A stretch of DNA of 64,000 nucleotides from Arenibacter certesii DSM 19833. GTDB lineage: Bacteria > Bacteroidota > Bacteroidia > Flavobacteriales > Flavobacteriaceae. Location of the stretch: the NCBI RefSeq assembly GCF_000429545.1, contig NZ_AUCB01000010.1:62001-126000 (forward strand), given 5' to 3'. The notes beneath the pieces were generated by a model. That model saw only the letters and a list, made by a program, of their open reading frames with translations. It did no database searches and was not told the origin of the DNA. The position numbers and the translations under genes are program-made. Below, piece after piece: positions 1 through 64,000 of the stretch (the stretch's first letter is position 1; every line of letters starts with the position of its first letter).

Positions 1-558
1 AAACAGTCGATTTGTAAAGGCCATTAGATTGTATTTGCGAAGTTGTAGAAAAGAAGGATACACGGGTACTTCTTGTTGGTTGCAGAAAGTATACTTTTTA
101 ACCACTAGTCCAAGAGGGGAGTTGGCAAAAACATTTAAATTCCCAAAAACATATACGCCTCTTTCAGTAGGTCTTATCTGATAGGTATATCGTTTTTCCT
201 TTCCCTTTCCAAGAGTAGAAATTATTCTAAAATCCCGTTTTTGGAATTGATGAGGTAGCTCATCCAGAATTTTAATCCTTACCGAAAACAAATAAGAATT
301 AGAGAGCGAGATTTCAATCTCATTATCATCTCCGTTCGATAATTTTTCTGGAACTATACGCTTTCCCAAAAGGACTCCTTTTGACGCAAACAGGAGTAGG
401 AAGTCCACCATAAATACCAATACAAAAACAAAAAACAATAGTTTAATCACTCCCATCAGATCAGGAAAAATATAGGACAAAATAAATCCTATGATAATTC
501 CTGTTAAGACGATAAAAAACCGTTTCTCTAAATAGGTGTTTTTAAATATGTTTTTCAA
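1..558 (-). CDS. DUF58 domain protein, N-terminal part (runs off the window)
   Basis: The minus strand is open from a TTG codon at 556-558 to the left edge, giving about 186 residues. They begin with two hydrophobic segments (roughly residues 14-30 and 35-55) and continue into a soluble beta-rich stretch with the motif RPTERGVYVFGNLNVFANSPLGL, typical of the N-terminal half of DUF58 proteins. The family follows MoxR ATPases in operons and ends in a von Willebrand A-like domain, here beyond the edge. No ATG lies between the upstream in-frame stop and the conserved region, so TTG is the likely start. Family assignment is good; function (membrane-protein assembly or stress) is only inferred from the family. 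The gene lies 39 bp downstream of the MoxR gene. Confidence 0.8.
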   Translation of the reverse strand, partial: MKNIFKNTYLEKRFFIVLTGIIIGFILSYIFPDLMGVIKLLFFVFVLVFMVDFLLLFASKGVLLGKRIVPEKLSNGDDNEIEISLSNSYLFSVRIKILDELPHQFQKRDFRIISTLGKGKEKRYTYQIRPTERGVYVFGNLNVFANSPLGLVVKKYTFCNQQEVPVYPSFLQLRKYNLMAFTNRLF

Positions 559-597
559 AATTGGCTTCGTTTTTGGAAATAAAACTTTTTATGGTCT

Positions 598-1602
598 TTA
601 TCTTGGTACTTCCATAGTTTTAATAATTTGTTCTACCACCTTCTCAGGTGTAAGTCCCTCCATTTCGCGCTCAGGGGTTAATATAATCCGATGTCCTATA
701 ATGGCTGGGGCCACCTTTTTTATATCATCTGGTGTAACAAAATCGCGTCCGTTTATTGCGGCCATAGCCTTAGAGGCATCCATAATGGCAATAGAAGCCC
801 TTGGAGATGCTCCAAGATATAAATTGGCATTTACCCGGGTATTATTTACAATGCCGGCTATATACTTCATCAAATTTTGCTCAATTATTATTTCCTTTAT
901 AATATCCTGATACGCGGCAATCTGTTCAGCAGTAAGTATGGGTGTTATTTGATCTTCGGCTACCTTATTTTTTTGCTGGTGCTTGTTTTCAAGGATTTTA
1001 ATCTCTTCTTCCATGGAAGGATAGTTGACCTTTATTTTAAAAAGGAAACGGTCTAATTGCGCCTCTGGCAATCTATAGGTACCCTCTTGTTCAATGGGGT
1101 TCTGGGTGGCAAAGACCAAAAAGGGAGCTTGCATTTGATATTCCTTTGAGTCAATGGTGATTTGCCGCTCTGCCATGGCCTCAAATAAAGCAGCTTGGGT
1201 TTTCGCTGGAGCCCTATTTATTTCATCGATCAAAATAATATTGGAAAATATAGGCCCTTTTTTAAACTCAAATTCTGAGGTTTTTACGTTAAAAATAGAG
1301 GTCCCTAGAATATCACTAGGCATTAAGTCTGGTGTAAACTGAATTCTACTGAAATTCACGTTCAATGTTTTTGCCAAGAGTTTTGCGGTAATCGTTTTTG
1401 CTACCCCTGGTACCCCTTCAATTAAGGAATGTCCGTTGGCTAGGATAGAAATGATTAATAGTTGGATCATATCTTGCTGACCAACAATTATTTTTCCAAG
1501 CTCTGCCTTAATTTGAGCCACAGAGGTCTGTAATTCTCCTAGGTCTATTCTATTTGTAAATTCCAAAGGATTGCTGCCCTCTTCTTTTGTTATTTCTTCC
1601 AT
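598..1602 (-). CDS. MoxR-family AAA+ ATPase
   Basis: This 334-residue protein has Walker A GVPGVAKT (63-70), Walker B IILIDEIN (123-130), the sensor region FATQNPIEQEGTYRLPEAQLDRF and the C-terminal lid with ASPRASI. It has the normal MoxR length and architecture (AAA_3 plus lid). MoxR ATPases act as chaperone-like partners of DUF58/VWA proteins. Here the gene sits between a DUF4350 gene (2 bp upstream) and a DUF58 gene, the usual flavobacterial order, so all are probably co-transcribed. The family call is secure; the client protein is unknown. Confidence 0.95.
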   Translation of the reverse strand: MEEITKEEGSNPLEFTNRIDLGELQTSVAQIKAELGKIIVGQQDMIQLLIISILANGHSLIEGVPGVAKTITAKLLAKTLNVNFSRIQFTPDLMPSDILGTSIFNVKTSEFEFKKGPIFSNIILIDEINRAPAKTQAALFEAMAERQITIDSKEYQMQAPFLVFATQNPIEQEGTYRLPEAQLDRFLFKIKVNYPSMEEEIKILENKHQQKNKVAEDQITPILTAEQIAAYQDIIKEIIIEQNLMKYIAGIVNNTRVNANLYLGASPRASIAIMDASKAMAAINGRDFVTPDDIKKVAPAIIGHRIILTPEREMEGLTPEKVVEQIIKTMEVPR

Positions 1603-1604
1603 GC

Positions 1605-2825
1605 TTATTTTTTAAATTGATCTATTTTTTTATTTAGATTGATAAGATCCTGCTCGTTGTGCTGATTTTTGTTTTTTAAGTGGATCAGTAGATCGAGCAT
1701 CGCCTTGGTTTCAGAAATAGACTTTCCTGATCTGGCCGATAGATCGCTTACCGTCTTATCATTTATTTGTTGTGTATTTATATAAAAATGACTCCTTAAA
1801 TATGCTAAAAAGTAGTTGGTTTTCTTTGCAATTAAATCGCTGTAATCTTTATGTTCAAAATAGATTCCCCCTACGGTTTTTACGAAATCTATGGAGGAGT
1901 TATCTAAGGGTTTTATTATTGGAATAATGCGTTGTTCCCTTTTTGCTTTAAAGAGCACAAAGATTAAAATTCCGCTTGTGCCTAAATAGTAGGCCCATTT
2001 TAATGCAGGCTGATTAAGGACAAATCGCATAGGGGAATCTATAATTACCCTACCTGCTTTCTTATAATTGTCCCAATAAACCGTTGCGTTCTTTAAATAG
2101 GAAAGCGAATTGCCAACATAATTTTCATTGCCACCAAGCATATAATAATTGGTAAAAGCTTGTGGGGTAGTGTTGAGGTAAAAATTACCTTTCCCAAATT
2201 TCACCCGGATAAAATTGGGGCGCTTTACCTTATTTCTGGTGGACACTTCCATGACTCCCTTTTTTTCAAGGAAGGAAATATGTCCTAAAACCGTGGTGTT
2301 AAGGGTGTCTACGGAAGTGAAATGGGTATTGTACAGCCCACGAGTTAGAGCGTAATCTACTTTTGGAAAAAGAGGATTCGTAAGCCTAATTTGCATAGTA
2401 TCTTCTTGGATAGTATATAAAGACTCGACCTTTAGATGTAAGGTATCCGAAAGATAGGCCCCATAACTAGTGGCAGCAATAAAGGCATCATTTCCAGAGT
2501 GCACATAGCTGAGGAGTTGGTTGGTTTCTTGCTTACCCAATTCCAGGGAATTATTTATTAAGAGGTAATTGGAGTTTTTAGTAGTATCCAGAGCAGATAA
2601 TATATTATATAAACTTTCATTTACCGTAATAAGCTCTTGGTCTGGAAATAACTGAGGCAATTCTTCAAAAAGAACATAACACCCAAAGGGTATCTTATCT
2701 TCCATAGTGTAGGAAGGGTTCCAATTTACCGGTTTAGGTCGTACTATTTCCGTTATAATAATACCCAATAGCACGGCAATAAATATCCCAACGATGATTT
2801 TAGATTGCTTATCCATTGCCGCCAA
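1605..2825 (-). CDS. DUF4350 domain membrane protein
   Basis: The protein has 406 residues, with an N-terminal transmembrane segment (about residues 10-26), a long extracytoplasmic domain and a second transmembrane segment (about 275-292) before a cytoplasmic, charged tail. The domain resembles DUF4350, which in Bacteroidota is found between DUF4129 and MoxR genes. It overlaps the upstream DUF4129 gene by 17 bp and ends 2 bp before the MoxR gene, so translational coupling is likely. No catalytic motif is visible and the molecular function is unknown. Confidence 0.8.
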   Translation of the reverse strand: MAAMDKQSKIIVGIFIAVLLGIIITEIVRPKPVNWNPSYTMEDKIPFGCYVLFEELPQLFPDQELITVNESLYNILSALDTTKNSNYLLINNSLELGKQETNQLLSYVHSGNDAFIAATSYGAYLSDTLHLKVESLYTIQEDTMQIRLTNPLFPKVDYALTRGLYNTHFTSVDTLNTTVLGHISFLEKKGVMEVSTRNKVKRPNFIRVKFGKGNFYLNTTPQAFTNYYMLGGNENYVGNSLSYLKNATVYWDNYKKAGRVIIDSPMRFVLNQPALKWAYYLGTSGILIFVLFKAKREQRIIPIIKPLDNSSIDFVKTVGGIYFEHKDYSDLIAKKTNYFLAYLRSHFYINTQQINDKTVSDLSARSGKSISETKAMLDLLIHLKNKNQHNEQDLINLNKKIDQFKK

Positions 2826-3537
2826 GTTTATTTATATGGTCAAATTTAATTTGAGCTGCCCTGTACTTAGGTGCATCAATCTCTTGTTCCCCGTACCATA
2901 CATAATCATATAAATAGGAAATCTCCTTAAATACCGATTTAATGTCGGGACGGCTTATTTCATTTTGGTAGTCCTGATTGGTTTTCTTATACTGCCAAAC
3001 TATAATTTCTTTTTGGGATAACGTTTTTAATGCCTTAAGATATTGGTAACGAATGGCAGATCTGTAATTGTTTTGAGATAGCGCAGTTGCCAATAAAGAA
3101 TCTAAATCAATATTCTCTATATGTTCTTCGGATAGATCCAGATTGCCAAAGGAGGTTGCTTTTTTACTAAAAATAGCAGAAGCTTGTTCCCCGGTTAAAA
3201 ACCGGATTAAGAGATAAATTGCCAATAATCCCATTAGGATATAAACAATAATTTCTAAAACTTGTGCGGTCCCTGGAGGCAGGTCTATCCCCAACAACTT
3301 TTGTAGCCAATCTGACAGCCATGTGAGGAACCGAGATATTAGATTTTGAGATTCTCCGTCGCCAACATCATAATTAAAATTATTGCCACTGTAACGTTCG
3401 TTTAGATCTCCTTTAAAACGTCTTGGAATAATTGCTGTGCTGTTATCCTCGGCAAGGGCAAGGGTATCCTTGTTCCTCTGTGGGAATCCCAAGGAATAAC
3501 TAAATATGGTGCAAAAAGTAGAGTGTGCTTTTATCAA
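2809..3537 (-). CDS. DUF4129-type membrane protein
   Basis: The protein has 242 residues. A poorly conserved N-terminal part is followed by one strong transmembrane segment around residues 92-112, and then a cytoplasmic domain with YRSAIRYQYLKALKTL and a conserved Tyr/Trp-rich end (YDYVWYGE). That end is the hallmark of the DUF4129 family, whose C-terminal domain is often fused to transglutaminase proteins. It overlaps its upstream neighbour by 4 bp and its downstream neighbour by 17 bp, inside a tight MoxR operon. The N-terminus looks like a weak signal region. Function is unknown beyond operon membership. Confidence 0.75.
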   Translation of the reverse strand: MIKAHSTFCTIFSYSLGFPQRNKDTLALAEDNSTAIIPRRFKGDLNERYSGNNFNYDVGDGESQNLISRFLTWLSDWLQKLLGIDLPPGTAQVLEIIVYILMGLLAIYLLIRFLTGEQASAIFSKKATSFGNLDLSEEHIENIDLDSLLATALSQNNYRSAIRYQYLKALKTLSQKEIIVWQYKKTNQDYQNEISRPDIKSVFKEISYLYDYVWYGEQEIDAPKYRAAQIKFDHINKLGGNG

Positions 3538-4481
3538 AGGTCCGAGCTTCCTATTTGGTCTATTTTACTTCTTGTATGTAGGTTGTATGTCTTTTCGTGC
3601 AATGAGTAATATAAGATGCCGTTTATAAATTGTGATAGGCACTGCGAATATACCATTAGTATAAGCAGTACGCAGGTACCCAAGGTATATACTAAAGTAG
3701 GGACTATAGATCCTGCAAGTGCTACATTGTTCTGCACTACGTGAAAAGTATAGATACCTATTATAATCCCAGGAATCATAAGAATAATTAAAAACAACAT
3801 TCCGATTAGAAATCCAAGGATGAAATTTACCCCTACAGCCCTCCAGAAGTTGTTAGAGACCAAATTCCAACCTTCACCAAGGGCTTCTATTACGCCACGT
3901 TTTTCTTTAAGCATAGCAAAAAAAGATACGCCCACCCATGCCATAAAAAAATATTGGATTATATATTGTGCAATCATTCCTACTAATGGGATTAAAGTCA
4001 GAATAGTTGCGAGCATCATAAACCCAAAAAAGACCAATATCATAATCAGGATGAATACTATAATATTCCCTATATTATTCTTAACCATTGCCCATACTTC
4101 CGATTTATTGAAGTATTGGCTTTCTTTTTCCTCGTATGTAATCATATAGGCGGTGCTGAGGCTGTAATTTAGAATAGCTACTATCAAGAAAATTAGAAAG
4201 AACAAGATTCCACCAATAACAAAATAAGAGATAGAATTCTGTTCGTTGGCAGCAAAATTGCTTCCGAAAAGATTTTCGTTGTTGGCAATAAGCGCAAATA
4301 CTCCAGATACCAACAAATAACTTACAAACAATAAACCTATCAGAAAAATGCCGTTATAGCTTAAGAATATATTGGTAAATTTTTTAATATTCGTTTTAAA
4401 AAAATCAAAATACAACGAAATGATATCGCCAAAATCTCGATTTATCTTAAGCTCTATGAAGTGATTTTTCTTGTCGTTCAT
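3534..4481 (-). CDS. multi-pass membrane protein of the MoxR operon
   Basis: The protein has 315 residues with about six hydrophobic segments (near 45-65, 90-112, 138-165, 170-192, 215-245, 255-285). The soluble N-terminus contains an RDFGDIISLYFDFFKTN motif, seen in flavobacterial membrane proteins of this locus. No enzyme motif is visible. Its start lies inside the end of the SpoIIM-like gene (35 bp overlap) and its end overlaps the DUF4129 gene by 4 bp, which indicates coupling. I do not recognise a named family with certainty. Confidence 0.7.
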   Translation of the reverse strand: MNDKKNHFIELKINRDFGDIISLYFDFFKTNIKKFTNIFLSYNGIFLIGLLFVSYLLVSGVFALIANNENLFGSNFAANEQNSISYFVIGGILFFLIFLIVAILNYSLSTAYMITYEEKESQYFNKSEVWAMVKNNIGNIIVFILIMILVFFGFMMLATILTLIPLVGMIAQYIIQYFFMAWVGVSFFAMLKEKRGVIEALGEGWNLVSNNFWRAVGVNFILGFLIGMLFLIILMIPGIIIGIYTFHVVQNNVALAGSIVPTLVYTLGTCVLLILMVYSQCLSQFINGILYYSLHEKTYNLHTRSKIDQIGSSDL

Positions 4482-5430
4482 GTTTTTGGTTCAATAAGAT
4501 TGGGTATATCATATAATAGTGAATAATAAGGAGTAACGATGCTCCGATTATCGTAAACGCAAGCCAGGTGGACATATTGGAGTAGCGGGTAATAAATCCT
4601 TCAATAAATCCAGCAATTATAAAAAAGGGGATGGTACTCACAACTACTTTTAGTCCGTCTTTGGCTCCTTTCATAAAAGATACCCTTCTAGAAAATGTTT
4701 TTGGAAAAAGAATGCTATTTCCCATAATGAGCCCCGCACAGCCCGCAATTACAATCACAGATATTTCTATTGTGCCGTGCAGCCATATTTGTTTATTAGC
4801 CTCAAAAAACACCTGCTGCGTATGGAAGAATGTGATGAAAGCCCCTAACATAACCCCATTGCTAAATAGAATATAAATGGTGCCAATACTTGTGATTACC
4901 CCAAAAGCAAAAGCTAAAAACGCGACTCTAATATTGTTTATGGTAATACCTAAAAACGAACCAATTTCACTACCCCCTTTGTAGATGGCGGTAGGGTCTC
5001 CTTTTGCAATATTATTTAAGGTTTCGTTTACATAAGCATCTCCCAGGATCAAGCGAACAAACGAATCGTCATAGTGTGTTGAGATACTCCCGATTGCAGT
5101 TGCTAATGCAAATATTAGAAAAGCAATTCCCAGAGTGGGGTGATATTGTTTGAAAAACAAAGGAAATTCCGTTTTCCAAAAATCAATAACCCTATTTCTG
5201 TGTTCTTTTTTGTTTTTATAGATTTTTTGATGTGCTTGAGAAGCGAGGGAATTTAGGTACAGTAAAGTCTTACTGTCAGCATAATAGGTTTGCGCATAAG
5301 CAAGGTCGTTGGTGAGCTGAATATAACCGTTAGCAAGTTGGTCTGGGCTAATTTGGGAATTTAAGTTGATTGCCTTTTCAAATGCTATCCATTTTTCCTT
5401 ATTTTGCTTCACAAAAGCAGCTTCACGCAT
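4447..5430 (-). CDS. stage II sporulation protein M-like (DUF95) membrane protein
   Basis: The protein has 327 residues: a soluble N-terminal helical region (1-100) and then several membrane segments. The conserved block GSFLGITINNIRVAFLAFAFG and the later HGTIEISVIVIAGCAGL match the SpoIIM/DUF95 family, which is widespread in non-sporulating bacteria and usually linked to RDD and MoxR genes. Here it is the first gene of the minus-strand operon and lies 38 bp from a divergent RDD gene, which supports the assignment. A sporulation role is not implied. Confidence 0.85.
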   Translation of the reverse strand: MREAAFVKQNKEKWIAFEKAINLNSQISPDQLANGYIQLTNDLAYAQTYYADSKTLLYLNSLASQAHQKIYKNKKEHRNRVIDFWKTEFPLFFKQYHPTLGIAFLIFALATAIGSISTHYDDSFVRLILGDAYVNETLNNIAKGDPTAIYKGGSEIGSFLGITINNIRVAFLAFAFGVITSIGTIYILFSNGVMLGAFITFFHTQQVFFEANKQIWLHGTIEISVIVIAGCAGLIMGNSILFPKTFSRRVSFMKGAKDGLKVVVSTIPFFIIAGFIEGFITRYSNMSTWLAFTIIGASLLLIIHYYMIYPILLNQKHERQEKSLHRA

Positions 5431-5468
5431 AGTGGGATTGTTGTTAAAAAAATAAAAATAGTACTAAT

Positions 5469-6194
5469 ATGTCCAACCTTCAAATCAATACAACGCAAAA
5501 TGTTAATATTGATTATAAAATTGTGGGAATTGGGGAGCGGATTATCGCATTTTTAATAGATGCCTTCCTATTATATCTCTATGCGACATTAGTACAATAT
5601 ATTGGTGCTGTTATTGGATATGTGTTTGATGATAGTTGGACAAAAATGGGTTTAACAAGCCTAATATTCTTGCCAGCTATGTTTTATAGTCTGCTGATGC
5701 ACAGTTTGTTTAATGGGCGTACAGTAGGGAAAATGTTTATGAAAATCCGGGTGGTACGCGTAGACGGAACCCCTGTGCACTGGTCTAATTTATTGGTGCG
5801 TTGGATGCTACGACTTATAGATATATGGCTGTTTTTTGGTTCGGTAGGGATATTAACTATCTTGTTCACGGATAAAAATCAACGCTTGGGAGATGCAGCT
5901 GCCGGTACCGTAGTGATCAGTACCAAAAATAAAGTGAAGGTATCACACACCATTCTAGAGGAAGTGGAGGAAAGCTACACTCCTACCTTTTCAAATGTAA
6001 CCCTACTGACAGATAAGGATGTCCGGCTCATTAAGGAAACGTATCATATTGCGGTAAAGAGTGGTGACTATAAAACTATGAAGGTTTTGCGCGATAAAGT
6101 GGAGAGCCTTCTTAGTACTAATTCCGAGCTCTACGACACTCAATACCTGGACACCGTTCTAAAGGACTATAATTTTTATACCCAAAATAGCTAG
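5469..6194 (+). CDS. RDD family membrane protein
   Basis: The protein has 241 residues. The family signature appears as GERIIAFLIDAFLLYLY near residue 21 and GRTVGKMFMKIRVV with LLVRWMLRLID further on; three or four transmembrane segments cover residues 25-150. A soluble tail of about 85 residues follows, more than the minimal RDD domain needs. The gene is divergent from the SpoIIM-like gene and 2 bp before the TRIC-like gene. RDD proteins include proposed ion transporters; the substrate here is unknown. Confidence 0.9.
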   Translation: MSNLQINTTQNVNIDYKIVGIGERIIAFLIDAFLLYLYATLVQYIGAVIGYVFDDSWTKMGLTSLIFLPAMFYSLLMHSLFNGRTVGKMFMKIRVVRVDGTPVHWSNLLVRWMLRLIDIWLFFGSVGILTILFTDKNQRLGDAAAGTVVISTKNKVKVSHTILEEVEESYTPTFSNVTLLTDKDVRLIKETYHIAVKSGDYKTMKVLRDKVESLLSTNSELYDTQYLDTVLKDYNFYTQNS

Positions 6195-6196
6195 TT

Positions 6197-6817
6197 ATGA
6201 TGCATTTTATTTTTGATGTAATAGGCACAATTGCTTTCGCAGTCTCCGGAGTAATGGTGGCTATGGATAAAAAACTAGATCTTTTTGGGGTTTTTATCAT
6301 TGCTTTTGTAACTGCAGTAGGGGGTGGTACCCTAAGGGATTTATTAATCGGTGGCACTCCGGTATTGTGGCTGCAAGACCATACCTACCTTTATATTATA
6401 ACGGCAACCACTATTCTCGCAATCTTACTGAGAAGTAAGAAAAAATATGTGCGAACTTCTTTATTCTTATTTGATAGTATTGGAATAGGATTTTATACCC
6501 TTTTAGGAATAGCCAAAGGACTTAGCGTGGGGTTGTCTCCCGTAATGTGTATAGCACTAGGGACCATTACCGCTTGTTTTGGGGGAGTAATACGGGATAT
6601 CCTTTGTAATGAAATTCCAGTCATCTTTAGAAAGGAAATTTATGCCACTGCCTGTATTTTCGGAGGGCTAAGCTATTTTCTGATAAGAGAACTTCCCATC
6701 AATGAATTGTATGCCGATATCGCTACTATTCTCCTTGTAATTGGGATTCGCTTATGGGCAGTTAAGTGTAAAATATCACTTCCCAATATTTATCGCAGCT
6801 TCAACACTACGGAATAG
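6197..6817 (+). CDS. trimeric intracellular cation channel (TRIC/UPF0126) family protein
   Basis: The protein has 206 residues and seven predicted membrane segments arranged as two related halves. Each half carries the family glycine-rich kink: GGGTLRDLLIGG near residue 42 and FGGVIRDILC near 129. Prokaryotic TRIC homologues form homotrimeric potassium-permeable channels in the cytoplasmic membrane. It follows the RDD gene by 2 bp, so the two are probably one transcript. The stop codon lies inside a long inverted repeat that may serve as the operon terminator. Confidence 0.9.
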   Translation: MMHFIFDVIGTIAFAVSGVMVAMDKKLDLFGVFIIAFVTAVGGGTLRDLLIGGTPVLWLQDHTYLYIITATTILAILLRSKKKYVRTSLFLFDSIGIGFYTLLGIAKGLSVGLSPVMCIALGTITACFGGVIRDILCNEIPVIFRKEIYATACIFGGLSYFLIRELPINELYADIATILLVIGIRLWAVKCKISLPNIYRSFNTTE

Positions 6818-6836
6818 AAGTAGTGGGAAGTGATAT
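6773..6836 (+). terminator. inverted repeat overlapping the end of the TRIC-like gene
   Basis: A 13-bp perfect inverted repeat pairs 6773-6785 (ATATCACTTCCCA) with 6824-6836. The left arm is inside the coding sequence and the right arm just after the stop. The 38-base loop is long and no strong T run follows, so it could be an intrinsic terminator or an RNA-stability element for the RDD-TRIC transcript. Confidence 0.45.
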
Positions 6837-6887
6837 GCCTAACAAGGTTGTTTGCTTTGGAAGCTAAATGGGGTATAAAATTAATGG

Positions 6888-7613
6888 CTACTTAATTACT
6901 TCTGCTTTTTCGATAGTGATGTTCTGGGAGGGCCAGTCACCATCATCTACAGGTTGACTGTTTATTTCATCTACTACATCCATACCTTCTATAACCCTTC
7001 CAAAAGGCGTGTAACCCCCATCTAAATGATAGGATCCTGGATTAGTGACTACAATGAAAAATTCGTAGGGTGAGGCCAACATATGTGGGTTGTCTATTTC
7101 ACTACTTGGCATAGATATGGTACCTCTATGGTGTTTATGGCCCTTTCGGGTATCGGGGGGTAAAAGGTAGCGCCCAATTTCACTCCGTTTTTTTGCCGTT
7201 TCTAAATTATCTGCATTTCCCCCTTGTATAATAAAATTCTTTACCACCCTATGAAAGTAGGTATTATCAAAATATCCTTTTTTGGTGAGGTAGATAAAGT
7301 TGGCCTTATGATAGGGTACATTATCGTATAATTCTATTGTTATATCCCCAAATCTGGTGGTGAGTTTTACGGTATTTTCCGTAATGGTCTTATTATATTC
7401 GAAGAAAAATTCTATTGCGTTGTCCTCTGTAAGAACAAAAGGTGCTCCCTCCTTTTCTATTTCTTCCTTCAATTCCGTCTTTTGGGTATCAATGGTGTCC
7501 AGTTTAACCTTGGTACTGAGTTCTTCTTTATTTTTCTCTAGTCGTTGCTCCTTACAACTGGAGAAAAGGAGTACTATAATTACGGTAAAAAGTGAAAACG
7601 TTTTAAATGTCAT
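6888..7613 (-). CDS. lipoprotein peptidyl-prolyl cis-trans isomerase (cyclophilin type)
   Basis: The protein has 241 residues. It begins with a lipoprotein signal peptide ending LLFSSC (lipid-modified Cys about residue 20) and a charged linker to about residue 75. A cyclophilin domain follows with FHRVVKNFIIQGGNAD, a PSSEIDNPHMLASPYEFFIV segment and GGYTPFGRVIEGMDVVD. The FHRV..F.IQGG core, including the catalytic Arg, is intact. It probably folds exported or outer-membrane proteins in the periplasm. The gene stands alone between two plus-strand genes. Confidence 0.92.
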   Translation of the reverse strand: MTFKTFSLFTVIIVLLFSSCKEQRLEKNKEELSTKVKLDTIDTQKTELKEEIEKEGAPFVLTEDNAIEFFFEYNKTITENTVKLTTRFGDITIELYDNVPYHKANFIYLTKKGYFDNTYFHRVVKNFIIQGGNADNLETAKKRSEIGRYLLPPDTRKGHKHHRGTISMPSSEIDNPHMLASPYEFFIVVTNPGSYHLDGGYTPFGRVIEGMDVVDEINSQPVDDGDWPSQNITIEKAEVIK

Positions 7614-7698
7614 ATACTTTAGATTATTTTTACTAGTTTAACAAGAGGGAAGTCCTCATTTTAGTTTATTTACGCGAAAAATACAAAAATTTGAAATT

Positions 7699-8340
7699 GT
7701 GAATTTCAACGATTTTGCCAAGAGCATCTCAAAAATAGAAAATATTGAACTACCCGGTAGTGCATCGCATTACAAAATGATTCCATCATTTAGGCGTAAA
7801 GAGTTAGAAGCTAATGGGATAGTTAATAAGAACACTAAGAAAGCTGCGGTAATGGCTCTGTTTTATCCAGATATAAGCTATAATACCAATCTTTTGTTAA
7901 TTTTAAGGAACACTTATAAGGGGATTCATAGTAACCAGATTGCTCTTCCGGGAGGAAAAGTAGAAAAAGAGGATGAAAGTTTACTCGCTACAGCATTAAG
8001 GGAAACCTATGAAGAGGTAGGCGCTGATCCAAATAATATTAGGGTAATACGGCATTTGACCGAGATTTTTATACCACCTAGTAATTTTGAAGTGACCCCT
8101 TATTTAGGGTTATACCAAAAGGAGCGCCCATTTTTGTTACAGAAAGAGGAGGTAGCGGCATTGGTAGAGGTTTCTTTATATGATTTTATGGATGATAGTA
8201 AAATTATTTATCAAAAATTAAGCACATCCTACGCCGATAATGTAGAGGTACCCGCCTTTAAATTAAATGGTTACACAGTTTGGGGCGCTACTGCAATGAT
8301 GCTTAATGAAATTAAGGAGCTATTTAAACAAGTGCTATGA
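7699..8340 (+). CDS. Nudix hydrolase, CoA pyrophosphatase type
   Basis: The protein has 213 residues. The Nudix box reads GGKVEKED...RETYEEVGA at about residues 81-105 with all catalytic Glu residues in place. The preceding NQIALPGGK block is the extended motif of the CoA-pyrophosphatase (NudL/YeaB) subgroup, which hydrolyses coenzyme A to phosphopantetheine and 3',5'-ADP. The start is GTG at 7699, after an A-rich leader. It is followed 38 bp later by an acyltransferase gene. The substrate call rests on subgroup motif only. Confidence 0.88.
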   Translation: MNFNDFAKSISKIENIELPGSASHYKMIPSFRRKELEANGIVNKNTKKAAVMALFYPDISYNTNLLLILRNTYKGIHSNQIALPGGKVEKEDESLLATALRETYEEVGADPNNIRVIRHLTEIFIPPSNFEVTPYLGLYQKERPFLLQKEEVAALVEVSLYDFMDDSKIIYQKLSTSYADNVEVPAFKLNGYTVWGATAMMLNEIKELFKQVL

Positions 8341-8378
8341 TGCACTAATTTTGTAATTTTGACCGTTAATCAGAAAAT

Positions 8379-9182
8379 ATGGGCTTGTTTAAGAAAAATC
8401 CGTTTGGACATATTTTATTTTTAAAAAAATGGCTTATCCGCATCTTAGCGGTAATAACCCATAAAAGATATAGGGGTTTTAATACCCTTGAAATCGAAGG
8501 ATCCGAGATAATTCGAAACCTACCTGATAGGAATGTGCTTTTTGTTAGTAATCACCAGACCTATTTTGCGGATGTAGTGGCTATGTTCCATGTATTTAAT
8601 GCCAGCTTAAGCGGTAGGGAAGATTCTATCAAGAATTTAGGATACATATGGCAGCCCAAGCTGAATATGTACTATGTGGCGGCAGCAGAGACTATGAAAA
8701 AGAACCTATTGACCAAGGTGATGGCCTATGCCGGGTCTGTAAGTGTGGAACGTACATGGAAAGCAGATGGGAAAGAGGTGAACCGACAAGTTAAAATGAG
8801 TGATATTTCCAACATCGGAAAAGCACTGGACGATGGTTGGGTAATTACCTTTCCGCAAGGAACAACAACCCCTTGGAAACCTTTGAGAAAAGGGACCTCA
8901 CATATCATAAAAAAATACAGACCAGTTGTAGTTCCTGTAGTTATAGACGGTTTTAGGAGGTCTTTTGACAAGAAAGGACTTCGTATAAAAAAGAAAGGAA
9001 TTCTACAGTCTATGGTTATCAAAGAGCCATTGGATATTGATTATGAGAATGAATCCTTCGACTCTATAATAGAAAAACTGGAATACGCTATTGAACAGCA
9101 CCCTTCTTTCTCAAAAGTGATTTCCAAGAAAGATTTAATGGCCTTGGAAGAAGAAAATAAACAACGGAAGTTTAGAGTTTAA
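8379..9182 (+). CDS. PlsC-like 1-acylglycerol-3-phosphate acyltransferase family protein, atypical motifs
   Basis: The 267-residue protein has the size and layout of lysophospholipid acyltransferases. Motif I reads SNHQTYFAD (about residues 61-69), giving His-x5-Asp rather than the classical His-x4-Asp. Motif III reads FPQGTTTPW instead of FPEGTRS, with Gln for Glu. A basic stretch and the VVPVVIDGF motif follow as usual. The changes may mark a Bacteroidota subgroup with a different acyl acceptor, or altered catalysis. The stop overlaps the stop of the convergent downstream gene by 4 bp. Confidence 0.8.
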   Translation: MGLFKKNPFGHILFLKKWLIRILAVITHKRYRGFNTLEIEGSEIIRNLPDRNVLFVSNHQTYFADVVAMFHVFNASLSGREDSIKNLGYIWQPKLNMYYVAAAETMKKNLLTKVMAYAGSVSVERTWKADGKEVNRQVKMSDISNIGKALDDGWVITFPQGTTTPWKPLRKGTSHIIKKYRPVVVPVVIDGFRRSFDKKGLRIKKKGILQSMVIKEPLDIDYENESFDSIIEKLEYAIEQHPSFSKVISKKDLMALEEENKQRKFRV

Positions 9183-9823
9183 AATTCCATTTCTTTTAGT
9201 TCTTTATAGTTTTTGTTCAGTTTTTTCAACAGTATTCCATAAAGGAGAAAATAGATACAACCCATAACAGCGGTCACGATGGTCCCTAATAAAAGTACGG
9301 TGGCTATCATGGTCTTTTTTACCTTTATGGGATCAGCGTTATCTAGATTATAATTGTAGCCCATAGCCTCAACCGGATTATCGCTTAAATATATACCTGC
9401 TGCCATAACTACAAATGAAATAAAAATTAATGAGAGGCAAAAGATGACATAATATTTAACTGTTTTTCTAGTTTTTAGAATGTTAGATAAGAGCTGTCTC
9501 GCATTGTCCAAGGAGGAAATCTCCTTATATCTTTTATAAAATAAAAAGATAAAGAAAAGTACCACAGAGTATTGTACAACGTTGGACGCCAATAAAAAAT
9601 TTCCCAATCCCAGACCTTTCCAAACAGCTATGCTTTTAGACATAGCAGGTAGGAGGTAGAGTAAGTGGGGGAGTAAGAATTCTATAATGCTGATTAAGAA
9701 GATCCATTTTACAATGGAAGAGGATTTCTTCCAGATCATTCTATAAATTTCGTCATAACCCAATTTGGGCATCTGATTGCCTTTCTTTTTCCAATCCCTT
9801 TTTAATAGTTCTAGTTCATCCAT
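9179..9823 (-). CDS. four-helix membrane protein downstream of ECF sigma factor
   Basis: The protein has 214 residues. A charged N-terminus (MDELELLKRDWKKKG) is followed by hydrophobic segments near 38-60, 75-98, 124-148 and 172-195. It starts 5 bp after the sigma factor gene on the same strand, so it is a candidate membrane regulator or anti-sigma factor. No zinc anti-sigma motif or FecR domain is visible, so that role is inference from position only. Confidence 0.7.
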   Translation of the reverse strand: MDELELLKRDWKKKGNQMPKLGYDEIYRMIWKKSSSIVKWIFLISIIEFLLPHLLYLLPAMSKSIAVWKGLGLGNFLLASNVVQYSVVLFFIFLFYKRYKEISSLDNARQLLSNILKTRKTVKYYVIFCLSLIFISFVVMAAGIYLSDNPVEAMGYNYNLDNADPIKVKKTMIATVLLLGTIVTAVMGCIYFLLYGILLKKLNKNYKELKEMEF

Positions 9824-9828
9824 TGCAA

Positions 9829-10323
9829 TTAGGGATTTAAGATTGTTTTCAATTTATTTTTAATTCTATTCATTTTAACTCGTGCATTAACTTCGGTGAT
9901 ACCTAAGGTTTCTGCAATTTCTGTGTAATTTTTATCTTCTAAATAAAGGAAAACCAGTGCTTTGTCAATATCACCCAATTCCTTTAAAGCATTGTACATC
10001 AATTTTAACTGCTGCTCTTCTGTCGGATCGTACTCGTCCGCACTTATTTTAAAGTTTACCGAATCATAATCTAAAGTAGGAACACTTTTTTTTGACTTTC
10101 TATATAAGGTTATTGCGGTATTTAAGGCTACTCTATACATCCATGTGCTAAACTTGGAGTCTCCCCTAAATTTTGGGTAGGCCTTCCATAATTGGATCGT
10201 TATCTCTTGGAATAGATCATTATGGGCGTCACGATCATTGGTGTACAAAGTGCACACTTTATGCACAATATTCTGATTGTGTTCTAATTCTGTTACAAAT
10301 TGATGCTCCAGGTCTTTGGTCAC
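9829..10323 (-). CDS. ECF-type RNA polymerase sigma factor
   Basis: The protein has 164 residues. Region 2 includes NDLFQEITIQLWKAYPKF and FSTWMYRVALNTAITLYRK (about residues 34-75). Region 4 is LGDIDKALVFLYLEDKNYTEIAETLGI followed by a basic recognition helix (about 117-155). Length and layout are those of the sigma-70 ECF group common in Bacteroidota. It is first in a two-gene unit with a membrane protein. The regulon cannot be read from the sequence. Confidence 0.92.
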   Translation of the reverse strand: MTKDLEHQFVTELEHNQNIVHKVCTLYTNDRDAHNDLFQEITIQLWKAYPKFRGDSKFSTWMYRVALNTAITLYRKSKKSVPTLDYDSVNFKISADEYDPTEEQQLKLMYNALKELGDIDKALVFLYLEDKNYTEIAETLGITEVNARVKMNRIKNKLKTILNP

Positions 10324-10567
10324 TTCATATTTTTGAATGGTAGTCCTCTGTTAGTAGCGTAAAAGTGTATTTTGTTACAAACATGGACTTCGAAAATTAA
10401 TATTGTACTTTTTTATTAAAGAAGCGGTATAGACAGGTGCGGAAAAACATGAATTAACATATAAGTATTCACAATTAATACGTAAATAGGAAGTCAAATA
10501 TAATTATAAGCAAACTTCTTTTTCTTTGGTATTTCAGGAATGTTTAATTTTTCGCATATTTGGTAAT

Positions 10568-11860
10568 ATGAATATTCCGAAATCTAATTTCCCGAGGATA
10601 ATAATTATAGGAGGTGGTTTTGCTGGAATTGCACTAGCAAAAAAACTGAGTAAGAAAGAAGTGCAGGTTGTGCTTTTGGACAAACATAACTATCATACTT
10701 TCCAACCATTATTATATCAAGTATCCACCGGGGGATTAGAACCCGATTCCATTGCCTATCCTATTAGGAAGGTTTTGAAAGATTTCCCTAATTTTATTTT
10801 TAGGCTTGCCATTGTCGATGAAATTCTAACTTCCAAAAATATAGTCAAGACAAATATAGGGGATCTCGAATTTGATTACTTGGTGGTGGCTACTGGTTCC
10901 GAGACCAATTATTACGGAAACAAAGAGATTGAGATTAATAGTATGGCCATGAAGACCATCCCACAATCCCTTAATTTACGCAGTTTGATCTTGGAGAATT
11001 TTGAGCAAGCATTGCTCACCGATCAGTATCACGAAAGAGATGCTTTAATGAATTTTGTAATCGTTGGTGCCGGACCAACGGGAGTTGAGCTGGCTGGGGC
11101 CTTGGCAGAAATAAAAAAAGGGATTCTCCCTAAAGATTACCCTGACTTGGATACTAGAAGGGTGCAAATAAATCTGATCCAATCCGGTGATCGTATCTTA
11201 AAAGAAATGAGCGATAAGGCATCCGAAAAAGCGGAGCAGTTTTTAGAAGAACTAGGGGTTCAGATTTGGAAAAATATGAGGGTGACAAATTATGATGGAA
11301 AAACAGTAACTACCAACACGGATGATATATTTGAAACAGCAGCGTTAATTTGGACTGCCGGAGTGAAGGGAGTAGGACTAAAAGGATTGGATGCCAAGGA
11401 TTTGTTGGGTAGTGGAAATAGGATTATGGTGAATCAATTTAATCAAGTGAAAGGGTTTCCTAATATTTTCGCGATAGGGGATGTGGCTTGTATGCAGTTA
11501 GAAGATGCACCATTTGGCCATCCTATGATGGCACAACCCGCAATTCAACAAGGAAAAAATCTAGGTGATAACCTGGTACGCCTATTAGAAAATAAGCCTT
11601 TAACTCCATTTGTGTATAAAGATAAGGGTAGTATGGCCACTATAGGGCGAAACAAAGCCGTGGTAGATATGAAAAACATCAGATTTCAAGGTGTTTTCGC
11701 CTGGTTTGTTTGGATGTATGTGCATCTGTTTTTTCTTATTGGCTTTAGGAATAGGGCTGTTGTTTTTGTAAACTGGGTGTACAACTATGTGCGTTTTGAT
11801 AGGGAAGCTCGCTTGATTATACGGCCTTTTAATAGGAATTATGATGCTTTTAAAGATTAA
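10568..11860 (+). CDS. ndh: NAD(P)H dehydrogenase, type II (NDH-2)
   Basis: NDH-2 passes electrons from NADH to quinone at the inner membrane without pumping protons. This 430-residue protein has two dinucleotide-binding folds: IIIIGGGFAGIALA near the start (FAD) and FVIVGAGPTGVELAGAL near residue 170 (NADH). NIFAIGDVACM contacts FAD, and the end contains a hydrophobic amphipathic region with FAWFVWMYVHLFFLIGF that probably attaches it to the membrane. An upstream in-frame ATG at 10526 would add 14 residues not seen in the family, so 10568 is preferred. Confidence 0.93.
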   Translation: MNIPKSNFPRIIIIGGGFAGIALAKKLSKKEVQVVLLDKHNYHTFQPLLYQVSTGGLEPDSIAYPIRKVLKDFPNFIFRLAIVDEILTSKNIVKTNIGDLEFDYLVVATGSETNYYGNKEIEINSMAMKTIPQSLNLRSLILENFEQALLTDQYHERDALMNFVIVGAGPTGVELAGALAEIKKGILPKDYPDLDTRRVQINLIQSGDRILKEMSDKASEKAEQFLEELGVQIWKNMRVTNYDGKTVTTNTDDIFETAALIWTAGVKGVGLKGLDAKDLLGSGNRIMVNQFNQVKGFPNIFAIGDVACMQLEDAPFGHPMMAQPAIQQGKNLGDNLVRLLENKPLTPFVYKDKGSMATIGRNKAVVDMKNIRFQGVFAWFVWMYVHLFFLIGFRNRAVVFVNWVYNYVRFDREARLIIRPFNRNYDAFKD

Positions 11861-11866
11861 GCATCT

Positions 11867-12808
11867 CTAAGAGTTGTTAGGAAGATTTTCCTCATGTTCC
11901 TCACCTATGTTTATTTCTCTAGGATGGTATTCATGCATAACATCTCCTAAATGCACTCTATCCATGTGCATATACACTTCCGTAGTAGTAATGCTCTCAT
12001 GCCCCAACATTTGTTGTATTGCTCTTAAGTCGGCCCCATTTGTCAATAAATGTGTAGCAAAGGAATGTCTAAAGGTGTGCGGGCTAATGGTCTTTTTTAA
12101 TCCAATTGTTTCAGCAAGCTGTTTTACAATGGTGAAAATCATGGCACGGGTTAGTTTTCTGCCTCTTCGGTTTAGAAACAGTATGTCATCAAAACCTTTT
12201 TGGATGCGCATATGTACCCGCACTTCATTTCTGTAAATATTGATATATTTCTTATTGATGTCGCTAATGGGAACAAGACGCTGTTTGTTTCCCTTTCCGG
12301 TAACTTTTATAAAGTCTTCTTCAAAATATAGGTCTGACAACCTAAGTTCCAATAGCTCTGAAACCCGAAGGCCACATCCATAAAGCGTTTCTATTATTGC
12401 CCTGTTGCGTTCTCCTTCTGGTTTGGAAAGATCTATTGCTTTTATTAGGAGATTTATCTCGTCTACGGAAAGGGTGTCGGGAAGTTTCCTGCCTATCTTT
12501 GGAGATTCTATAAGCTCCATAGGATTGTCTTCCCTATAATCTTCAAAGATTAAAAAGTTGAAAAAACTTTTTAAACCAGAAATAGTACGAGCTTGTGATC
12601 TAGGGTTTACTTCTTTTGCCAGTATATAAATAAACCGTTGTACCGTTGCCTTTGAAATGTCTATTGGACTGTCTGTAATATTATTTGATCTTAAGAATTG
12701 AACGAGTTTTTCCATGTCCATAACATAACTGCTAATGGAGTTCTTGGATAGTCCCCGCTCTAATTTTAAGTAGTATTGGTAGTCCTGTATGGCATGCTCC
12801 CAAATCAT
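11867..12808 (-). CDS. xerD: tyrosine recombinase XerD
   Basis: The protein has 313 residues: an N-terminal SAM-like core-binding domain (1-90) and a catalytic domain. The full tyrosine-recombinase set is visible: Arg in YGCGLRVSELLEL, Lys in VTGKGNKQRLVPI, HTFRHSFATHLL, and LGHESITTTEVYMHM with the nucleophilic Tyr. It has the normal length for XerD, which resolves chromosome dimers at dif with XerC. It stands alone, with no mobile element or attachment site beside it, so a housekeeping role is favoured over a phage or integron integrase. It is convergent with ndh, with 6 bp between. Confidence 0.92.
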   Translation of the reverse strand: MIWEHAIQDYQYYLKLERGLSKNSISSYVMDMEKLVQFLRSNNITDSPIDISKATVQRFIYILAKEVNPRSQARTISGLKSFFNFLIFEDYREDNPMELIESPKIGRKLPDTLSVDEINLLIKAIDLSKPEGERNRAIIETLYGCGLRVSELLELRLSDLYFEEDFIKVTGKGNKQRLVPISDINKKYINIYRNEVRVHMRIQKGFDDILFLNRRGRKLTRAMIFTIVKQLAETIGLKKTISPHTFRHSFATHLLTNGADLRAIQQMLGHESITTTEVYMHMDRVHLGDVMHEYHPREINIGEEHEENLPNNS

Positions 12809-12901
12809 AGGTTAAAGATAAAACGGATTTCTATATTCTATTACCTTGAGACCTCTTTTCTTTCCTGTGTAAGGGAAATCTTACATATTACTTTCTTTTA
12901 T

Positions 12902-12932
12902 TTGGGTATTGAATAGTATTCTGCTATTTTAG
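12902..12932 (+). promoter_or_regulatory. probable promoter of the small outer-membrane protein gene
   Basis: A TTG at 12902-12904 is followed after 20 bases by TATTTTAG at 12925-12932, one mismatch from the Bacteroidota -7 form TAnnTTTG. The coding start is 28 bp further on, a normal leader. Confidence 0.5.
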
Positions 12933-12960
12933 TATTCTAACTTAGTTTAAATATTTAATT

Positions 12961-13443
12961 ATGAAAAGAATTTTTGTAGTTGCCGTTTTGGCATTGTTTG
13001 GATTTAGTGTTCACGCTCAAGAAGGCTTTAAGGCAGGAGCCAATATTGGATTACCCGTAGGGGATGCAGCAGATTGGTCTGATTTTAGTATTGGCTTGGA
13101 TGCTGCATATCATTGGGAGGTTGCAGATAGCTTTTCTGCAGGGATTGCCGCTGGTTTCACTAATGCAATTGGCAAAAAGATTGCCGGAGTAAAGATCGAT
13201 GATATTCAATTTTTACCTGTTGCTGCGTCAGGACGCTTTGCAGCTGGGGAAGACTTTTCCCTTGGTGCGGATCTTGGATATGCTATTGGTATAAACGATG
13301 GAAACGATGGAGGATTCTATTACCGACCGTTGGTTGGCTACCAAATAGGATCGGATATGGAACTAAACCTTTCCTTTACTGGAATTAGCCTGGATGGTGG
13401 ATCTTGGAACACCATAAACTTAGGAGTTATGTTCAACCTATAA
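12961..13443 (+). CDS. small outer-membrane beta-barrel-like protein
   Basis: The protein has 160 residues. The signal peptide MKRIFVVAVLALFGFSVHAQ is typical of Flavobacteriaceae. The mature part of about 140 residues alternates polar and hydrophobic residues with many Gly and aromatic positions and ends in NLGVMFNL, a C-terminal barrel strand with final hydrophobic residue. This fits the OmpA/OmpW-like beta-barrel superfamily (PF13568/PF13505 type). No specific function can be named. It has its own promoter and a strong terminator, so it is monocistronic and perhaps abundant. Confidence 0.82.
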   Translation: MKRIFVVAVLALFGFSVHAQEGFKAGANIGLPVGDAADWSDFSIGLDAAYHWEVADSFSAGIAAGFTNAIGKKIAGVKIDDIQFLPVAASGRFAAGEDFSLGADLGYAIGINDGNDGGFYYRPLVGYQIGSDMELNLSFTGISLDGGSWNTINLGVMFNL

Positions 13444-13461
13444 TTTAATACAAAGTTTGAC

Positions 13462-13500
13462 AAAAGGGGACTAAAGAAAATTTTTTGGTCCCCTTTTTTT
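13462..13500 (+). terminator. intrinsic terminator after the beta-barrel gene
   Basis: The arms AAAAGGGGAC (13463-13472 region) and GGTCCCCTTTT pair around an A/T-rich loop and run into a T tract ending at 13500. The -33 element of the aroQ promoter falls inside the right arm. Confidence 0.85.
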
Positions 13501-13514
13501 ATGGAATACATTTG
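13485..13514 (+). promoter_or_regulatory. aroQ promoter embedded in the upstream terminator
   Basis: TTG at 13485-13487, a 19-base spacer and TACATTTG at 13507-13514 match the Bacteroidota consensus exactly. The aroQ ATG is only 15 bases after the -7 box, so the leader would be very short. The -33 element overlaps the terminator hairpin of the previous gene. Confidence 0.65.
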
Positions 13515-13528
13515 ACTACTTTTAACAC

Positions 13529-13951
13529 ATGAAAATTATAATTTTAAACGGTCCCAATCTTAATCTATTGGGGAAAAGGGAACCAGAGGTTTATGGCAAA
13601 ACAACTTTTGAGGATTATTTTGCCGATTTACAGTTTAAATTTCAGGAAGTTCAGCTGGAGTATTTTCAATCCAATTCGGAGGGTGAAATTATTACCAAGT
13701 TGCACGAATGTGGGTTTGAGGGGTATAATGGGATTGTTTTAAATGCTGGAGCCTATACACATACCTCAATAGCTATTGGAGATGCCATTAAGGGAATTGT
13801 TACCCCTGTAATTGAAGTTCATATAAGCAATACTTTTGCACGGGAAAAATTTAGACATCTTTCTTATATTTCACCGGTAGCTAAGGGTGTTATTCTTGGT
13901 TTTGGGTTAAAGGGGTACGATTTGGCTATAGAAAGCTTTCTGCAGAAGTAA
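13529..13951 (+). CDS. aroQ: 3-dehydroquinate dehydratase, type II
   Basis: This enzyme catalyses step three of the shikimate pathway, from 3-dehydroquinate to 3-dehydroshikimate. The protein has 140 residues, the usual size for the dodecameric type II enzyme. Motifs are intact: GPNLNLLGKREPEVYG (catalytic Arg and Tyr near residues 18-23), QSNSEGE, NAGAYTHTSIAI, and the active-site His in EVHISN. No other shikimate gene is adjacent. The 3-dehydroquinate-synthase-like eboD at 53 kb is a paralogue with another role. Confidence 0.96.
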   Translation: MKIIILNGPNLNLLGKREPEVYGKTTFEDYFADLQFKFQEVQLEYFQSNSEGEIITKLHECGFEGYNGIVLNAGAYTHTSIAIGDAIKGIVTPVIEVHISNTFAREKFRHLSYISPVAKGVILGFGLKGYDLAIESFLQK

Positions 13952-13952
13952 G

Positions 13953-14047
13953 GTTGCCAATTAGCAATTAATAATTTACCAATGCAGCAATGTGAAAATG
14001 TACCAATGGTACCAATGTATCAATGTGAAAATGCATTGGTTTTTTTA
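13953..14047 (+). repeat. short intergenic repeats built on CAATG, ending in a terminator-like hairpin
   Basis: The 13-mer CAATGTGAAAATG occurs at 13988-14000 and 14021-14033. The octamer TACCAATG occurs at 13977, 14001 and 14010. The last ACCAATG (14011-14017) pairs with CATTGGT (14034-14040), which runs into a T tract, so the repeat also forms a plausible aroQ terminator. Flavobacterial genomes often carry such AATTAGCAATT/CAATG intergenic repeats, by general knowledge. Confidence 0.7.
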
Positions 14048-14217
14048 TTGGGAAATACATTTGCCTCACTAAAACCATGGGACATAGTTTTCCGCGTTTA
14101 GGTGGTCAATCTATATCAGGGACGTACTACCATTACATATTGCAATCTGATTACTGCTCACTGAATCCCGCGTTAGCTATTGAAACGGCATCCTTTTTTA
14201 GGAGGGGAAGTTGAAGC
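14048..14217. other. intergenic stretch without a recognised feature
   Basis: I see no gene, RNA or clear repeat here. Together with the repeats before it and a doubtful small ORF after it, this makes the 516-bp gap between aroQ and the DUF3817 gene. Confidence 0.5.
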
Positions 14218-14373
14218 TTAGTCTTTCATGCTTTTTAAACCTTGTAGGTATTGGGCATAATTTACCCAAATAAGGAATAAGGGAGTGGGGCAAAAAAAGA
14301 TATAGTGTAAAGAGCGACCCATTAGGGGAACGCCCAACTTATTTTTATACCCATAAAGATATCCATGCTTCAT
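14218..14373 (-). CDS. possible small protein of 51 residues
   Basis: The minus strand is open from ATG at 14371-14373 to a TAA at 14218-14220. The product begins MKHGYLYGYKNKLGV, has one hydrophobic stretch (about residues 28-42, YIFFCPTPLFLIWV region) and a basic end. A TATCTTTG box matching TAnnTTTG lies at 14383-14390, so close to the ATG that an mRNA would be nearly leaderless. I do not recognise the sequence. It could be a chance ORF in an otherwise empty gap. Confidence 0.3.
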   Translation of the reverse strand: MKHGYLYGYKNKLGVPLMGRSLHYIFFCPTPLFLIWVNYAQYLQGLKSMKD

Positions 14374-14390
14374 ATTTTAAGCAAAGATAG

Positions 14391-14420
14391 TGACCCCTTT
14401 CCGTCTGAGGGAAGGGGTCA
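14391..14420 (-). terminator. hairpin downstream of the DUF3817 gene
   Basis: TGACCCCTT (14391-14399) pairs with AAGGGGTCA (14412-14420), a 9-bp stem with a 12-base loop. On the minus strand it follows the end of the DUF3817 gene by about 50 bp. There is only a weak T-rich tail. Confidence 0.5.
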
Positions 14421-14467
14421 AAACTGAAAACCTAATAATTTCTACTAAATCTATTCGATACACTATG

Positions 14468-14758
14468 CTACTCAACAGCCAACATTGGCTTAAGGTATTT
14501 TTTGTCTATATAAAAAGTCCCAAAAGGAAGCAAAGAAGCTATAAAAAGTATGGCGAACATTTTAAATCCCCATTTACGCTCCAAAGTCAGGAGGGCTGCT
14601 AAAGCAACATAGGCAATAAATAGAAACCCATGTGCATATCCTATATAGATATTGGGTTCTGGCATATCTGCCAAATATTTTAATGGCATACCAAGGCCAA
14701 AAAGCAGTAGATAGGAAACTCCTTCAAGAATAGCTGTAATACTAAAAGTCTTTAACAT
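14468..14758 (-). CDS. DUF3817 small integral membrane protein
   Basis: The protein has 96 residues and three hydrophobic segments (about 6-24, 42-62, 68-84). The pattern EGVSYLLLFGLGMPLKYL near the N-terminus and GYAHGFLFIAYVALA in the middle match DUF3817 (YdzA/AIDA-like membrane proteins). A positively charged, short C-terminus follows. Function is unknown. The gene is separated from lpdA by a clear terminator, so it has its own transcript. Confidence 0.85.
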   Translation of the reverse strand: MLKTFSITAILEGVSYLLLFGLGMPLKYLADMPEPNIYIGYAHGFLFIAYVALAALLTLERKWGFKMFAILFIASLLPFGTFYIDKKYLKPMLAVE

Positions 14759-14805
14759 GTGTAATAATATTTTTTAAACCATATCGGTCTTATTGTGTTT
14801 TATAA

Positions 14806-14841
14806 ATAGCCCTGTCTAGTTTTTATACCAGACAGGGCTAT
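14806..14841 (-). terminator. lpdA terminator
   Basis: ATAGCCCTGTC (14806-14816) pairs perfectly with GACAGGGCTAT (14831-14841). It lies 30 bp past the lpdA stop on the minus strand and is followed by an A/T-rich tail. Confidence 0.75.
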
Positions 14842-14870
14842 CTTGCTGAGGATTTCCTAAGCAATTACTT

Positions 14871-16262
14871 TTATAGATGTATTACCTCTCCATAAGCATC
14901 GGCAACCGCTTCCATAACGGCTTCGCTCATAGTTGGGTGTGGGTGTACTGATTTTAGAACTTCATGACCTGTAGTTTCTAGTTTTCTAGCTACTACGGCT
15001 TCTGCGATCATATCAGTTACCCCGGCACCAATCATGTGGCATCCTAGCCATTCCCCGTATTTTGCATCGAAAATCACCTTTACAAAACCGTCTTTAGCTC
15101 CAGAGGCAGCCGCTTTCCCACTAGCCGAGAAGGGGAATTTACCTACCTTAATATCGTATCCTTTTTCTATAGCCTGCTTTTCTGTAAGGCCTACAGAGGC
15201 AATTTCGGGGGAACAATAAGTACATCCAGGAATATTTCCATAGTCCAATGGCTCTACATTCAGGTCAGCTAGTTTTTCTACGCAAAGGATTCCTTCGGCA
15301 GATGCAACGTGCGCTAAGGCTTGACCGGGAACAACGTCTCCAATGGCGTAGTACCCTGGAATATTGGTTTGGTAATAATCGTTCACTAAGATTTTATCTT
15401 TATCTGTGGCGATTCCTACTTCTTCTAAACCTATATTCTCTATGTTGGATTTAATTCCAACGGCGGAAAGAACTATATCAGCCTCCAAAACTTGTTCTCC
15501 CTTGGCTGTTTTTACGGTAGCTTTTACTCCATCACCAGAGGTGTCTACCTTAGTAACTTCGGAAGAGGTCATAATTTTAATGCCTGCTTTTTTAAGGCTT
15601 CGCTCTAACTGCTTGGATACGTCCTCATCTTCTACTGGAACCACATTAGGAAGGTATTCTACTACGGTAACCTCAGTTCCCATGGCATTATAGAAATAGG
15701 CAAATTCTATCCCTATTGCTCCACTACCTACTACTACCATTTTTTTAGGCTGCTTATCCAAGGTCATCGCATCGCGATAGCCAATTATTTTCTTGCCGTC
15801 TTGTGGTAAGCTAGGAAGTTCTCTACTTCTTGCTCCTGTAGCGATAATAATATTTTTAGCCGAATATTCGGTCTCTTTTCCATCGGCGGATTTAACGCTA
15901 ATTTTTTTACCCTGCTTTAAAGTACCATAACCGTTAATGACCTCAATCTTGTTCTTTTTCATTAGAAATTGAACGCCCTTGCTCATCCCATCGGCTACGT
16001 TACGGCTTCTTTTAACAACAGCCCCAAAATCTTTGTCCACTCCTTCGGCAGATAAACCGTAGTCGCTTGCATGCTGTAGGTATTCAAATACCTGAGCCGA
16101 TTTTAATAGCGCTTTGGTAGGGATACATCCCCAATTTAAACATACACCGCCTAGGTTTTCTTTTTCTACAATGGCAGTCTTAAATCCTAATTGGGAGGCT
16201 CTAATGGCGGTTACATAACCTCCTGGGCCACTACCTAACACAATAATATCGAAATTGCTCAT
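14871..16262 (-). CDS. lpdA: dihydrolipoyl dehydrogenase
   Basis: This is the E3 flavoprotein of the pyruvate, 2-oxoglutarate and branched-chain dehydrogenase complexes and of glycine cleavage; it reoxidises dihydrolipoamide with NAD+. The protein has 463 residues. It shows FAD motif VLGSGPGGYVTAIRAS, redox disulfide GGVCLNWGCIPTK (about residues 38-50), NAD motif VVGSGAIGIEFAYFY, YAIGDVV and the C-terminal HPHPTMSEAV with the catalytic His-Glu pair. No E1/E2 gene is adjacent, so the complex it serves is not shown here. Confidence 0.96.
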   Translation of the reverse strand: MSNFDIIVLGSGPGGYVTAIRASQLGFKTAIVEKENLGGVCLNWGCIPTKALLKSAQVFEYLQHASDYGLSAEGVDKDFGAVVKRSRNVADGMSKGVQFLMKKNKIEVINGYGTLKQGKKISVKSADGKETEYSAKNIIIATGARSRELPSLPQDGKKIIGYRDAMTLDKQPKKMVVVGSGAIGIEFAYFYNAMGTEVTVVEYLPNVVPVEDEDVSKQLERSLKKAGIKIMTSSEVTKVDTSGDGVKATVKTAKGEQVLEADIVLSAVGIKSNIENIGLEEVGIATDKDKILVNDYYQTNIPGYYAIGDVVPGQALAHVASAEGILCVEKLADLNVEPLDYGNIPGCTYCSPEIASVGLTEKQAIEKGYDIKVGKFPFSASGKAAASGAKDGFVKVIFDAKYGEWLGCHMIGAGVTDMIAEAVVARKLETTGHEVLKSVHPHPTMSEAVMEAVADAYGEVIHL

Positions 16263-16299
16263 CTATTTGTTTTTTGTGATAACTAAAATTATAAAGTGG

Positions 16300-16307
16300 C
16301 AAAGTTA
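16300..16307 (-). promoter_or_regulatory. probable lpdA -7 box
   Basis: On the minus strand TAACTTTG matches TAnnTTTG and lies 38 bp before the lpdA ATG. No TTG at the normal -33 spacing was found, so this is a partial match. Confidence 0.4.
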
Positions 16308-16435
16308 CAAAACCCTACTGAATTCCCACGGATGCCATTTCAAATTAATGCTAAATTTGATAAGGGTTAATTTTAGAGCTTTAAAAAAAATTTTTCGCGG
16401 CTATATTTATTATTGTGAAAGAGTGATAAACCACG

Positions 16436-16933
16436 TTATTGTGCGGGCACAAATTTAAGGGCAGCCCCGTTAACGCAATGTCGTTTGCCTGTGGTCTCTA
16501 TAGGTCCATCGTTAAAAACATGACCTAAGTGACCTCCACAGGTCGCACAATGTTCTTCGGTACGCGCATAGCCTATTTTATGATCCACATCAAAAGCTAC
16601 ATTGCCCTTAATGACCCTATCAAAACTGGGCCATCCAGTACCTGAATCAAATTTGTGTTCGCTTTTAAAGAGTTCCGTGCCACATGCCGCACAGGTATAG
16701 ACCCCTTTTTGTTTGTTGTGCAACAATTCACTAGAACCAGCTACTTCTGTGCCCGCTTTCCGAAGCACATAAAACTGCATGTCGGTAAGCTGCTCTCGCC
16801 ATTCGGCTTCTGATTTGGTGATCTTAAAGTGTTTCTCTTTGGAGGCAGTTTCCATTTGGGAATCTTCTTTTTCTTGGGAGGATCCCTTGCATCCTACAAA
16901 TAGTAGGCAAACTGCAAACAGTATTCTTATCAT
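16436..16933 (-). CDS. msrB: peptide-methionine (R)-S-oxide reductase, lipoprotein form
   Basis: MsrB reduces the R epimer of methionine sulfoxide in proteins. The 165-residue protein starts with a lipoprotein signal (LLFVGC, Cys about residue 15) and a short linker. The MsrB domain shows two zinc CxxC pairs (CAAC and CATC), GTGWPSF, and the catalytic Cys in KRHCVNGAALKF near the C-terminus. The lipid anchor places it in the periplasm, so it probably repairs exported proteins. It is monocistronic. Confidence 0.94.
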   Translation of the reverse strand: MIRILFAVCLLFVGCKGSSQEKEDSQMETASKEKHFKITKSEAEWREQLTDMQFYVLRKAGTEVAGSSELLHNKQKGVYTCAACGTELFKSEHKFDSGTGWPSFDRVIKGNVAFDVDHKIGYARTEEHCATCGGHLGHVFNDGPIETTGKRHCVNGAALKFVPAQ

Positions 16934-17038
16934 AGGTTTTTAGCTTTAACAATTTAGACGCAGCAAACGGTACATCCTTTCAATTGAGGTATGGATGTAT
17001 AAGTAATGTTTGGCCTATAGATTTTGTTTTATAATAAA

Positions 17039-17074
17039 ATAGCCCCTTGCTTCAATTCGAATTTAAGGGGCTAT
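17039..17074 (-). terminator. terminator after the collagen-like lipoprotein gene
   Basis: ATAGCCCCTT (17039-17048) pairs with AAGGGGCTAT (17065-17074). It follows the minus-strand stop at 17097 by about 20 bp. Confidence 0.75.
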
Positions 17075-17096
17075 ATAAAAAAATTTAATGGTGCTA

Positions 17097-17651
17097 TTAA
17101 TTCATTTTAAAATGCTTCACATCTTTTTCCGTAACTCCGATAGCATTCATAACGGCATTAATATTCGATTTATCCATTTTGGAAGATAAATTTACATCGG
17201 CAGGAATAATCAGCACTCTAAATATCTGATTTGTTACAAGGCTTTGCGCAACAGAAGCAGCGTCAAAATCTGGTTCAACATAAATGGAATAGTCATTTTG
17301 GGTAAAGTCGAAATTGTAATAAAGAAGGCCTAGATCGGTAAAGAAAGGCTGAGGAAGCTGTCTCCAAACGTCAAGGCTATTATCTACTTCTTCTAATCTA
17401 TAGACCAAAATAGCGTCGTTTTGAAAGAGCTCTATGTTGTGTGCAGAAAATGCTTCGTTAAATACGTAGGTGTTATTACTGGCATTATAAGTTAGGTCCA
17501 CGTCTATTTCAAAAACGAGTGCTTCAAAAATAGAACCATCAATACCATCCTTTCCATCCTTTCCATCAAAACCTGGAGGGCCAGCTGGTCCTTCACAGGC
17601 CATAAAAAATAATGCTAAAAATGTTCCAAGAAGAATGCTGAATTTTTTCAT
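17097..17651 (-). CDS. lipoprotein with a short collagen-like stretch
   Basis: The protein has 184 residues from the ATG at 17649-17651; a longer reading would add 23 residues upstream of the signal peptide. The signal MKKFSILLGTFLALFFMAC has a lipobox with Cys near residue 19. Directly after it come six or so Gly-X-Y triplets, GPAGPPGFDGKDGKDGIDGS, then a domain of about 140 residues with no family I recognise. Several flavobacterial surface lipoproteins have this layout. A spacer or stalk role for the Gly-X-Y part is inference. Confidence 0.75.
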   Translation of the reverse strand: MKKFSILLGTFLALFFMACEGPAGPPGFDGKDGKDGIDGSIFEALVFEIDVDLTYNASNNTYVFNEAFSAHNIELFQNDAILVYRLEEVDNSLDVWRQLPQPFFTDLGLLYYNFDFTQNDYSIYVEPDFDAASVAQSLVTNQIFRVLIIPADVNLSSKMDKSNINAVMNAIGVTEKDVKHFKMN

Positions 17652-17797
17652 AATAATATTGTTAGGGTTAATTGTAATAAATATATGTTTCTTTAATAAT
17701 TGTTTCAAAAAGCGTTCCATTTTTTATATTTATACTTGCAAAGTAAGTATTTTATAATAAGTATACCGCAATGTGGATAGCGCTTGCCTAAGTTACT

Positions 17798-17805
17798 TAT
17801 ATTTG
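17798..17805 (+). promoter_or_regulatory. probable glgB -7 box
   Basis: TATATTTG matches TAnnTTTG 17 bp before the ATG at 17823. It lies inside the longer possible reading from 17784, which argues for the later start. Confidence 0.45.
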
Positions 17806-17822
17806 AACTAAATAATTCAATC

Positions 17823-19721
17823 ATGACCAAAGTAGTACCCCATAGTTTATTTTCCGATTTTGATATCGATTTGTTTAAATCGGGCAAGCACTTTAAGCTT
17901 TACGAGAAATTAGGCTCCCACGTAGTCGAGGTAGATGGAGTTAAAGGAACCTATTTTGCTGTTTGGGCTCCAACAGCAAGAACAGTGTCCGTTATTGGGG
18001 ATTTTAATGGTTGGAGCGATTCTGAGTATCAACTTTACGTGCGTTGGGATGGTAGTGGAATCTGGGAAGGATTTATTCCGGATCTGGTTGAAGGTACATT
18101 ATATAAATATCGTATCCATTCAAATAATCATGGGGTAGTTACTGAAAAGGCAGATCCCTTTGCCAAAAGTTGTGAGCATCCACCTAAGACTGCTTCCATA
18201 GTTTGGGATGCCTCTCATAATTGGAAAGATAAGGAGTGGATGGGAAGTAGAAAGGAAACGAACGCCTTAGATAAGCCATATGCAGTTTATGAAGTGCATT
18301 TGGGTTCTTGGAAAAGAAAATTCGATAACGAATTTATGTCCTATAGGGACTTAGCGGTAGATTTGGTAGCGTATGTAAAGGATATGAATTTTACCCATGT
18401 AGAATTTATGCCTATAATGGAATATCCCTATGATCCCTCTTGGGGATACCAGTTAACCGGCTATTTTGCGCCTACTTCACGATTTGGAAAGGCAGAGGAT
18501 TTTAAATTTTTGGTAGATACCTTGCACCAAAATAATATAGGAGTGATCTTGGATTGGGTACCATCCCATTTTCCTGAAGATGCCCACGGATTGGGGTTTT
18601 TTGATGGTTCCCACCTTTATGAACATCCAGATAGGAGGAGAGGGTATCATCCAGATTGGAAGAGCCTAATCTTTAATTATGGACGTAATGAGGTGCGGGC
18701 ATTTTTAATTAGTAATGCCATGTATTGGTTAGACCATTATCATATTGATGGTCTTAGGGTAGATGCCGTGGCCTCTATGCTCTATTTAGATTATTCTAGG
18801 GAAGAAGGGGAGTGGGAACCCAATATATACGGAAATAATGAAAACTTGGAAGCTATTTCCTTTATTCGCGAATTAAACGAAACTGTATATTCTAATTTTG
18901 AAGGCATTCAGATGATTGCCGAAGAGTCTACCTCTTTTTCTATGGTTTCCAAGCCTGTAAATATGGGCGGATTGGGTTTTGGGATGAAATGGATGATGGG
19001 ATGGATGCACGATACCTTGGAGTACTTTAAAAAAGACCCTTTGTATAGAAAATTCCATCAAAACGACCTTACCTTTAGTGCTACCTACGCCTTTACGGAG
19101 AACTTTATGCTCCCTTTCTCACATGATGAGGTGGTGTATGGCAAACAATCGCTGCTATATAGAATGCCTGGGGATGAATGGCAGCGTTTTGCAAATTTGA
19201 GGTTACTATTTGGATATATGTACACCCACCCTGGAGCTAATCTGATTTTTATGGGAGGAGAATTTGGGCAATCTTCCGAATGGGATTTTCAGAACAGCTT
19301 GGATTGGCATCTGTTGGAATTTGATTTTCATAAAGGCATACAAAACTTGGTAAGAGATTTAAATACACTATATAAAGAATATCCTGCTCTTCACGAGAAG
19401 CAATTTAGTGCCGAAGGATTTCAATGGATCGATTATGGGGATCACGAAAATTCGGTATTGACCTATATCAGAAAAGGTCACGATACTAAGAAGGATATTT
19501 ATATCGCTTGTAACTTTACGCCTAACCCTAAGAAGAAATATAGAATAGGGATACCCATAACTGGGTCCTTGAAAGAAATATTTAATAGTGATGCCCTAAA
19601 ATATGGTGGTTCTGGACTAGAAAATGGGACGCTAAAAACTTCAAAAAATCCATGGCATGGCTATGAAAACTCTGTTGAGGTTTCCATTCCACCACTCGGT
19701 ATGGTTGTATTTTCACAATAA
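17823..19721 (+). CDS. glgB: 1,4-alpha-glucan branching enzyme
   Basis: GlgB makes alpha-1,6 branches in glycogen. From the ATG at 17823 the protein has 632 residues. The N-terminal CBM48 domain (about 30-120) shows YFAVWAPTARTVSVIGDFNGW. The GH13 barrel follows with DGLRVDAVASMLYLDY (nucleophile Asp about 312), AEEST (acid/base Glu about 367) and FSHDEVVYGK. The normal C-terminal beta domain ends the protein. The ATG is preferred over an upstream one because a -7 box sits between. A GH31 alpha-glucosidase gene follows 92 bp later. No glgA, glgC or glgP is in the window. Confidence 0.96.
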   Translation: MTKVVPHSLFSDFDIDLFKSGKHFKLYEKLGSHVVEVDGVKGTYFAVWAPTARTVSVIGDFNGWSDSEYQLYVRWDGSGIWEGFIPDLVEGTLYKYRIHSNNHGVVTEKADPFAKSCEHPPKTASIVWDASHNWKDKEWMGSRKETNALDKPYAVYEVHLGSWKRKFDNEFMSYRDLAVDLVAYVKDMNFTHVEFMPIMEYPYDPSWGYQLTGYFAPTSRFGKAEDFKFLVDTLHQNNIGVILDWVPSHFPEDAHGLGFFDGSHLYEHPDRRRGYHPDWKSLIFNYGRNEVRAFLISNAMYWLDHYHIDGLRVDAVASMLYLDYSREEGEWEPNIYGNNENLEAISFIRELNETVYSNFEGIQMIAEESTSFSMVSKPVNMGGLGFGMKWMMGWMHDTLEYFKKDPLYRKFHQNDLTFSATYAFTENFMLPFSHDEVVYGKQSLLYRMPGDEWQRFANLRLLFGYMYTHPGANLIFMGGEFGQSSEWDFQNSLDWHLLEFDFHKGIQNLVRDLNTLYKEYPALHEKQFSAEGFQWIDYGDHENSVLTYIRKGHDTKKDIYIACNFTPNPKKKYRIGIPITGSLKEIFNSDALKYGGSGLENGTLKTSKNPWHGYENSVEVSIPPLGMVVFSQ

Positions 19722-19813
19722 TGGGTTACTATTATGTTTTTACGGGCAAATATTTTATCATTTAATAAATAGAAAGGAATGTTCTTTTTTAGCGCTTCCA
19801 TAATCACACGTTC

Positions 19814-22213
19814 ATGATCACCAATACCGAACTAGAATACAAAGGAAATCTGTACCCCAATTCAATTGTTGGTTTTTATAGGGATACAGATAAATTATAC
19901 TTTACTACCCTTAACGGGGTTATACTTGAAGTTACTATTCTTCGTGATAGCGTTTTTAGGTTCAGATATGCCACTGAAAGTATCTTTGAGCCCGATTTTT
20001 CCTATGCCATTAGTGATAATGCCAGTCTTGGTTATAATCATTTAGAGGTAGAGGAAACCGAAACAGAGTATTTGGTGCACACCGCTAAACTTAAGTTGTT
20101 AGTAGATAAAAAGACCTTACGGACACAGATTTCAGATCTTACCGGTTTTATAATTTGTGAGGACGAACTTGGTTTTCATTGGGAAGAGAATTATGAATAT
20201 GGTGGTAATACTGTAAAAATGAGTAAAATAACCCAAGTTACGGAGAGCTTCTACGGCCTTGGGGATAAGGCAACCCACAGTAATTTAAAAGGAAAACGAG
20301 TAAGTAACTGGGTAACGGACCAATATGCCTACGGTAAGGACCAAGACCCGCTTTATAAAGCCATTCCATTTTTTATAGGACTACACCACGAACAGGCCTA
20401 TGGTATTTTCTTTGATAATACTTTTAAAACACAATTCGATTTTGCCCATGAACGTAGGAACGTAACCAGCTTTTGGGCAGACGGAGGGGAAATGAATTAC
20501 TATTTTTTCTATGGTCCCACATTTGCCCAGGTGGTTAAAGGTTATACTAATTTTACCGGCACTCCAGAGTTGCCACCAATGTGGGCAATGGGTTACCATC
20601 AGTCCAAATGGAGTTATTTTCCAGAAAGTAATGTTCGGGAATTGGCTGCAAAATTTAGAGAATTAAGGATCCCTTGCGATGGTCTTTATTTGGACATAGA
20701 TTATATGGACGGATTTAGATGTTTTACTTGGGATAAAAATCATTTTCCCGATCCTAAAAAAATGATTTCGGATTTGGAAAAAGACGGTTTTAAGACTGTG
20801 GTTATGATTGACCCAGGTATTAAGATCGATAAGGATTTTTGGGTCTACCAAGAAGGTATAGATAACGATTATTTCTGTAAGCGTGCCGATGGGGCTTATA
20901 TGAAAGGGAAAGTATGGCCTGGGGAATGTAATTTCCCCGATTTCACCAACCCAGCTGTTAGGGAATGGTGGGGCGGACTCTATAAGGAGATGTTTACGGA
21001 TATTGGAGTGCATGCGGTTTGGAATGATATGAACGAACCCGCAGTTATGGAAGTGCCTACCAAAACGGCCCCTTTAGATACAAGGCATAACTTTGATGGG
21101 CATCCCTGTTCACATCGTAAAGCCCATAATGTCTATGGGATGCAAATGGTGAGGGCTACTTATGAGGGAATTAAAAAGCATGTTTATCCTAAGAGGCCAT
21201 TTGTAATTACTAGGGCTGCTTATGCAGGTACACAAAGATATTCTTCCACTTGGACAGGAGATAATGTGGCCACTTGGGAACATCTGTGGATAGCCAATGT
21301 GCAGGTACAAAGGATGTGTATGAGTGGTTATTCCTTTGTCGGGTCAGATATCGGAGGCTTTGCAGAACACCCCAGTGGAGAACTTTTTGCAAGGTGGGTA
21401 CAATTAGGAGTGTTCCATCCTTTTTGTAGGGTGCATTCCAGTGGAGACCACGGCGATCAGGAACCTTGGTCTTTTGATAAGGAGGTAACTGATATTGTCC
21501 GAGAATTTATTGAGCTTCGCTATCAATTACTTCCCTATTTATATACCATGTTTTACAAATATTCTAAGGAAGGTATTCCAATGATAAAACCTTTAGTTTA
21601 TTTTGACCAAGCGGATCCCCAGACTCATTTTAGGACAGATGAGTTTATTTTTGGGGAACAGATTTTAATTTGTCCGGTACAGGAACCTAACGCTCAGGGG
21701 CGTAGAATGTATATTCCTAGAGGAACGTGGTATGATTATTGGACAGATGAGGTAGTGCAAGGAGGAATGGAAAAATGGATCGTTGCCGATTTGAGTAGAA
21801 TACCCGTATTTGTAAAAGAGGGCTCTATTATTCCAAAATATCCTGTACAGCAATATGTAGGAGAACTAGAGATAAAGGAGCTTGTTTTAGAAGTGTATTA
21901 TAAAAATGGGGTAGAAACTTCTATGGTTTACGAAGATGCACAGGATGGTTATGATTATAAGAAAGGAAGATATAGTCTCCGGAACTTTAACTTTAGGGGC
22001 AAAAAGGATGAGCTAATCATTCAGCAATATAAAGATGGGACTTATATTACTCCTTATGAAACTTTTGAAATAAATTTCCACGGACTTCCCTTTAAAATTA
22101 TGGAGGTATGGGTTGATAGTGAGTTAATTGATACAAAAGATCTTAAGTTGAATGAGAGCAACAATATTCATATCAGCAAAGATTTTACTGTTTTGCATAT
22201 TCTTGGGGTTTAA
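19814..22213 (+). CDS. GH31 family alpha-glucosidase
   Basis: The protein has 799 residues, a full-length GH31 enzyme without a signal peptide, so cytoplasmic. An N-terminal beta-sandwich (GH31_N) precedes the barrel. Catalytic motifs are WNDMNEPAVM (nucleophile Asp near residue 405) and TWTGDNVATWEHLW (acid/base Asp near 480). The GSDIGGF motif and the C-terminal beta domains are present. It probably releases glucose from alpha-linked glucans. Its position behind glgB points to glycogen or maltodextrin metabolism. Confidence 0.93.
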   Translation: MITNTELEYKGNLYPNSIVGFYRDTDKLYFTTLNGVILEVTILRDSVFRFRYATESIFEPDFSYAISDNASLGYNHLEVEETETEYLVHTAKLKLLVDKKTLRTQISDLTGFIICEDELGFHWEENYEYGGNTVKMSKITQVTESFYGLGDKATHSNLKGKRVSNWVTDQYAYGKDQDPLYKAIPFFIGLHHEQAYGIFFDNTFKTQFDFAHERRNVTSFWADGGEMNYYFFYGPTFAQVVKGYTNFTGTPELPPMWAMGYHQSKWSYFPESNVRELAAKFRELRIPCDGLYLDIDYMDGFRCFTWDKNHFPDPKKMISDLEKDGFKTVVMIDPGIKIDKDFWVYQEGIDNDYFCKRADGAYMKGKVWPGECNFPDFTNPAVREWWGGLYKEMFTDIGVHAVWNDMNEPAVMEVPTKTAPLDTRHNFDGHPCSHRKAHNVYGMQMVRATYEGIKKHVYPKRPFVITRAAYAGTQRYSSTWTGDNVATWEHLWIANVQVQRMCMSGYSFVGSDIGGFAEHPSGELFARWVQLGVFHPFCRVHSSGDHGDQEPWSFDKEVTDIVREFIELRYQLLPYLYTMFYKYSKEGIPMIKPLVYFDQADPQTHFRTDEFIFGEQILICPVQEPNAQGRRMYIPRGTWYDYWTDEVVQGGMEKWIVADLSRIPVFVKEGSIIPKYPVQQYVGELEIKELVLEVYYKNGVETSMVYEDAQDGYDYKKGRYSLRNFNFRGKKDELIIQQYKDGTYITPYETFEINFHGLPFKIMEVWVDSELIDTKDLKLNESNNIHISKDFTVLHILGV

Positions 22214-22249
22214 TTTTTTTGTAATTTTCGGCAATTAATACATAACAAA

Positions 22250-23056
22250 ATGAAAAAGGTAATACTAATAATAGCCGTGTTTTTTGGAGTATTGGCCTGT
22301 AAGACCAATCCATTTACAGGACAGAAAGTTTTAAACTTTTATGGAAACAGTCAGATTTTTCCAACTGCTTTTGCGCAGTATGATCAATTTTTAGGCGAAC
22401 ATAAAGTGGTCACTGGGACGGCAGACTCTAAAATGATTGTAAAAACGGGACAGCGAATTGCTGCTGCTGCAGAGCGTTGGTTAACAGCAAATGGGTATCC
22501 TGGTTATCTTAAAGATTATAAATGGGAATATAATTTAGTGGAGGATAAAACTGTAAACGCTTGGTGTATGCCGGGAGGTAAAATTGTTTTCTATACTGGA
22601 ATTCTTCCTATTTGTCAAACTGAAACAGGCATTGCCGTGGTTATGGGGCACGAAGTTGCCCATGCACTGGCTGATCATGGCGCCCAGCGTATGAGTGCGG
22701 GTACCTTACAGCAATTGGGTGCTGTAGCTGGGAATATAGCTATTCAGGATCCAGAAAAATTAAATCTGTTCAATCAAGCGTATGCGGTTGGATCTCAGGT
22801 AGGGGTTATGCTTCCTTTTAGTAGAGGTCACGAGACGGAAGCAGACCGTATTGGTTTGCAGATTATGGCCATTGCAGGTTACAATCCGGATGAAGCAGCG
22901 GAATTATGGAAGCGAATGAAGGCACAAGGAGGAGCAGCTCCACCAGAATTTTTAAGTACGCACCCTTCAAATGAAACTAGAATTCAAAACTTGACAGAGT
23001 GGGCACCTTTGGCTAAACAAGAGGCCGCTAAATTTGGGGTTACAAGTTTTCAATAG
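22250..23056 (+). CDS. M48 family metallopeptidase, lipoprotein
   Basis: The protein has 268 residues. The signal peptide ends GVLAC (Cys about residue 17). The zinc motif GHEVAHALADHG lies near residue 133 and the third ligand Glu in HETEADRIGLQIMA near 200. A C-terminal STHPSNETRI motif is typical of the LoiP/YcaL-type periplasmic M48 peptidases that clear misassembled outer-membrane proteins. It lies 36 bp after the GH31 gene but has its own leader. A clear terminator follows. Confidence 0.92.
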   Translation: MKKVILIIAVFFGVLACKTNPFTGQKVLNFYGNSQIFPTAFAQYDQFLGEHKVVTGTADSKMIVKTGQRIAAAAERWLTANGYPGYLKDYKWEYNLVEDKTVNAWCMPGGKIVFYTGILPICQTETGIAVVMGHEVAHALADHGAQRMSAGTLQQLGAVAGNIAIQDPEKLNLFNQAYAVGSQVGVMLPFSRGHETEADRIGLQIMAIAGYNPDEAAELWKRMKAQGGAAPPEFLSTHPSNETRIQNLTEWAPLAKQEAAKFGVTSFQ

Positions 23057-23096
23057 ATAAAGGAAGATGTATAATATTGATAGATAAATAATGAGG

Positions 23097-23122
23097 AGCC
23101 GTTCTTTGGAACGGCTTTTTTT
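23097..23122 (+). terminator. intrinsic terminator after the M48 gene
   Basis: AGCCGTTC (23097-23104) pairs with GAACGGCT (23109-23116) around TTTG and is followed by a run of T. Confidence 0.9.
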
Positions 23123-23131
23123 ATATTAGGT

Positions 23132-24460
23132 ATGGTAAAGCAACATGCAGCAAAGGGCAGTAGAAAATTGTTGAATGCTTGGGCATTTTATGATTGGGCA
23201 AACTCGGTTTATAGCCTAGTAATTACTTCGGCAATATTTCCCATTTTTTATGGGGCCTTGTTCCGAATGGCTGAAGTAGAAAAAGTAACGGTCTTTGGTG
23301 GTGAAATAGCGAGGGCTCCCTTAATTAGTTACGTAACGTCTGCCGCTTTTTTTTTTATAGCGGTGCTCACACCAATTGTATCTGGCATTGCGGATTATTT
23401 GGGCAATAAAAAGCTTTTCATGAAATTCTTCTGCTATCTGGGCGCACTCTCCTGCATTGGTCTGTATTGGTTTTCTTTAGAGCAAATCTACATGAGCTTA
23501 GCCTGTTATTTCTTTGGATTGGTGGGGTTTTGGATCAGCTTAGCTATAAATAACTCATACTTGCCAGATGTCGCCTTCCCAGAGCAACAAGATAAAATTA
23601 GTGCAAAAGGATTTTCTCTTGGATATGTGGGCAGCGTTCTTTTATTACTCTTTAACCTAGCAATGGTGATGAATCCAGATGTTTTTGGAATAGAATCTGA
23701 TGCAGGGGGAGTTGCAGAAGTGAAAGCGATGCGGTATTCTTTCCTTACCGTTGGGATTTGGTGGGTACTATTTGCCCAATACACCTTTTATTTTCTACCG
23801 CAAGGTTTTCGGAAAGAAGGAGAAAGGCAGAATATTGTCCTCAATGGCTTTAGGGAACTTAGGGGTGTTTGGCATCAATTGGGAAATCGGGTGAAATTGA
23901 AGCGTTATCTGGCAGCTTTTTTTGTATATAGTATGGCGGTACAAACGGTTATTCTGATTGCAACTTATTTTGGGGAAGAAGAAATAAAATGGGGTGGGGA
24001 CAGTGAACGAACCATGGGGCTTATTATTAGTATTCTCGTTATACAGTTGGTTGCCATTGCTGGAGCTACATTAACGGCTAGGATGTCTGGATGGCTGGGG
24101 AATATTAAGACCCTTATTATTATAAACCTGCTATGGATGGCAATATGCATATATGCATATTTTGTAGTTACCCCTACTGATTTCTATTTCGCTGCAGGAT
24201 GTGTAGGATTGGTGATGGGAGGGATACAGGCTCTTTCTCGTTCTACCTACTCTAAATTCCTTCCGGAAACTACGGACACCACTTCTTTTTTTAGTTTCTA
24301 TGATGTTGCCGAGAAAATTGGAATCGTTATAGGTACTTTTATCTACGGATATATAGCCCAAGTCACTGGTAGTATGCGAAATGCTCTTATATTTTTAGGG
24401 ATCTTCTTTCTGGTTGGCGCCCTTTTATTGACAAGGGTAAATAAGGTACAGAAGACTTAA
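23132..24460 (+). CDS. MFS transporter, UMF1/Atg22-like
   Basis: The protein has 442 residues and about twelve membrane segments. The N-terminal block LLNAWAFYDWANSVYSLVITSAIFP and the later QALSRSTYSKFLPETTDTTSFFSFYDVAEKIG are signatures of the UMF1 (Atg22-like) branch of the MFS. In yeast Atg22 exports amino acids from vacuoles; the bacterial substrate is unknown. The gene starts just 10 bp after the upstream terminator. Confidence 0.9.
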   Translation: MVKQHAAKGSRKLLNAWAFYDWANSVYSLVITSAIFPIFYGALFRMAEVEKVTVFGGEIARAPLISYVTSAAFFFIAVLTPIVSGIADYLGNKKLFMKFFCYLGALSCIGLYWFSLEQIYMSLACYFFGLVGFWISLAINNSYLPDVAFPEQQDKISAKGFSLGYVGSVLLLLFNLAMVMNPDVFGIESDAGGVAEVKAMRYSFLTVGIWWVLFAQYTFYFLPQGFRKEGERQNIVLNGFRELRGVWHQLGNRVKLKRYLAAFFVYSMAVQTVILIATYFGEEEIKWGGDSERTMGLIISILVIQLVAIAGATLTARMSGWLGNIKTLIIINLLWMAICIYAYFVVTPTDFYFAAGCVGLVMGGIQALSRSTYSKFLPETTDTTSFFSFYDVAEKIGIVIGTFIYGYIAQVTGSMRNALIFLGIFFLVGALLLTRVNKVQKT

Positions 24461-24506
24461 TAGTATTCTGTTATACAGTGCAAGAGGGGGTAGCTCATTC
24501 AGGAGA

Positions 24507-25601
24507 CTATTCCTTCTTTTTAAATGAAATACCCCCGTATTCACTGTTGATAACAACAGATTTTTCGCTGTTCTGGCTTCCGTAGTATCCCTTGTAAAAT
24601 GTCTTGCTAGATTTCTCATTGCTGACGTTTATGGTAAAGTCGTCCTTCCCACTTACCCCGGCGTAGGATGTTTGTATTTCAAAGTTAAAGTGATAGTCAG
24701 GAGCATAGCCCAGTTTAATCCCAGTATATGTTGTTCTTAATTGTAGGTTTCCAGCATCGGATGCCATTTCATGAATTTTGATGGAACCATAATTTGATTT
24801 AATATGTAAGTTTCCATGGACGCTGCCAAGAACTACATTAATATAATCTCCATTTCCCTTTACATTGGCTAGATTGCCAATCTCTAATTTGCCATAATCA
24901 CTTGTATAGGTGAGGTCTTCCATGCTTTCTACCTTAGTATTGGTGTAATCGGCCACAATAGTTAAATTGCCTGCACGCTCTATGGTAAATTCAGAATAAT
25001 CGGCATTTATAGTGCCGCTGTTCATATATCCTATTGTAGACCTAGAGGTGTAATCAAACGATAACTGATTGTTTCTTCCATAAAGTTCTCCTATTTCTAA
25101 TCTACCATAGTCGCAGCTAATATTCGCATGCCCATCTATTCTATTTAAAATTATGCTTCCATAGTCGTTACTAAGGTGAACACTATTCTTTACTGGAACC
25201 TTTATGGTATAATTAACCTGCATATTTATGTTGTTATTTTTGCCCCAACTCCAATTCCAATTGCTTTTGGATTGATTGAATACTGTGGTTGCGGCAACCA
25301 TGGAGTTGGTCGACTCAAAATCTATAGCTATATCATCTAATTTGCGTTGTACCTTTTCCTCATTGTCGCCCGTGGTCTTAACATGAACTTCGATTAGGAT
25401 ACCGTTTTCGTTCCAAGAGATGATGTTAAGGTTCCCGTAGCTGTTCTTTACTTTTAAAAGAGCATCATGGTTTACTGTATATTCTTTTTTAATCGTTTTT
25501 TCCTTAGTGTATTTTCCATCCGGTATTTCATCCGTTGCAAAGGTTAGAAAAGGGATTGCCAGTAATAACGCGATAATAGGTCTATGTAATACTGTTTTCA
25601 T
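24507..25601 (-). CDS. exported DUF4097-like (putative adhesin) repeat protein
   Basis: The protein has 364 residues with an N-terminal signal (about 1-22, ending FATDE). The rest is a run of short beta-strand repeats in which SDYG/NDYG/YG motifs recur every 20-25 residues (for example VHLSNDYGSIILNRIDGH and CDYGRLEIGELYG), typical of the DUF4097/DUF2807 beta-helix group. Its start overlaps the previous gene by 20 bp, in an operon with an ECF sigma factor. It is probably periplasmic or surface exposed. The adhesin label is a family name, not evidence. Confidence 0.85.
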   Translation of the reverse strand: MKTVLHRPIIALLLAIPFLTFATDEIPDGKYTKEKTIKKEYTVNHDALLKVKNSYGNLNIISWNENGILIEVHVKTTGDNEEKVQRKLDDIAIDFESTNSMVAATTVFNQSKSNWNWSWGKNNNINMQVNYTIKVPVKNSVHLSNDYGSIILNRIDGHANISCDYGRLEIGELYGRNNQLSFDYTSRSTIGYMNSGTINADYSEFTIERAGNLTIVADYTNTKVESMEDLTYTSDYGKLEIGNLANVKGNGDYINVVLGSVHGNLHIKSNYGSIKIHEMASDAGNLQLRTTYTGIKLGYAPDYHFNFEIQTSYAGVSGKDDFTINVSNEKSSKTFYKGYYGSQNSEKSVVINSEYGGISFKKKE

Positions 25602-26145
25602 TTTTATTTTCTTTTATTGTTTTCACTTCTTCTATTTGTAGCAAAACCTCATTTAGCAAATCTATTCTAATTTGAAAATTTCCAATCATAGCACTTAGGA
25701 TCAATTTGCTATTACCTCCATTTAAAAGGTCTTGTTCCATTTTTTGATAATCCTTCTCTAGGGTTCTGAGTTGAATCATAGTATCTGAAATTATCTTATC
25801 GGTTATCGGACTGTGCTCATTTTGTAGGAGTTTTATTTGCTCTTCTACTAAACCGGAAAAGTAATATTGGGTATTGGCAATCTCTGGGGAAATTCGGGAT
25901 ACTTGTTGTTCCACAGTGGTATTGGTGTTACTTAGGTTGTAGGTCAGGGTAAGTAGTACCAATAGGGCAGCGGCAATGGATAGCGATTTCCGCCATACCA
26001 ATTTACTTTTTGGCAAAGGTTTTTTTTGTGGTAGCGTTTCTAGTTTTGCCATAAAACGTTCCCGGTGGCCCTTTTGTGGTTCCTCCAGGTCTAATGTACC
26101 TTCAAGGTCCTCAAATAGTTTCTTTATATAGTGCTTATCCGTCAT
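25582..26145 (-). CDS. single-pass membrane protein, probable anti-sigma partner
   Basis: The protein has 187 residues. A cytoplasmic N-terminus (MTDKHYIKKLFEDLEGTLDL) precedes one transmembrane segment near residues 53-70, and a helical, charged extracytoplasmic part follows. The gene overlaps the sigma factor gene by 4 bp and the DUF4097 gene by 20 bp. Topology and position fit a membrane anti-sigma factor, although no zinc-binding HxxxCxxC motif is present. The role is an inference from context. Confidence 0.75.
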   Translation of the reverse strand: MTDKHYIKKLFEDLEGTLDLEEPQKGHRERFMAKLETLPQKKPLPKSKLVWRKSLSIAAALLVLLTLTYNLSNTNTTVEQQVSRISPEIANTQYYFSGLVEEQIKLLQNEHSPITDKIISDTMIQLRTLEKDYQKMEQDLLNGGNSKLILSAMIGNFQIRIDLLNEVLLQIEEVKTIKENKNENSIT

Positions 26146-26696
26146 AATGCTGAAGTTAATTTTTGTCTTAAGCTATTCTTGGCCCTAGAGATTATGGTTC
26201 TGCAATTGGCATAACTAATATGCATTATGTCACTAATCTCCTCATAATCCATTCCTTCTATCAAATGTAAGGTCAAGGCAATTCTATAATTGTCGTTCAA
26301 TAGCTTCATGCTTTCAATCACTTTTTTTGCCTTCGTATCATCAACTTCCATATCGGTAACATATCCCTCATTATCTTCTATTTTGTATAAAACGTGATCT
26401 ATATCAACCTCTTGTCTTTTGCATTGTTTTCGGTATTCTTGAATACTATTGTTGATAACAATTCTTTTTAACCACGCCCCAAAACTTACCTCGCCCTTAA
26501 ATGTTCCTAATTTTGTAAATGCACTTAAAAAAGATTCCTGCATAATATCTTCTGCAAGAGCGCTATCTTTTACAATTCTTTTGGAGATATTGTACATGCC
26601 TTTGTAATAGCGATCGTACACCTCCATTTGAGCAGAACGGTTCCCTTTTAAACACAGTTGTAACTGTGAATCAATATGTATCTTTACTTGGGCCAA
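26142..26696 (-). CDS. ECF-type RNA polymerase sigma factor
   Basis: The protein has 184 residues. Region 2 shows AEDIMQESFLSAFTKLGTF and FGAWLKRIVINNSIQEYRK. Region 4 shows LLNDNYRIALTLHLIEGMDYEEISDIMHIS with a following basic helix. It heads a three-gene minus-strand unit with a membrane protein and a DUF4097 protein, all overlapping. Such units usually sense cell-envelope state and the last gene may be both effector and target; this is inference. The two ECF factors in the window (see also 9829) have different partners. Confidence 0.93.
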   Translation of the reverse strand: MAQVKIHIDSQLQLCLKGNRSAQMEVYDRYYKGMYNISKRIVKDSALAEDIMQESFLSAFTKLGTFKGEVSFGAWLKRIVINNSIQEYRKQCKRQEVDIDHVLYKIEDNEGYVTDMEVDDTKAKKVIESMKLLNDNYRIALTLHLIEGMDYEEISDIMHISYANCRTIISRAKNSLRQKLTSAL

Positions 26697-26917
26697 AAAG
26701 AAATCTATTTTATTAAGAGATGGTGTAATTTAAGGTTTGTTACAGTTTATTTGTAAATAAATTATTTGTTGGCATAAGAATTGCCTAAATAGTATTAGTT
26801 GTAATTTGAATAATATGCTTTATTCCTATATGTTATAGGGTATGAGCTATTATTGAACGTTTAATTTAAAATATAGTTCTGTTTAAAATTAAGTGACAGA
26901 ATGACCGAAATAAAAAT

Positions 26918-29368
26918 ATGGGTAATTTGAAGAATTTAAAATTTGACACTATGTCATTGCAGGACATCGAGGAAGATGCGGAATTAATTCCCTTAATGAC
27001 AGCTGAGGACGAGGAGGAGATAAACAATGAGAGTTTACCCAATACCTTGCCCATTCTGCCATTGAGGAATACTGTTCTTTTTCCTGGAGTGGTAATCCCA
27101 ATAACGGCCGGCAGGGATAAATCCATTAATCTTATTAAGGATGCCAACAATGGTTCAAAAGTAATTGGTGTAGTTTCCCAAAAGGATGAGGAAACTGAAA
27201 ATCCAGGGGTGAAGGACATAAATACCTTGGGTACTGTGGCAAGAATATTAAGGGTGCTGCAAATGCCCGATGGGAACACAACAGTTATTATTCAAGGTAA
27301 AAAGCGATTTGAAGTGGCCGAAGTGCTTACGGAAAACCCGTATATGACCGCTACCGTTCGTGAAACCAAGGAGGTTAGGCCAGATAAGGAGAGTAAGGAG
27401 TTTAGGGCTATTATAGATTCTATAAAAGAGCTTTCCTTACAGATTATTCGGGACAATCCCAATATTCCTAGTGAGGCGTCTTTTGCTATAAAAAATATTC
27501 AGAGTGATTCCTTTCTAATCAACTTTGTTTCCTCTAATCTAAATTTAAGTGTTAAAGAGAAGCAAGAGCTACTAGAGATTGGAAATTTACAGGAAAGGGC
27601 TTTGGCTACGCTTAAATATATGAACGTTGAACTCCAGAAATTAGAACTGAAAATAGATATTCAGTCTAAAGTAAGGAGTGATATGGACCAGCAGCAGAGG
27701 GAATATTATCTACACCAACAATTGAAGACCATCCAAGAAGAGCTTGGTGGACTTTCCTACGAGCAGGAAGTTGATGAAATGAGGGCGAAGGCGAAAAAGA
27801 AAAAGTGGGATGAAAAGGTTGGTGAGCACTTTGAAAAAGAAGTTGCCAAATTGCAACGGATGAATCCGCAAGTAGCGGAATATTCCATCCAGCGTAATTA
27901 CCTCGAGCTTTTTCTAGATCTTCCATGGAACGAATTCTCAAAAGATAAATTCGATTTAAAAAGGGCACAGAAAATATTAGATCGTGATCATTACGGATTA
28001 GAGGATGTAAAGAGAAGGATTATAGAATATTTAGCGGTCCTTAAGTTGCGGAACGATATGAAATCGCCTATACTTTGTTTATACGGTCCTCCAGGGGTAG
28101 GTAAAACTTCGTTGGGGAAATCTGTAGCAGAGGCATTGGGTAGAGAATATGTGCGTATTTCTTTAGGTGGACTAAGGGACGAAGCGGAAATACGTGGTCA
28201 TAGAAAAACATATATTGGAGCTATGCCCGGTAGAATTGTTCAAAGTTTAAAAAAAGCGGGTAAATCTAATCCCGTTTTTATCTTGGACGAAATAGATAAA
28301 TTGTCTAGCAGTCATCAAGGAGATCCTTCTTCGGCTATGCTAGAGGTTTTGGATCCTGAACAAAATAATGAATTTCACGATAATTTTTTAGAAATTGGAT
28401 ATGATCTTTCCCGAGTGATGTTTATTGCCACGGCGAATAATTTATCTGAAATTCAACCGGCACTTAGAGACCGTATGGAAATTATAAATGTTACTGGCTA
28501 TACTATTGAAGAAAAGGTAGAGATCGCCAAAAGACATTTGTTGCCAAAACAATTGAAGGAACACGGACTAACCGTAAACGATCTTAAAATTGGAAAGGTT
28601 CAGCTAGAAAAAATAGTTGAGGGTTACACCCGGGAATCAGGAGTGCGAACCTTAGAGAAGCAGGTTGCCAAAATGGTGAGGTATGCGGCTAAATCCATAG
28701 CTATGGATGAAGAATATAACCTAAAGGTGAGTAATGAGGATGTGGTGAAAATATTGGGTCCAGCTAGGTTAGAAAGAGATAAATATGAGAATAATGAGGT
28801 TGCAGGAGTTGTAACAGGGTTGGCTTGGACTAGTGTTGGTGGAGATATTCTGTTTATAGAGTCCATTCTTTCTAAAGGTAAAGGAACATTAACTATTACT
28901 GGAAACTTGGGAACGGTGATGAAGGAATCGGCTACCATTGCCATGGAGTATATAAAATCCAACAGTGATAGGTATGGGATTAATCCAGATGTATTTGACA
29001 AGTATAATGTGCATATACATGTTCCAGAAGGAGCCACTCCAAAAGACGGACCTAGTGCTGGGATTACAATGTTAACTTCACTAGTTTCCTTATTTACCCA
29101 GAAAAAGATAAAGAAAAGTCTGGCAATGACTGGGGAAATAACTTTAAGAGGAAAGGTATTGCCAGTTGGAGGTATAAAAGAGAAAATCTTAGCGGCAAAA
29201 CGAGCAAGAATTAAAGAAATAATATTGTGTGAGGATAATAGAAAGGATATCCTAGAGATTAAAGAAGAATATCTAAAAGGATTAACATTCCATTACGTAA
29301 CCGATATGCAAGAGGTCATAGATATTGCCATTACGGATGAGAGTGTTAGGAACGCTAAGGAATTGTAG
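26918..29368 (+). CDS. lon: ATP-dependent Lon protease
   Basis: Lon degrades misfolded and regulatory proteins in the cytoplasm. The protein has 816 residues. The N-terminal LON substrate domain begins [19 protein letters not shown] (about 45-250). The AAA+ module has Walker [13 protein letters not shown] (about 390) and Walker [11 protein letters not shown]. The protease domain has catalytic Ser in DGPSAGITM (about 711) and Lys in [15 protein letters not shown] (about 753). An acidic N-terminal tail of about 40 residues is usual for Bacteroidota Lon. A 221-bp upstream gap should hold its promoter, but I saw no exact consensus. Confidence 0.97.
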
Positions 29369-29403
29369 GTGTTTTTTTATCTCTTTATTTAAGCTTACAT
29401 TTT

Positions 29404-29438
29404 AAAAGTGCCCGTCCTTAAACAAGACGGGCACTTTT
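29404..29438 (+). terminator. lon terminator
   Basis: AAAAGTGCCCGTC (29404-29416) and GACGGGCACTTTT (29426-29438) form a perfect 13-bp stem 36 bp after the lon stop. Confidence 0.85.
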
Positions 29439-29553
29439 GCTTTAAAATTGAAAGGTACTTTAAACTCTTTGAACTATTTTTACGGATTAATAAGGTTATT
29501 AACAACGACCGATTCCAAAAATGGAAGAGTTCTAAAATTACATTTTTAATCCC

Positions 29554-30252
29554 ATGGGAAAAATTACGATAGCTATTGATGGTTACTCATCAACAGGGAA
29601 AAGCACAATTGCTAAGCAACTTGCAAAATTACTTGGGTATGTATACGTAGACACAGGGGCTATGTATAGAGCAGTTACTTTATACGCCATGCAGAAAGGA
29701 TATATTGGGGATGAAGTGGAGAAGGTGGATGAGTTAATAGCCGACCTGTCTAATATAAATCTGCAGTTTGAGTATAATGAAGACTTGGGGTTTTCCGAGA
29801 TGTACTTAAATGGAGTTAATGTTGAGAAAGAGATAAGGGCACTACCAGTTTCTAAGTTGGTAAGTAAAGTTGCTACCCTAGAAGAGGTGCGGAAGAAATT
29901 GGTAGCTATGCAGCAAGAAATGGGCAAGGAAAAAGGTCTTGTAATGGATGGAAGGGATATTGGAACTGTTGTTTTTCCCGATGCCGAATTTAAAGTTTTT
30001 ATGACTGCTTCTCCAGAGAAAAGGGCATTTAGACGTTACAAGGAGTTGCTGGACAAAGGCGAGAAAGTGTCCTATGATGAGGTGCTAAAAAATGTACGAT
30101 ATAGGGATTATATTGATTCTAACAGAAAATTTTCTCCATTAAAGAGAGCCGAGAGTGCTATTGAGTTTGATAATAGTGATATGGGATTAAAGGAGCAATT
30201 GGAGCGTATCTATAATTTTGCATTGCGTAAAATTGAGGAGACTAAAGGCTAA
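29554..30252 (+). CDS. cmk: cytidylate kinase
   Basis: Cmk phosphorylates CMP and dCMP with ATP. The protein has 232 residues, the usual length. The P-loop reads IDGYSSTGKSTIAKQLAK, followed by YVYVDTGAMYRAVTLYA, MDGRDIGTVVFPDAEFKVFMTAS and RRYKELLDKG. The glycine-rich loop has SST rather than the common PAG/SSG form, as often in Bacteroidota. cmk and rpsA are near neighbours in many bacteria; here the BON-LysM gene lies between on the other strand. Confidence 0.95.
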   Translation: MGKITIAIDGYSSTGKSTIAKQLAKLLGYVYVDTGAMYRAVTLYAMQKGYIGDEVEKVDELIADLSNINLQFEYNEDLGFSEMYLNGVNVEKEIRALPVSKLVSKVATLEEVRKKLVAMQQEMGKEKGLVMDGRDIGTVVFPDAEFKVFMTASPEKRAFRRYKELLDKGEKVSYDEVLKNVRYRDYIDSNRKFSPLKRAESAIEFDNSDMGLKEQLERIYNFALRKIEETKG

Positions 30253-30273
30253 TTCCTTTTTAATAGAAAAGGA

Positions 30274-30324
30274 AATGAAAAGACGGATATCCAAAATAAG
30301 ATTTTGAATATCCGTCTTTTCATT
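30274..30324. terminator. bidirectional terminator between cmk and the BON-LysM gene
   Basis: The 17-base arm AATGAAAAGACGGATAT at 30274-30290 pairs perfectly with 30308-30324. The A/T ends give a T run on either strand, so it can serve both convergent genes. Confidence 0.85.
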
Positions 30325-30342
30325 TTAGCTAGTAACCAATAC

Positions 30343-30720
30343 TTAGTTTGGAATAACTAAAACTTGATCCGGATGGATTACGTCTGGATTCTTAAGGATA
30401 TTGGTATTGGCTTCAAAAATTTTCTTATACTTCATAGGGTCTCCGTAGTACTTTTTGGCAATCTTACTTAAAGATTCTCCGCTTTTTACCGTGTGTCTAT
30501 GATACACACTCTCATCGGCAACAGTGATATTGGCTTTTATATCGGAAGGGTTTTCGCCACCTATCTCTTTTATCTTGTCCCACAATAGATTTTTCTCATA
30601 TTGGGTTTTTGTTTCGCCTTTTATTTGTAATACGCCACCTTCTTCGGTAACATTACCATCCTTAACATTTAACTTTTCACCTAGGTTTAATACTTCTTGA
30701 TACTTTGACTTTACACTCAT
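30343..30720 (-). CDS. BON and LysM domain protein (Kbp/YgaU-like)
   Basis: The protein has 125 residues and no signal peptide. An N-terminal BON domain (about 20-68, GGVLQIKGETKTQYEKNLLWDKI) is followed by a LysM domain (about 74-124, YHRHTVKSGESLSKIAKKYYGD to VLVIPN). The same layout is found in Escherichia coli Kbp (YgaU), a small potassium-binding protein. LysM often binds peptidoglycan, but absence of a signal leaves the location open. The potassium link is by family only. Confidence 0.88.
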   Translation of the reverse strand: MSVKSKYQEVLNLGEKLNVKDGNVTEEGGVLQIKGETKTQYEKNLLWDKIKEIGGENPSDIKANITVADESVYHRHTVKSGESLSKIAKKYYGDPMKYKKIFEANTNILKNPDVIHPDQVLVIPN

Positions 30721-30832
30721 ATGCTTATTTTTTAATGGTTATGATTTTGACTACAATATAAGGGTTTATTGGGTTGGTAGCGTGTAAATTACGACAAATA
30801 GTTTCATTGTTGGTTCTCAAATAGTTTTTATG

Positions 30833-30863
30833 TTGGTAAAACCAAAAATTAGATGTAAATTTG
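30833..30863 (+). promoter_or_regulatory. rpsA promoter
   Basis: TTG at 30833-30835, a 20-base spacer and TAAATTTG at 30856-30863 match the Bacteroidota consensus exactly. The start codon is about 123 bp downstream, leaving a leader of roughly 115 nt, long enough for regulation. Confidence 0.7.
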
Positions 30864-30986
30864 CACTCCTTTTTTAACAAGACACCGAGAGGAAAAAGGA
30901 TAAAAATAAAAAATAATCATAACAACTTCCCTGGATATTGTTTTAAACTCTTGTGACTCCTTGGAATACAAATTATAAATCAGCAA

Positions 30987-32828
30987 ATGGCTGAAGACAA
31001 AACACCAGCAGAGGTAGAAGTTACTACCGACGCTACCCAAGAAACAAAAGTAGAAACCCCAGCTCAAGATCCAAAAGAATTTTTGGAGAATTTTAACTGG
31101 GAAAAGTATGAGCAAGGTATTGAGCGCGTTGACGATTCCAAATTAAAGGAATTCGAAGACATGGTTGCGGAGAACTTTGTTGATACTGCAGACGCAGAAG
31201 TGGTAGAAGGTACCGTAGTTTACCTTACCGAACGTGAGGCAATTATTGATATCAATGCCAAATCTGAAGGGGTAATATCACTTAATGAATTCCGTTACAA
31301 TCCCGATTTAAAGGTTGGAGATAAAGTAGAGGTGTTGATTGATATCCGGGAGGATAAAAGTGGTCAGTTGGTTCTTTCCCACAGAAAAGCCAGAACTATC
31401 ATGGCATGGGATAGAGTTAACGCTGCTCATGATAATGAAGAAATTGTAAGTGGTTTTGTAAAATGCAGAACTAAAGGTGGTATGATCGTTGACGTTTTTG
31501 GAATTGAAGCGTTCTTACCAGGTTCTCAAATAGATGTTAAGCCGATCCGTGATTACGATCAGTACGTAAACAAAACTATGGAATTTAAGGTGGTTAAGAT
31601 TAACCACGAATTTAAGAACGTAGTTGTTTCACACAAAGCATTGATCGAAGCTGACATAGAAGAGCAGAAGAAAGAGATCATCAGCCAATTAGAAAAAGGA
31701 CAAGTATTAGAAGGTGTTGTTAAAAACATTACTTCTTACGGTGTATTTATTGATCTAGGTGGTGTTGATGGATTAGTTCATATTACTGATCTTTCTTGGA
31801 GCAGAATCAACCATCCAAATGAAGTAGTTGAACTTGATCAGAAACTAAACGTGGTAATTCTTGACTTTGATGAGAATAAGTCTAGAATCCAATTAGGTCT
31901 TAAGCAATTGGAAAAACATCCATGGGATGCCTTAAGCGAAGACATTAAAATTGGTGATAAGGTTAAAGGTAAGGTAGTTGTTATTGCAGACTACGGTGCA
32001 TTTATCGAAGTTGCTGAAGGTGTTGAAGGATTGATTCACGTTTCTGAAATGTCTTGGTCTACTCACTTGCGTTCCGCACAGGATTTCGTAAAAGTAGGAG
32101 ATGAAATCGAGGCGGTAGTATTAACATTGGATAGAGAAGATCGTAAGATGTCTCTTGGTATCAAACAATTGACTCCAGACCCATGGACTGATATTACAGC
32201 TAAATATCCTGCTGGCTCTAAGCACAACGGAATTGTACGTAACTTCACCAACTTTGGTGTATTCGTAGAATTAGAGGAAGGAATAGACGGATTGATATAC
32301 ATATCTGATCTTTCTTGGACTAAGAAAATTAAGCACCCATCTGAGTTTGTAGCCGTTGGTGATACTCTAGAAGTGGAAGTTTTGGAATTGGATGTTGAAG
32401 GTCGTAAATTAAGTTTGGGCCACAAACAGACTACTGAGAATCCTTGGGATAAATACGAAACCGAGTTTGCCCTAGATACAGTTCATAAGGGTACTATAGC
32501 AGAGATAGTGGACAAGGGTGCTACTATTGAGTTTAATGAGGATATCGTGGCCTTCGTACCTACTCGTCATCTGGAAAAAGAAGATGGTAAGAAATTGGTA
32601 AAAGGTGAAGAAGCTGAATTTAAGGTTATTGAGTTCAATAAAGAATTCAAAAGAGTAGTAGCAAGTCATACTGCTATATTCAGAGAAGAAGAGAAGCGTA
32701 ATGTTAAAGCTGCTGTTAAAAAGGCTGCAGCATCTGCAGACGAAGCTAAGCCAACTTTAGGTGATGCTAACGAAGCTTTACAAGCGTTGAAAGATAAAAT
32801 GGAAGCTAACGACAAGAAAAGTAAATAA
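30987..32828 (+). CDS. rpsA: 30S ribosomal protein S1
   Basis: S1 binds mRNA on the small ribosomal subunit. The protein has 613 residues with six S1 (OB-fold) repeats, seen as recurring GTVVYLTEREAIIDINAKSEG, GVVKNITSYGVFIDLGGVDGL, GKVVVIADYGAFIEV, GIVRNFTNFGVFVEL and GTIAEIVDKGATIEF cores. An acidic N-terminal extension of about 60 residues and a Lys/Ala-rich end are typical of Bacteroidota S1. In this phylum S1 matters because many mRNAs lack Shine-Dalgarno sequences. It has its own promoter and terminator. Confidence 0.97.
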   Translation: MAEDKTPAEVEVTTDATQETKVETPAQDPKEFLENFNWEKYEQGIERVDDSKLKEFEDMVAENFVDTADAEVVEGTVVYLTEREAIIDINAKSEGVISLNEFRYNPDLKVGDKVEVLIDIREDKSGQLVLSHRKARTIMAWDRVNAAHDNEEIVSGFVKCRTKGGMIVDVFGIEAFLPGSQIDVKPIRDYDQYVNKTMEFKVVKINHEFKNVVVSHKALIEADIEEQKKEIISQLEKGQVLEGVVKNITSYGVFIDLGGVDGLVHITDLSWSRINHPNEVVELDQKLNVVILDFDENKSRIQLGLKQLEKHPWDALSEDIKIGDKVKGKVVVIADYGAFIEVAEGVEGLIHVSEMSWSTHLRSAQDFVKVGDEIEAVVLTLDREDRKMSLGIKQLTPDPWTDITAKYPAGSKHNGIVRNFTNFGVFVELEEGIDGLIYISDLSWTKKIKHPSEFVAVGDTLEVEVLELDVEGRKLSLGHKQTTENPWDKYETEFALDTVHKGTIAEIVDKGATIEFNEDIVAFVPTRHLEKEDGKKLVKGEEAEFKVIEFNKEFKRVVASHTAIFREEEKRNVKAAVKKAAASADEAKPTLGDANEALQALKDKMEANDKKSK

Positions 32829-32850
32829 GCCTCTATTTTAGTAAATATAG

Positions 32851-32882
32851 AAAAGCTCCGACATTTGTCGGGGCTTTTTTTA
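32851..32882 (+). terminator. rpsA terminator
   Basis: AAAAGCTCCGAC and GTCGGGGCTTTT pair around ATTT and run into a T tract. Confidence 0.9.
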
Positions 32883-32976
32883 TTTTGCTTTACCTCCTAA
32901 AATAGTGTGCATCAACGATTCCAATTTTCAGGAAACACTAATTCCTCAACAATCCATTATATTAGATAGAAATCCC

Positions 32977-32984
32977 TACTTTTG
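32977..32984 (+). promoter_or_regulatory. probable pyrR -7 box
   Basis: TACTTTTG matches TAnnTTTG and ends 28 bp before the ATG at 33013. It lies downstream of a GTG at 32905 that could extend the reading frame, which makes that upstream start unlikely. No exact -33 TTG was found. Confidence 0.5.
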
Positions 32985-33012
32985 TATTTCAAAGGCATTG
33001 GACAAATTATCT

Positions 33013-33552
33013 ATGAGTCAAAAAGTATTACTTTCTTCCAAAGAAATAAATATTATCCTTCATCGCCTGGCTTGCCAATTGTTGGAGAATCACCTTAACT
33101 TTAAGGATACCGTACTAATTGGCTTACAGCCAAGAGGAATTTACTTGGCAGTACGTTTGGCAAAAATATTAAAGGAGGAGTATGGCGTGGGTCATATAAA
33201 CCTGGGGTTCTTGGATATCACCTTCTTTAGGGACGATTTTAGACGTGGTGATAAAACATTGGAGGCCAATAAAACCAAAATAGAATTTTTAGTTGAAGAT
33301 AAAAAAGTGGTGTTTGTAGATGATGTTCTTTATACGGGGCGGAGTATAAATGCGGCTTTAACGGCTATACAATCTTTTGGAAGGCCTAAAGAAGTAGAAT
33401 TGCTGACATTGATCGATCGTCGTTTTAGTAGGCATTTGCCTATTCAGCCAAATTATAGAGGGAGACAGGTAGATGCTATAAACGGAGAAAAGGTGAAAGT
33501 AATGTGGGAGGAAAATGATGGGGAAGACGTTGTATATTTAGTAAAGACATAA
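33013..33552 (+). CDS. pyrR: PyrR: pyrimidine regulator / uracil phosphoribosyltransferase
   Basis: The protein has 179 residues from ATG 33013, the usual PyrR length; an earlier GTG at 32905 would add 36 residues upstream of the promoter box. The PRPP loop reads VVFVDDVLYTGRSINAAL and the family end PNYRGRQVDAINGEKVKV is present. In Gram-positive bacteria PyrR binds pyr mRNA to control attenuation. Here it lies 4 bp before pyrB, but I see no attenuator hairpin in the short leader. Regulation in this phylum is therefore open. Confidence 0.93.
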   Translation: MSQKVLLSSKEINIILHRLACQLLENHLNFKDTVLIGLQPRGIYLAVRLAKILKEEYGVGHINLGFLDITFFRDDFRRGDKTLEANKTKIEFLVEDKKVVFVDDVLYTGRSINAALTAIQSFGRPKEVELLTLIDRRFSRHLPIQPNYRGRQVDAINGEKVKVMWEENDGEDVVYLVKT

Positions 33553-33556
33553 GCGC

Positions 33557-34483
33557 ATGAGCGAATTGAGTGTAAATCACTTGCTGGGGATAAAATATCT
33601 GAAAGAGTCGGATATTCAGCTCATTTTTGAAACTGCAGATCATTTCAAAGAGGTTTTAAACCGGTCTATTAAAAAAGTGCCTTCGCTTCGCGATATTACC
33701 ATAGCGAATATCTTTTTTGAAAATAGCACGCGTACAAGGCTTTCCTTTGAACTAGCGGAAAAACGACTCTCCGCGGATGTAGTGAACTTCTCTGCAGGAC
33801 AATCCTCGGTAAAGAAAGGGGAAACCTTGATCGATACCGTAAATAATATCTTATCTATGAAAGTAGATATGGTGGTAATGCGACATCCTAATCCAGGAGC
33901 CGGAATATTTTTATCCAACCATGTCAAGTCGGCTATAGTAAACGCTGGTGATGGTGCACATGAACATCCTACGCAAGCCTTATTGGACTCCTATTCTATT
34001 AGGGAAAGGTTAGGCGATGTAAGTGGTAAAAATGTATTGATCGTGGGAGATATCCTCCATTCCAGAGTTGCGCTTTCCAATATATTTGCCCTAAAATTAC
34101 AAGGAGCCCATGTTAAAGTATGTGGGCCTAAAACATTAATGCCTAAATATATTGAATCGCTAGGGGTCACTGTTGAGCCTAATTTACGCAAAGCGTTAAA
34201 TTGGTGCGATGTGGCTAATATGTTGCGTATACAGAACGAACGCTTAGATATTAGTTATTTCCCTACTACAAGAGAGTATACCCAACAATATGGTGTAAAT
34301 AAGGCCCTTTTAGATAGCCTTGACAAAGAAATTGTAATAATGCACCCTGGACCTATTAATCGCGGTGTGGAGATTACCAGTGACGTAGCCGATTCAAAGC
34401 AATCCATCATATTGGATCAAGTGGAAAATGGGGTAGCCATTAGAATGGCGGTAATATATTTATTAGCATCAAAAATTAAATAA
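33557..34483 (+). CDS. pyrB: aspartate carbamoyltransferase catalytic subunit
   Basis: This is the second step of de novo pyrimidine synthesis, carbamoyl phosphate plus aspartate to carbamoyl aspartate. The protein has 308 residues. Carbamoyl-phosphate motif STRTRLSFE, DGAHEHPTQALLD, and HPGPINRGVE are intact. No pyrI regulatory subunit gene is adjacent. The gene is 4 bp after pyrR and 7 bp before a STAS-like gene, so the three form an operon closed by a 17-bp hairpin. Confidence 0.96.
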   Translation: MSELSVNHLLGIKYLKESDIQLIFETADHFKEVLNRSIKKVPSLRDITIANIFFENSTRTRLSFELAEKRLSADVVNFSAGQSSVKKGETLIDTVNNILSMKVDMVVMRHPNPGAGIFLSNHVKSAIVNAGDGAHEHPTQALLDSYSIRERLGDVSGKNVLIVGDILHSRVALSNIFALKLQGAHVKVCGPKTLMPKYIESLGVTVEPNLRKALNWCDVANMLRIQNERLDISYFPTTREYTQQYGVNKALLDSLDKEIVIMHPGPINRGVEITSDVADSKQSIILDQVENGVAIRMAVIYLLASKIK

Positions 34484-34490
34484 TAGACGT

Positions 34491-34823
34491 ATGATTTTAG
34501 ATAGAGAAGAAAACGTAACTATTGTGCTACAGGAAAATATTTCCTTAAATGCATTTATAACTAATTTTAAAGAGAGCTATCCAAAGATTAAAAACGATAA
34601 TATTATTCTTAATCTTTTCTCCTTTTCTAAATTAAGCTCGGGAGACGTTTTGGAATTTTTAGAGCTGTCTGATACTCATAGAAAATCTAATAAATCATTT
34701 GTTCTGGTTACTGATAAGGTTTCTTATGAGGAGGTTCCTGATAGGATTTGTGTGGTTCCTACGATTCAGGAAGCTAGGGATATCATAGAAATGGAAGAAA
34801 TTGAGCGGGAATTGGACCTGTAA
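34491..34823 (+). CDS. small STAS-like protein, last gene of the pyrRB operon
   Basis: The protein has 110 residues, no signal peptide and no membrane segment. The order of strands and helices, with DNIILNLFSFSKLSSGDVLEFLELS, the strand SFVLVTD and the end VVPTIQEARDIIEMEEIER, resembles SpoIIAA/STAS anti-sigma-antagonist folds. The serine usually phosphorylated in that fold is not clearly identifiable. Its position between pyrB and rnz seems conserved in flavobacteria, from general familiarity. Function unknown. Confidence 0.7.
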   Translation: MILDREENVTIVLQENISLNAFITNFKESYPKIKNDNIILNLFSFSKLSSGDVLEFLELSDTHRKSNKSFVLVTDKVSYEEVPDRICVVPTIQEARDIIEMEEIERELDL

Positions 34824-34838
34824 TTTTTAAAAGAAAGT

Positions 34839-34878
34839 CAATGTAATCTGGATATTATACTATATCCAGATTACATTG
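34839..34878 (+). terminator. 17-bp perfect hairpin ending the pyrR-pyrB operon
   Basis: The arm CAATGTAATCTGGATAT (34839-34855) pairs perfectly with 34862-34878 across a 6-base loop. It follows the stop by 15 bp. It has only a weak T tail, so it may work as a terminator or as an mRNA-protecting 3' hairpin. Confidence 0.7.
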
Positions 34879-35211
34879 ATTATCACATCATAATAGTGTT
34901 CATAACACAGCACTGTTGCATAGGATTTATTACTTCTTAATAAATAGTATCGATTAGGAATCCTATCTAGTTCTACGTTAATGATTCTAGTTATCCCTGT
35001 GTGGTCCGGAATGAAGTTTAATCTGCTTTTTTAGACTTAAAGGATAATGGGTATATTGGGGCAATGGGATTTTGCCCTCATTTTTGTGCTTTGCATGTTG
35101 TGCTTATATCTAAACATCGCACCTAAAGTATCAAGCTAATAAATTGTGCTTACAGATTCTTTTCAACTGTGTATTTAGAATGTCAATTCCGATTTTAATT
35201 TTCTTATTTTT
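34879..35211. other. intergenic stretch before rnz, little recognised
   Basis: The 333 bp hold no clear RNA or repeat. A 30-codon ORF with a hydrophobic middle (35047-35139, plus strand) is present but nothing supports it beyond being open. An exact promoter consensus for rnz was not found. Confidence 0.4.
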
Positions 35212-36117
35212 ATGAAACTAACCATTTTGGGATGTTATGCAGCGACCCCCAGATCTTTAAATAACCCTACTTCTCAGGTACTCGAGATAAAAAATCACCT
35301 ATTTTTAATTGATTGTGGGGAAGGTACGCAGGTGCAATTGCGAAAGCAGAAGTTAAAATTCTCTAGGATAAATCATATTTTTATATCTCATTTACACGGA
35401 GATCATTTTTTTGGATTACCGGGTTTAATTTCAACTTTCCGGTTATTAGGTCGTAAAACGGAACTTCACGTTTATGGTCCTAAGGGGATTAAAGAGGCAA
35501 TCACCTTATTGTTGAAATTAGGAGATTCCTGGACCAATTACCCATTGTATTTTCATGAACTCAGTTCTTTAGAGTCCGAGATAGTTTTTGAGGGCAATAA
35601 AGTTACCGTGAGCACCATTCCACTACAACACAGGATTTATACAAATGGTTTTTTGTTTAAAGAGAAAATCGGAGAACGAAAATTGAATGTGGAGGCAGTT
35701 GCCAAGTATCGCGTAAATAAATGTTATTTTCAAAATATAAAGAAAGGAAAGGATGTAATTCTAGAGAATGGACAAAGAATAGATAATCGCCTGTTAAGTC
35801 ATGATCCCCTACCATCTAAGAGTTACGCATTTTGTAGTGACACCCAGTATTCAGAAGAAATTATACCTCTGATTAATGAGGTTGGTGTGCTTTATCACGA
35901 AGCCACTTTTTTAGAATCGGAAAAGGCATTGGCGCCTAAGACTAAGCATTCTACAGCCATGGAAGCGGCTATCATTGCCAAGAAGGCTAATGTTGGAAAA
36001 TTAATATTAGGGCATTTCTCTACTCGCTATGGTTCAACTTGTCCTTTTAAGGAGGAGGCAGCCGCCATTTTTCCTAACGTTGAATTGGCAGAGGATGGTA
36101 GGATTTTCGATCTTTAG
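35212..36117 (+). CDS. rnz: ribonuclease Z
   Basis: RNase Z is the endonuclease that trims tRNA 3' ends. The protein has 301 residues with the metallo-beta-lactamase motif SHLHGDHFFGLPGL (about residues 62-75), an HRIYTNGFLF region where the substrate arm is expected, the later SDTQYSE and HSTAMEAAIIAKKANVGKLILGHFSTRY. These match the bacterial RNase Z (ElaC) group. It begins after a long gap, so it is transcribed apart from the pyr operon. Confidence 0.95.
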   Translation: MKLTILGCYAATPRSLNNPTSQVLEIKNHLFLIDCGEGTQVQLRKQKLKFSRINHIFISHLHGDHFFGLPGLISTFRLLGRKTELHVYGPKGIKEAITLLLKLGDSWTNYPLYFHELSSLESEIVFEGNKVTVSTIPLQHRIYTNGFLFKEKIGERKLNVEAVAKYRVNKCYFQNIKKGKDVILENGQRIDNRLLSHDPLPSKSYAFCSDTQYSEEIIPLINEVGVLYHEATFLESEKALAPKTKHSTAMEAAIIAKKANVGKLILGHFSTRYGSTCPFKEEAAAIFPNVELAEDGRIFDL

Positions 36118-36393
36118 CCTATTGGATTTCAATTCGTTGTTCTGTTTTTTATAAGTTGGATTGTGAAGTTCATATAGGATGCTCGCTTTTGTTTTAAGTG
36201 GGATGCTATTTATGAATTGATTTTAGGAGCTAGTAGAAAAAATATCCAAGCTTGGCTTATGTAATTTGGTTTGTTTTGTGCAAATTTGTAATTAATGATA
36301 AGTCGATTTTAAATGGCAATTAAGGCCATGATCTGGTTAACCAATTACGACTTACTAATTTAGGTTTCCTTTCTTCAATTTCAATTCGTGGTT
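36118..36393. other. intergenic stretch between rnz and pdxH
   Basis: These 276 bp are A/T-rich. I see no gene, hairpin with T tail or riboswitch in them; the pdxH promoter must be here but no exact consensus was found. Confidence 0.4.
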
Positions 36394-37041
36394 ATGCAAC
36401 AAGATTTAGGTAGTTATAGACGATCTTACGAAAAAAGTGAGCTTACCGAGTCAAGCATCTCAGATAATCCGATGGAACTTTTTCAAAAGTGGTTCTATGA
36501 GGTGGAGGCTAGTGAGGGGATAGATGAACCCAATGCCATGACGGTTTCTAATATTGGAAAGGACGGATATCCAAAAAGCAGGGTAGTGTTACTTAAGAAA
36601 TTCACTTCCGACGGCTTTATTTTTTACACTAATTATGAAAGTGAGAAAGGCAAGGCCATAAGTGCCAATTCTAAGGTGTGCATTTCTTTTTTTTGGCCAA
36701 ATATGGAAAGGCAGGTAATTATAAAGGGAGATGCGGAGAAAATTGCTGAAAATTTATCTGATGGATACTTTGAGTCCAGACCAGAGGGTAGTAAGTTGGG
36801 AGCTATTGTATCCCGCCAAAGTGAGGTAATACCTAATAGAGAATATCTGGAATCTAAATTAAAGGAATTGGAAAAAGCCTATGCGGATAAGGAAATTGAA
36901 CGTCCTAGCTTTTGGGGCGGATTTATTGTGAAACCCGTTTCTATAGAATTTTGGCAGGGTAGGCCAAATAGGTTACACGATAGGATACGGTATAGCATGC
37001 ATGACAATTATGACTGGAAAATAGAGCGATTGGCACCTTAG
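36394..37041 (+). CDS. pdxH: pyridoxamine 5'-phosphate oxidase
   Basis: PdxH is an FMN enzyme that makes pyridoxal 5'-phosphate from the pyridoxine or pyridoxamine phosphate. The protein has 215 residues from the ATG at 36394; a GTG two codons earlier is possible but less likely. Motifs include PNAMTVSNIGKDGYPKSRVVLLK, FYTNYESEKGKAI, FFWPNMERQVIIKG and the C-terminal WQGRPNRLHDRI with FMN/PLP contacts. It is followed 63 bp later by sixA and then ppk1. Confidence 0.95.
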   Translation: MQQDLGSYRRSYEKSELTESSISDNPMELFQKWFYEVEASEGIDEPNAMTVSNIGKDGYPKSRVVLLKKFTSDGFIFYTNYESEKGKAISANSKVCISFFWPNMERQVIIKGDAEKIAENLSDGYFESRPEGSKLGAIVSRQSEVIPNREYLESKLKELEKAYADKEIERPSFWGGFIVKPVSIEFWQGRPNRLHDRIRYSMHDNYDWKIERLAP

Positions 37042-37104
37042 GTAAACTTTGCTTTAAATTTAACTTCATTGGGGTAAAATTAAGGAACATTAAAAATTAG
37101 AACA

Positions 37105-37593
37105 ATGAAAACAATACTATTGGTAAGGCACGGGAAGTCTTCCTGGGATTACAGTGTTTCGGATAGGGACAGACCACTTATGGAAAGGGGTATTAAAGAT
37201 GCCGCAAGGGTGGCAAAGGAGTATATGAAGAACAGTATAAAGATTGATGCTGCCTACTCCAGTCCCGCTAATAGAGCAATGCATACTGCTATAATATTTT
37301 TAAGAACCATTAACTTTCCGTTGGAAAAATTTAATCTATCCCATTCCTTGTATGATTTTACTGGGGATGACGTACATTCGTTTATTCGCTCTTTGGATAA
37401 TAGCAAGGATACCGTATTGCTTTTTGGCCACAATGAGGCTTTTACACATATTGCCAATTCTCTGGGGAACATATATATTGATAACGTTCCTACAAGTGGA
37501 TTTGTAGAAATAAAATTTGACACTAACGATTGGGGCGCAGTTGTAAAAGGAACAACAGGGCGAACATTATTTCCAAAATTAATTAAAGAATGA
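37105..37593 (+). CDS. sixA: SixA-type phosphohistidine phosphatase
   Basis: The protein has 162 residues in the histidine phosphatase superfamily, with the catalytic RHG motif in LLVRHGKSSWD at the N-terminus and the second His in LLFGHNEAFTHI near residue 115. In Escherichia coli SixA dephosphorylates phosphohistidine proteins such as ArcB or NPr. Here the stop overlaps the ppk1 start by 4 bp, so it is coupled to polyphosphate kinase. The shared phosphohistidine chemistry is suggestive, but any functional link is inference. Confidence 0.9.
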   Translation: MKTILLVRHGKSSWDYSVSDRDRPLMERGIKDAARVAKEYMKNSIKIDAAYSSPANRAMHTAIIFLRTINFPLEKFNLSHSLYDFTGDDVHSFIRSLDNSKDTVLLFGHNEAFTHIANSLGNIYIDNVPTSGFVEIKFDTNDWGAVVKGTTGRTLFPKLIKE

Positions 37594-39668
37594 TCAAGCA
37601 TAAAAATCAATATATAAACAGAGAAATTAGTTGGCTTAGTTTTAATGAGAGGGTTTTACAGGAGAGTGCCGATAAAAATGTTCCCTTAATAGAACGTTTA
37701 CGCTTTTTAGGAATATTTTCAAATAATCTGGATGAATTTTTCAAGGTAAGATATGCTACCGTAAAACGAATAGTGAGTTCTGGTAAAAGTGGTAAAAGTG
37801 TTTTGGGAGGGGAGAGTGCAAAGGATCTTCTAGAAGAAATTACCGAAATTGTTATCAAACAACAGACACAAAGTCTTGAGATTCTAGGGGATATTGAAAA
37901 GGAATTGGAGACAGAGAATATCTTTCTCATCAACGAAACCGAAATCACCGAAAAGCAGGCCAGTTTTATAAAAAATTATTTTATTGAAGAGGTAAGTCCC
38001 TTGTTAATGACCATTATCTTAAATGACATGGTGGGATTCCCCATGTTAAAAGATACAGCTGCTTATTTGGCGGTTAAGATGGTGTTAAAAAACCAAGAAG
38101 GATGCAAAACCCAAGCAAAGAAAAAACGCTTTGCTCTAATTGAAATTCCTAAGGGAATTGATCGTTTTGTAGTGTTGCCTAAGGAAGGTGATAAGAATTA
38201 TATTATTATTCTGGACGACCTTATTAGATATTGTCTCGACAGTATATTTAATATGTTTGAATATGAGTCCATTTCCGCTCATATGATCAAGATTACACGG
38301 GATGCAGAATTAGATATAGATAATGACCTGAGTAAGAGTTTTATTGAGAAAATATCCTCTAGTGTAGAGCATCGTAAAATTAGTGATCCGGTCCGTTTTG
38401 TATATGATAAGAAAATAGGAACTGACACCCTAAATTTTCTAAAGGAGAAGATGGATGTTGAGGACACGGATAGTGTGATTCCAGGCGGGAGATATCACAA
38501 TAGAAGAGACTATATGGGCTTCCCAAGTTTGGGGAGAAAGGATTTGCTCTACGCGCCTATAACGCCACTTCCTGTTAAAGGTTTGTGTTTGGAAGGCAGT
38601 CTTTTTGAACGTATAGCGGAGAAGGATTTTTTACAATATACCCCGTATCAAACTTTCTCTTATATCATTAAATTTTTAAGAGAAGCGGCTCTAGATCCTA
38701 AAGTGAAAAATATTAAGATCACGGTGTATAGATTGGCCAATAACTCCCAAGTAGCAGCATCATTGATTAATGCAGTAAAAAATGGGAAACAAGTTACGGT
38801 ACAGATAGAGCTGCAAGCCAGATTTGACGAACAGGCCAATATTGAATATGCAGAACAGCTACAGGCTGAAGGAGTAAAGCTGATTTTCGGGGTACGTGGC
38901 TTAAAAGTGCACAGTAAAATTTGTGTGGTAGAACGTCAGGAAGGAAGTCGTATTAAACGCTATGGGTTTGTAAGTACTGGGAATTTTAACGAATCTACGG
39001 CGCGTATATATACGGATTACACCCTGTTTACTGCTCACGATGGAATTTTAAAAGAATTAAATAAGGTTTTCGATTTTTTTGAGACTACTTATAAGATTCA
39101 TAAATACAAGCACCTTATAGTTTCGCCTCACTATACTATAAATGTGTTTAAAAAGTTGATAGATAAGGAGATTCAGAATGCCAAGGCAGGAAAGGAAGCG
39201 TATATAAAAATTAAAATGAATAGTTTTACTTCCTATAAGATGGTAGATAAACTGTATCAAGCTAGTATGGCAGGAGTTAAAATTCAGCTGATTATACGTG
39301 GAATTTGTTGTTTGATACCCGGAGTAAAAGGGATGAGCGAGAATATTGAGGCTATAAGTGTGGTCGATAAATTTTTAGAACACCCAAGAGTATTCATTTT
39401 TGGAAATGAAGGTGATCCTAAAGTGTACATTTCCTCTTCGGACTGGATGACAAGAAACTTGGATTACCGAGTGGAAGTAGGGGTGCCTATTTATGACAAG
39501 GGTGTTAAACAGGAGCTGTTGGATACCTTTGACATTTCTTGGCAAGATAATGTGAAGGCACGGGTTTTTTCTGAAAAGCATGACAATGCCTATAGAAAAA
39601 ATAAAAAAGCAAAAGTAAGATCGCAATTTGCTACTTACGATTATTATAAAAATAAATTGGAGAAATAA
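37590..39668 (+). CDS. ppk1: polyphosphate kinase 1
   Basis: PPK1 polymerises the gamma phosphate of ATP into inorganic polyphosphate through a phosphohistidine intermediate. The protein has 692 residues in the usual N, head, C1, C2 layout. The N domain starts INREISWLSFNERVLQE. The C1 domain holds GLKVHSKICVVER with the phospho-accepting His near residue 433. The C2 domain has the second HKD-like region. Length and motifs are normal. It is coupled to sixA and ends in a strong terminator. Confidence 0.96.
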   Translation: MIKHKNQYINREISWLSFNERVLQESADKNVPLIERLRFLGIFSNNLDEFFKVRYATVKRIVSSGKSGKSVLGGESAKDLLEEITEIVIKQQTQSLEILGDIEKELETENIFLINETEITEKQASFIKNYFIEEVSPLLMTIILNDMVGFPMLKDTAAYLAVKMVLKNQEGCKTQAKKKRFALIEIPKGIDRFVVLPKEGDKNYIIILDDLIRYCLDSIFNMFEYESISAHMIKITRDAELDIDNDLSKSFIEKISSSVEHRKISDPVRFVYDKKIGTDTLNFLKEKMDVEDTDSVIPGGRYHNRRDYMGFPSLGRKDLLYAPITPLPVKGLCLEGSLFERIAEKDFLQYTPYQTFSYIIKFLREAALDPKVKNIKITVYRLANNSQVAASLINAVKNGKQVTVQIELQARFDEQANIEYAEQLQAEGVKLIFGVRGLKVHSKICVVERQEGSRIKRYGFVSTGNFNESTARIYTDYTLFTAHDGILKELNKVFDFFETTYKIHKYKHLIVSPHYTINVFKKLIDKEIQNAKAGKEAYIKIKMNSFTSYKMVDKLYQASMAGVKIQLIIRGICCLIPGVKGMSENIEAISVVDKFLEHPRVFIFGNEGDPKVYISSSDWMTRNLDYRVEVGVPIYDKGVKQELLDTFDISWQDNVKARVFSEKHDNAYRKNKKAKVRSQFATYDYYKNKLEK

Positions 39669-39760
39669 GACATTTACAATAAGAAGGAGTGGAACATGTT
39701 ACCATGGTAATTGAATTATAATGTTCCGCGTATTTCATTCAATCCGCATTTTAGTAGTTT

Positions 39761-39800
39761 AAACACAAAGCCCTCTTTAGAAAAAGGGCTTTGTGTTTTT
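39761..39800. terminator. terminator between ppk1 and miaE
   Basis: AAACACAAAGCCCT and AGGGCTTTGTGTTTT pair around a short A-rich loop, with a T run on the plus strand. The two genes are convergent, so it may serve both. Confidence 0.85.
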
Positions 39801-39827
39801 AATGTTTGTCGGATTTATGGGTTCTTG

Positions 39828-40409
39828 CTATCCGTGTACAGTTTCCTTATTACCTAAATCTTTCATTATTTCGGCTTCATAGGTAAGTAATGCTTCCCAT
39901 TTTTCATCTACCTCCTTACGATCGCCATATTGCCTAGCAAATTTCAGGAACATAGTGTAATGTCCTGCTTCACTGATCATTAATTTATGATAAAATTCTG
40001 CTAGCTCCTTATCTTCCAATTCTTCCGATAAAAGTCTGAACCGCTCACAGCTTCTAGCCTCTATTAATGCAGCATATAATAGGCGATGGACCAATTGAGT
40101 TGTTCTACTCCCTCCTTTTGGGAAAAATTTCATCAAGGCAATAACATAATCATCTTTTCTATCCCTTCCTAAAATTTCGCCACGTTCCAAAATGCGGTCG
40201 TGCACCATTTTAAAATGTCCCATTTCCTCTCTTGCGAGTGCAACCATTTCTTGGACAAGATCAGTGTACTCAGGGAAGCTTACAATTAGTGAAATAGCAG
40301 TGCTCGCTGCTTTTTGTTCGCAGTAAGCATGATCTGTTAATATTTCGTCTATATTCTTTTCAACAATATTGACCCATCGTGGGTCCGTGGGTAATTTTAA
40401 ACCTAGCAT
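39828..40409 (-). CDS. miaE: tRNA-(ms2io6A)-hydroxylase
   Basis: MiaE is a di-iron hydroxylase that modifies ms2i6A37 in tRNA. The protein has 193 residues from the ATG at 40407-40409 (MLGLKLPTDPRWVN); an in-frame ATG 48 bp earlier would add residues not seen in the family. Iron ligands are visible as CEQKA, AREEMGH, IEARSCERF and ISEAGHYTMF, the ferritin-like ExxH pattern. It is divergent from eboA, with about 170 bp between. Confidence 0.93.
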   Translation of the reverse strand: MLGLKLPTDPRWVNIVEKNIDEILTDHAYCEQKAASTAISLIVSFPEYTDLVQEMVALAREEMGHFKMVHDRILERGEILGRDRKDDYVIALMKFFPKGGSRTTQLVHRLLYAALIEARSCERFRLLSEELEDKELAEFYHKLMISEAGHYTMFLKFARQYGDRKEVDEKWEALLTYEAEIMKDLGNKETVHG

Positions 40410-40580
40410 ATTTTTAATTTCTACTTCAAAAATAGAAAGAATAGGGCAATGTCCCATACTATATTCGGAGATAGTTTTATCTTTAATCTTTAGTTGGTGT
40501 GTGACATTAAAATATAGATACCATTTTCAGGCAAGTACTGCAGATGGCTGGTTACAATAACATAATTTATTAAGAGTATT

Positions 40581-41438
40581 ATGGCGTTTAAAAAAGTTAG
40601 TGAGCAATTGTCTGTTATTTTGGAAAACAATGTACAAGAGATTGAAAGAGAGTGGCTGTTTTCAAAATTGGACCAAATAGTTAGCGAGAAGTCTACCAGG
40701 GACCTCTATATGACCTATAGTTTAATTCCTTCCAAAATTACAAAGAACAATTCCTTGACCTTGGAAATATCTGATGATGACCTTAAGTCATATTTAGAGT
40801 TACAGAAAGCTAATATTCAGCAGATAGCAAGAATATATCTTCTTGTTCGAGTATTAGAAGAAAATTCTGAATTCTTTACCCCTAAAGTGGCGAATATTAT
40901 CCAAGTGTCAGATACCGGTGAATTGGAGACCTTTTTAAAGTTCCTGGTTTTTTTGCCAAATCCTTCCGAGTATAAACATCAGGCGGTGGAAGCACTAAGA
41001 ACAAATATTGCGACAGTATTTAATGCTATCACAATGCATAATCCGTATCCTGCCTTGTATTTTAATGATCAACAGTGGAATCAGATGTATCTTAAGGCCG
41101 CTTTTATGCAACAAGATCTTACCGGAATACTATCGGTAGATGAACGTGCCAATAAGGATCTAGCAAGAATTATTTCTGATTATGCACATGAGCGTTGGGC
41201 TGCTTCTAGGGAAATTGATCCGTATTTTTGGCGACCTGCCGCGGCATTCTTGGAAGACGGATTGCTGCCAGATATGGAAAGGTTGTTCAAGAGTGAGAAT
41301 GTTTTAGAGAGAAAGGTAGCCTCTCTCTGTTGTGCAGCCTCTAACTCGGATCGGGCCAAAGACTTATTGGAAAAACATCCCGAATTTTCTGATCAGATAG
41401 CTTCCGGAACATTGAGTTGGCAGAATTTAGAAAAGTAA
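40581..41438 (+). CDS. eboA: EboA
   Basis: The protein has 285 residues, helical, with no signal peptide and no membrane segment. The fold is of the EboA family: LKSYLELQKANIQQIARIYLLVRVLE near residue 70 and YAHERWAASREIDPYFWRPAA near 195. EboA is the first gene of the ebo cluster, which in cyanobacteria is needed to move a scytonemin precursor to the periplasm and in other bacteria has an unknown cargo. Here eboB to eboF lie 9.8 kb further on; eboA is cut off from them by a SusCD/sugar oxidation segment. Its last 16 codons are repeated as a relic at 46361. Confidence 0.85.
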   Translation: MAFKKVSEQLSVILENNVQEIEREWLFSKLDQIVSEKSTRDLYMTYSLIPSKITKNNSLTLEISDDDLKSYLELQKANIQQIARIYLLVRVLEENSEFFTPKVANIIQVSDTGELETFLKFLVFLPNPSEYKHQAVEALRTNIATVFNAITMHNPYPALYFNDQQWNQMYLKAAFMQQDLTGILSVDERANKDLARIISDYAHERWAASREIDPYFWRPAAAFLEDGLLPDMERLFKSENVLERKVASLCCAASNSDRAKDLLEKHPEFSDQIASGTLSWQNLEK

Positions 41439-41628
41439 TTTACATAAATACAGCTATTTCTCTAAGAAAAAGAGCCTATTTCCATAATTGGGAATAGGCT
41501 CTTTTATTTTTAGACTCGTAATAACTCCCCTGCCAATCAGGGAAGCTTTCATCTATTACTCTATTTTACCAAGATCTACGTTATTAGTACCCTGGGTTTT
41601 GAATCAGATTTGGGTTGTTTGCAATTTG
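41391..41628 (+). repeat. direct repeat copy A (end of eboA, terminator, end of susD)
   Basis: This 238-bp stretch is a diverged direct copy of 46361-46595. It covers the last 16 codons of eboA, the intergenic terminator (28 bases identical, 41475-41502 and 46443-46470) and the last 14 codons of susD. The two copies differ at many positions and by small indels, so the duplication is old. Confidence 0.85.
41471..41507. terminator. bidirectional terminator between eboA and susD
   Basis: AGAGCCTATTTCC and GGAATAGGCTCT pair around a short loop and run into a T tract on the plus strand, with an A-rich start for the minus strand. The genes are convergent. Confidence 0.85.
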
Positions 41629-43212
41629 GTTGGATGGGATGGGATAAATCTCTTTTGTAGCGTCGCCGCTTGGTTCGTGGTCCCACCAAGTTCCATTTAC
41701 ATACTGATCAAACCTAATTAGATCTGTACGTCGTTTGCCCTCAAATATAAACTCTCTTCCACGCTCCGCCAATAATTCTTCCATCGTAAGAGTAGAGGTA
41801 GTATACTTATTACTACTCCAGTCTGCTTCTGAAAATGCTCTTTTTCTACTATTATTTATTAGGTCTACGGCTTCCTGTGTAGCTACTCCATTATTTTTAC
41901 GCATTATAGCTTCAGCCTTATTAAAGTATATTTCCGTTAAACGATACATGATATAATGATTCTCCTGGTAATTTTCATCGTCCAAGGTACTAGATTGATA
42001 CTTGTGAAATCGTGCACCACTATTTTCTTCTCCTTCGGCCATGCTTCCTTCACTTGAAATATCACCTTCACTTTCTTTTCTAATACTATTAACGTAAACT
42101 AATGGTTGACCACTCCATTCTTCCGTTCCTAATACGGGTTCTGTTGTGCCATATTTATACTGTGGACCAAAAAGAAACCATTCTTTCTTTCTAAGATCAT
42201 TGTCGTCATAAGCATCAAATGCAGAAGGAATTACGACAAAGGCATTCCAGCCTCCATACCCAACATTTAAGGCTTCTTTCATATTATCGTATCCCATAAA
42301 AAATCCGCCCCAATCAAATGTAAATCCACCCTGACGGCTAAAGGCTACCTGATATAAATTTTCAGGGGACGTTTTATTGGTATTTCCAAAAGTTTCCAAA
42401 ATATTATCGGATAACTGCGGAGTGCCACCTATACCACCGGCTTCACCATTAATAATTTTATTGGAGGCTGCAATACACTCATCGTACATCGGTGTCCCTA
42501 CCCATTTCTCTGCATTTAAATATAATTCGGACAACATGGCGTACCCAGCTGTTGCTGTAGTTCTTCCAATGAGTTCTTCTGAGTACAGAGGTAATTGAGG
42601 CACGTAAGTTTCTAATTCATTTTTCACAAATTCAAATACCTCTGCCCTAGATTGGGTGGGCGGGTTTAACGGTTCTCCAACCTTGGTAATGATAGGTACA
42701 TTCCCCCAAAGATCCATTATTTTCATGTAATGGAAAGCTCTTAGGACATACAACTCTGCTAAGATCGATTTTAATTCTTCCTCAGTCATCCCTAATGATG
42801 TTGGATCTTGGATCCCTGAAAGGTCTTCTATAGCTCCATTTACGTAACCTACTCCGGTCCACATTAATACCCATGCAGATCGCATCCTTCCTTCGTTGCT
42901 TGTCCATGTGTGATAATGTTGGCGAAAATGGTCTCCTGAGTCGTAACCATGGCGTCCTTTTTGTGGCCACGCCAATTGATCGGATGATAGTTCCGAATGA
43001 TAGTAGTATCCACTTTGTCCGGTGGGTGCCAGCCAAGCTTGCATATGCGTAAATGGTCTTAAAGCTCCTTGGAGTACCTCTGTCTTGTTATTATAGAAAT
43101 TACCTGAATTTAACTCGCTATAGATCTTTTCATCCAGATCGGTACATGCGCTAGTAAAGAACAGTAAAAATGCCCCTAATACGCCTGCTTTTGTTGTTAT
43201 AGAATATTTCAT
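41584..43212 (-). CDS. SusD/RagB-family outer-membrane nutrient-binding lipoprotein
   Basis: The protein has 542 residues. The signal peptide ends FFTSAC (lipid-modified Cys about residue 23), followed by the SusD start DLDEKIYSELNSGNFYNNKTEVLQGAL. Tetratricopeptide-like helices and the C-terminal RagB end with EEWSGQPLV, ERGREFIFEGKRRTDLIRF and YPIPSNQIANNPNLIQNPGY complete the family pattern. SusD proteins cap SusC transporters and bind glycans. The gene is 15 bp after susC. Its last 14 codons are duplicated at 46551. Confidence 0.95.
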   Translation of the reverse strand: MKYSITTKAGVLGAFLLFFTSACTDLDEKIYSELNSGNFYNNKTEVLQGALRPFTHMQAWLAPTGQSGYYYHSELSSDQLAWPQKGRHGYDSGDHFRQHYHTWTSNEGRMRSAWVLMWTGVGYVNGAIEDLSGIQDPTSLGMTEEELKSILAELYVLRAFHYMKIMDLWGNVPIITKVGEPLNPPTQSRAEVFEFVKNELETYVPQLPLYSEELIGRTTATAGYAMLSELYLNAEKWVGTPMYDECIAASNKIINGEAGGIGGTPQLSDNILETFGNTNKTSPENLYQVAFSRQGGFTFDWGGFFMGYDNMKEALNVGYGGWNAFVVIPSAFDAYDDNDLRKKEWFLFGPQYKYGTTEPVLGTEEWSGQPLVYVNSIRKESEGDISSEGSMAEGEENSGARFHKYQSSTLDDENYQENHYIMYRLTEIYFNKAEAIMRKNNGVATQEAVDLINNSRKRAFSEADWSSNKYTTSTLTMEELLAERGREFIFEGKRRTDLIRFDQYVNGTWWDHEPSGDATKEIYPIPSNQIANNPNLIQNPGY

Positions 43213-43227
43213 TTTAGTGTAAGTTTT

Positions 43228-46179
43228 TTAGAATCCAACGTTTAAACCAATTGTAAATGTCTGTGTGCGGGGATAGAAGCTTCTTCCATCTATACCTGCG
43301 GTAAAGCCGGTATCCTGTAGTTCTGGATCTATACCGCTGTAATTTGTAAAAGTAGCAAGGTTTTTACCGCTAGCGTACAACCGTAAGTTCTTAATATATT
43401 CAGACGGAAAATCAAAGTTATAACCTAAGGTGATATTGTCTAATTTTACAAAATCCCCTTTTTCAAGATAGTAGTCGGAATATTGAGGATCGTCATTTAA
43501 TTCCGTATGAGTAGTAACAGCGCTCTTTAATATGTTGTTTGGTAACCATTTTCTGTTTCCGAAGTACATTTCTTTGGTGTTCAGTATATCGAATCCAAAT
43601 TTTCCTCTAAAAAAGATAGATAGGTCAAAATTTTTGTACGTTATGGTATTACCTAAAGATGCGTTAACCTTGGGAACTCCATTTCCTATAATGGAGAGAT
43701 CATCCTCGTTCATATCTGTAGCTAGTGCTGTGGTACCATCTGCTTTGTGGAATAGCCACTTGCCCTCGTCATTAAATCCTGCGAAACGTTTTCCATAAAA
43801 ATTTCCTACAGAACCACCTTCTTCCAAGCGTATGGCACTCCCTAGATTTCCTGGGGAAGGCAATCCCCCAAATTCTAACCAGTTGGCCTGGAAAGCATCA
43901 TTGGAAAGTACTTCTAATTTATTGGTTTGGTAGCTAAAGGTAAGGTCTGTGCTCCATTTAAGGTCATCATTTGTAACGGGAATCGCCGATATTAGGAATT
44001 CCACCCCTTTGTTGGTCAATGTTCCCACATTGGTATAAAGTTTATCTCTTAGGAAGGGGGGTTGCTGCGCTGTATATTCGTATAATAGGTCCGTAGTCTT
44101 GCGTTGATAAACATCTACCGATCCACTTAAACGGTTATTTAGAAATGCAAAATCCAACCCTAAATTAAATTCTTTTTTTTCTTCCCATTTTAAATCTGGG
44201 TTAGGGTTTCTGGCAGCGCCGTAAGTTTGATAGTATACACCGTCTTGTGGGTATACTCCACCGGTACCCAGACTAACAATAGATTGGTAGTTGGGTATGC
44301 CTTGATTCCCAGTTACTCCATATCCCAGCCTCAACTTAAGGTTATCGATATAATCTACATCATTTAAAAAGGTTTCCTCACTTAGGCTCCAACCTATTGA
44401 CGCTGCCGGGAAATTACCCCATTTGTTATTGTTTCCAAAGCGGGATGAGCCTTCACGTCTAAGGATTAGCTGAGCAAAATATTTGTTGTCATAGGAATAG
44501 TTGACCCTACCAAAAAAACCGATCAAAGTATTGTCTTCTTTAAAACTACCCATTCCTGGTCTAGGTAATTGGGTATTGTTGATGGCCGACCCTGCGCCCA
44601 AATTCCAGTCCAAAAAACCATCAGTAGTAAAACCACTATTATTAACATTGAACTCTTCCCTTGTGCCATATTGGTAACTATATCCTAAAATTGCGTTTAC
44701 CGTATGTATATCAGCAAACGTATTAATGTAGTTAATGGTTGTTTCCAAAGTTTTGGACCAATCTAGGTAGTTGGCTTTAGAGGCGTACGCTGTACCTAAA
44801 TATTGAGAGTTTTCTCTTTGCTCCCAATCTTTGGTAGATCTATAGTACCTATCGTTATAAGCGTTTCTAACATAGGACCCAAAAACACTTCCGCTAAGTC
44901 CTTTTGCTATTTGAAGAGTTAATTTTAAATCTCCAGAAAAAGTTTGTTGGTCTCTCTCGTTAATTCTATTCTCTAAACGGGATAGTGGATTGTAATTGTT
45001 GTAGGCCTGCGTTTCAAAAAAACTTCCATCTGGATTGATTAGAGGAGCGGTAGGATTTCTTTGAATTGCTTGCTCAAAATCTCCAGTGCTACCTCCTAAC
45101 AAGTTAGCTTTGTTAAAGTTTCCGGCAAGGTTTGCTTGTAAGGTCAGCAGATCATTTAAACCAGTATGGTTAACTCCAATTCTTCCACCAAATTGCTGCC
45201 GACCATTTTCTTTGGCTATTCCTTCGGCATCGTTGTAGAATAAAGAAGCCCTATAATTTGTTTTTGCATCCCCACCTGAAGCAGATAAGTTGTGATATTG
45301 ACTAAGATTGTTCTTGTTGATTAATTCATCGTACAGATCAGTTGAATAACCTAGGTCCTGATTTTGGGCAATAAGGCCTTCTGTGATAAGGGACCTGAAT
45401 TCGTCTGGTCGTAAATAATTGGGCTTTTTGTCTACTATATCTCGTTGTACGTACGTGTTGTATTCAAAGGAAGCTTCTCCCGATTTCCCTTTTTTAGTAG
45501 TGATCAGGATTACACCAGCATTTCCTCTTGTACCATATATGGCAGCAGCAGAACCATCTTTTAAAACATCTATAGATGCAATATCATCTTGTTGAAGGAG
45601 ATCTAAATTTCCTCCTGGAATGCCATCTACTACTATTAAAGGCGATAGGGTGCCTGTAAGGGAAGAAACTCCTCTTAGTTGGATAGATGCACCTTGGTTG
45701 GGATTATTACCCTGTGTCCTGGTAATATTTAGCCCAGCAACTTTTCCCTGAATTAGGTCCATCGGGGAGCGGGATCCACCTTGATTGAAATCTTCTGCTT
45801 TCACAGTGGAAATGGCCGAGGTAACCTCTTTTCTTGTCAAAGTACCATAACCTACAACCACCACTTCTTCCAGTGCTTGTGCATCTTCTTCCAAAGTGGT
45901 ATTAATTGTGCTTCTTCCATTTATTATTACTTCTTGGGTCTTAAAACCAATATAGCTAAACACCAGTGTGGCATTAGGGGAAACGTTGGTAAGTGAATAG
46001 TTGCCATCAAAATCTGTTTGAGTGCCTGTGGAGGATCCTTTTATAAGAATGTTGACTCCAGGAAGTGGGCCATTTTGATCCGAGACCGTTCCTGATACAT
46101 TAAGGTTCTGTGCTGTAAGTAGTCCTGTAAAAATAAGGAATACGAAAAGCATGGCTCCTTTTAAAAAGTTTTTCTTCAT
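43228..46179 (-). CDS. SusC/RagA-family TonB-dependent outer-membrane transporter
   Basis: The protein has 983 residues. A signal peptide (about 1-24, ending LLTAQ) precedes a CarboxypepD_reg-like domain (about 27-110, VSGTVSDQNGPLPGVNILIKG). A TonB plug with LEEVVVVGYGTLTRKEVTSAIS and a long beta-barrel ending FTIGLNVGF follow. There is no N-terminal STN/FecR-signalling domain, so it is not sigma-coupled by the usual route. Together with SusD it imports an oligosaccharide or similar ligand; the ligand is unknown. A TAAATTTG -7 box lies 63 bp upstream. Confidence 0.96.
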   Translation of the reverse strand: MKKNFLKGAMLFVFLIFTGLLTAQNLNVSGTVSDQNGPLPGVNILIKGSSTGTQTDFDGNYSLTNVSPNATLVFSYIGFKTQEVIINGRSTINTTLEEDAQALEEVVVVGYGTLTRKEVTSAISTVKAEDFNQGGSRSPMDLIQGKVAGLNITRTQGNNPNQGASIQLRGVSSLTGTLSPLIVVDGIPGGNLDLLQQDDIASIDVLKDGSAAAIYGTRGNAGVILITTKKGKSGEASFEYNTYVQRDIVDKKPNYLRPDEFRSLITEGLIAQNQDLGYSTDLYDELINKNNLSQYHNLSASGGDAKTNYRASLFYNDAEGIAKENGRQQFGGRIGVNHTGLNDLLTLQANLAGNFNKANLLGGSTGDFEQAIQRNPTAPLINPDGSFFETQAYNNYNPLSRLENRINERDQQTFSGDLKLTLQIAKGLSGSVFGSYVRNAYNDRYYRSTKDWEQRENSQYLGTAYASKANYLDWSKTLETTINYINTFADIHTVNAILGYSYQYGTREEFNVNNSGFTTDGFLDWNLGAGSAINNTQLPRPGMGSFKEDNTLIGFFGRVNYSYDNKYFAQLILRREGSSRFGNNNKWGNFPAASIGWSLSEETFLNDVDYIDNLKLRLGYGVTGNQGIPNYQSIVSLGTGGVYPQDGVYYQTYGAARNPNPDLKWEEKKEFNLGLDFAFLNNRLSGSVDVYQRKTTDLLYEYTAQQPPFLRDKLYTNVGTLTNKGVEFLISAIPVTNDDLKWSTDLTFSYQTNKLEVLSNDAFQANWLEFGGLPSPGNLGSAIRLEEGGSVGNFYGKRFAGFNDEGKWLFHKADGTTALATDMNEDDLSIIGNGVPKVNASLGNTITYKNFDLSIFFRGKFGFDILNTKEMYFGNRKWLPNNILKSAVTTHTELNDDPQYSDYYLEKGDFVKLDNITLGYNFDFPSEYIKNLRLYASGKNLATFTNYSGIDPELQDTGFTAGIDGRSFYPRTQTFTIGLNVGF

Positions 46180-46241
46180 GATTGATAATTTAGAAATAGT
46201 TAATTCTCAACTTCTAAATTATCATATGGTTTTATAATATG

Positions 46242-46249
46242 CAAATTTA
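46242..46249 (-). promoter_or_regulatory. probable susCD -7 box
   Basis: On the minus strand TAAATTTG matches TAnnTTTG and sits 63 bp before the susC start. No TTG was seen at normal -33 spacing. Confidence 0.4.
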
Positions 46250-46360
46250 CTATGATTCTCTTACGAATATTATAGTTTAAAATAGCTATTAATGTAGTGT
46301 TAATACTGCGAATTTTAATCAGATTATGTGTTGTTTTTTAACAATATACAATTACTAATA

Positions 46361-46399
46361 GACCAAATAGCTTCTGGAACATTGAGCTGGGGAATTTAG
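46361..46399 (+). pseudogene. relic of the eboA 3' end
   Basis: Reading 46361-46399 gives DQIASGTLSW, identical to the eboA end at 41391-41420, then a 1-base deletion shifts the frame to GI and a stop. Nothing of eboA lies further upstream. It is a remnant of a duplication, not a gene. Confidence 0.85.
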
Positions 46400-46440
46400 A
46401 AAGTAATTTAAATTACTAGGGCTATTTTTAATATAAAAAG

Positions 46441-46473
46441 AACCTATTTCCATAATTGGGAATAGGCTCTATT
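46441..46473. terminator. second copy of the eboA/susD terminator
   Basis: The hairpin of repeat copy B is nearly intact, with one stem mismatch (AGAACC against GGCTCT). On the minus strand it follows the DUF1080 gene. Confidence 0.7.
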
Positions 46474-46550
46474 ACTTATCTGCTTTTAATATTTCCCCTG
46501 GTAATCAGGGAAGGTCACCTCCATTAATCTAATTAACCAAACTTACATTA

Positions 46551-47396
46551 TTAATATCTTGGATCTTGTTTTGAATTTGGATTATTCGCAATTTCTTGAA
46601 CCTCGACGAGGTTATTCATTTCTAAAAACTCATAGGAAATATTCTTAAAGGCCATGGGACCATGGTCTCCTTGTATCATTAAAGGACCTGTAGCCGATTC
46701 GTCTGATGATATAGGGCCTCCAGTAGGTAAAGGGACTTCCACGTTGCTGTGGATCAACACTCCATTTAATTCCACCGCTACAAATTTTGCATTGGCAATT
46801 TTTTCTCCGATATCATTAAACCTAGGGGCTTGGAAATGTATTTTTATAGTTTGCCACTCTCCAGGTGCCTTATAAGGGCTCGAGTTAGGTGCAATACCCA
46901 TAAATGCTTTTGATGGCGCTGTTTCCCAATTTCTGTGGATTCCCCCAAAATCACTGGAATTAGGGTTTGTTACTCCATAGCTATCCTTTAACTGCAGCTC
47001 ATACCTTCCTTGTAAATATATTCCGGAGTTGGATGCTTTAGGAATAAGTATCTCCATTTCCAATTTTATATCGCCATGTTCCCATTGAGTAAGAAGGTTG
47101 TCTTTTTTTGTAAAACTATAGTTGTTATAAAGAACTCCTGTCCCAGGGGTAACCGTTATGGGATTGCGCTGTTTTAATTGTTTTTTCTGCAACCTTTTTT
47201 GGTTTTTGTTCAAGTTTGCCTGCGCCTCATCCTGATGAGTGTGAACAGCGATATCAGGGTCTGCAATGACATATCCGACAATTTCCCAGTTCCCGGCTTG
47301 GTCCATAAAATCATCTAAATTTGTAAGAGTAAATTTCTCCTGGGCCAATGCGAATGACCCACAAAGTAGCGCTAAGATTAAAAGTTTGATGTTCAT
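46551..47396 (-). CDS. DUF1080 (3-keto-disaccharide hydrolase type) exported protein with a SusD-like tail
   Basis: The protein has 281 residues, signal peptide MNIKLLILALLCGSFALAQ. The DUF1080 lectin-like domain spans about 25-250 with LKLEMEILIPKASNSGIYLQGRYE, GEWQTIKIHFQAPRF and PLMIQGDHGPMAFKNISYEF, the usual end of the family. The last 20 or so residues (NNLVEVQEIANNPNSKQDPRY) are extra and the final 14 come from duplicated susD sequence. Some family members hydrolyse 3-keto-glycosides; a coiled Lys/Gln-rich insert (about 58-78) is odd. Activity here is inferred from the family. Confidence 0.88.
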   Translation of the reverse strand: MNIKLLILALLCGSFALAQEKFTLTNLDDFMDQAGNWEIVGYVIADPDIAVHTHQDEAQANLNKNQKRLQKKQLKQRNPITVTPGTGVLYNNYSFTKKDNLLTQWEHGDIKLEMEILIPKASNSGIYLQGRYELQLKDSYGVTNPNSSDFGGIHRNWETAPSKAFMGIAPNSSPYKAPGEWQTIKIHFQAPRFNDIGEKIANAKFVAVELNGVLIHSNVEVPLPTGGPISSDESATGPLMIQGDHGPMAFKNISYEFLEMNNLVEVQEIANNPNSKQDPRY

Positions 47397-47741
47397 ATTA
47401 ATGTAGGTTTTATCGTAATTATTTTTGGTTGATACTATTGTAATTCGATAGGTAATCTAGTTGTACTGGATTATTGTTTAATAGCACGTTTTTTATTTAA
47501 CGCCAAAATCGGAAACGTGTTGTATAATAATTTTTTTCTATGAAAATTTGTTGTTCACTCACTTCTCATAGATGAAAGTTAGCGGAGATAATATAAAGGT
47601 CAATTTTGAAAAGATATGATTGAAATAACTACAGATGTCAAGCACTTCGTCCTAGTATTTTTCTTTACATTAGTAAAATCTATAACCAATTACTATATCG
47701 CTCGTTGCGTATAACTTGCAAAGGGTTCAAAAAAAAATAAA
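47397..47741. other. divergent intergenic region, DUF1080 gene and sugar dehydrogenase gene
   Basis: The 345 bp separate two divergent starts, so promoters for both should be here. I found no exact consensus match; TAACTTGC near 47707-47717 is only a weak candidate for the plus strand. No gene is seen. Confidence 0.4.
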
Positions 47742-50700
47742 ATGAGAAGCAAAGCAGTCGTATCGTTTATATTAACTGCCATTTTTGGCGTATTGATATC
47801 TTGCTCTACCAAAGTAGATAAGGTATTGGTATTTAGCAAAATGGTAGAAGATGAACACGATTTTTCTAAAGTGGGTTCGGATGATCTAAAAAAAATAGTG
47901 GAGGAGAATGGATATCAGATAGAGGTAACTGATGATGCAACGAATTTTACGGAAGAAATTTTAATGCAGTACTCGGCTGTTTTATTTTTAAATACCACAG
48001 GTAATGATTTAAACGGCCCTCAAAAAGCAGATTTTGAAAGGTATATTCAATCTGGTGGTGGTTTTATAGGAGTTCATTCCACTAAAATTACGGATGTTGA
48101 TTGGCCTTGGTACAATGAGTTGGTGGGGAATTCTATTGATGGGGTAGCTAAAACTGCCCAAGAGGATCAAACAGAATCAGATAAAGTAAATCCCGGGATA
48201 TGGAATCAAAACTACGATGGAGGGAGAGCATCTTTTATTGTGCTGGACCAAACAACTAAGTCCAATGAGAGCTCTAATATTTTTAGAGAAATAGTAGAGG
48301 GAATAAAATACGTTAAAAGTAAGAAAGCGCTAGATTACAGTAAAGCGAGGACAGAACGTATTCCTGAGGAAAATAGATATCTTAGAACGGTGTTGGATTT
48401 TAACTTGGACGAACCAATGGAGTTGGATGAGCTGCCGGGAAGGGGAATTTTATTTATTGAAAGAAGAGGGGCGTTAAAGCTCTATGATTTTGAAAAAGAA
48501 GAAACACTCCTTATAGCTCAATTGCCTTTATTTTATGGCAATGAGGATGGACTGTTAGGGCTTGCCGTAGATCCTAACTATAAAGATAACAATTGGATTT
48601 ACTTATTTTATTCAGTGGAAGGTGAAGAGTCTAAACAACATGTATCTCGATTTGATCTAGTAGGTAATAAATTGGATTTTGATTCGGAAAAAGTGTTGTT
48701 GACTATTCCTACTTTGCGTAAATGCTGCCATAGTGGAGGGGCTTTGGAGTTTGGACCCGATGGAAATCTTTTTATTGGGGTGGGGGATAACACCAATCCA
48801 TTTGAATCCTCTGGGTTTGCTCCTATAGATGAACGTGAGGGAAGGGCACTGTGGGATGCCCAAAGATCAGCAGGAAATACCAACGATCTTAGAGGTAAGA
48901 TTTTGCGTATTAAACCAGAGGATGATGGTACCTATTCTATTCCAGAAGGAAATCTTTTTCCAGAGGGAACGCCTAATGCTAGGCCAGAAATATATGTTAT
49001 GGGCTCCCGCAATCCGTTCAGATTTTCAATAGATAGCAAAACGGGATATGTTTATTGGGGAGATGTAGGTCCAGATGCAGGAAAAGGAGATCCCAACCGT
49101 GGTCCACATGGGATGGGAGAATTTGATCAGGCCAGAAAAGCAGGTAATTGGGGTTGGCCCTATACCCGTGGTAACAATCAAGTATATAACGATTACGATT
49201 TTGCTACAGAAACTTCAGGGCATAAGTTTAACCCAAATAATCTTATTAATGATTCGCCCAATAATACCGGTTTAAAGGAATTGCCACCGGCACAAGAATC
49301 TATGATCTGGTTTTCCTATAAGGAATCGGAAGAGTTTCCTTGGCTGGGTTCAGGAGGGGTAAATCCGATGGGCGGACCTGTTTTTCATTCAGATGATTTC
49401 CCTGATGCCAAAAATAAATTCCCTTCCTATTTTGATGGAAAATTACTGCTTTACGAATGGATGAGGGATTGGATTTATGTAGTTACTTTGGATGAAGATC
49501 AAAATTATGTAAAAGCAGATCCATTTATGCCAAGCAGTGAATTCTCCCACCCCATGGATATGATATTTGGATCAGACGGTAGCCTTTATGTTTTGGAATA
49601 CGGTCAAAAATGGAATTCACGGAATATGGATGCCCGTCTAAATAGAATTAATTATGTAGCAGGGAACAGAAAACCAATTGCAAGAATCACTACGGATAAT
49701 ACTGTAGGAGCTTCCCCCTTTACTGTGCAATTTTCTGGAAGTGAATCTGAGGACTATGACAGGGATAAACTAACCTACAAATGGTTTTTTACAGGGGATA
49801 GTGTACAAGATACCAATGAGAATGCAAGCTTTACTTTTAATGAACCGGGGATTTATACGGTTCGTTTAGAAGTAACCGACGAAGCTGGAAATTCTGCCTA
49901 TGGCACAACAAAAATTTTGGTTGGGAATGATGAACCTGAGGTGAAAATTGACGTGAATACCGATAACTATATTTATTGGGACAATAGAACGCTAGATTAC
50001 GCTGTAAACGTTGTAGATAAGCAAGACGGTAGCACTGCTGATGGTACTATAGATCCCAAATCAGTAAAGGTCACATTTACATATATTCCTGAAGGCGAGG
50101 ATATGGTGAAAGCTACTTTAGGCCATCAACAAAATACGGTGCCAGAGGGGAAACTCCTTATTGATGGAACTGACTGTAAAGCTTGCCATGGTATTAACGA
50201 GAAAGTGAACGGCCCTAGTTATATCGAAATTTCGCAGCGTTATACTACGATAGATAAACCGTATCTAATAGATAAGATAAGAAATGGAGGATCTGGAGTC
50301 TGGGGTGAAGGTATGATGTCTGCACATCCACAATTAAAAGTCGAAGAGGTGGATAAGATAGTGGATTATATTCTGTCCCTAAATACCGAGCTGGATAATG
50401 ATGAGGATTTGCTTCCACTTAAAGGTACCCTTAGTTTTAAAGAACATATAGGTAAAGGTAGTGAAGGTAAATATGTAATTACGGCCTCCTATTTGGATAA
50501 AGGCGGGGTAGGATTAGAAGAAGGTAATTTATCATCAAGAGCTCAAATAATTTTTAAATACCCTAAGATTCAAGCCGAAAATGCGGCTGATAAAAGCGAG
50601 GGAATCACTATATGGGATGCAATGGGTGATAATTTAGTGGGAGGCATTAAGGATAAGTCCCACCTTACTTTCGAAAATGTTTCATTAACTGGGTTGAAAA

Positions 50701-50957
50701 AAATTCGTTTATCCATGTTTTTTGGGCCGGATACGCAGTATAAGGGAATTGTTGAAGTAAGGGAAGGGGATGCTGGAGGAAAAATAATAGGGACAGGAAC
50801 AATAGACCATTTTAATAAAAAGGACGGGATTAAAAAGGAATTGGATATCCCAGTTACTTCTAAGACGAATGGGAATATGATTAGCTTGGTTTTCAAAAAT
50901 GAGAGTGCTAAGGAAGCAGTTATTACAAATTTAGACTGGATGTCTTTGTATTATTGA
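47742..50957 (+). CDS. ThuA-like / PQQ-sugar dehydrogenase / PKD / cytochrome c / CBM-like lipoprotein
   Basis: The protein has 1071 residues and a lipoprotein signal ending GVLISC. In order: a shortened ThuA-like domain (about 27-195), a GSDH-type six-bladed propeller (about 205-640, with CHSGGALEFGPDGNLFIGVGD and VMGSRNPFRFSID), a PKD domain (about 647-728), a class I cytochrome c (CKACH at 812-816, Met 858/859 as likely axial ligand) and a C-terminal carbohydrate-binding-like beta domain (about 945-1071). Together these suggest sugar oxidation at the cell surface with electron transfer through haem. Compared with relatives as I know them, the ThuA domain lacks its central 50-60 residues and FRH motif. 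Confidence 0.88.
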   Translation: MRSKAVVSFILTAIFGVLISCSTKVDKVLVFSKMVEDEHDFSKVGSDDLKKIVEENGYQIEVTDDATNFTEEILMQYSAVLFLNTTGNDLNGPQKADFERYIQSGGGFIGVHSTKITDVDWPWYNELVGNSIDGVAKTAQEDQTESDKVNPGIWNQNYDGGRASFIVLDQTTKSNESSNIFREIVEGIKYVKSKKALDYSKARTERIPEENRYLRTVLDFNLDEPMELDELPGRGILFIERRGALKLYDFEKEETLLIAQLPLFYGNEDGLLGLAVDPNYKDNNWIYLFYSVEGEESKQHVSRFDLVGNKLDFDSEKVLLTIPTLRKCCHSGGALEFGPDGNLFIGVGDNTNPFESSGFAPIDEREGRALWDAQRSAGNTNDLRGKILRIKPEDDGTYSIPEGNLFPEGTPNARPEIYVMGSRNPFRFSIDSKTGYVYWGDVGPDAGKGDPNRGPHGMGEFDQARKAGNWGWPYTRGNNQVYNDYDFATETSGHKFNPNNLINDSPNNTGLKELPPAQESMIWFSYKESEEFPWLGSGGVNPMGGPVFHSDDFPDAKNKFPSYFDGKLLLYEWMRDWIYVVTLDEDQNYVKADPFMPSSEFSHPMDMIFGSDGSLYVLEYGQKWNSRNMDARLNRINYVAGNRKPIARITTDNTVGASPFTVQFSGSESEDYDRDKLTYKWFFTGDSVQDTNENASFTFNEPGIYTVRLEVTDEAGNSAYGTTKILVGNDEPEVKIDVNTDNYIYWDNRTLDYAVNVVDKQDGSTADGTIDPKSVKVTFTYIPEGEDMVKATLGHQQNTVPEGKLLIDGTDCKACHGINEKVNGPSYIEISQRYTTIDKPYLIDKIRNGGSGVWGEGMMSAHPQLKVEEVDKIVDYILSLNTELDNDEDLLPLKGTLSFKEHIGKGSEGKYVITASYLDKGGVGLEEGNLSSRAQIIFKYPKIQAENAADKSEGITIWDAMGDNLVGGIKDKSHLTFENVSLTGLKKIRLSMFFGPDTQYKGIVEVREGDAGGKIIGTGTIDHFNKKDGIKKELDIPVTSKTNGNMISLVFKNESAKEAVITNLDWMSLYY

Positions 50958-51053
50958 TGGTGTTAAAATCGGTGAATTCCCTACAAATCCGATAAAAATG
51001 TCAATCATCCCGAACTATTTGTTAAAACAGGTTTAAAAGTGAGCAAAATTGCT

Positions 51054-51082
51054 TTGGACATGCTATAATTTCAGTAGATTTA
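51054..51082 (+). promoter_or_regulatory. possible promoter for the eboB-F operon
   Basis: TTG at 51054-51056, 18 bases, then TAGATTTA at 51075-51082 (one mismatch from TAnnTTTG). It lies about 125 bp before eboB. It would let eboB-F be transcribed without eboA. Confidence 0.35.
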
Positions 51083-51206
51083 TGCGTTGTAGGGGAACAG
51101 AAATCTTCGAAATTTATTTCAAGTATTTTAAGGGAACCAGGGTAGAGCGGAAGAAATGCGTTCTATGGAATTGATTTTTAATTTATTAAAGGAGTAAAAA
51201 ATTAGT

Positions 51207-52115
51207 ATGGAAGAGAAAATGATGATTATAGACCCGCATGTACATATGACCGCTAGGACTACGGATGATTATGAAGCTATGGCGGAAGCAGGAGTTGTGG
51301 CTGTTATTGAGCCCTCTTTTTGGTTGGGTCAGCCGCGAACACAAGTGGGGTCCTTTCAGGATTATTATAGTAGTTTGGTAGGTTGGGAACCATTTAGGGC
51401 CAGCCAATTTGGAATTAAGCATTATTGTACCATCGGCCTTAATTCCAAAGAAGCGAATAACGAAGCTTTAGCTGAGCAAGTAATGGAATTATTGCCCCTT
51501 TATTTGCACAAGGAAAATGTAGTTGCAATTGGGGAGATTGGTTATGATGATCAAACTCCTGCTGAGGACAAATATTTTAGATGGCAACTAGAATTGGCAA
51601 AAGAACTTAACTTACCTGTTCAAGTGCATACCCCACATAGGGATAAGAGGTCTGGTACCATTAGAAGTATGGAAGTATGTTTGGAGCACGGCTTGGATCC
51701 ATCTATGGTGGTTATAGACCACAATAATGAGGAAACAGTGAAAGAGGTGCTAGATAGAGGGTTCTTAGCAGCATTTACCATTTATCCAAAAACCAAAATG
51801 GGTAATGAAAGAATGGTAGAGGTAGTTAGGAAATTTGGAAGTAATGGGATAATTGTAGATAGTTCTGCGGATTGGGGTGTAAGTGATCCTTTAGCGGTTC
51901 CAAAAACCGCATCCTTAATGCTTAAAAGAGGAATTGCTAGGGAAGATGTAGTTAAGACTTGTTATCAGAATGCATTGGATATCTTTGGAATGAATGGAAA
52001 AATGAAAGAATCCGATTGGTTAAATCCTGAAGGAATCAATCAGACCAAATTATTCAATGATAATAGTGTTCTAAGGGGGCAACAGCCAAAAGTAGATACC
52101 GATAAAATAGTCTAA
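51207..52115 (+). CDS. eboB: EboB, TatD-like metal hydrolase
   Basis: The protein has 302 residues. Metal ligands match the TatD/amidohydrolase group: IIDPHVHM at the N-terminus, GEIGYDD near residue 110, VHTPH near 140, VIDHN near 170 and DSSADWG near 215. No signal peptide, so cytoplasmic. EboB is the second ebo gene; in most genomes it follows eboA directly, here it does not. It overlaps eboC by one base (TAATG). The substrate is unknown. Confidence 0.85.
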   Translation: MEEKMMIIDPHVHMTARTTDDYEAMAEAGVVAVIEPSFWLGQPRTQVGSFQDYYSSLVGWEPFRASQFGIKHYCTIGLNSKEANNEALAEQVMELLPLYLHKENVVAIGEIGYDDQTPAEDKYFRWQLELAKELNLPVQVHTPHRDKRSGTIRSMEVCLEHGLDPSMVVIDHNNEETVKEVLDRGFLAAFTIYPKTKMGNERMVEVVRKFGSNGIIVDSSADWGVSDPLAVPKTASLMLKRGIAREDVVKTCYQNALDIFGMNGKMKESDWLNPEGINQTKLFNDNSVLRGQQPKVDTDKIV

Positions 52116-53008
52116 TGAATCCTGTTTTAAAAGGGTATTTACAGCTGACTAGGCCTGCTAATTTACCCACATCAGCTGCTGATATTTTGGCCGGTATTGC
52201 TATATCCGGTTTTTTCTTGATTAATACCGAAGAACAGGCTTTAGGATGGATGGCTGTTTTGTTATTGGTGTGTTCCTCTATATTCTTATATGCCTCTGGA
52301 GTGGTTCTAAATGATGTTTTTGATTATCGATTAGATTGTGTAGAGCGCCCCGAAAGGCCAATTCCATCTGGTGTGGTACCATTAACTTCTGCGTCAATTT
52401 TTGGCGGAGCATTAATGGTGTTGGGTGTATTGGCTGCCTTTTGTGTTGGTATTACTAGTGGGGCCATTTCCCTAGCCCTAGGAGTATCAATTTTGATGTA
52501 CGATGCGTTAGGAAAACATCATTCCTTTTTTGGTCCATTAAACATGGGGTTGTGCAGGGGCCTGAATTTATTGTTGGGAATGTCTATTCTAGGTAATCTT
52601 TTACATTGGCAGTATGCCATTATCCCTATCGTTTATATTGCGGCAATTACCCTAATAAGTAGGGGAGAGGTATACGGAGATAACAAAAGACATATTGTAT
52701 TGGCAGCTTTGTTATATGTTATGGTGATTATATCATTAACGGTTATTCTTATCTATAGCGGTCAAAATAGTTTAATATCCTTACCTTTCGCTCTACTTTT
52801 TTCTATTTTAATATTTAGACCTTTGCTAAAGGCCTTCAAAGAAAATTCGCCTCGCAACATAAAAATGGCGGTAAAAGCTGGAGTGATTTCAATTATTGTT
52901 CTGGATGCTGCCTTGGCGGCCGGATTTTCCTATTGGTGGGTGGGAGTTTTTACCCTTCTTTTGTTGCCTTTATCCATTTTGTTATCCAAACTATTCGCAG
53001 TAACTTAA
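52115..53008 (+). CDS. eboC: EboC, UbiA-like prenyltransferase family
   Basis: The protein has 297 residues with eight or nine membrane segments. The first Asp-rich motif reads NDVFDYRLDCVERPERPIPSG (about residues 66-86), matching UbiA prenyltransferases. The second is less typical (SRGEVYGDNKRH, about 188). EboC is thought to attach a prenyl group to a precursor at the membrane; this is inference from the family. It is translationally coupled to eboB. Confidence 0.88.
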   Translation: MNPVLKGYLQLTRPANLPTSAADILAGIAISGFFLINTEEQALGWMAVLLLVCSSIFLYASGVVLNDVFDYRLDCVERPERPIPSGVVPLTSASIFGGALMVLGVLAAFCVGITSGAISLALGVSILMYDALGKHHSFFGPLNMGLCRGLNLLLGMSILGNLLHWQYAIIPIVYIAAITLISRGEVYGDNKRHIVLAALLYVMVIISLTVILIYSGQNSLISLPFALLFSILIFRPLLKAFKENSPRNIKMAVKAGVISIIVLDAALAAGFSYWWVGVFTLLLLPLSILLSKLFAVT

Positions 53009-53018
53009 TATAAAAAGT

Positions 53019-54194
53019 ATGCAAAATTACAAAACAATATCGCAATCCTTTAAAGTGCCTTACGAATATAAACTTCATTTTACGGAGCATATCTTTAATC
53101 AGGACAATGTTTTGTTTAAGGAGTTGATAAGGAAATACAATCCCAAAGGGAATGTAAAGGTGCTTTTTGTTATCGATAGTGGAGTGTTGGAATGTCACCC
53201 CAATTTATCGGATCAAATTACTGCCTATTGTGAAAAATATAGTGCAGAAATTAACAGTACAGAGCAAATTGTTATACCAGGAGGTGAACAATGTAAAAAT
53301 GATTATGGCAATGTAGAGAGAATATTACATGCGGTTAACGATAACAAAATATGTAGGCATTCTTTTGTGGTGGCTATAGGAGGTGGTGCTGTAATAGATA
53401 TGGTTGGATATGCCGCTGCGATCGCTCATAGAGGGGTAAAACTAATTCGTATTCCAACTACTGTTTTATCACAGAATGATTCAGCGGTCGGTGTTAAGAA
53501 TAGCATTAATATCTTGGGGAAGAAAAACTTCTTGGGCACCTTTGCCCCTCCTTATGCTATTATAAATGATCCTTTTTTCTTGACTACCTTAGAACAGCGC
53601 GACTGGATATCGGGGATTTCGGAGGCCATTAAAGTAGCCCTCATTAAGGATGACAAGTTTTTTGAGTTCCTAGAAGAGAATAGTATTAAACTTAGAGATA
53701 GGGATATGTCAGCTATGCAATACCTTATCTATAGATGCGCCGAAATGCACATGGAGCATATTGCCCAAGGAGGAGATCCATTTGAAAGCGGATCTTCAAG
53801 ACCGTTGGATTTTGGACATTGGGCGGCCCATAAACTGGAGTTCATGACCAATTACCAATTACGTCACGGAGAAGCCGTAGCAATAGGTATGGCGTTAGAT
53901 ATCACCTATGCCCACTTAAGTGGATTGATAAATAAAAGTACTCTGGAAAGAATCTTGGACGTGCTTCAAAATATTGGGTTCGATATACATATACCCTTAA
54001 CGGAAAAAAATGAAATAGAGGAACTGCTAAACGGTATAGAAGAATTTAGAGAGCATTTGGGAGGAGAACTAACCATTACCTTAATTTCTGAAATAGGTGC
54101 TAAGCACGATGTCCATGTTATTGATAGAGAAGTTATGAAGAATGCTATAATGTGGCTAAATAATAAATATCAACCTAAAATCTCAATACAATAG
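53019..54194 (+). CDS. eboD: EboD, 3-dehydroquinate synthase-like sugar phosphate cyclase
   Basis: The protein has 391 residues. NAD motif AIGGGAVIDMVGYAAA is followed by zinc-ligand regions GISEAIK (about 200), FGHWAAHKLE (about 264-273) and LRHGEAVAIGM (about 283). The zinc ligands are in place, while the surrounding LDFGHWAAH differs from the LNLGHTFGH of AroB. It is probably a sugar phosphate cyclase with a substrate other than DAHP. The true aroB is expected elsewhere. It sits 10 bp after eboC. Confidence 0.88.
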   Translation: MQNYKTISQSFKVPYEYKLHFTEHIFNQDNVLFKELIRKYNPKGNVKVLFVIDSGVLECHPNLSDQITAYCEKYSAEINSTEQIVIPGGEQCKNDYGNVERILHAVNDNKICRHSFVVAIGGGAVIDMVGYAAAIAHRGVKLIRIPTTVLSQNDSAVGVKNSINILGKKNFLGTFAPPYAIINDPFFLTTLEQRDWISGISEAIKVALIKDDKFFEFLEENSIKLRDRDMSAMQYLIYRCAEMHMEHIAQGGDPFESGSSRPLDFGHWAAHKLEFMTNYQLRHGEAVAIGMALDITYAHLSGLINKSTLERILDVLQNIGFDIHIPLTEKNEIEELLNGIEEFREHLGGELTITLISEIGAKHDVHVIDREVMKNAIMWLNNKYQPKISIQ

Positions 54195-55387
54195 TGCGGA
54201 TAAAAGATAAATTTCACCTTAGTTATTGTACTAATATACACCCTGGCGAAGACTGGAAGCAGACTTGGGAAAATTTAGAGGTATACCTGCCAAAGATAAA
54301 ACAACAAGTATCCCCATCACAACCCTTTGGTGTGGGGTTACGTCTTTCTAATATAGCTAGCTTAGAATTGCAACAGAAAAACCGATTGCAGGAATTTAAA
54401 GAATGGCTAGATAAAAACGATTTATATGTCTTTACTATGAATGGATTCCCCTATGGGAATTTTCACAATGAAAGAGTAAAAGATATGGTGCATGCGCCAG
54501 ACTGGACTACGCCAGAGCGATTAGAGTATACTCAGAGACTTTTTAACCAACTCGCTTTTCTTCTGCCCAATGGCATAACAGGGGGAATCTCTACTTCTCC
54601 CATTAGTTATAAGTTTTGGCATAATTCCGATAAAACTAGTGATAAGGCATTTATTACCGGAGCTACCAACATGATAGCTGTGGCATTGCAATTAATAGAC
54701 ATAGAAGAGAAGACAGGGAAACATTTACATTTGGATATTGAGCCGGAACCAGATGGAATGTTGGAAAATAGTGATGAAGTATTGGAGTTTTATGAGAGGT
54801 ATCTAATTCCGATCGGAACCCAGGTTTTGATAGATAATTTGGGTTGTACTGCCGATAAAGCCAAGGAGTTGATATTGAGACATATTATGATCTGTTATGA
54901 TGTATGCCATTTCTCCCTTGCCTATGAGGAACCTCAATATACTTTGAAGAAATTTAAGGACGCCGGAATAGAGGTTGGAAAAATACAAGTTAGTTCTGCG
55001 CTAAAGATACTTTTTAATAAAGACAATAATGAAGCCATTTGGCAATCCCTGGAAAGGTTTAACGAACCTACTTATCTGCATCAAGTTACTCATATGAAGG
55101 GTGATAAGGTAATTACATACAGGGATTTACCGGAGCTATTCGCTAAAAAAGGAGACTTTACAGAGTTGCGTGCACACTTTCATGTGCCTATATTTATGGA
55201 GCAATACGAATCTTTATTTTCTACACAAGATCAAATTCTAAAAGTGCTGGAGCGGCTTAAAATAGACCCGTTTTCAGATCACTTGGAAATAGAGACCTAT
55301 ACGTGGGACGTATTACCTAAAGAATTGAAAATGGAACTATCAGCATCTATAGTTCGCGAAATAAATTGGTTAAAGAATAAGTTGTAA
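54194..55387 (+). CDS. eboE: EboE, TIM-barrel metabolite traffic protein
   Basis: The protein has 397 residues from a GTG that overlaps the eboD stop by one base (TAGTG). It has the xylose-isomerase-like TIM-barrel pattern: HLSYCTNIHPGEDWKQ at the start, FTMNGFPYGNFH near 85, LHLDIEPEPDGML near 178 and YDVCHFSLAYEEP near 235, with Glu, Asp and His likely metal ligands. No signal peptide. It is found only in ebo clusters as far as I know; the reaction is unknown. Confidence 0.87.
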   Translation: MRIKDKFHLSYCTNIHPGEDWKQTWENLEVYLPKIKQQVSPSQPFGVGLRLSNIASLELQQKNRLQEFKEWLDKNDLYVFTMNGFPYGNFHNERVKDMVHAPDWTTPERLEYTQRLFNQLAFLLPNGITGGISTSPISYKFWHNSDKTSDKAFITGATNMIAVALQLIDIEEKTGKHLHLDIEPEPDGMLENSDEVLEFYERYLIPIGTQVLIDNLGCTADKAKELILRHIMICYDVCHFSLAYEEPQYTLKKFKDAGIEVGKIQVSSALKILFNKDNNEAIWQSLERFNEPTYLHQVTHMKGDKVITYRDLPELFAKKGDFTELRAHFHVPIFMEQYESLFSTQDQILKVLERLKIDPFSDHLEIETYTWDVLPKELKMELSASIVREINWLKNKL

Positions 55388-55390
55388 ATA

Positions 55391-56770
55391 ATGAAGAAGA
55401 CCGTTGTTATAAATGTTGTTGGATTGACGAGGGGATTAATTGGTGAGCATACCCCATTTATTAAATCATTCTTAGATAAAGGAAGTTGGGGAGCAATTAC
55501 CCCGCAATTACCTGCTGTTACCTGTGCGGCGCAAGCTACATATCTAACGGGTAAAACACCAGCAGAACATGGAATAGTAGCCAATGGATGGTACTTTAAA
55601 GAAGAACATGAGATTAAGTTTTGGCGACAATCCAATACTTTAATACAATCGGATAAAATATGGGACAAATTAAAGAAAAAGAATCCCAATTTTACCTGCG
55701 CCAATCTATTTTGGTGGTATAATATGTATTCCAATGCCGATTTTAGTGCTACTCCCCGGCCTAACTATTTAGCAGATGGAAGAAAAATCCCTGATTTTTA
55801 TTCTCATCCTGCAGAACTACGAGATAAACTTAGGGACGAATTGGGAGATTTTCCATTGTTTCATTTTTGGGGTCCAAAAACCTCTATAAAATCCAGTCAG
55901 TGGATAGCCGATGCAGCTATAAAAACCGATATGATGCACAATCCCACGCTTAGTTTGGTATACCTACCACATTTGGATTATAATTTGCAGCGCCATGGTA
56001 ACGATTTTTCAAAAATAAATAAGGATTTAGAAGAAATAGATGCAGTAGTCCAGCAATTGGTGACCCATTACGAAAGTAAGTCCGCCAATATTATTTTGCT
56101 ATCAGAATACGGAATAACCAACGTTAATAATCCGGTACATCTAAATAGGATATTGAGAAGAGAAGGCTATATAAACGTTAGAGTGGAGCGTGGTTTAGAA
56201 CTACTTGATGCTGGAGCTAGTGATGCTTTTGCAGTTGCAGATCACCAGTTGGCACATATTTATGTAAAAGACCATAGTAATATTGATAAGATTAAAGACC
56301 TGCTTAAAAAAGTGAAAGGGGTAGAGCAAGTGTTGTCTGGGGATGAAATTAAAGGAATTCATTTAGATCACGAACGAAGTGGAGATATCATCGTAGTGGC
56401 CGATAAGAATTCTTGGTTTACCTATTATTTTTGGTTAGATGATAAGAAAGCTCCAGATTATGCCAGGATGGTAGATATTCATAAGAAGCCTGGCTACGAT
56501 CCTGTTGAGATGTTGACAGATCCTAATGATAAACTATTGATGCCCAAGGTAGCGTGGAAATTATTGAAAAAGAAATTAGGCTTTAGGACTGTATTGGATA
56601 TTATTCCATTGGATGCCACCTTAGTAAAAGGTTCTCACGGCAGAATTCCTGAAGACAGTAATGATCTTCCTATTCTCATTAGCAATAATAAGGCTGGAAA
56701 AGAAATTGCGGACGCTATATTGGCAACAGAAGTTTATGGTATAATAGAAAGTCATATTTTAGATAGCTAA
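55391..56770 (+). CDS. eboF: EboF, alkaline phosphatase superfamily protein with altered metal ligands
   Basis: The protein has 459 residues and no signal peptide. It resembles nucleotide pyrophosphatase/phosphodiesterases: LPAVTCAAQATYLTGKTPAEHGI with the nucleophile Thr44, and YLPHLDYNLQRHG near 195. Two normal metal-binding sites are changed: the N-terminal Asp is replaced (VVINVVGL, residues 5-12), and the D-H pair becomes SEYGI near 238. It may be a family trait. Catalysis is uncertain. It is 3 bp after eboE. Confidence 0.85.
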   Translation: MKKTVVINVVGLTRGLIGEHTPFIKSFLDKGSWGAITPQLPAVTCAAQATYLTGKTPAEHGIVANGWYFKEEHEIKFWRQSNTLIQSDKIWDKLKKKNPNFTCANLFWWYNMYSNADFSATPRPNYLADGRKIPDFYSHPAELRDKLRDELGDFPLFHFWGPKTSIKSSQWIADAAIKTDMMHNPTLSLVYLPHLDYNLQRHGNDFSKINKDLEEIDAVVQQLVTHYESKSANIILLSEYGITNVNNPVHLNRILRREGYINVRVERGLELLDAGASDAFAVADHQLAHIYVKDHSNIDKIKDLLKKVKGVEQVLSGDEIKGIHLDHERSGDIIVVADKNSWFTYYFWLDDKKAPDYARMVDIHKKPGYDPVEMLTDPNDKLLMPKVAWKLLKKKLGFRTVLDIIPLDATLVKGSHGRIPEDSNDLPILISNNKAGKEIADAILATEVYGIIESHILDS

Positions 56771-56771
56771 T

Positions 56772-57125
56772 ATGAAGCTTTTTTCAAAAATATTCGCATT
56801 TATATTTGCCTTCCTCTTTATTTGGTCAGCCGTTCTACAATATAATGATCAGGATGCATGGTTATGGTATGCTATCTATGGTAGTGCTGCACTGGCCTCT
56901 ATATTCTTTGTTTTTGATAGATTGCTTTTATCGATAGGAGTGTTCCTCTCCTTTTTGTATTTGATAAGTAGTTATATTTTTTGGCCAGAAAAATACGAAG
57001 GTGTGTCTATAGGAGGTGGAGATATAAATAATATTGAGCGTGCAAGGGAGTCTCTAGGGCTTTTGATAAGTGCTATGGTAATGCTTTTCTATGCGTGGCG
57101 AATCAAATTAAGTAGAAAAGCTTAA
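56772..57125 (+). CDS. TMEM220-like small membrane protein
   Basis: The protein has 117 residues with four membrane segments. The start FIWSAVLQYNDQDAWLWYAIYGSAAL matches the TMEM220 family. It begins 1 bp after the eboF stop, so it belongs to the same transcript as the ebo genes. Its stop overlaps the stop of the convergent dnaX gene by 4 bp, leaving no room for a terminator. Function unknown; a link to the ebo pathway is suggested by position only. Confidence 0.85.
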   Translation: MKLFSKIFAFIFAFLFIWSAVLQYNDQDAWLWYAIYGSAALASIFFVFDRLLLSIGVFLSFLYLISSYIFWPEKYEGVSIGGGDINNIERARESLGLLISAMVMLFYAWRIKLSRKA

Positions 57126-58963
57126 ATATCTAGATCAAACTCTTTTCTTAGCAAGTCAATTGCTGGGTTCTTCTCCCGTAGTTTAAGGTACTTTTCCTCA
57201 GGGGTAAATGCGAATTTTTTAGCTGTAGTTTCGTTTACCGTTATATCTAAAGTGATAAAGTGGTTGTGAAGCTTTAATTTTAAGTATTCCATTAAGTCAT
57301 ACTTTTCCCGCTCCACTTCCTTTTTCATTGTGTCATTGGGCAATTCAATCCAAATTACAAAGTTTTCTTTTAATTTAGGGAGATCGGCATTTAAATTGGA
57401 TGCCAGTATTTTACGTCCTTCTTTATCTATTATGTCAACAAATTCGGCCCAATGCTTTCGCAGTTCCTGTTCGGTGAAAACCGAATTTGGCAAACTACTT
57501 TCATCTATTATCTCTTCTTTTTTATTGAGTTGATGTTCCTTTTTGGCCTTTAGGCTAGACAAACTAAGACCAGATACCCTTTTTTTACCTGCCTTTAAGT
57601 CGATCTGAATTCTTTTAGTCTCAGCATCCTGAGTTTCCTGAGGCTTTGCTATACTGCTTTGTGCCGTATGTTCTTCTGTTAGAGTAGGGGCAGGGGCAGA
57701 TGTGGAAGCACTCGCTGTTTGTATACTTTGTGGCTTCGCTTTCTGGGTTGGAGCAATTTGTGGAGCATTTCCTTCAGCGGATTTTTGATTTGTAGGCGCC
57801 TTTGGCTCTGTGACCTTATTATGGTTAACTCGGTAAAAAGAAGCAGGAATTATAAAATCTGGACGACCTCTACCAGGTCCTAAGTGTTTAGACTTTTTTT
57901 TTTCTCCATCAAAGTCGATGGAGGCTAATTTCATTAGGGTCAGTTCTACTAGTAATCGCTGATGCTTACTGCTCTTGTATTTTATGTCGCAGTCATTGGC
58001 AAGGTCTATAGCTTCCAAAAGGAATGAGCCCGATGGTTTTTGTGATTGCTCTAAGTATTGTTTTTTTGCTTCCTCACCAACCTCTAATAGTGGAATGGTA
58101 TTTTGATGCTTGCACACCATTAAATCCCTAAAATGGGAAGCTAATCCAACAATAAAATGATGGCCATCAAAGCCTTGGGCCAATGTTTCGTTGAACAAGA
58201 CTAAAAGACCTGGAATATCCCGTGCCAAAATAAGATCGGTAGCCTTAAAATAGGTGTCGTAATCTAAAACGTTTAAATTCTCGGTCACCGCTTTTCTGGT
58301 TAAGTTTTTACCAGAAAAACTAACAACCCTATCAAATATCGAAAGGGCGTCGCGCATAGCGCCATCTGCTTTTTGAGCAATAATGTGCAAGGCGTCGTCT
58401 TCAGCATTTATCTGTTGACTTTCGGCAATATATCTTAAATATTCTGCTGTATCCTTTACTGTAATTCGTTTAAAATCAAAAATCTGACAGCGAGATAGAA
58501 TAGTAGGGATTATCTTGTGCTTTTCAGTGGTGGCCAAAATAAAAATGGCATGGGCTGGCGGTTCTTCCAACGTCTTTAAAAAGGCGTTAAATGCCGCTTG
58601 GGACAGCATGTGGACCTCATCAATAATATATACTTTGTACTTCCCTACTTGCGGTGGAATCCGTACTTGGCTAGTAAGCTCTCTAATATCGTCTACCGAG
58701 TTATTGGATGCGGCATCCAGTTCAAAAATATTGAAAGCAAAGTCCTCATCTTCTGATGCTTCTCCTTGCTGATTGATCTGTTTTGCCAAGATTCTAGCAC
58801 AGGTAGTTTTTCCTACCCCTCTAGGACCGGTAAATAATAATGCCTGCGCCAAATGATTGTTTTCAATGGCGTTCGTTAAAGTATTGGTAATAGCCTGCTG
58901 CCCCACTACATCCTTGAATGTTTTAGGTCTATATTTCCGAGCAGATACTATAAAAGGTTCCAA
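57122..58963 (-). CDS. dnaX: DNA polymerase III gamma/tau subunit
   Basis: DnaX loads the sliding clamp and ties the polymerase to the replisome. From a TTG at 58961-58963 the protein has 613 residues (EPFIVSARKYRPKTFKDVVGQ); the earlier ATG at 59035 lies upstream of a -7 box. Walker A GPRGVGKTTCAR, Walker B YIIDEVHML, sensor TTEKHKIIPTILSRCQ. The four zinc-binding Cys of most DnaX are missing between Walker A and FNIFELDAASNN. An A10 run covers residues 354-357, at the end of the collar region. The following Pro/Gln/Ala-rich linker and C-terminal domain form the tau-specific part. Confidence 0.95.
   Translation of the reverse strand: MEPFIVSARKYRPKTFKDVVGQQAITNTLTNAIENNHLAQALLFTGPRGVGKTTCARILAKQINQQGEASEDEDFAFNIFELDAASNNSVDDIRELTSQVRIPPQVGKYKVYIIDEVHMLSQAAFNAFLKTLEEPPAHAIFILATTEKHKIIPTILSRCQIFDFKRITVKDTAEYLRYIAESQQINAEDDALHIIAQKADGAMRDALSIFDRVVSFSGKNLTRKAVTENLNVLDYDTYFKATDLILARDIPGLLVLFNETLAQGFDGHHFIVGLASHFRDLMVCKHQNTIPLLEVGEEAKKQYLEQSQKPSGSFLLEAIDLANDCDIKYKSSKHQRLLVELTLMKLASIDFDGEKKKSKHLGPGRGRPDFIIPASFYRVNHNKVTEPKAPTNQKSAEGNAPQIAPTQKAKPQSIQTASASTSAPAPTLTEEHTAQSSIAKPQETQDAETKRIQIDLKAGKKRVSGLSLSSLKAKKEHQLNKKEEIIDESSLPNSVFTEQELRKHWAEFVDIIDKEGRKILASNLNADLPKLKENFVIWIELPNDTMKKEVEREKYDLMEYLKLKLHNHFITLDITVNETTAKKFAFTPEEKYLKLREKNPAIDLLRKEFDLDI
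57865..57903 (-). promoter_or_regulatory. candidate dnaX frameshift/slippage site (A10 plus downstream hairpin)
   Basis: In the message the codons GAA AAA AAA AAG make ten A (57894-57903). One extra A, or a -1 shift, gives AAA GTC TAA, an immediate stop and a 358-residue product. Loss of one A gives a stop five codons later. Fourteen bases after the run, GACCT (57875-57879) pairs with AGGTC (57865-57869) around GGTAG. This resembles the gamma-making sites of other bacteria. Confidence 0.6.
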
Positions 58964-58981
58964 GAGTTTAAACTTATAAGT

Positions 58982-59000
58982 GACCTCTAATATGGAGGTC
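58982..59000 (-). promoter_or_regulatory. hairpin in the dnaX leader
   Basis: GACCTC and GAGGTC pair around a 7-base loop. It lies between the -7 box and the TTG start; palindromes ACTTATAAGT and GTTTAAAC follow. Whether it controls translation cannot be told from the sequence. Confidence 0.4.
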
Positions 59001-59013
59001 GATAGATATGGTA

Positions 59014-59021
59014 CAAATATA
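59014..59021 (-). promoter_or_regulatory. probable dnaX -7 box
   Basis: On the minus strand TATATTTG matches TAnnTTTG, about 50 bp before the TTG start at 58963. It lies downstream of the ATG at 59035, which supports the later start. Confidence 0.5.
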
Positions 59022-59086
59022 AAAATAGCTTTCAATTATAGTCCCTATTTAACCAAGTTTAGCATTTTATTTATCAACAATTGAGC

Positions 59087-59094
59087 TATCTTTG
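59087..59094 (+). promoter_or_regulatory. probable rnpB -7 box
   Basis: TATCTTTG matches TAnnTTTG and ends 4 bp before the first base of the paired RNase P RNA end, a proper distance for transcription start. Confidence 0.6.
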
Positions 59095-59098
59095 CCTC

Positions 59099-59411
59099 AG
59101 CAGGTCGCCTTATCGCTGTTTCCAATCTTTTTGGGTCAGAGGAAAGTCCGGACACCATAGTGCAGTATAGCGGGTAACGCCCGTCCGTCGAGAGGCGAGG
59201 ACAAGTGCAACAGAGAGAAGGTACAGGTAATGCTGTAGTGAAAGCAGGTAAACTCTATACGGTGCAACGCCATGTAAATCAGTGTTCGAGGGCTGCACGC
59301 TCAAGCTGAAGGGTAGGCGGTTAGAGTTGTTGAGCAATCAATAACCTAGATAAATGATAAGGAAGTCCATAATTAATTATGGGCTACAGAATCCGGCTTA
59401 TGACCTGCTTT
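59099..59411 (+). ncRNA. rnpB: RNase P RNA, bacterial type A
   Basis: RNase P RNA is the ribozyme that trims tRNA 5' ends. The terminal P1 helix is AGCAGGTC (59099-59106) with GACCTGCT (59402-59409), followed by a T run. The universal core GAGGAAAGTCCGGAC lies near 59139-59154 and its partner ACAGAATCCGGCTTAT near 59386-59401, the P4 pairing region. The length of about 312 nt is usual for Bacteroidota. No protein gene overlaps it. Confidence 0.95.
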
Positions 59412-59496
59412 TTTTATAATTTGAGTTGTGGTGAGTGCTATGTTGAGGTGTGGTTATTGACCTTAAGGCTTTTAAATTGGCAATACAACTAACTTG

Positions 59497-60054
59497 TTAA
59501 TTAGTTTTGGTTTCCCCTATCCATTCAAAAAAACTAAAAATACTGCTTCCGTATCTTCTTTGATTGGTGAAATGAGTTAATTGGGATAGGTCGGTATGTT
59601 TGGGGTGTTCAATAATCAAGACGCCATTTTCTAATAGCAGTTCCTTTTCGAATACTAGTTTTACAATTTGGGAAAAATCATCCAACGGAAAGTCGTATGG
59701 GGGATCTGCAAAGATTATATGTGCTGATATGGGATTGGTTTCCAAATACTCATAAACATCTCTTTTAATAACTTCTATTGGAAATTCATTTTTTTCTGAT
59801 GTTTCCGAGATGTATTGCACACATCCTTGGTGGGCATCTACTGCAGTTATATGTTCAGTACCCCTAGAGGCAAATTCGTAGCTAATATTTCCAGTTCCAG
59901 AAAAAAGATCTAGAACCTTAAGGTCTTCAAAATAATATTGATTGTTAAGAATATTGAATAAGGCTTCCTTTGCCATATCAGTAGTTGGGCGAACAGGAAG
60001 CTTTTTTGGGGCGGTTAAGCGCAGGCCCTTTTTAGTACCAGAAATAATTCGCAT
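59497..60054 (-). CDS. rsmD: 16S rRNA (guanine966-N2)-methyltransferase
   Basis: RsmD methylates G966 of 16S rRNA with S-adenosylmethionine. The protein has 185 residues. The N-terminal MRIISGTKKGLRLTAPK and RPTTDMAKEALFNIL are family signatures, VLDLFSGTGNISYEFASRG is the SAM motif, and ADPPYDFPLDDF is the catalytic (N/D)PPY motif. It is 4 bp after the DUF3822 gene in the same direction. Confidence 0.94.
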   Translation of the reverse strand: MRIISGTKKGLRLTAPKKLPVRPTTDMAKEALFNILNNQYYFEDLKVLDLFSGTGNISYEFASRGTEHITAVDAHQGCVQYISETSEKNEFPIEVIKRDVYEYLETNPISAHIIFADPPYDFPLDDFSQIVKLVFEKELLLENGVLIIEHPKHTDLSQLTHFTNQRRYGSSIFSFFEWIGETKTN

Positions 60055-60057
60055 GGG

Positions 60058-60894
60058 TTAAAGGGAATTTAAAAGTGTAAAATCTATCGTTTCCCGTTCC
60101 AGATCCCCAAGATGAAAGTGATTGGCATGAGAAGGTATAAAAATCGATATATCCTTTATGTAGGTATGGCAGAGTTGATAAAGGGAATCCCCTTCCTCCA
60201 CAGCGCCGAATAGTTTTAGTTTTGTGGTTTCCGTATCTAATTTTAGTTGCTCTAGGGTAAATAGTAAATAATAGATAAAATCTTCTTTCGCCGTAAAACT
60301 AAAGTTATTGTAAAGCAGAAGCTTTTTATTTTGGATAACGGTTATATCCATATGTCCCTCCATTAAGTGTACATAGCAGATGGGTTCATTGGTGTTTCCG
60401 TGGCTATTTATCAGATTTTTTATCAAAACAGTTCCATTGTGCATAAATTCAAAATCCCCAAATAGATCGAAGATGTAATTGTTTATGTTCATAAAGGGCA
60501 CGTATACATTTACCATGTCCATATTAGCGATCTCATCGTATACGATGTGGTCGTTAGCTAATATTTTCGCATTGAATTTAAGGTAATTTGCCAATTCATC
60601 CTTATTAAATAGGGCGTTGGGAACTAAACAGAATAAATTATTCCTATGAATAACAACGACTTCAGTGAAATTGGTTTTATGAATTTTATGATCCTCAAAA
60701 AGTTGTTTTACCTCTTTTTGTAGAGCATAAGGGGTCAGTTCGCCTTCGAAGCTAATTCTTTCCGAACTGATAACCGTATTGGAAAGTGTGTCCAATACAC
60801 AAAAAGAAAGTCCATTCAAGCTAACTTGAATGGACAATTTATAATATGCTGATTTAGAATCTTCTGAAATCTTACTGGTCGTTTCGTTTGTCAT
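60058..60894 (-). CDS. DUF3822 family protein
   Basis: The protein has 278 residues from the ATG at 60892-60894; a longer reading from 60915 is possible but overlaps the upstream gene more. No signal peptide. The pattern LSIQVSLNGLSFCVLDTLSN, ICYVHLMEGHMDITVIQNKKLLLYNNFSF and DFIYYLLFTLEQL belongs to DUF3822, an ASKHA-like family found only in Bacteroidota and next to rsmD. Type II secretion-like actin folds are suggested by its pattern, an inference. Function unknown. Confidence 0.85.
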   Translation of the reverse strand: MTNETTSKISEDSKSAYYKLSIQVSLNGLSFCVLDTLSNTVISSERISFEGELTPYALQKEVKQLFEDHKIHKTNFTEVVVIHRNNLFCLVPNALFNKDELANYLKFNAKILANDHIVYDEIANMDMVNVYVPFMNINNYIFDLFGDFEFMHNGTVLIKNLINSHGNTNEPICYVHLMEGHMDITVIQNKKLLLYNNFSFTAKEDFIYYLLFTLEQLKLDTETTKLKLFGAVEEGDSLYQLCHTYIKDISIFIPSHANHFHLGDLERETIDFTLLNSL

Positions 60895-61522
60895 AGATAG
60901 ATGGCCAATTTCCACTGGTGCTTACCTCGGTCATGGATCCTACTTTGATTACGCTACCATTAACTTCATCAACGTTGATCTGAGCGTTTTCCCTTGCCAA
61001 CAATTCTTTGGGTTGGTCATGAAGCACAATATCTTTACTAATTAGGACTTCAAATACAGGAGCTTTATAGCCTCCTTTTTCAACAATTCCAGATTTCATC
61101 TCAAATTGCTCATTGTTTTTTGCATAAGGAACATTCATCATGCTCTTATAACGAGTATCTTTTTTAAATAAGGAATCCTTCACTGATACAAAACCAAGAG
61201 TGTCAACAATCTTTACTTCTTTCAGCATGTCGATGCCAAAATGCTTGTCATACTCCAAATAAGAGGAATCTCTTTGTTGTGTAATAATGTATTTTCCAGT
61301 GTCCACAAATTTTATCAAGGAATTAAAATCTTTGGCATATCTCCCATTTACGGTCTTATAAGCTTCTTGGGAATTTCTAATATCCTTAAGACTGGCTATT
61401 ACCTTAGTGAAACGCTCTTGTTTAACTTTGTTAAACTCAATAGGGCCATTGACAGATTTATAAATCATAAATGCTAATCCAATACTTACCAGCCAAAGAA
61501 AAATTTGTAAAATGGTCTTCAT
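60872..61522 (-). CDS. single-pass membrane protein upstream of DUF3822 gene
   Basis: The protein has 216 residues. One N-terminal membrane segment (about 4-22, ILQIFLWLVSIGLAFMIY) precedes a periplasmic domain. KVIASLKDIRNSQEAYKTVNGRYAKDFNSLIKFV resembles the helix of pilin-like (type II secretion pseudopilin-like) proteins, but no type IV leader-peptidase site is visible. It overlaps the DUF3822 gene by 23 bp. Function unknown; a two-protein membrane complex is only a guess. Confidence 0.75.
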   Translation of the reverse strand: MKTILQIFLWLVSIGLAFMIYKSVNGPIEFNKVKQERFTKVIASLKDIRNSQEAYKTVNGRYAKDFNSLIKFVDTGKYIITQQRDSSYLEYDKHFGIDMLKEVKIVDTLGFVSVKDSLFKKDTRYKSMMNVPYAKNNEQFEMKSGIVEKGGYKAPVFEVLISKDIVLHDQPKELLARENAQINVDEVNGSVIKVGSMTEVSTSGNWPSIYDKRNDQ

Positions 61523-61623
61523 TTCTTATGTGTTATTATATTTAGTGGTTGTCACAAATCTACAATTTTTTTTTAATGCCAAAAGCATTTGGCCTTAAAA
61601 ATACTGATTATCTTTGAAGACCT

Positions 61624-63063
61624 ATGAATATTATAACTGACACACGTTTTTATAATCTACTAAAAGAGAAATTTCCACATGAGCCTACGCTCAAACAGTC
61701 GGTTGCATTACAGCAACTTGCAAGTTTTGCGCTATCAAAAGAAAAGGACACTGTTTTTCTTTTGAAGGGATTTGCAGGAACTGGGAAAACCACAATTGTT
61801 GGTACCATTGTTACCAATTTATGGAAAACTACCATGAAGGCGGTACTGATGGCTCCTACAGGAAGGGCGGCCAAGGTAATGTCCAATTATTCCGGTACCC
61901 AGGCATTCACTATTCATAGAAAAATATACTTCCCTAAAAAACAAAGAGGAGGAGGAGTGCAATTTGTGCTGTCTCCTAATAAGCATAGAAATACACTATT
62001 TATTGTAGATGAGGCTTCCATGATTTCCGATAATCCTACAGATTCCAAACTATTGGAAAATGGCTCTTTATTAGATGATTTAATGACCTATGTTTATTCT
62101 GGTCATAATTGTAAGCTGATTTTAATTGGGGATACTGCCCAGCTGCCTCCTGTTCATTTAAATCTAAGTCCCGCACTAGATGAGGGACAGTTATCTTTAC
62201 ATTATAATAAGGAAGTGATAAAGATGGAAATGGATGAAGTAGTGAGGCAGGCAGAGGATTCTGGAATACTTGCAAATGCCACTAATCTTAGGGAGCAATT
62301 GCAGAGCGAGTTTTATGACGATTTTAAATTCTCGGTTTCCCCTTTTACCGATATAGTTCGGTTAATAGATGGTCACGATATTCAAGAGGCAATAGATGAA
62401 TCCTATTCACAAAATGGAAAAGAAGAAACGGCAATCATTGTTCGTTCTAACAAACGTGCCAATCTATACAATGAAAATATAAGGAATAGAATTCTTTACC
62501 TAGAAAACGAGTTGTCCGTTGGGGATTATATGATGGTAGTTAAGAATAACTATTTTTGGCTTAAACCCACTTCAGAAGCTGGTTTTATTGCCAATGGGGA
62601 TATTATAGAAGTTTTGGAAATCTTTGCTATTAAGGAATTATACGGGTTTAAATTTGCGGAAGTAAAAGTAAAAATGGTGGATTATCCCAAACAGGAACCT
62701 TTTGAAACCGTACTATTATTAGATACCATAATGGCAGAGACCCCATCTTTGACCTATGAAGATGGGAACCGATTATATCAGGAGGTAATGCGGGATTATG
62801 AAGAGGAAACTTCTAAATATAAAAAGTTTCTTGCTGTTAAGAATAATCCTTTTTTCAATGCCCTTCAGGTGAAATTCTCTTATGCGATTACCTGTCATAA
62901 ATCGCAAGGTGGACAATGGAATACTGTTTTTGTAGAACAGCCCTATCTTCCGAATGGGGTAGATAAGGAATACATGAGGTGGCTTTATACCGCCATCACT
63001 AGAGCCAAGGATAAATTGTACTTAATAGGATTTAAGAACGATTTTTTTGTTGATTCTGAATAG
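61624..63063 (+). CDS. RecD/PIF1-like superfamily 1 DNA helicase
   Basis: The protein has 479 residues. Walker A GFAGTGKTTIVGTIV (about 47-61), motif Ia LMAPTGRAAKVM, Walker B LFIVDEASMI (about 125), LILIGDTAQLPPV, and the UvrD_C_2 end with ITCHKSQGGQW (about 420) and YTAITRAKDKLYLIG are intact. It has no N-terminal helix-hairpin-helix domain as in RecD2, so it is the short Bacteroidota form. It probably acts as a 5'-3' helicase in DNA repair. A DUF4126 gene follows by 27 bp. Confidence 0.9.
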   Translation: MNIITDTRFYNLLKEKFPHEPTLKQSVALQQLASFALSKEKDTVFLLKGFAGTGKTTIVGTIVTNLWKTTMKAVLMAPTGRAAKVMSNYSGTQAFTIHRKIYFPKKQRGGGVQFVLSPNKHRNTLFIVDEASMISDNPTDSKLLENGSLLDDLMTYVYSGHNCKLILIGDTAQLPPVHLNLSPALDEGQLSLHYNKEVIKMEMDEVVRQAEDSGILANATNLREQLQSEFYDDFKFSVSPFTDIVRLIDGHDIQEAIDESYSQNGKEETAIIVRSNKRANLYNENIRNRILYLENELSVGDYMMVVKNNYFWLKPTSEAGFIANGDIIEVLEIFAIKELYGFKFAEVKVKMVDYPKQEPFETVLLLDTIMAETPSLTYEDGNRLYQEVMRDYEEETSKYKKFLAVKNNPFFNALQVKFSYAITCHKSQGGQWNTVFVEQPYLPNGVDKEYMRWLYTAITRAKDKLYLIGFKNDFFVDSE

Positions 63064-63090
63064 CCTAATTTCGCATTAAACTAAAAGCAC

Positions 63091-63663
63091 ATGGCTTTTG
63101 AGACCATTTTAAGTATTTTTCTAGGAATAGGGCTTGCTGCATCGGTTGGCTTTAGAATTTTTCTACCCTTGTTTGCCTTAAGCTTAGCTGCTTATTTTAA
63201 TGTATGGGAATTAAATAATAGTTGGGAATGGATTGGGAGTATCCCAGCTTTGATAACGCTAGGCGTAGCTACCGTAGTCGAAATTTTCGCTTACTTTATT
63301 CCATGGGTAGATAATTTACTTGACGGTTTTGCAGTGCCTTTGGTCGCTATTGCCGGAACAGCAGTTATGGTTTCTACTGTAGCAGATCTGGATCCCATTG
63401 TCACTTGGACATTAGCTATAATTGCAGGTGGTGGTACGGCAACGGCCATTAAAAGTACTTCTGCTACTGGAAGGGTTGCCTCATTGGCAACTACAGGGGG
63501 AATAGCAAATCCAATAATTGGTCTGGTGGAAACAGTGGTAGCGGTAGTAATGACCGTATTGGCCATTTTTGTACCCATACTGGCCGTTATCCTTGTAGTT
63601 ATTATATTGTTTGTTCTTTTTAAGATATATAAGAAACTAAGATCTAAATCTAATCCAAATTAA
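63091..63663 (+). CDS. DUF4126 membrane protein
   Basis: The protein has 190 residues with about five membrane segments. The N-terminal FLGIGLAASVGFRIFLPLFALSLAAYF and the Gly/Ala-rich TLAIIAGGGTATAIKSTSATGR are typical of DUF4126. A short basic tail ends the protein. It lies 27 bp after the helicase gene and 108 bp before kdsB. Function unknown. Confidence 0.88.
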   Translation: MAFETILSIFLGIGLAASVGFRIFLPLFALSLAAYFNVWELNNSWEWIGSIPALITLGVATVVEIFAYFIPWVDNLLDGFAVPLVAIAGTAVMVSTVADLDPIVTWTLAIIAGGGTATAIKSTSATGRVASLATTGGIANPIIGLVETVVAVVMTVLAIFVPILAVILVVIILFVLFKIYKKLRSKSNPN

Positions 63664-63735
63664 TTTTATATAATTTTCATGTGAAATCAGTATTTCCCAA
63701 ATCTGGTAGCAAAATACGAATGAAGGTATGCGTAT

Positions 63736-63743
63736 TACATTTG
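63736..63743 (+). promoter_or_regulatory. probable kdsB -7 box
   Basis: TACATTTG matches TAnnTTTG and lies 28 bp before the kdsB ATG. No TTG at the normal -33 spacing was found. Confidence 0.45.
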
Positions 63744-63771
63744 ACCGTTAAAAATTAATAAATAATAATAT

Positions 63772-64000
63772 ATGAAAATCATCGCAATGATACCCGCTCG
63801 TTATGCCGCTTCTAGATTTCCTGGGAAGTTAATGCAAGACTTGCAAGGGAAACCAGTTATACAAAGAACCTATGAGGCAGCTCTTAATACGGGCTTGTTT
63901 CAGGAAGTGTACGTAGTGACTGATAGTCCGGTTATTTATGAGTGCATTACTAAGATAGGTGGCAAAGCCATAATGAGCAAGAAGGAGCACGAATGTGGGA
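63772..64000 (+). CDS. kdsB: 3-deoxy-manno-octulosonate cytidylyltransferase, N-terminal part (runs off the window)
   Basis: KdsB activates Kdo with CTP for lipopolysaccharide synthesis. The first 76 residues are present: [25 protein letters not shown], the nucleotide-binding start of the family, then [11 protein letters not shown] and SKKEHECG. The rest lies past 64000. The start is ATG 63772. Confidence 0.94.

Follow-up and report, generated by a model that had tools for sequence, protein, structure and literature searches.

The dnaX locus

The 64,000-nt stretch of DNA analysed here (the window) carries dnaX on its minus strand at 57122-58963, a gene of 613 codons plus stop in the tau frame that starts with TTG at 58963; the mechanical open reading frame (ORF) reaches beyond this start, to 59035. 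The product matches the NCBIfam model PRK14971 (DnaX gamma/tau) above cut-off and end to end, over residues 1-613, and AAA and DNAX lid domains are recognized in it by Pfam. The NCBIfam model of the gamma core, dnaX_nterm, stops at residue 346, and a run of ten A's (A10; 57894-57903, minus strand), the proposed slippage site, follows in GAA AAA AAA AAG, codons 354-357. An earlier note on this DNA had placed the run where the conserved ATPase/collar region ends and had pointed to close stops in both other frames, and both statements hold. An extra A or a -1 shift leads through E-K-K-K-V to TAA (57888-57890, minus strand) and to a predicted gamma of 358 residues, as the note had it. A lost A or a +1 shift leads through E-K-K-S-L-N-T to TAG (57880-57882, minus strand); here the note was right about the stop but counted five codons to it, whereas there are four after the last lysine, giving a predicted gamma of 360 residues. 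Tau is in frame with the gamma part, unlike in the two-ORF dnaX genes of Antonov et al. (2013).

Two hairpins flank the run on the same strand. The upstream one, CTCCATCG-ACTT-TGATGGAG (57904-57923), has an 8-bp stem and a 4-nt loop and adjoins the run with no spacer, the 5' arm being at 57916-57923 and the 3' arm at 57904-57911. Its RNA form, CUCCAUCG-ACUU-UGAUGGAG, folds directly 5' of A10 with -9.7 kcal/mol (z -4.86). The sequence GATGGAG, singled out by the note in front of the run, is there, and it is best read as part of this 3' arm; the note did not mention the hairpin itself. The downstream hairpin, GACCT-GGTAG-AGGTC (57865-57879), has a 5-bp stem.

Sites of at least nine A's or T's number four in the window, dnaX included (six overlapping matches, against a shuffle mean of 11.2). 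A second run of ten, at 23347-23356 on the minus strand, reads as T10 in the coding strand of an ORF of 443 codons. The whole genome (5.0 Mb) has 23 sites of at least ten A's, against about 199 extrapolated from the dinucleotides of the window. Ten of the 23 sites fall within ORFs of 80 codons or more that read along the strand carrying the A's. Among these ten, only in dnaX does a stem of 6 bp or longer end no more than 3 nt from the run; at the other nine, with runs of 10-12 A's (L439, L442, L449, L453, L454, L456, L457, L460 and L464), no such stem was found. These nine are possible further slippage sites. Locus L445, outside any such ORF, also has an 8-bp stem, mostly of A-T and G-T pairs. 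A long A run alone is not unusual; what exceeds chance is its conservation at one place in dnaX.

Sequences compared

Matches to dnaX were obtained in 18 of 18 genomes of the window's genus, 148 of 149 of its family (one per genus), 141 of 146 of its order, 147 of 149 of its class and 146 of 148 of its phylum; the 80 loci named individually were the top matches among at least 594. A further 199 regions were fetched in addition to the loci that the searches supplied, and the resulting 420 rows came to 402 once identical sequences were removed. This pool is not a random sample: it is made up of the 80 named loci, best-match loci and chosen regions, mostly one per genus or family. The family set consists of 147 of the 149 genomes, G058 (an N-terminal hit at a contig end) being left out and G133 having no match. 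Loci L177 and L361, which are cut near the run, were left out of register scoring (counted in, they would raise the in-frame and +1 totals given below to 267 and 13), and the table that lists best matches only was left out of the counts of split genes. Since genera are not independent, binomial p-values on per-genus counts are too small.

Conservation of the run and of the flanking stops

In a programmed site, the earlier note reasoned, the run should recur in related dnaX genes at synonymous positions together with the near stops. Comparison of the relatives showed that both are kept. At least nine A's are present in 146 of the 147 family genes, one per genus (4 A9, 127 A10 and 15 A11); the loss of the run among relatives, which the note had named as counting against its proposal, is not what was found. 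In the wider, uneven pool the run has at least nine A's in 371 of 402 genes and exactly ten in 312, and its share in the order (42/47), class (54/63) and phylum (11/17) indicates that it thins out with distance.

The codons that make up the run are constrained beyond the general usage of these genes. In phase-1 genes both full lysine codons are AAA in 136 of 136, while at ten other conserved lysine columns of the same genes AAA is used at a mean of 73% and at most 87%. The N-terminal parts of the 147 genes (155,370 nt) contain zero runs of nine or more, and the downstream parts (80,154 nt) contain two, one A9 and one A11. The run is kept even in high-GC genes, in 19 of 29 at GC 0.5-0.6 and in 5 of 8 above 0.6. 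In 143 of 146 genera (97.9%) stops close both non-tau frames no more than ten codons from the run; the corresponding rates are 36.7% for 4380 control positions downstream in the same genes and 36.9% for 5292 in their N-terminal parts. Judged by these controls, the conservation of the run in dnaX is not a matter of chance.

The shifting register of tau

Tau is not always encoded in frame with the gamma part. Of 369 scorable genes, 266 have it in frame, 91 in -1 and 12 in +1, making 103 split genes. Five named Flavobacterium loci are all split, four in -1 and one in +1. At least 56 register changes, 52 of them between in-frame and split, were counted on a 402-tip FastTree tree, a number that tree errors would inflate. 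Within the window's genus, 5 of the 18 genomes have a split dnaX, and a careful tree gives four register changes among the 18; if the in-frame state is ancestral, three of these were to -1 and one to +1. All combinations of run phase and register are found in the pooled genes, so the shift is independent of codon phase, and three frames combined with three run phases are fitted better by slippage of RNA polymerase than by a phased ribosomal shift. The frame change at the run would work in either direction and from any codon phase, the behaviour expected of polymerase slippage.

Of 13 pairs hand-picked within the window's genus, six that include a split gene gave dN/dS of 0.08-0.15 in the tau-specific part and four in-frame pairs gave 0.10-0.13; dS was saturated in the remaining three. 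Where tested in this genus, the tau part of split genes is under the same purifying selection. In 102 split genes the tau frame offers its first ATG at a median distance of about 107 codons past the run, and within 30 codons in only 6; with GTG and TTG also counted, the median is 54 codons. The distance of the first ATG, taken with the selection on the tau part, argues that tau is most simply made through a frame change at the run. As the genes stand, tau is unreadable in many relatives unless such a change occurs. The proposal of the earlier note that gamma is produced beside tau by a programmed event is strongly supported by the conservation of the run, by the stops and by this need for a frame change in relatives.

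The hairpin directly upstream of the run

The upstream hairpin was looked for only after a bias had emerged at the glycine codon that precedes the run, which is GGA in 93 of 108 genes against 30% elsewhere. A stem of 7-8 bp is present in all 18 genomes of the window's genus; 15 of 15 additional loci from two genera of the family, each of them a split gene, have one of 6 bp or more. Across the family, 115 of 146 genera have a perfect stem, 6 bp or longer, that ends no more than 3 nt from the run, and 31 lack it; the rate is 9.3% at control positions and 23.1% after random synonymous recoding, and 109 of the 146 genera beat 95% of their own synonymous recodings. The position is narrowly defined. 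Stems occur at gaps of 0, 1 and 2 nt in 69, 69 and 61% of genera and in less than 5% at gaps of 3-27 nt, with a lesser peak of 12-14% at gaps of 28-30 nt and single values of up to 11% downstream.

With the arms aligned in the main pairing, 80.2% of cells are paired; slid pairings give 33-54%, and when the arms were permuted among genera (500 permutations) at most 76.5% were paired. In a tree-based test of paired changes in the hairpin, slid pairings scored like the true pairing. Of the 58 genera with no GATGG in front of the run, 28 form a different stem at this position, again of 6 bp or more, with 27 different sequences; the corresponding rates are 8.9% at control positions and 17.3% after recoding. 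Variants changed on both sides include CTCTGTCA/TGACGGAG, CTCTCTC/GAGGGAG and CTCCATTA/TAATGGAG.

Outside the family the stem is scarce. A stem of at least 6 bp was found in 31 of 155 genes (20%), against 10% in both controls, though 41 of the full 155 score above 95% of their recodings, the recoding null using the codon usage of the window's family for these genes as well. The hairpin is not supported as a phylum-wide feature, and its scarcity outside the family means that the run does not require it. It looks like a refinement in Flavobacteriaceae rather than a requirement of the run. Within the family, A11 is commoner where the hairpin is absent (7 of 31 genera against 8 of 115, p 0.02), a link that is suggestive only.

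Elements of ribosomal frameshifting

The earlier note had drawn attention to the downstream hairpin. It is present in the window, folds little better than shuffled sequences and is not conserved: the 34 nt after the run give z -0.58, with 54 of 200 shuffles as good, and the 54 nt after it give z 0.40. Across the family the z-scores of downstream folding are a little below those of the controls (means of -0.36 and -0.13; below -2 in 8.9% against 5.5%), with no clear conserved 3' structure after the run in the family set. The downstream hairpin was rejected as a stimulator and is probably not part of the signal. A Shine-Dalgarno-like stimulator was likewise rejected, such a sequence being found at -18 to -5 in only 2 of 146 genera, against 3.9% in the control; when bases touching the run are included the count rises to 104 of 146, and what is then counted is GGAG of the hairpin arm. 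The heptamer A AAA AAG is in frame in the window, but only 18 of 122 in-frame phase-1 genes have AAG as their fourth codon, and the E. coli heptamer is optional in relatives. None of the features of an E. coli-type -1 site (a conserved A AAA AAG, a Shine-Dalgarno-like site, a 3' stem-loop) was found.

Two loci outside the family, L379 (genome G450) and L381 (G428), have no A run at the junction after dnaX domain III and encode tau in -1. Both have A AAA AAG TAG there, followed a few bases on by a stem-loop, one of 11 bp (-20.8 kcal/mol, z -0.25) and one of 14 bp (-28.0 kcal/mol, z -3.70). The pattern drawn from these two loci was found in them only, among 88 genomes of their family. In these two, slippage has apparently given way to ribosomal frameshifting. 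The ribosomal route is therefore probably open to the same gene, and a change of mechanism does not seem to remove the need for two products.

Alternative explanations

The shift could occur on the ribosome instead of the polymerase. A programmed -1 shift at A AAA AAG, the mechanism of E. coli dnaX, would suit the in-frame heptamer of the window, the predominance of -1 among the non-zero registers (91 of 369), the GGAG that adjoins the run in most of the family, and the two loci with A AAA AAG TAG and long stems in place of the run. It is nevertheless unlikely. A phased -1 event cannot serve the 12 of 369 genes that need +1, the run phase varies among genes, AAG is mostly absent from the fourth codon, the Shine-Dalgarno-like site and a clear 3' structure are missing at working positions, and ten A's exceed the needs of the heptamer. 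Sliding of the ribosome on homopolymeric A (Koutmou et al., 2015), perhaps aided by refolding of the upstream hairpin behind the ribosome, has in its favour that the excursions are described as going both ways and not as one phased step (PMC4363877). An upstream hairpin beside a shift site stimulates +1 and attenuates -1 shifts, also in a 70S system (PMC6321510). Sliding is less likely than slippage because robust product in an E. coli extract needed A11, with little at A9 or A10 (PMC4363877), whereas 127 of the 147 family genera have exactly A10; the zero spacing of the hairpin would, moreover, suit the exit channel of the polymerase better than the footprint of the ribosome. We regard it as improbable to about the same degree as phased -1 frameshifting.

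Two further explanations would do away with a frame change altogether. Homopolymers are error-prone in some sequencing methods, and tau is read straight through in 125 of 146 genera, so that the run might be no more than the usual EKK[KN] tail of an AT-rich gene, with sequencing errors or pseudogenes accounting for the split genes. This is very unlikely given the exclusive use of AAA at both lysine codons where 73% would be usual, the persistence of the run at high GC and the purifying selection on the tau part in the window's genus; the split state, moreover, is found in 15 of 15 sampled genomes of genus g128 and 15 of 15 of g240, and also in single-contig genomes such as G448, G497 and G517. 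The C-terminal part of tau in split genes might alternatively be a separate protein with its own start codon. Two ORFs are indeed present, and 8 of the 102 split genes have their first ATG, GTG or TTG no more than 15 codons from the run, but the start codons generally lie further off, as described above, and in 64 of the 102 an F-I-I-P-like motif that also occurs in in-frame genes follows the run by no more than 14 residues. This is the least probable of the explanations considered.

A model for slippage at the dnaX run

Transcriptional slippage at A10, aided by the upstream hairpin, is the explanation that we prefer: the run in dnaX would be a programmed slippage site through which one gene encodes both clamp-loader subunits (probability about 0.75). 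Of the two routes named in the earlier note, the E. coli-like and the Thermus-like, the evidence favours the latter, that is, slippage of the transcript. As the polymerase copies the run, the RNA:DNA hybrid would come to consist of ten rA:dT pairs, and the nascent RNA just behind the polymerase would fold into the CUCCAUCG/UGAUGGAG hairpin. The run would fill the hybrid as the hairpin emerges. Hairpin and weak homopolymeric hybrid together might then cause the transcript to realign, yielding mRNAs with 9, 10, 11 or more A's. In the window genome, messages with ten A's (plus or minus three) would be translated into tau, and those with other run lengths would meet TAA or TAG within a few codons and give a gamma of 358-360 residues.

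Because the polymerase would make all three frames, the frame in which the genome encodes tau should, on this proposal, hardly matter, and relatives could have moved into registers -1 and +1 without losing tau. In its most specific form, in which a nascent-RNA hairpin in Flavobacteriaceae slips the transcript at an A10 of hybrid length and the genomic frame is nearly neutral, having been flipped dozens of times across the phylum, the model has in our judgement a little better than an even chance of being correct.

Relation to known systems

The closest counterpart is the dnaX gene of Thermus thermophilus, in which transcriptional slippage occurs on A9 (PMC1088944, PMC5009743). The hybrid of the Thermus polymerase is 9-10 bp, and slippage at the run results in about 50% full-length product (PMC5009743). 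The two cases are alike in the gene, the A homopolymer, the in-frame tau and the close stops in both other frames; the window, too, has a homopolymer of at least nine A's at the end of the gamma part with near stops in both frames. They differ in the length of the run, A9 there and A10 here, and in the hairpin adjoining the run, which is noted in Flavobacteriaceae.

A stem-loop directly 5' of the slippery motif, the mark of stem-loop-mediated transcriptional slippage, is likewise present in the window. In a Roseiflexus insertion sequence (IS), a stem-loop in this position enables slippage (Penno et al., 2015; PMC5009743). The arrangement is the same, GCGGGCgcaaGCCCGC there and CUCCAUCG-acuu-UGAUGGAG here, but the Roseiflexus motif is T5C5, the event is a one-base deletion and the gene belongs to a mobile element, whereas here the motif is an A10 homopolymer in a replication gene. 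In E. coli, dnaX uses a -1 ribosomal frameshift on A AAA AAG with an upstream Shine-Dalgarno-like site and a 3' stem-loop (PMC3711429, PMC5009743). The same two products come from the same region of the gene, but that site and stem-loop were not found at working positions here.

Two-frame A10 genes have been described before. Antonov et al. (2013) listed 17 two-ORF dnaX genes from 12 genera, with a -1 transition and nine of them with A10, and proposed slippage (PMC3711429). Those genes are split and in -1 only, whereas the window gene is in frame, and the in-frame, -1 and +1 states interchange repeatedly in the present set. A gene with an in-frame A10 would go unflagged by a search for frame transitions. 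The main-text passages of that paper covered here contain no mention of an upstream hairpin, and in the open-licence literature, as far as its accessible passages go, no report was found of a hairpin adjoining the run, of an in-frame A10 dnaX or of register interchange in the phylum. Measured against that literature, the frame-neutral spread and the hairpin appear to be new.

If the model is correct, a mechanism described in Thermus and a small set of two-ORF genes extends to much of a large phylum, and a cellular gene would seem to combine a homopolymer with a hairpin on the polymerase side. It would also account for the broken look of many Flavobacterium and Chryseobacterium dnaX genes and give annotation pipelines a simple rule. 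Sister species with in-frame, -1 and +1 genes would serve as natural replicates for how the gamma:tau ratio is set.

Genes without the run and reduced genomes

The sole gene of the 147 in the family set without the run, L339 (G037), encodes tau in -1 after GAA AAG TAA and a 6-bp hairpin. Apart from this gene, L379 and L381, genes that lack the run have tau in frame, and these may make one product or produce gamma in another way. In a tiny genome (L387, G425; contig of 0.34 Mb) the dnaX frame ends directly after domain III with no long frame close downstream of it, and possibly gamma only is made. In a reduced genome of 0.6 Mb (L390, G540) the longest downstream frame is in +1 behind an A11 run.
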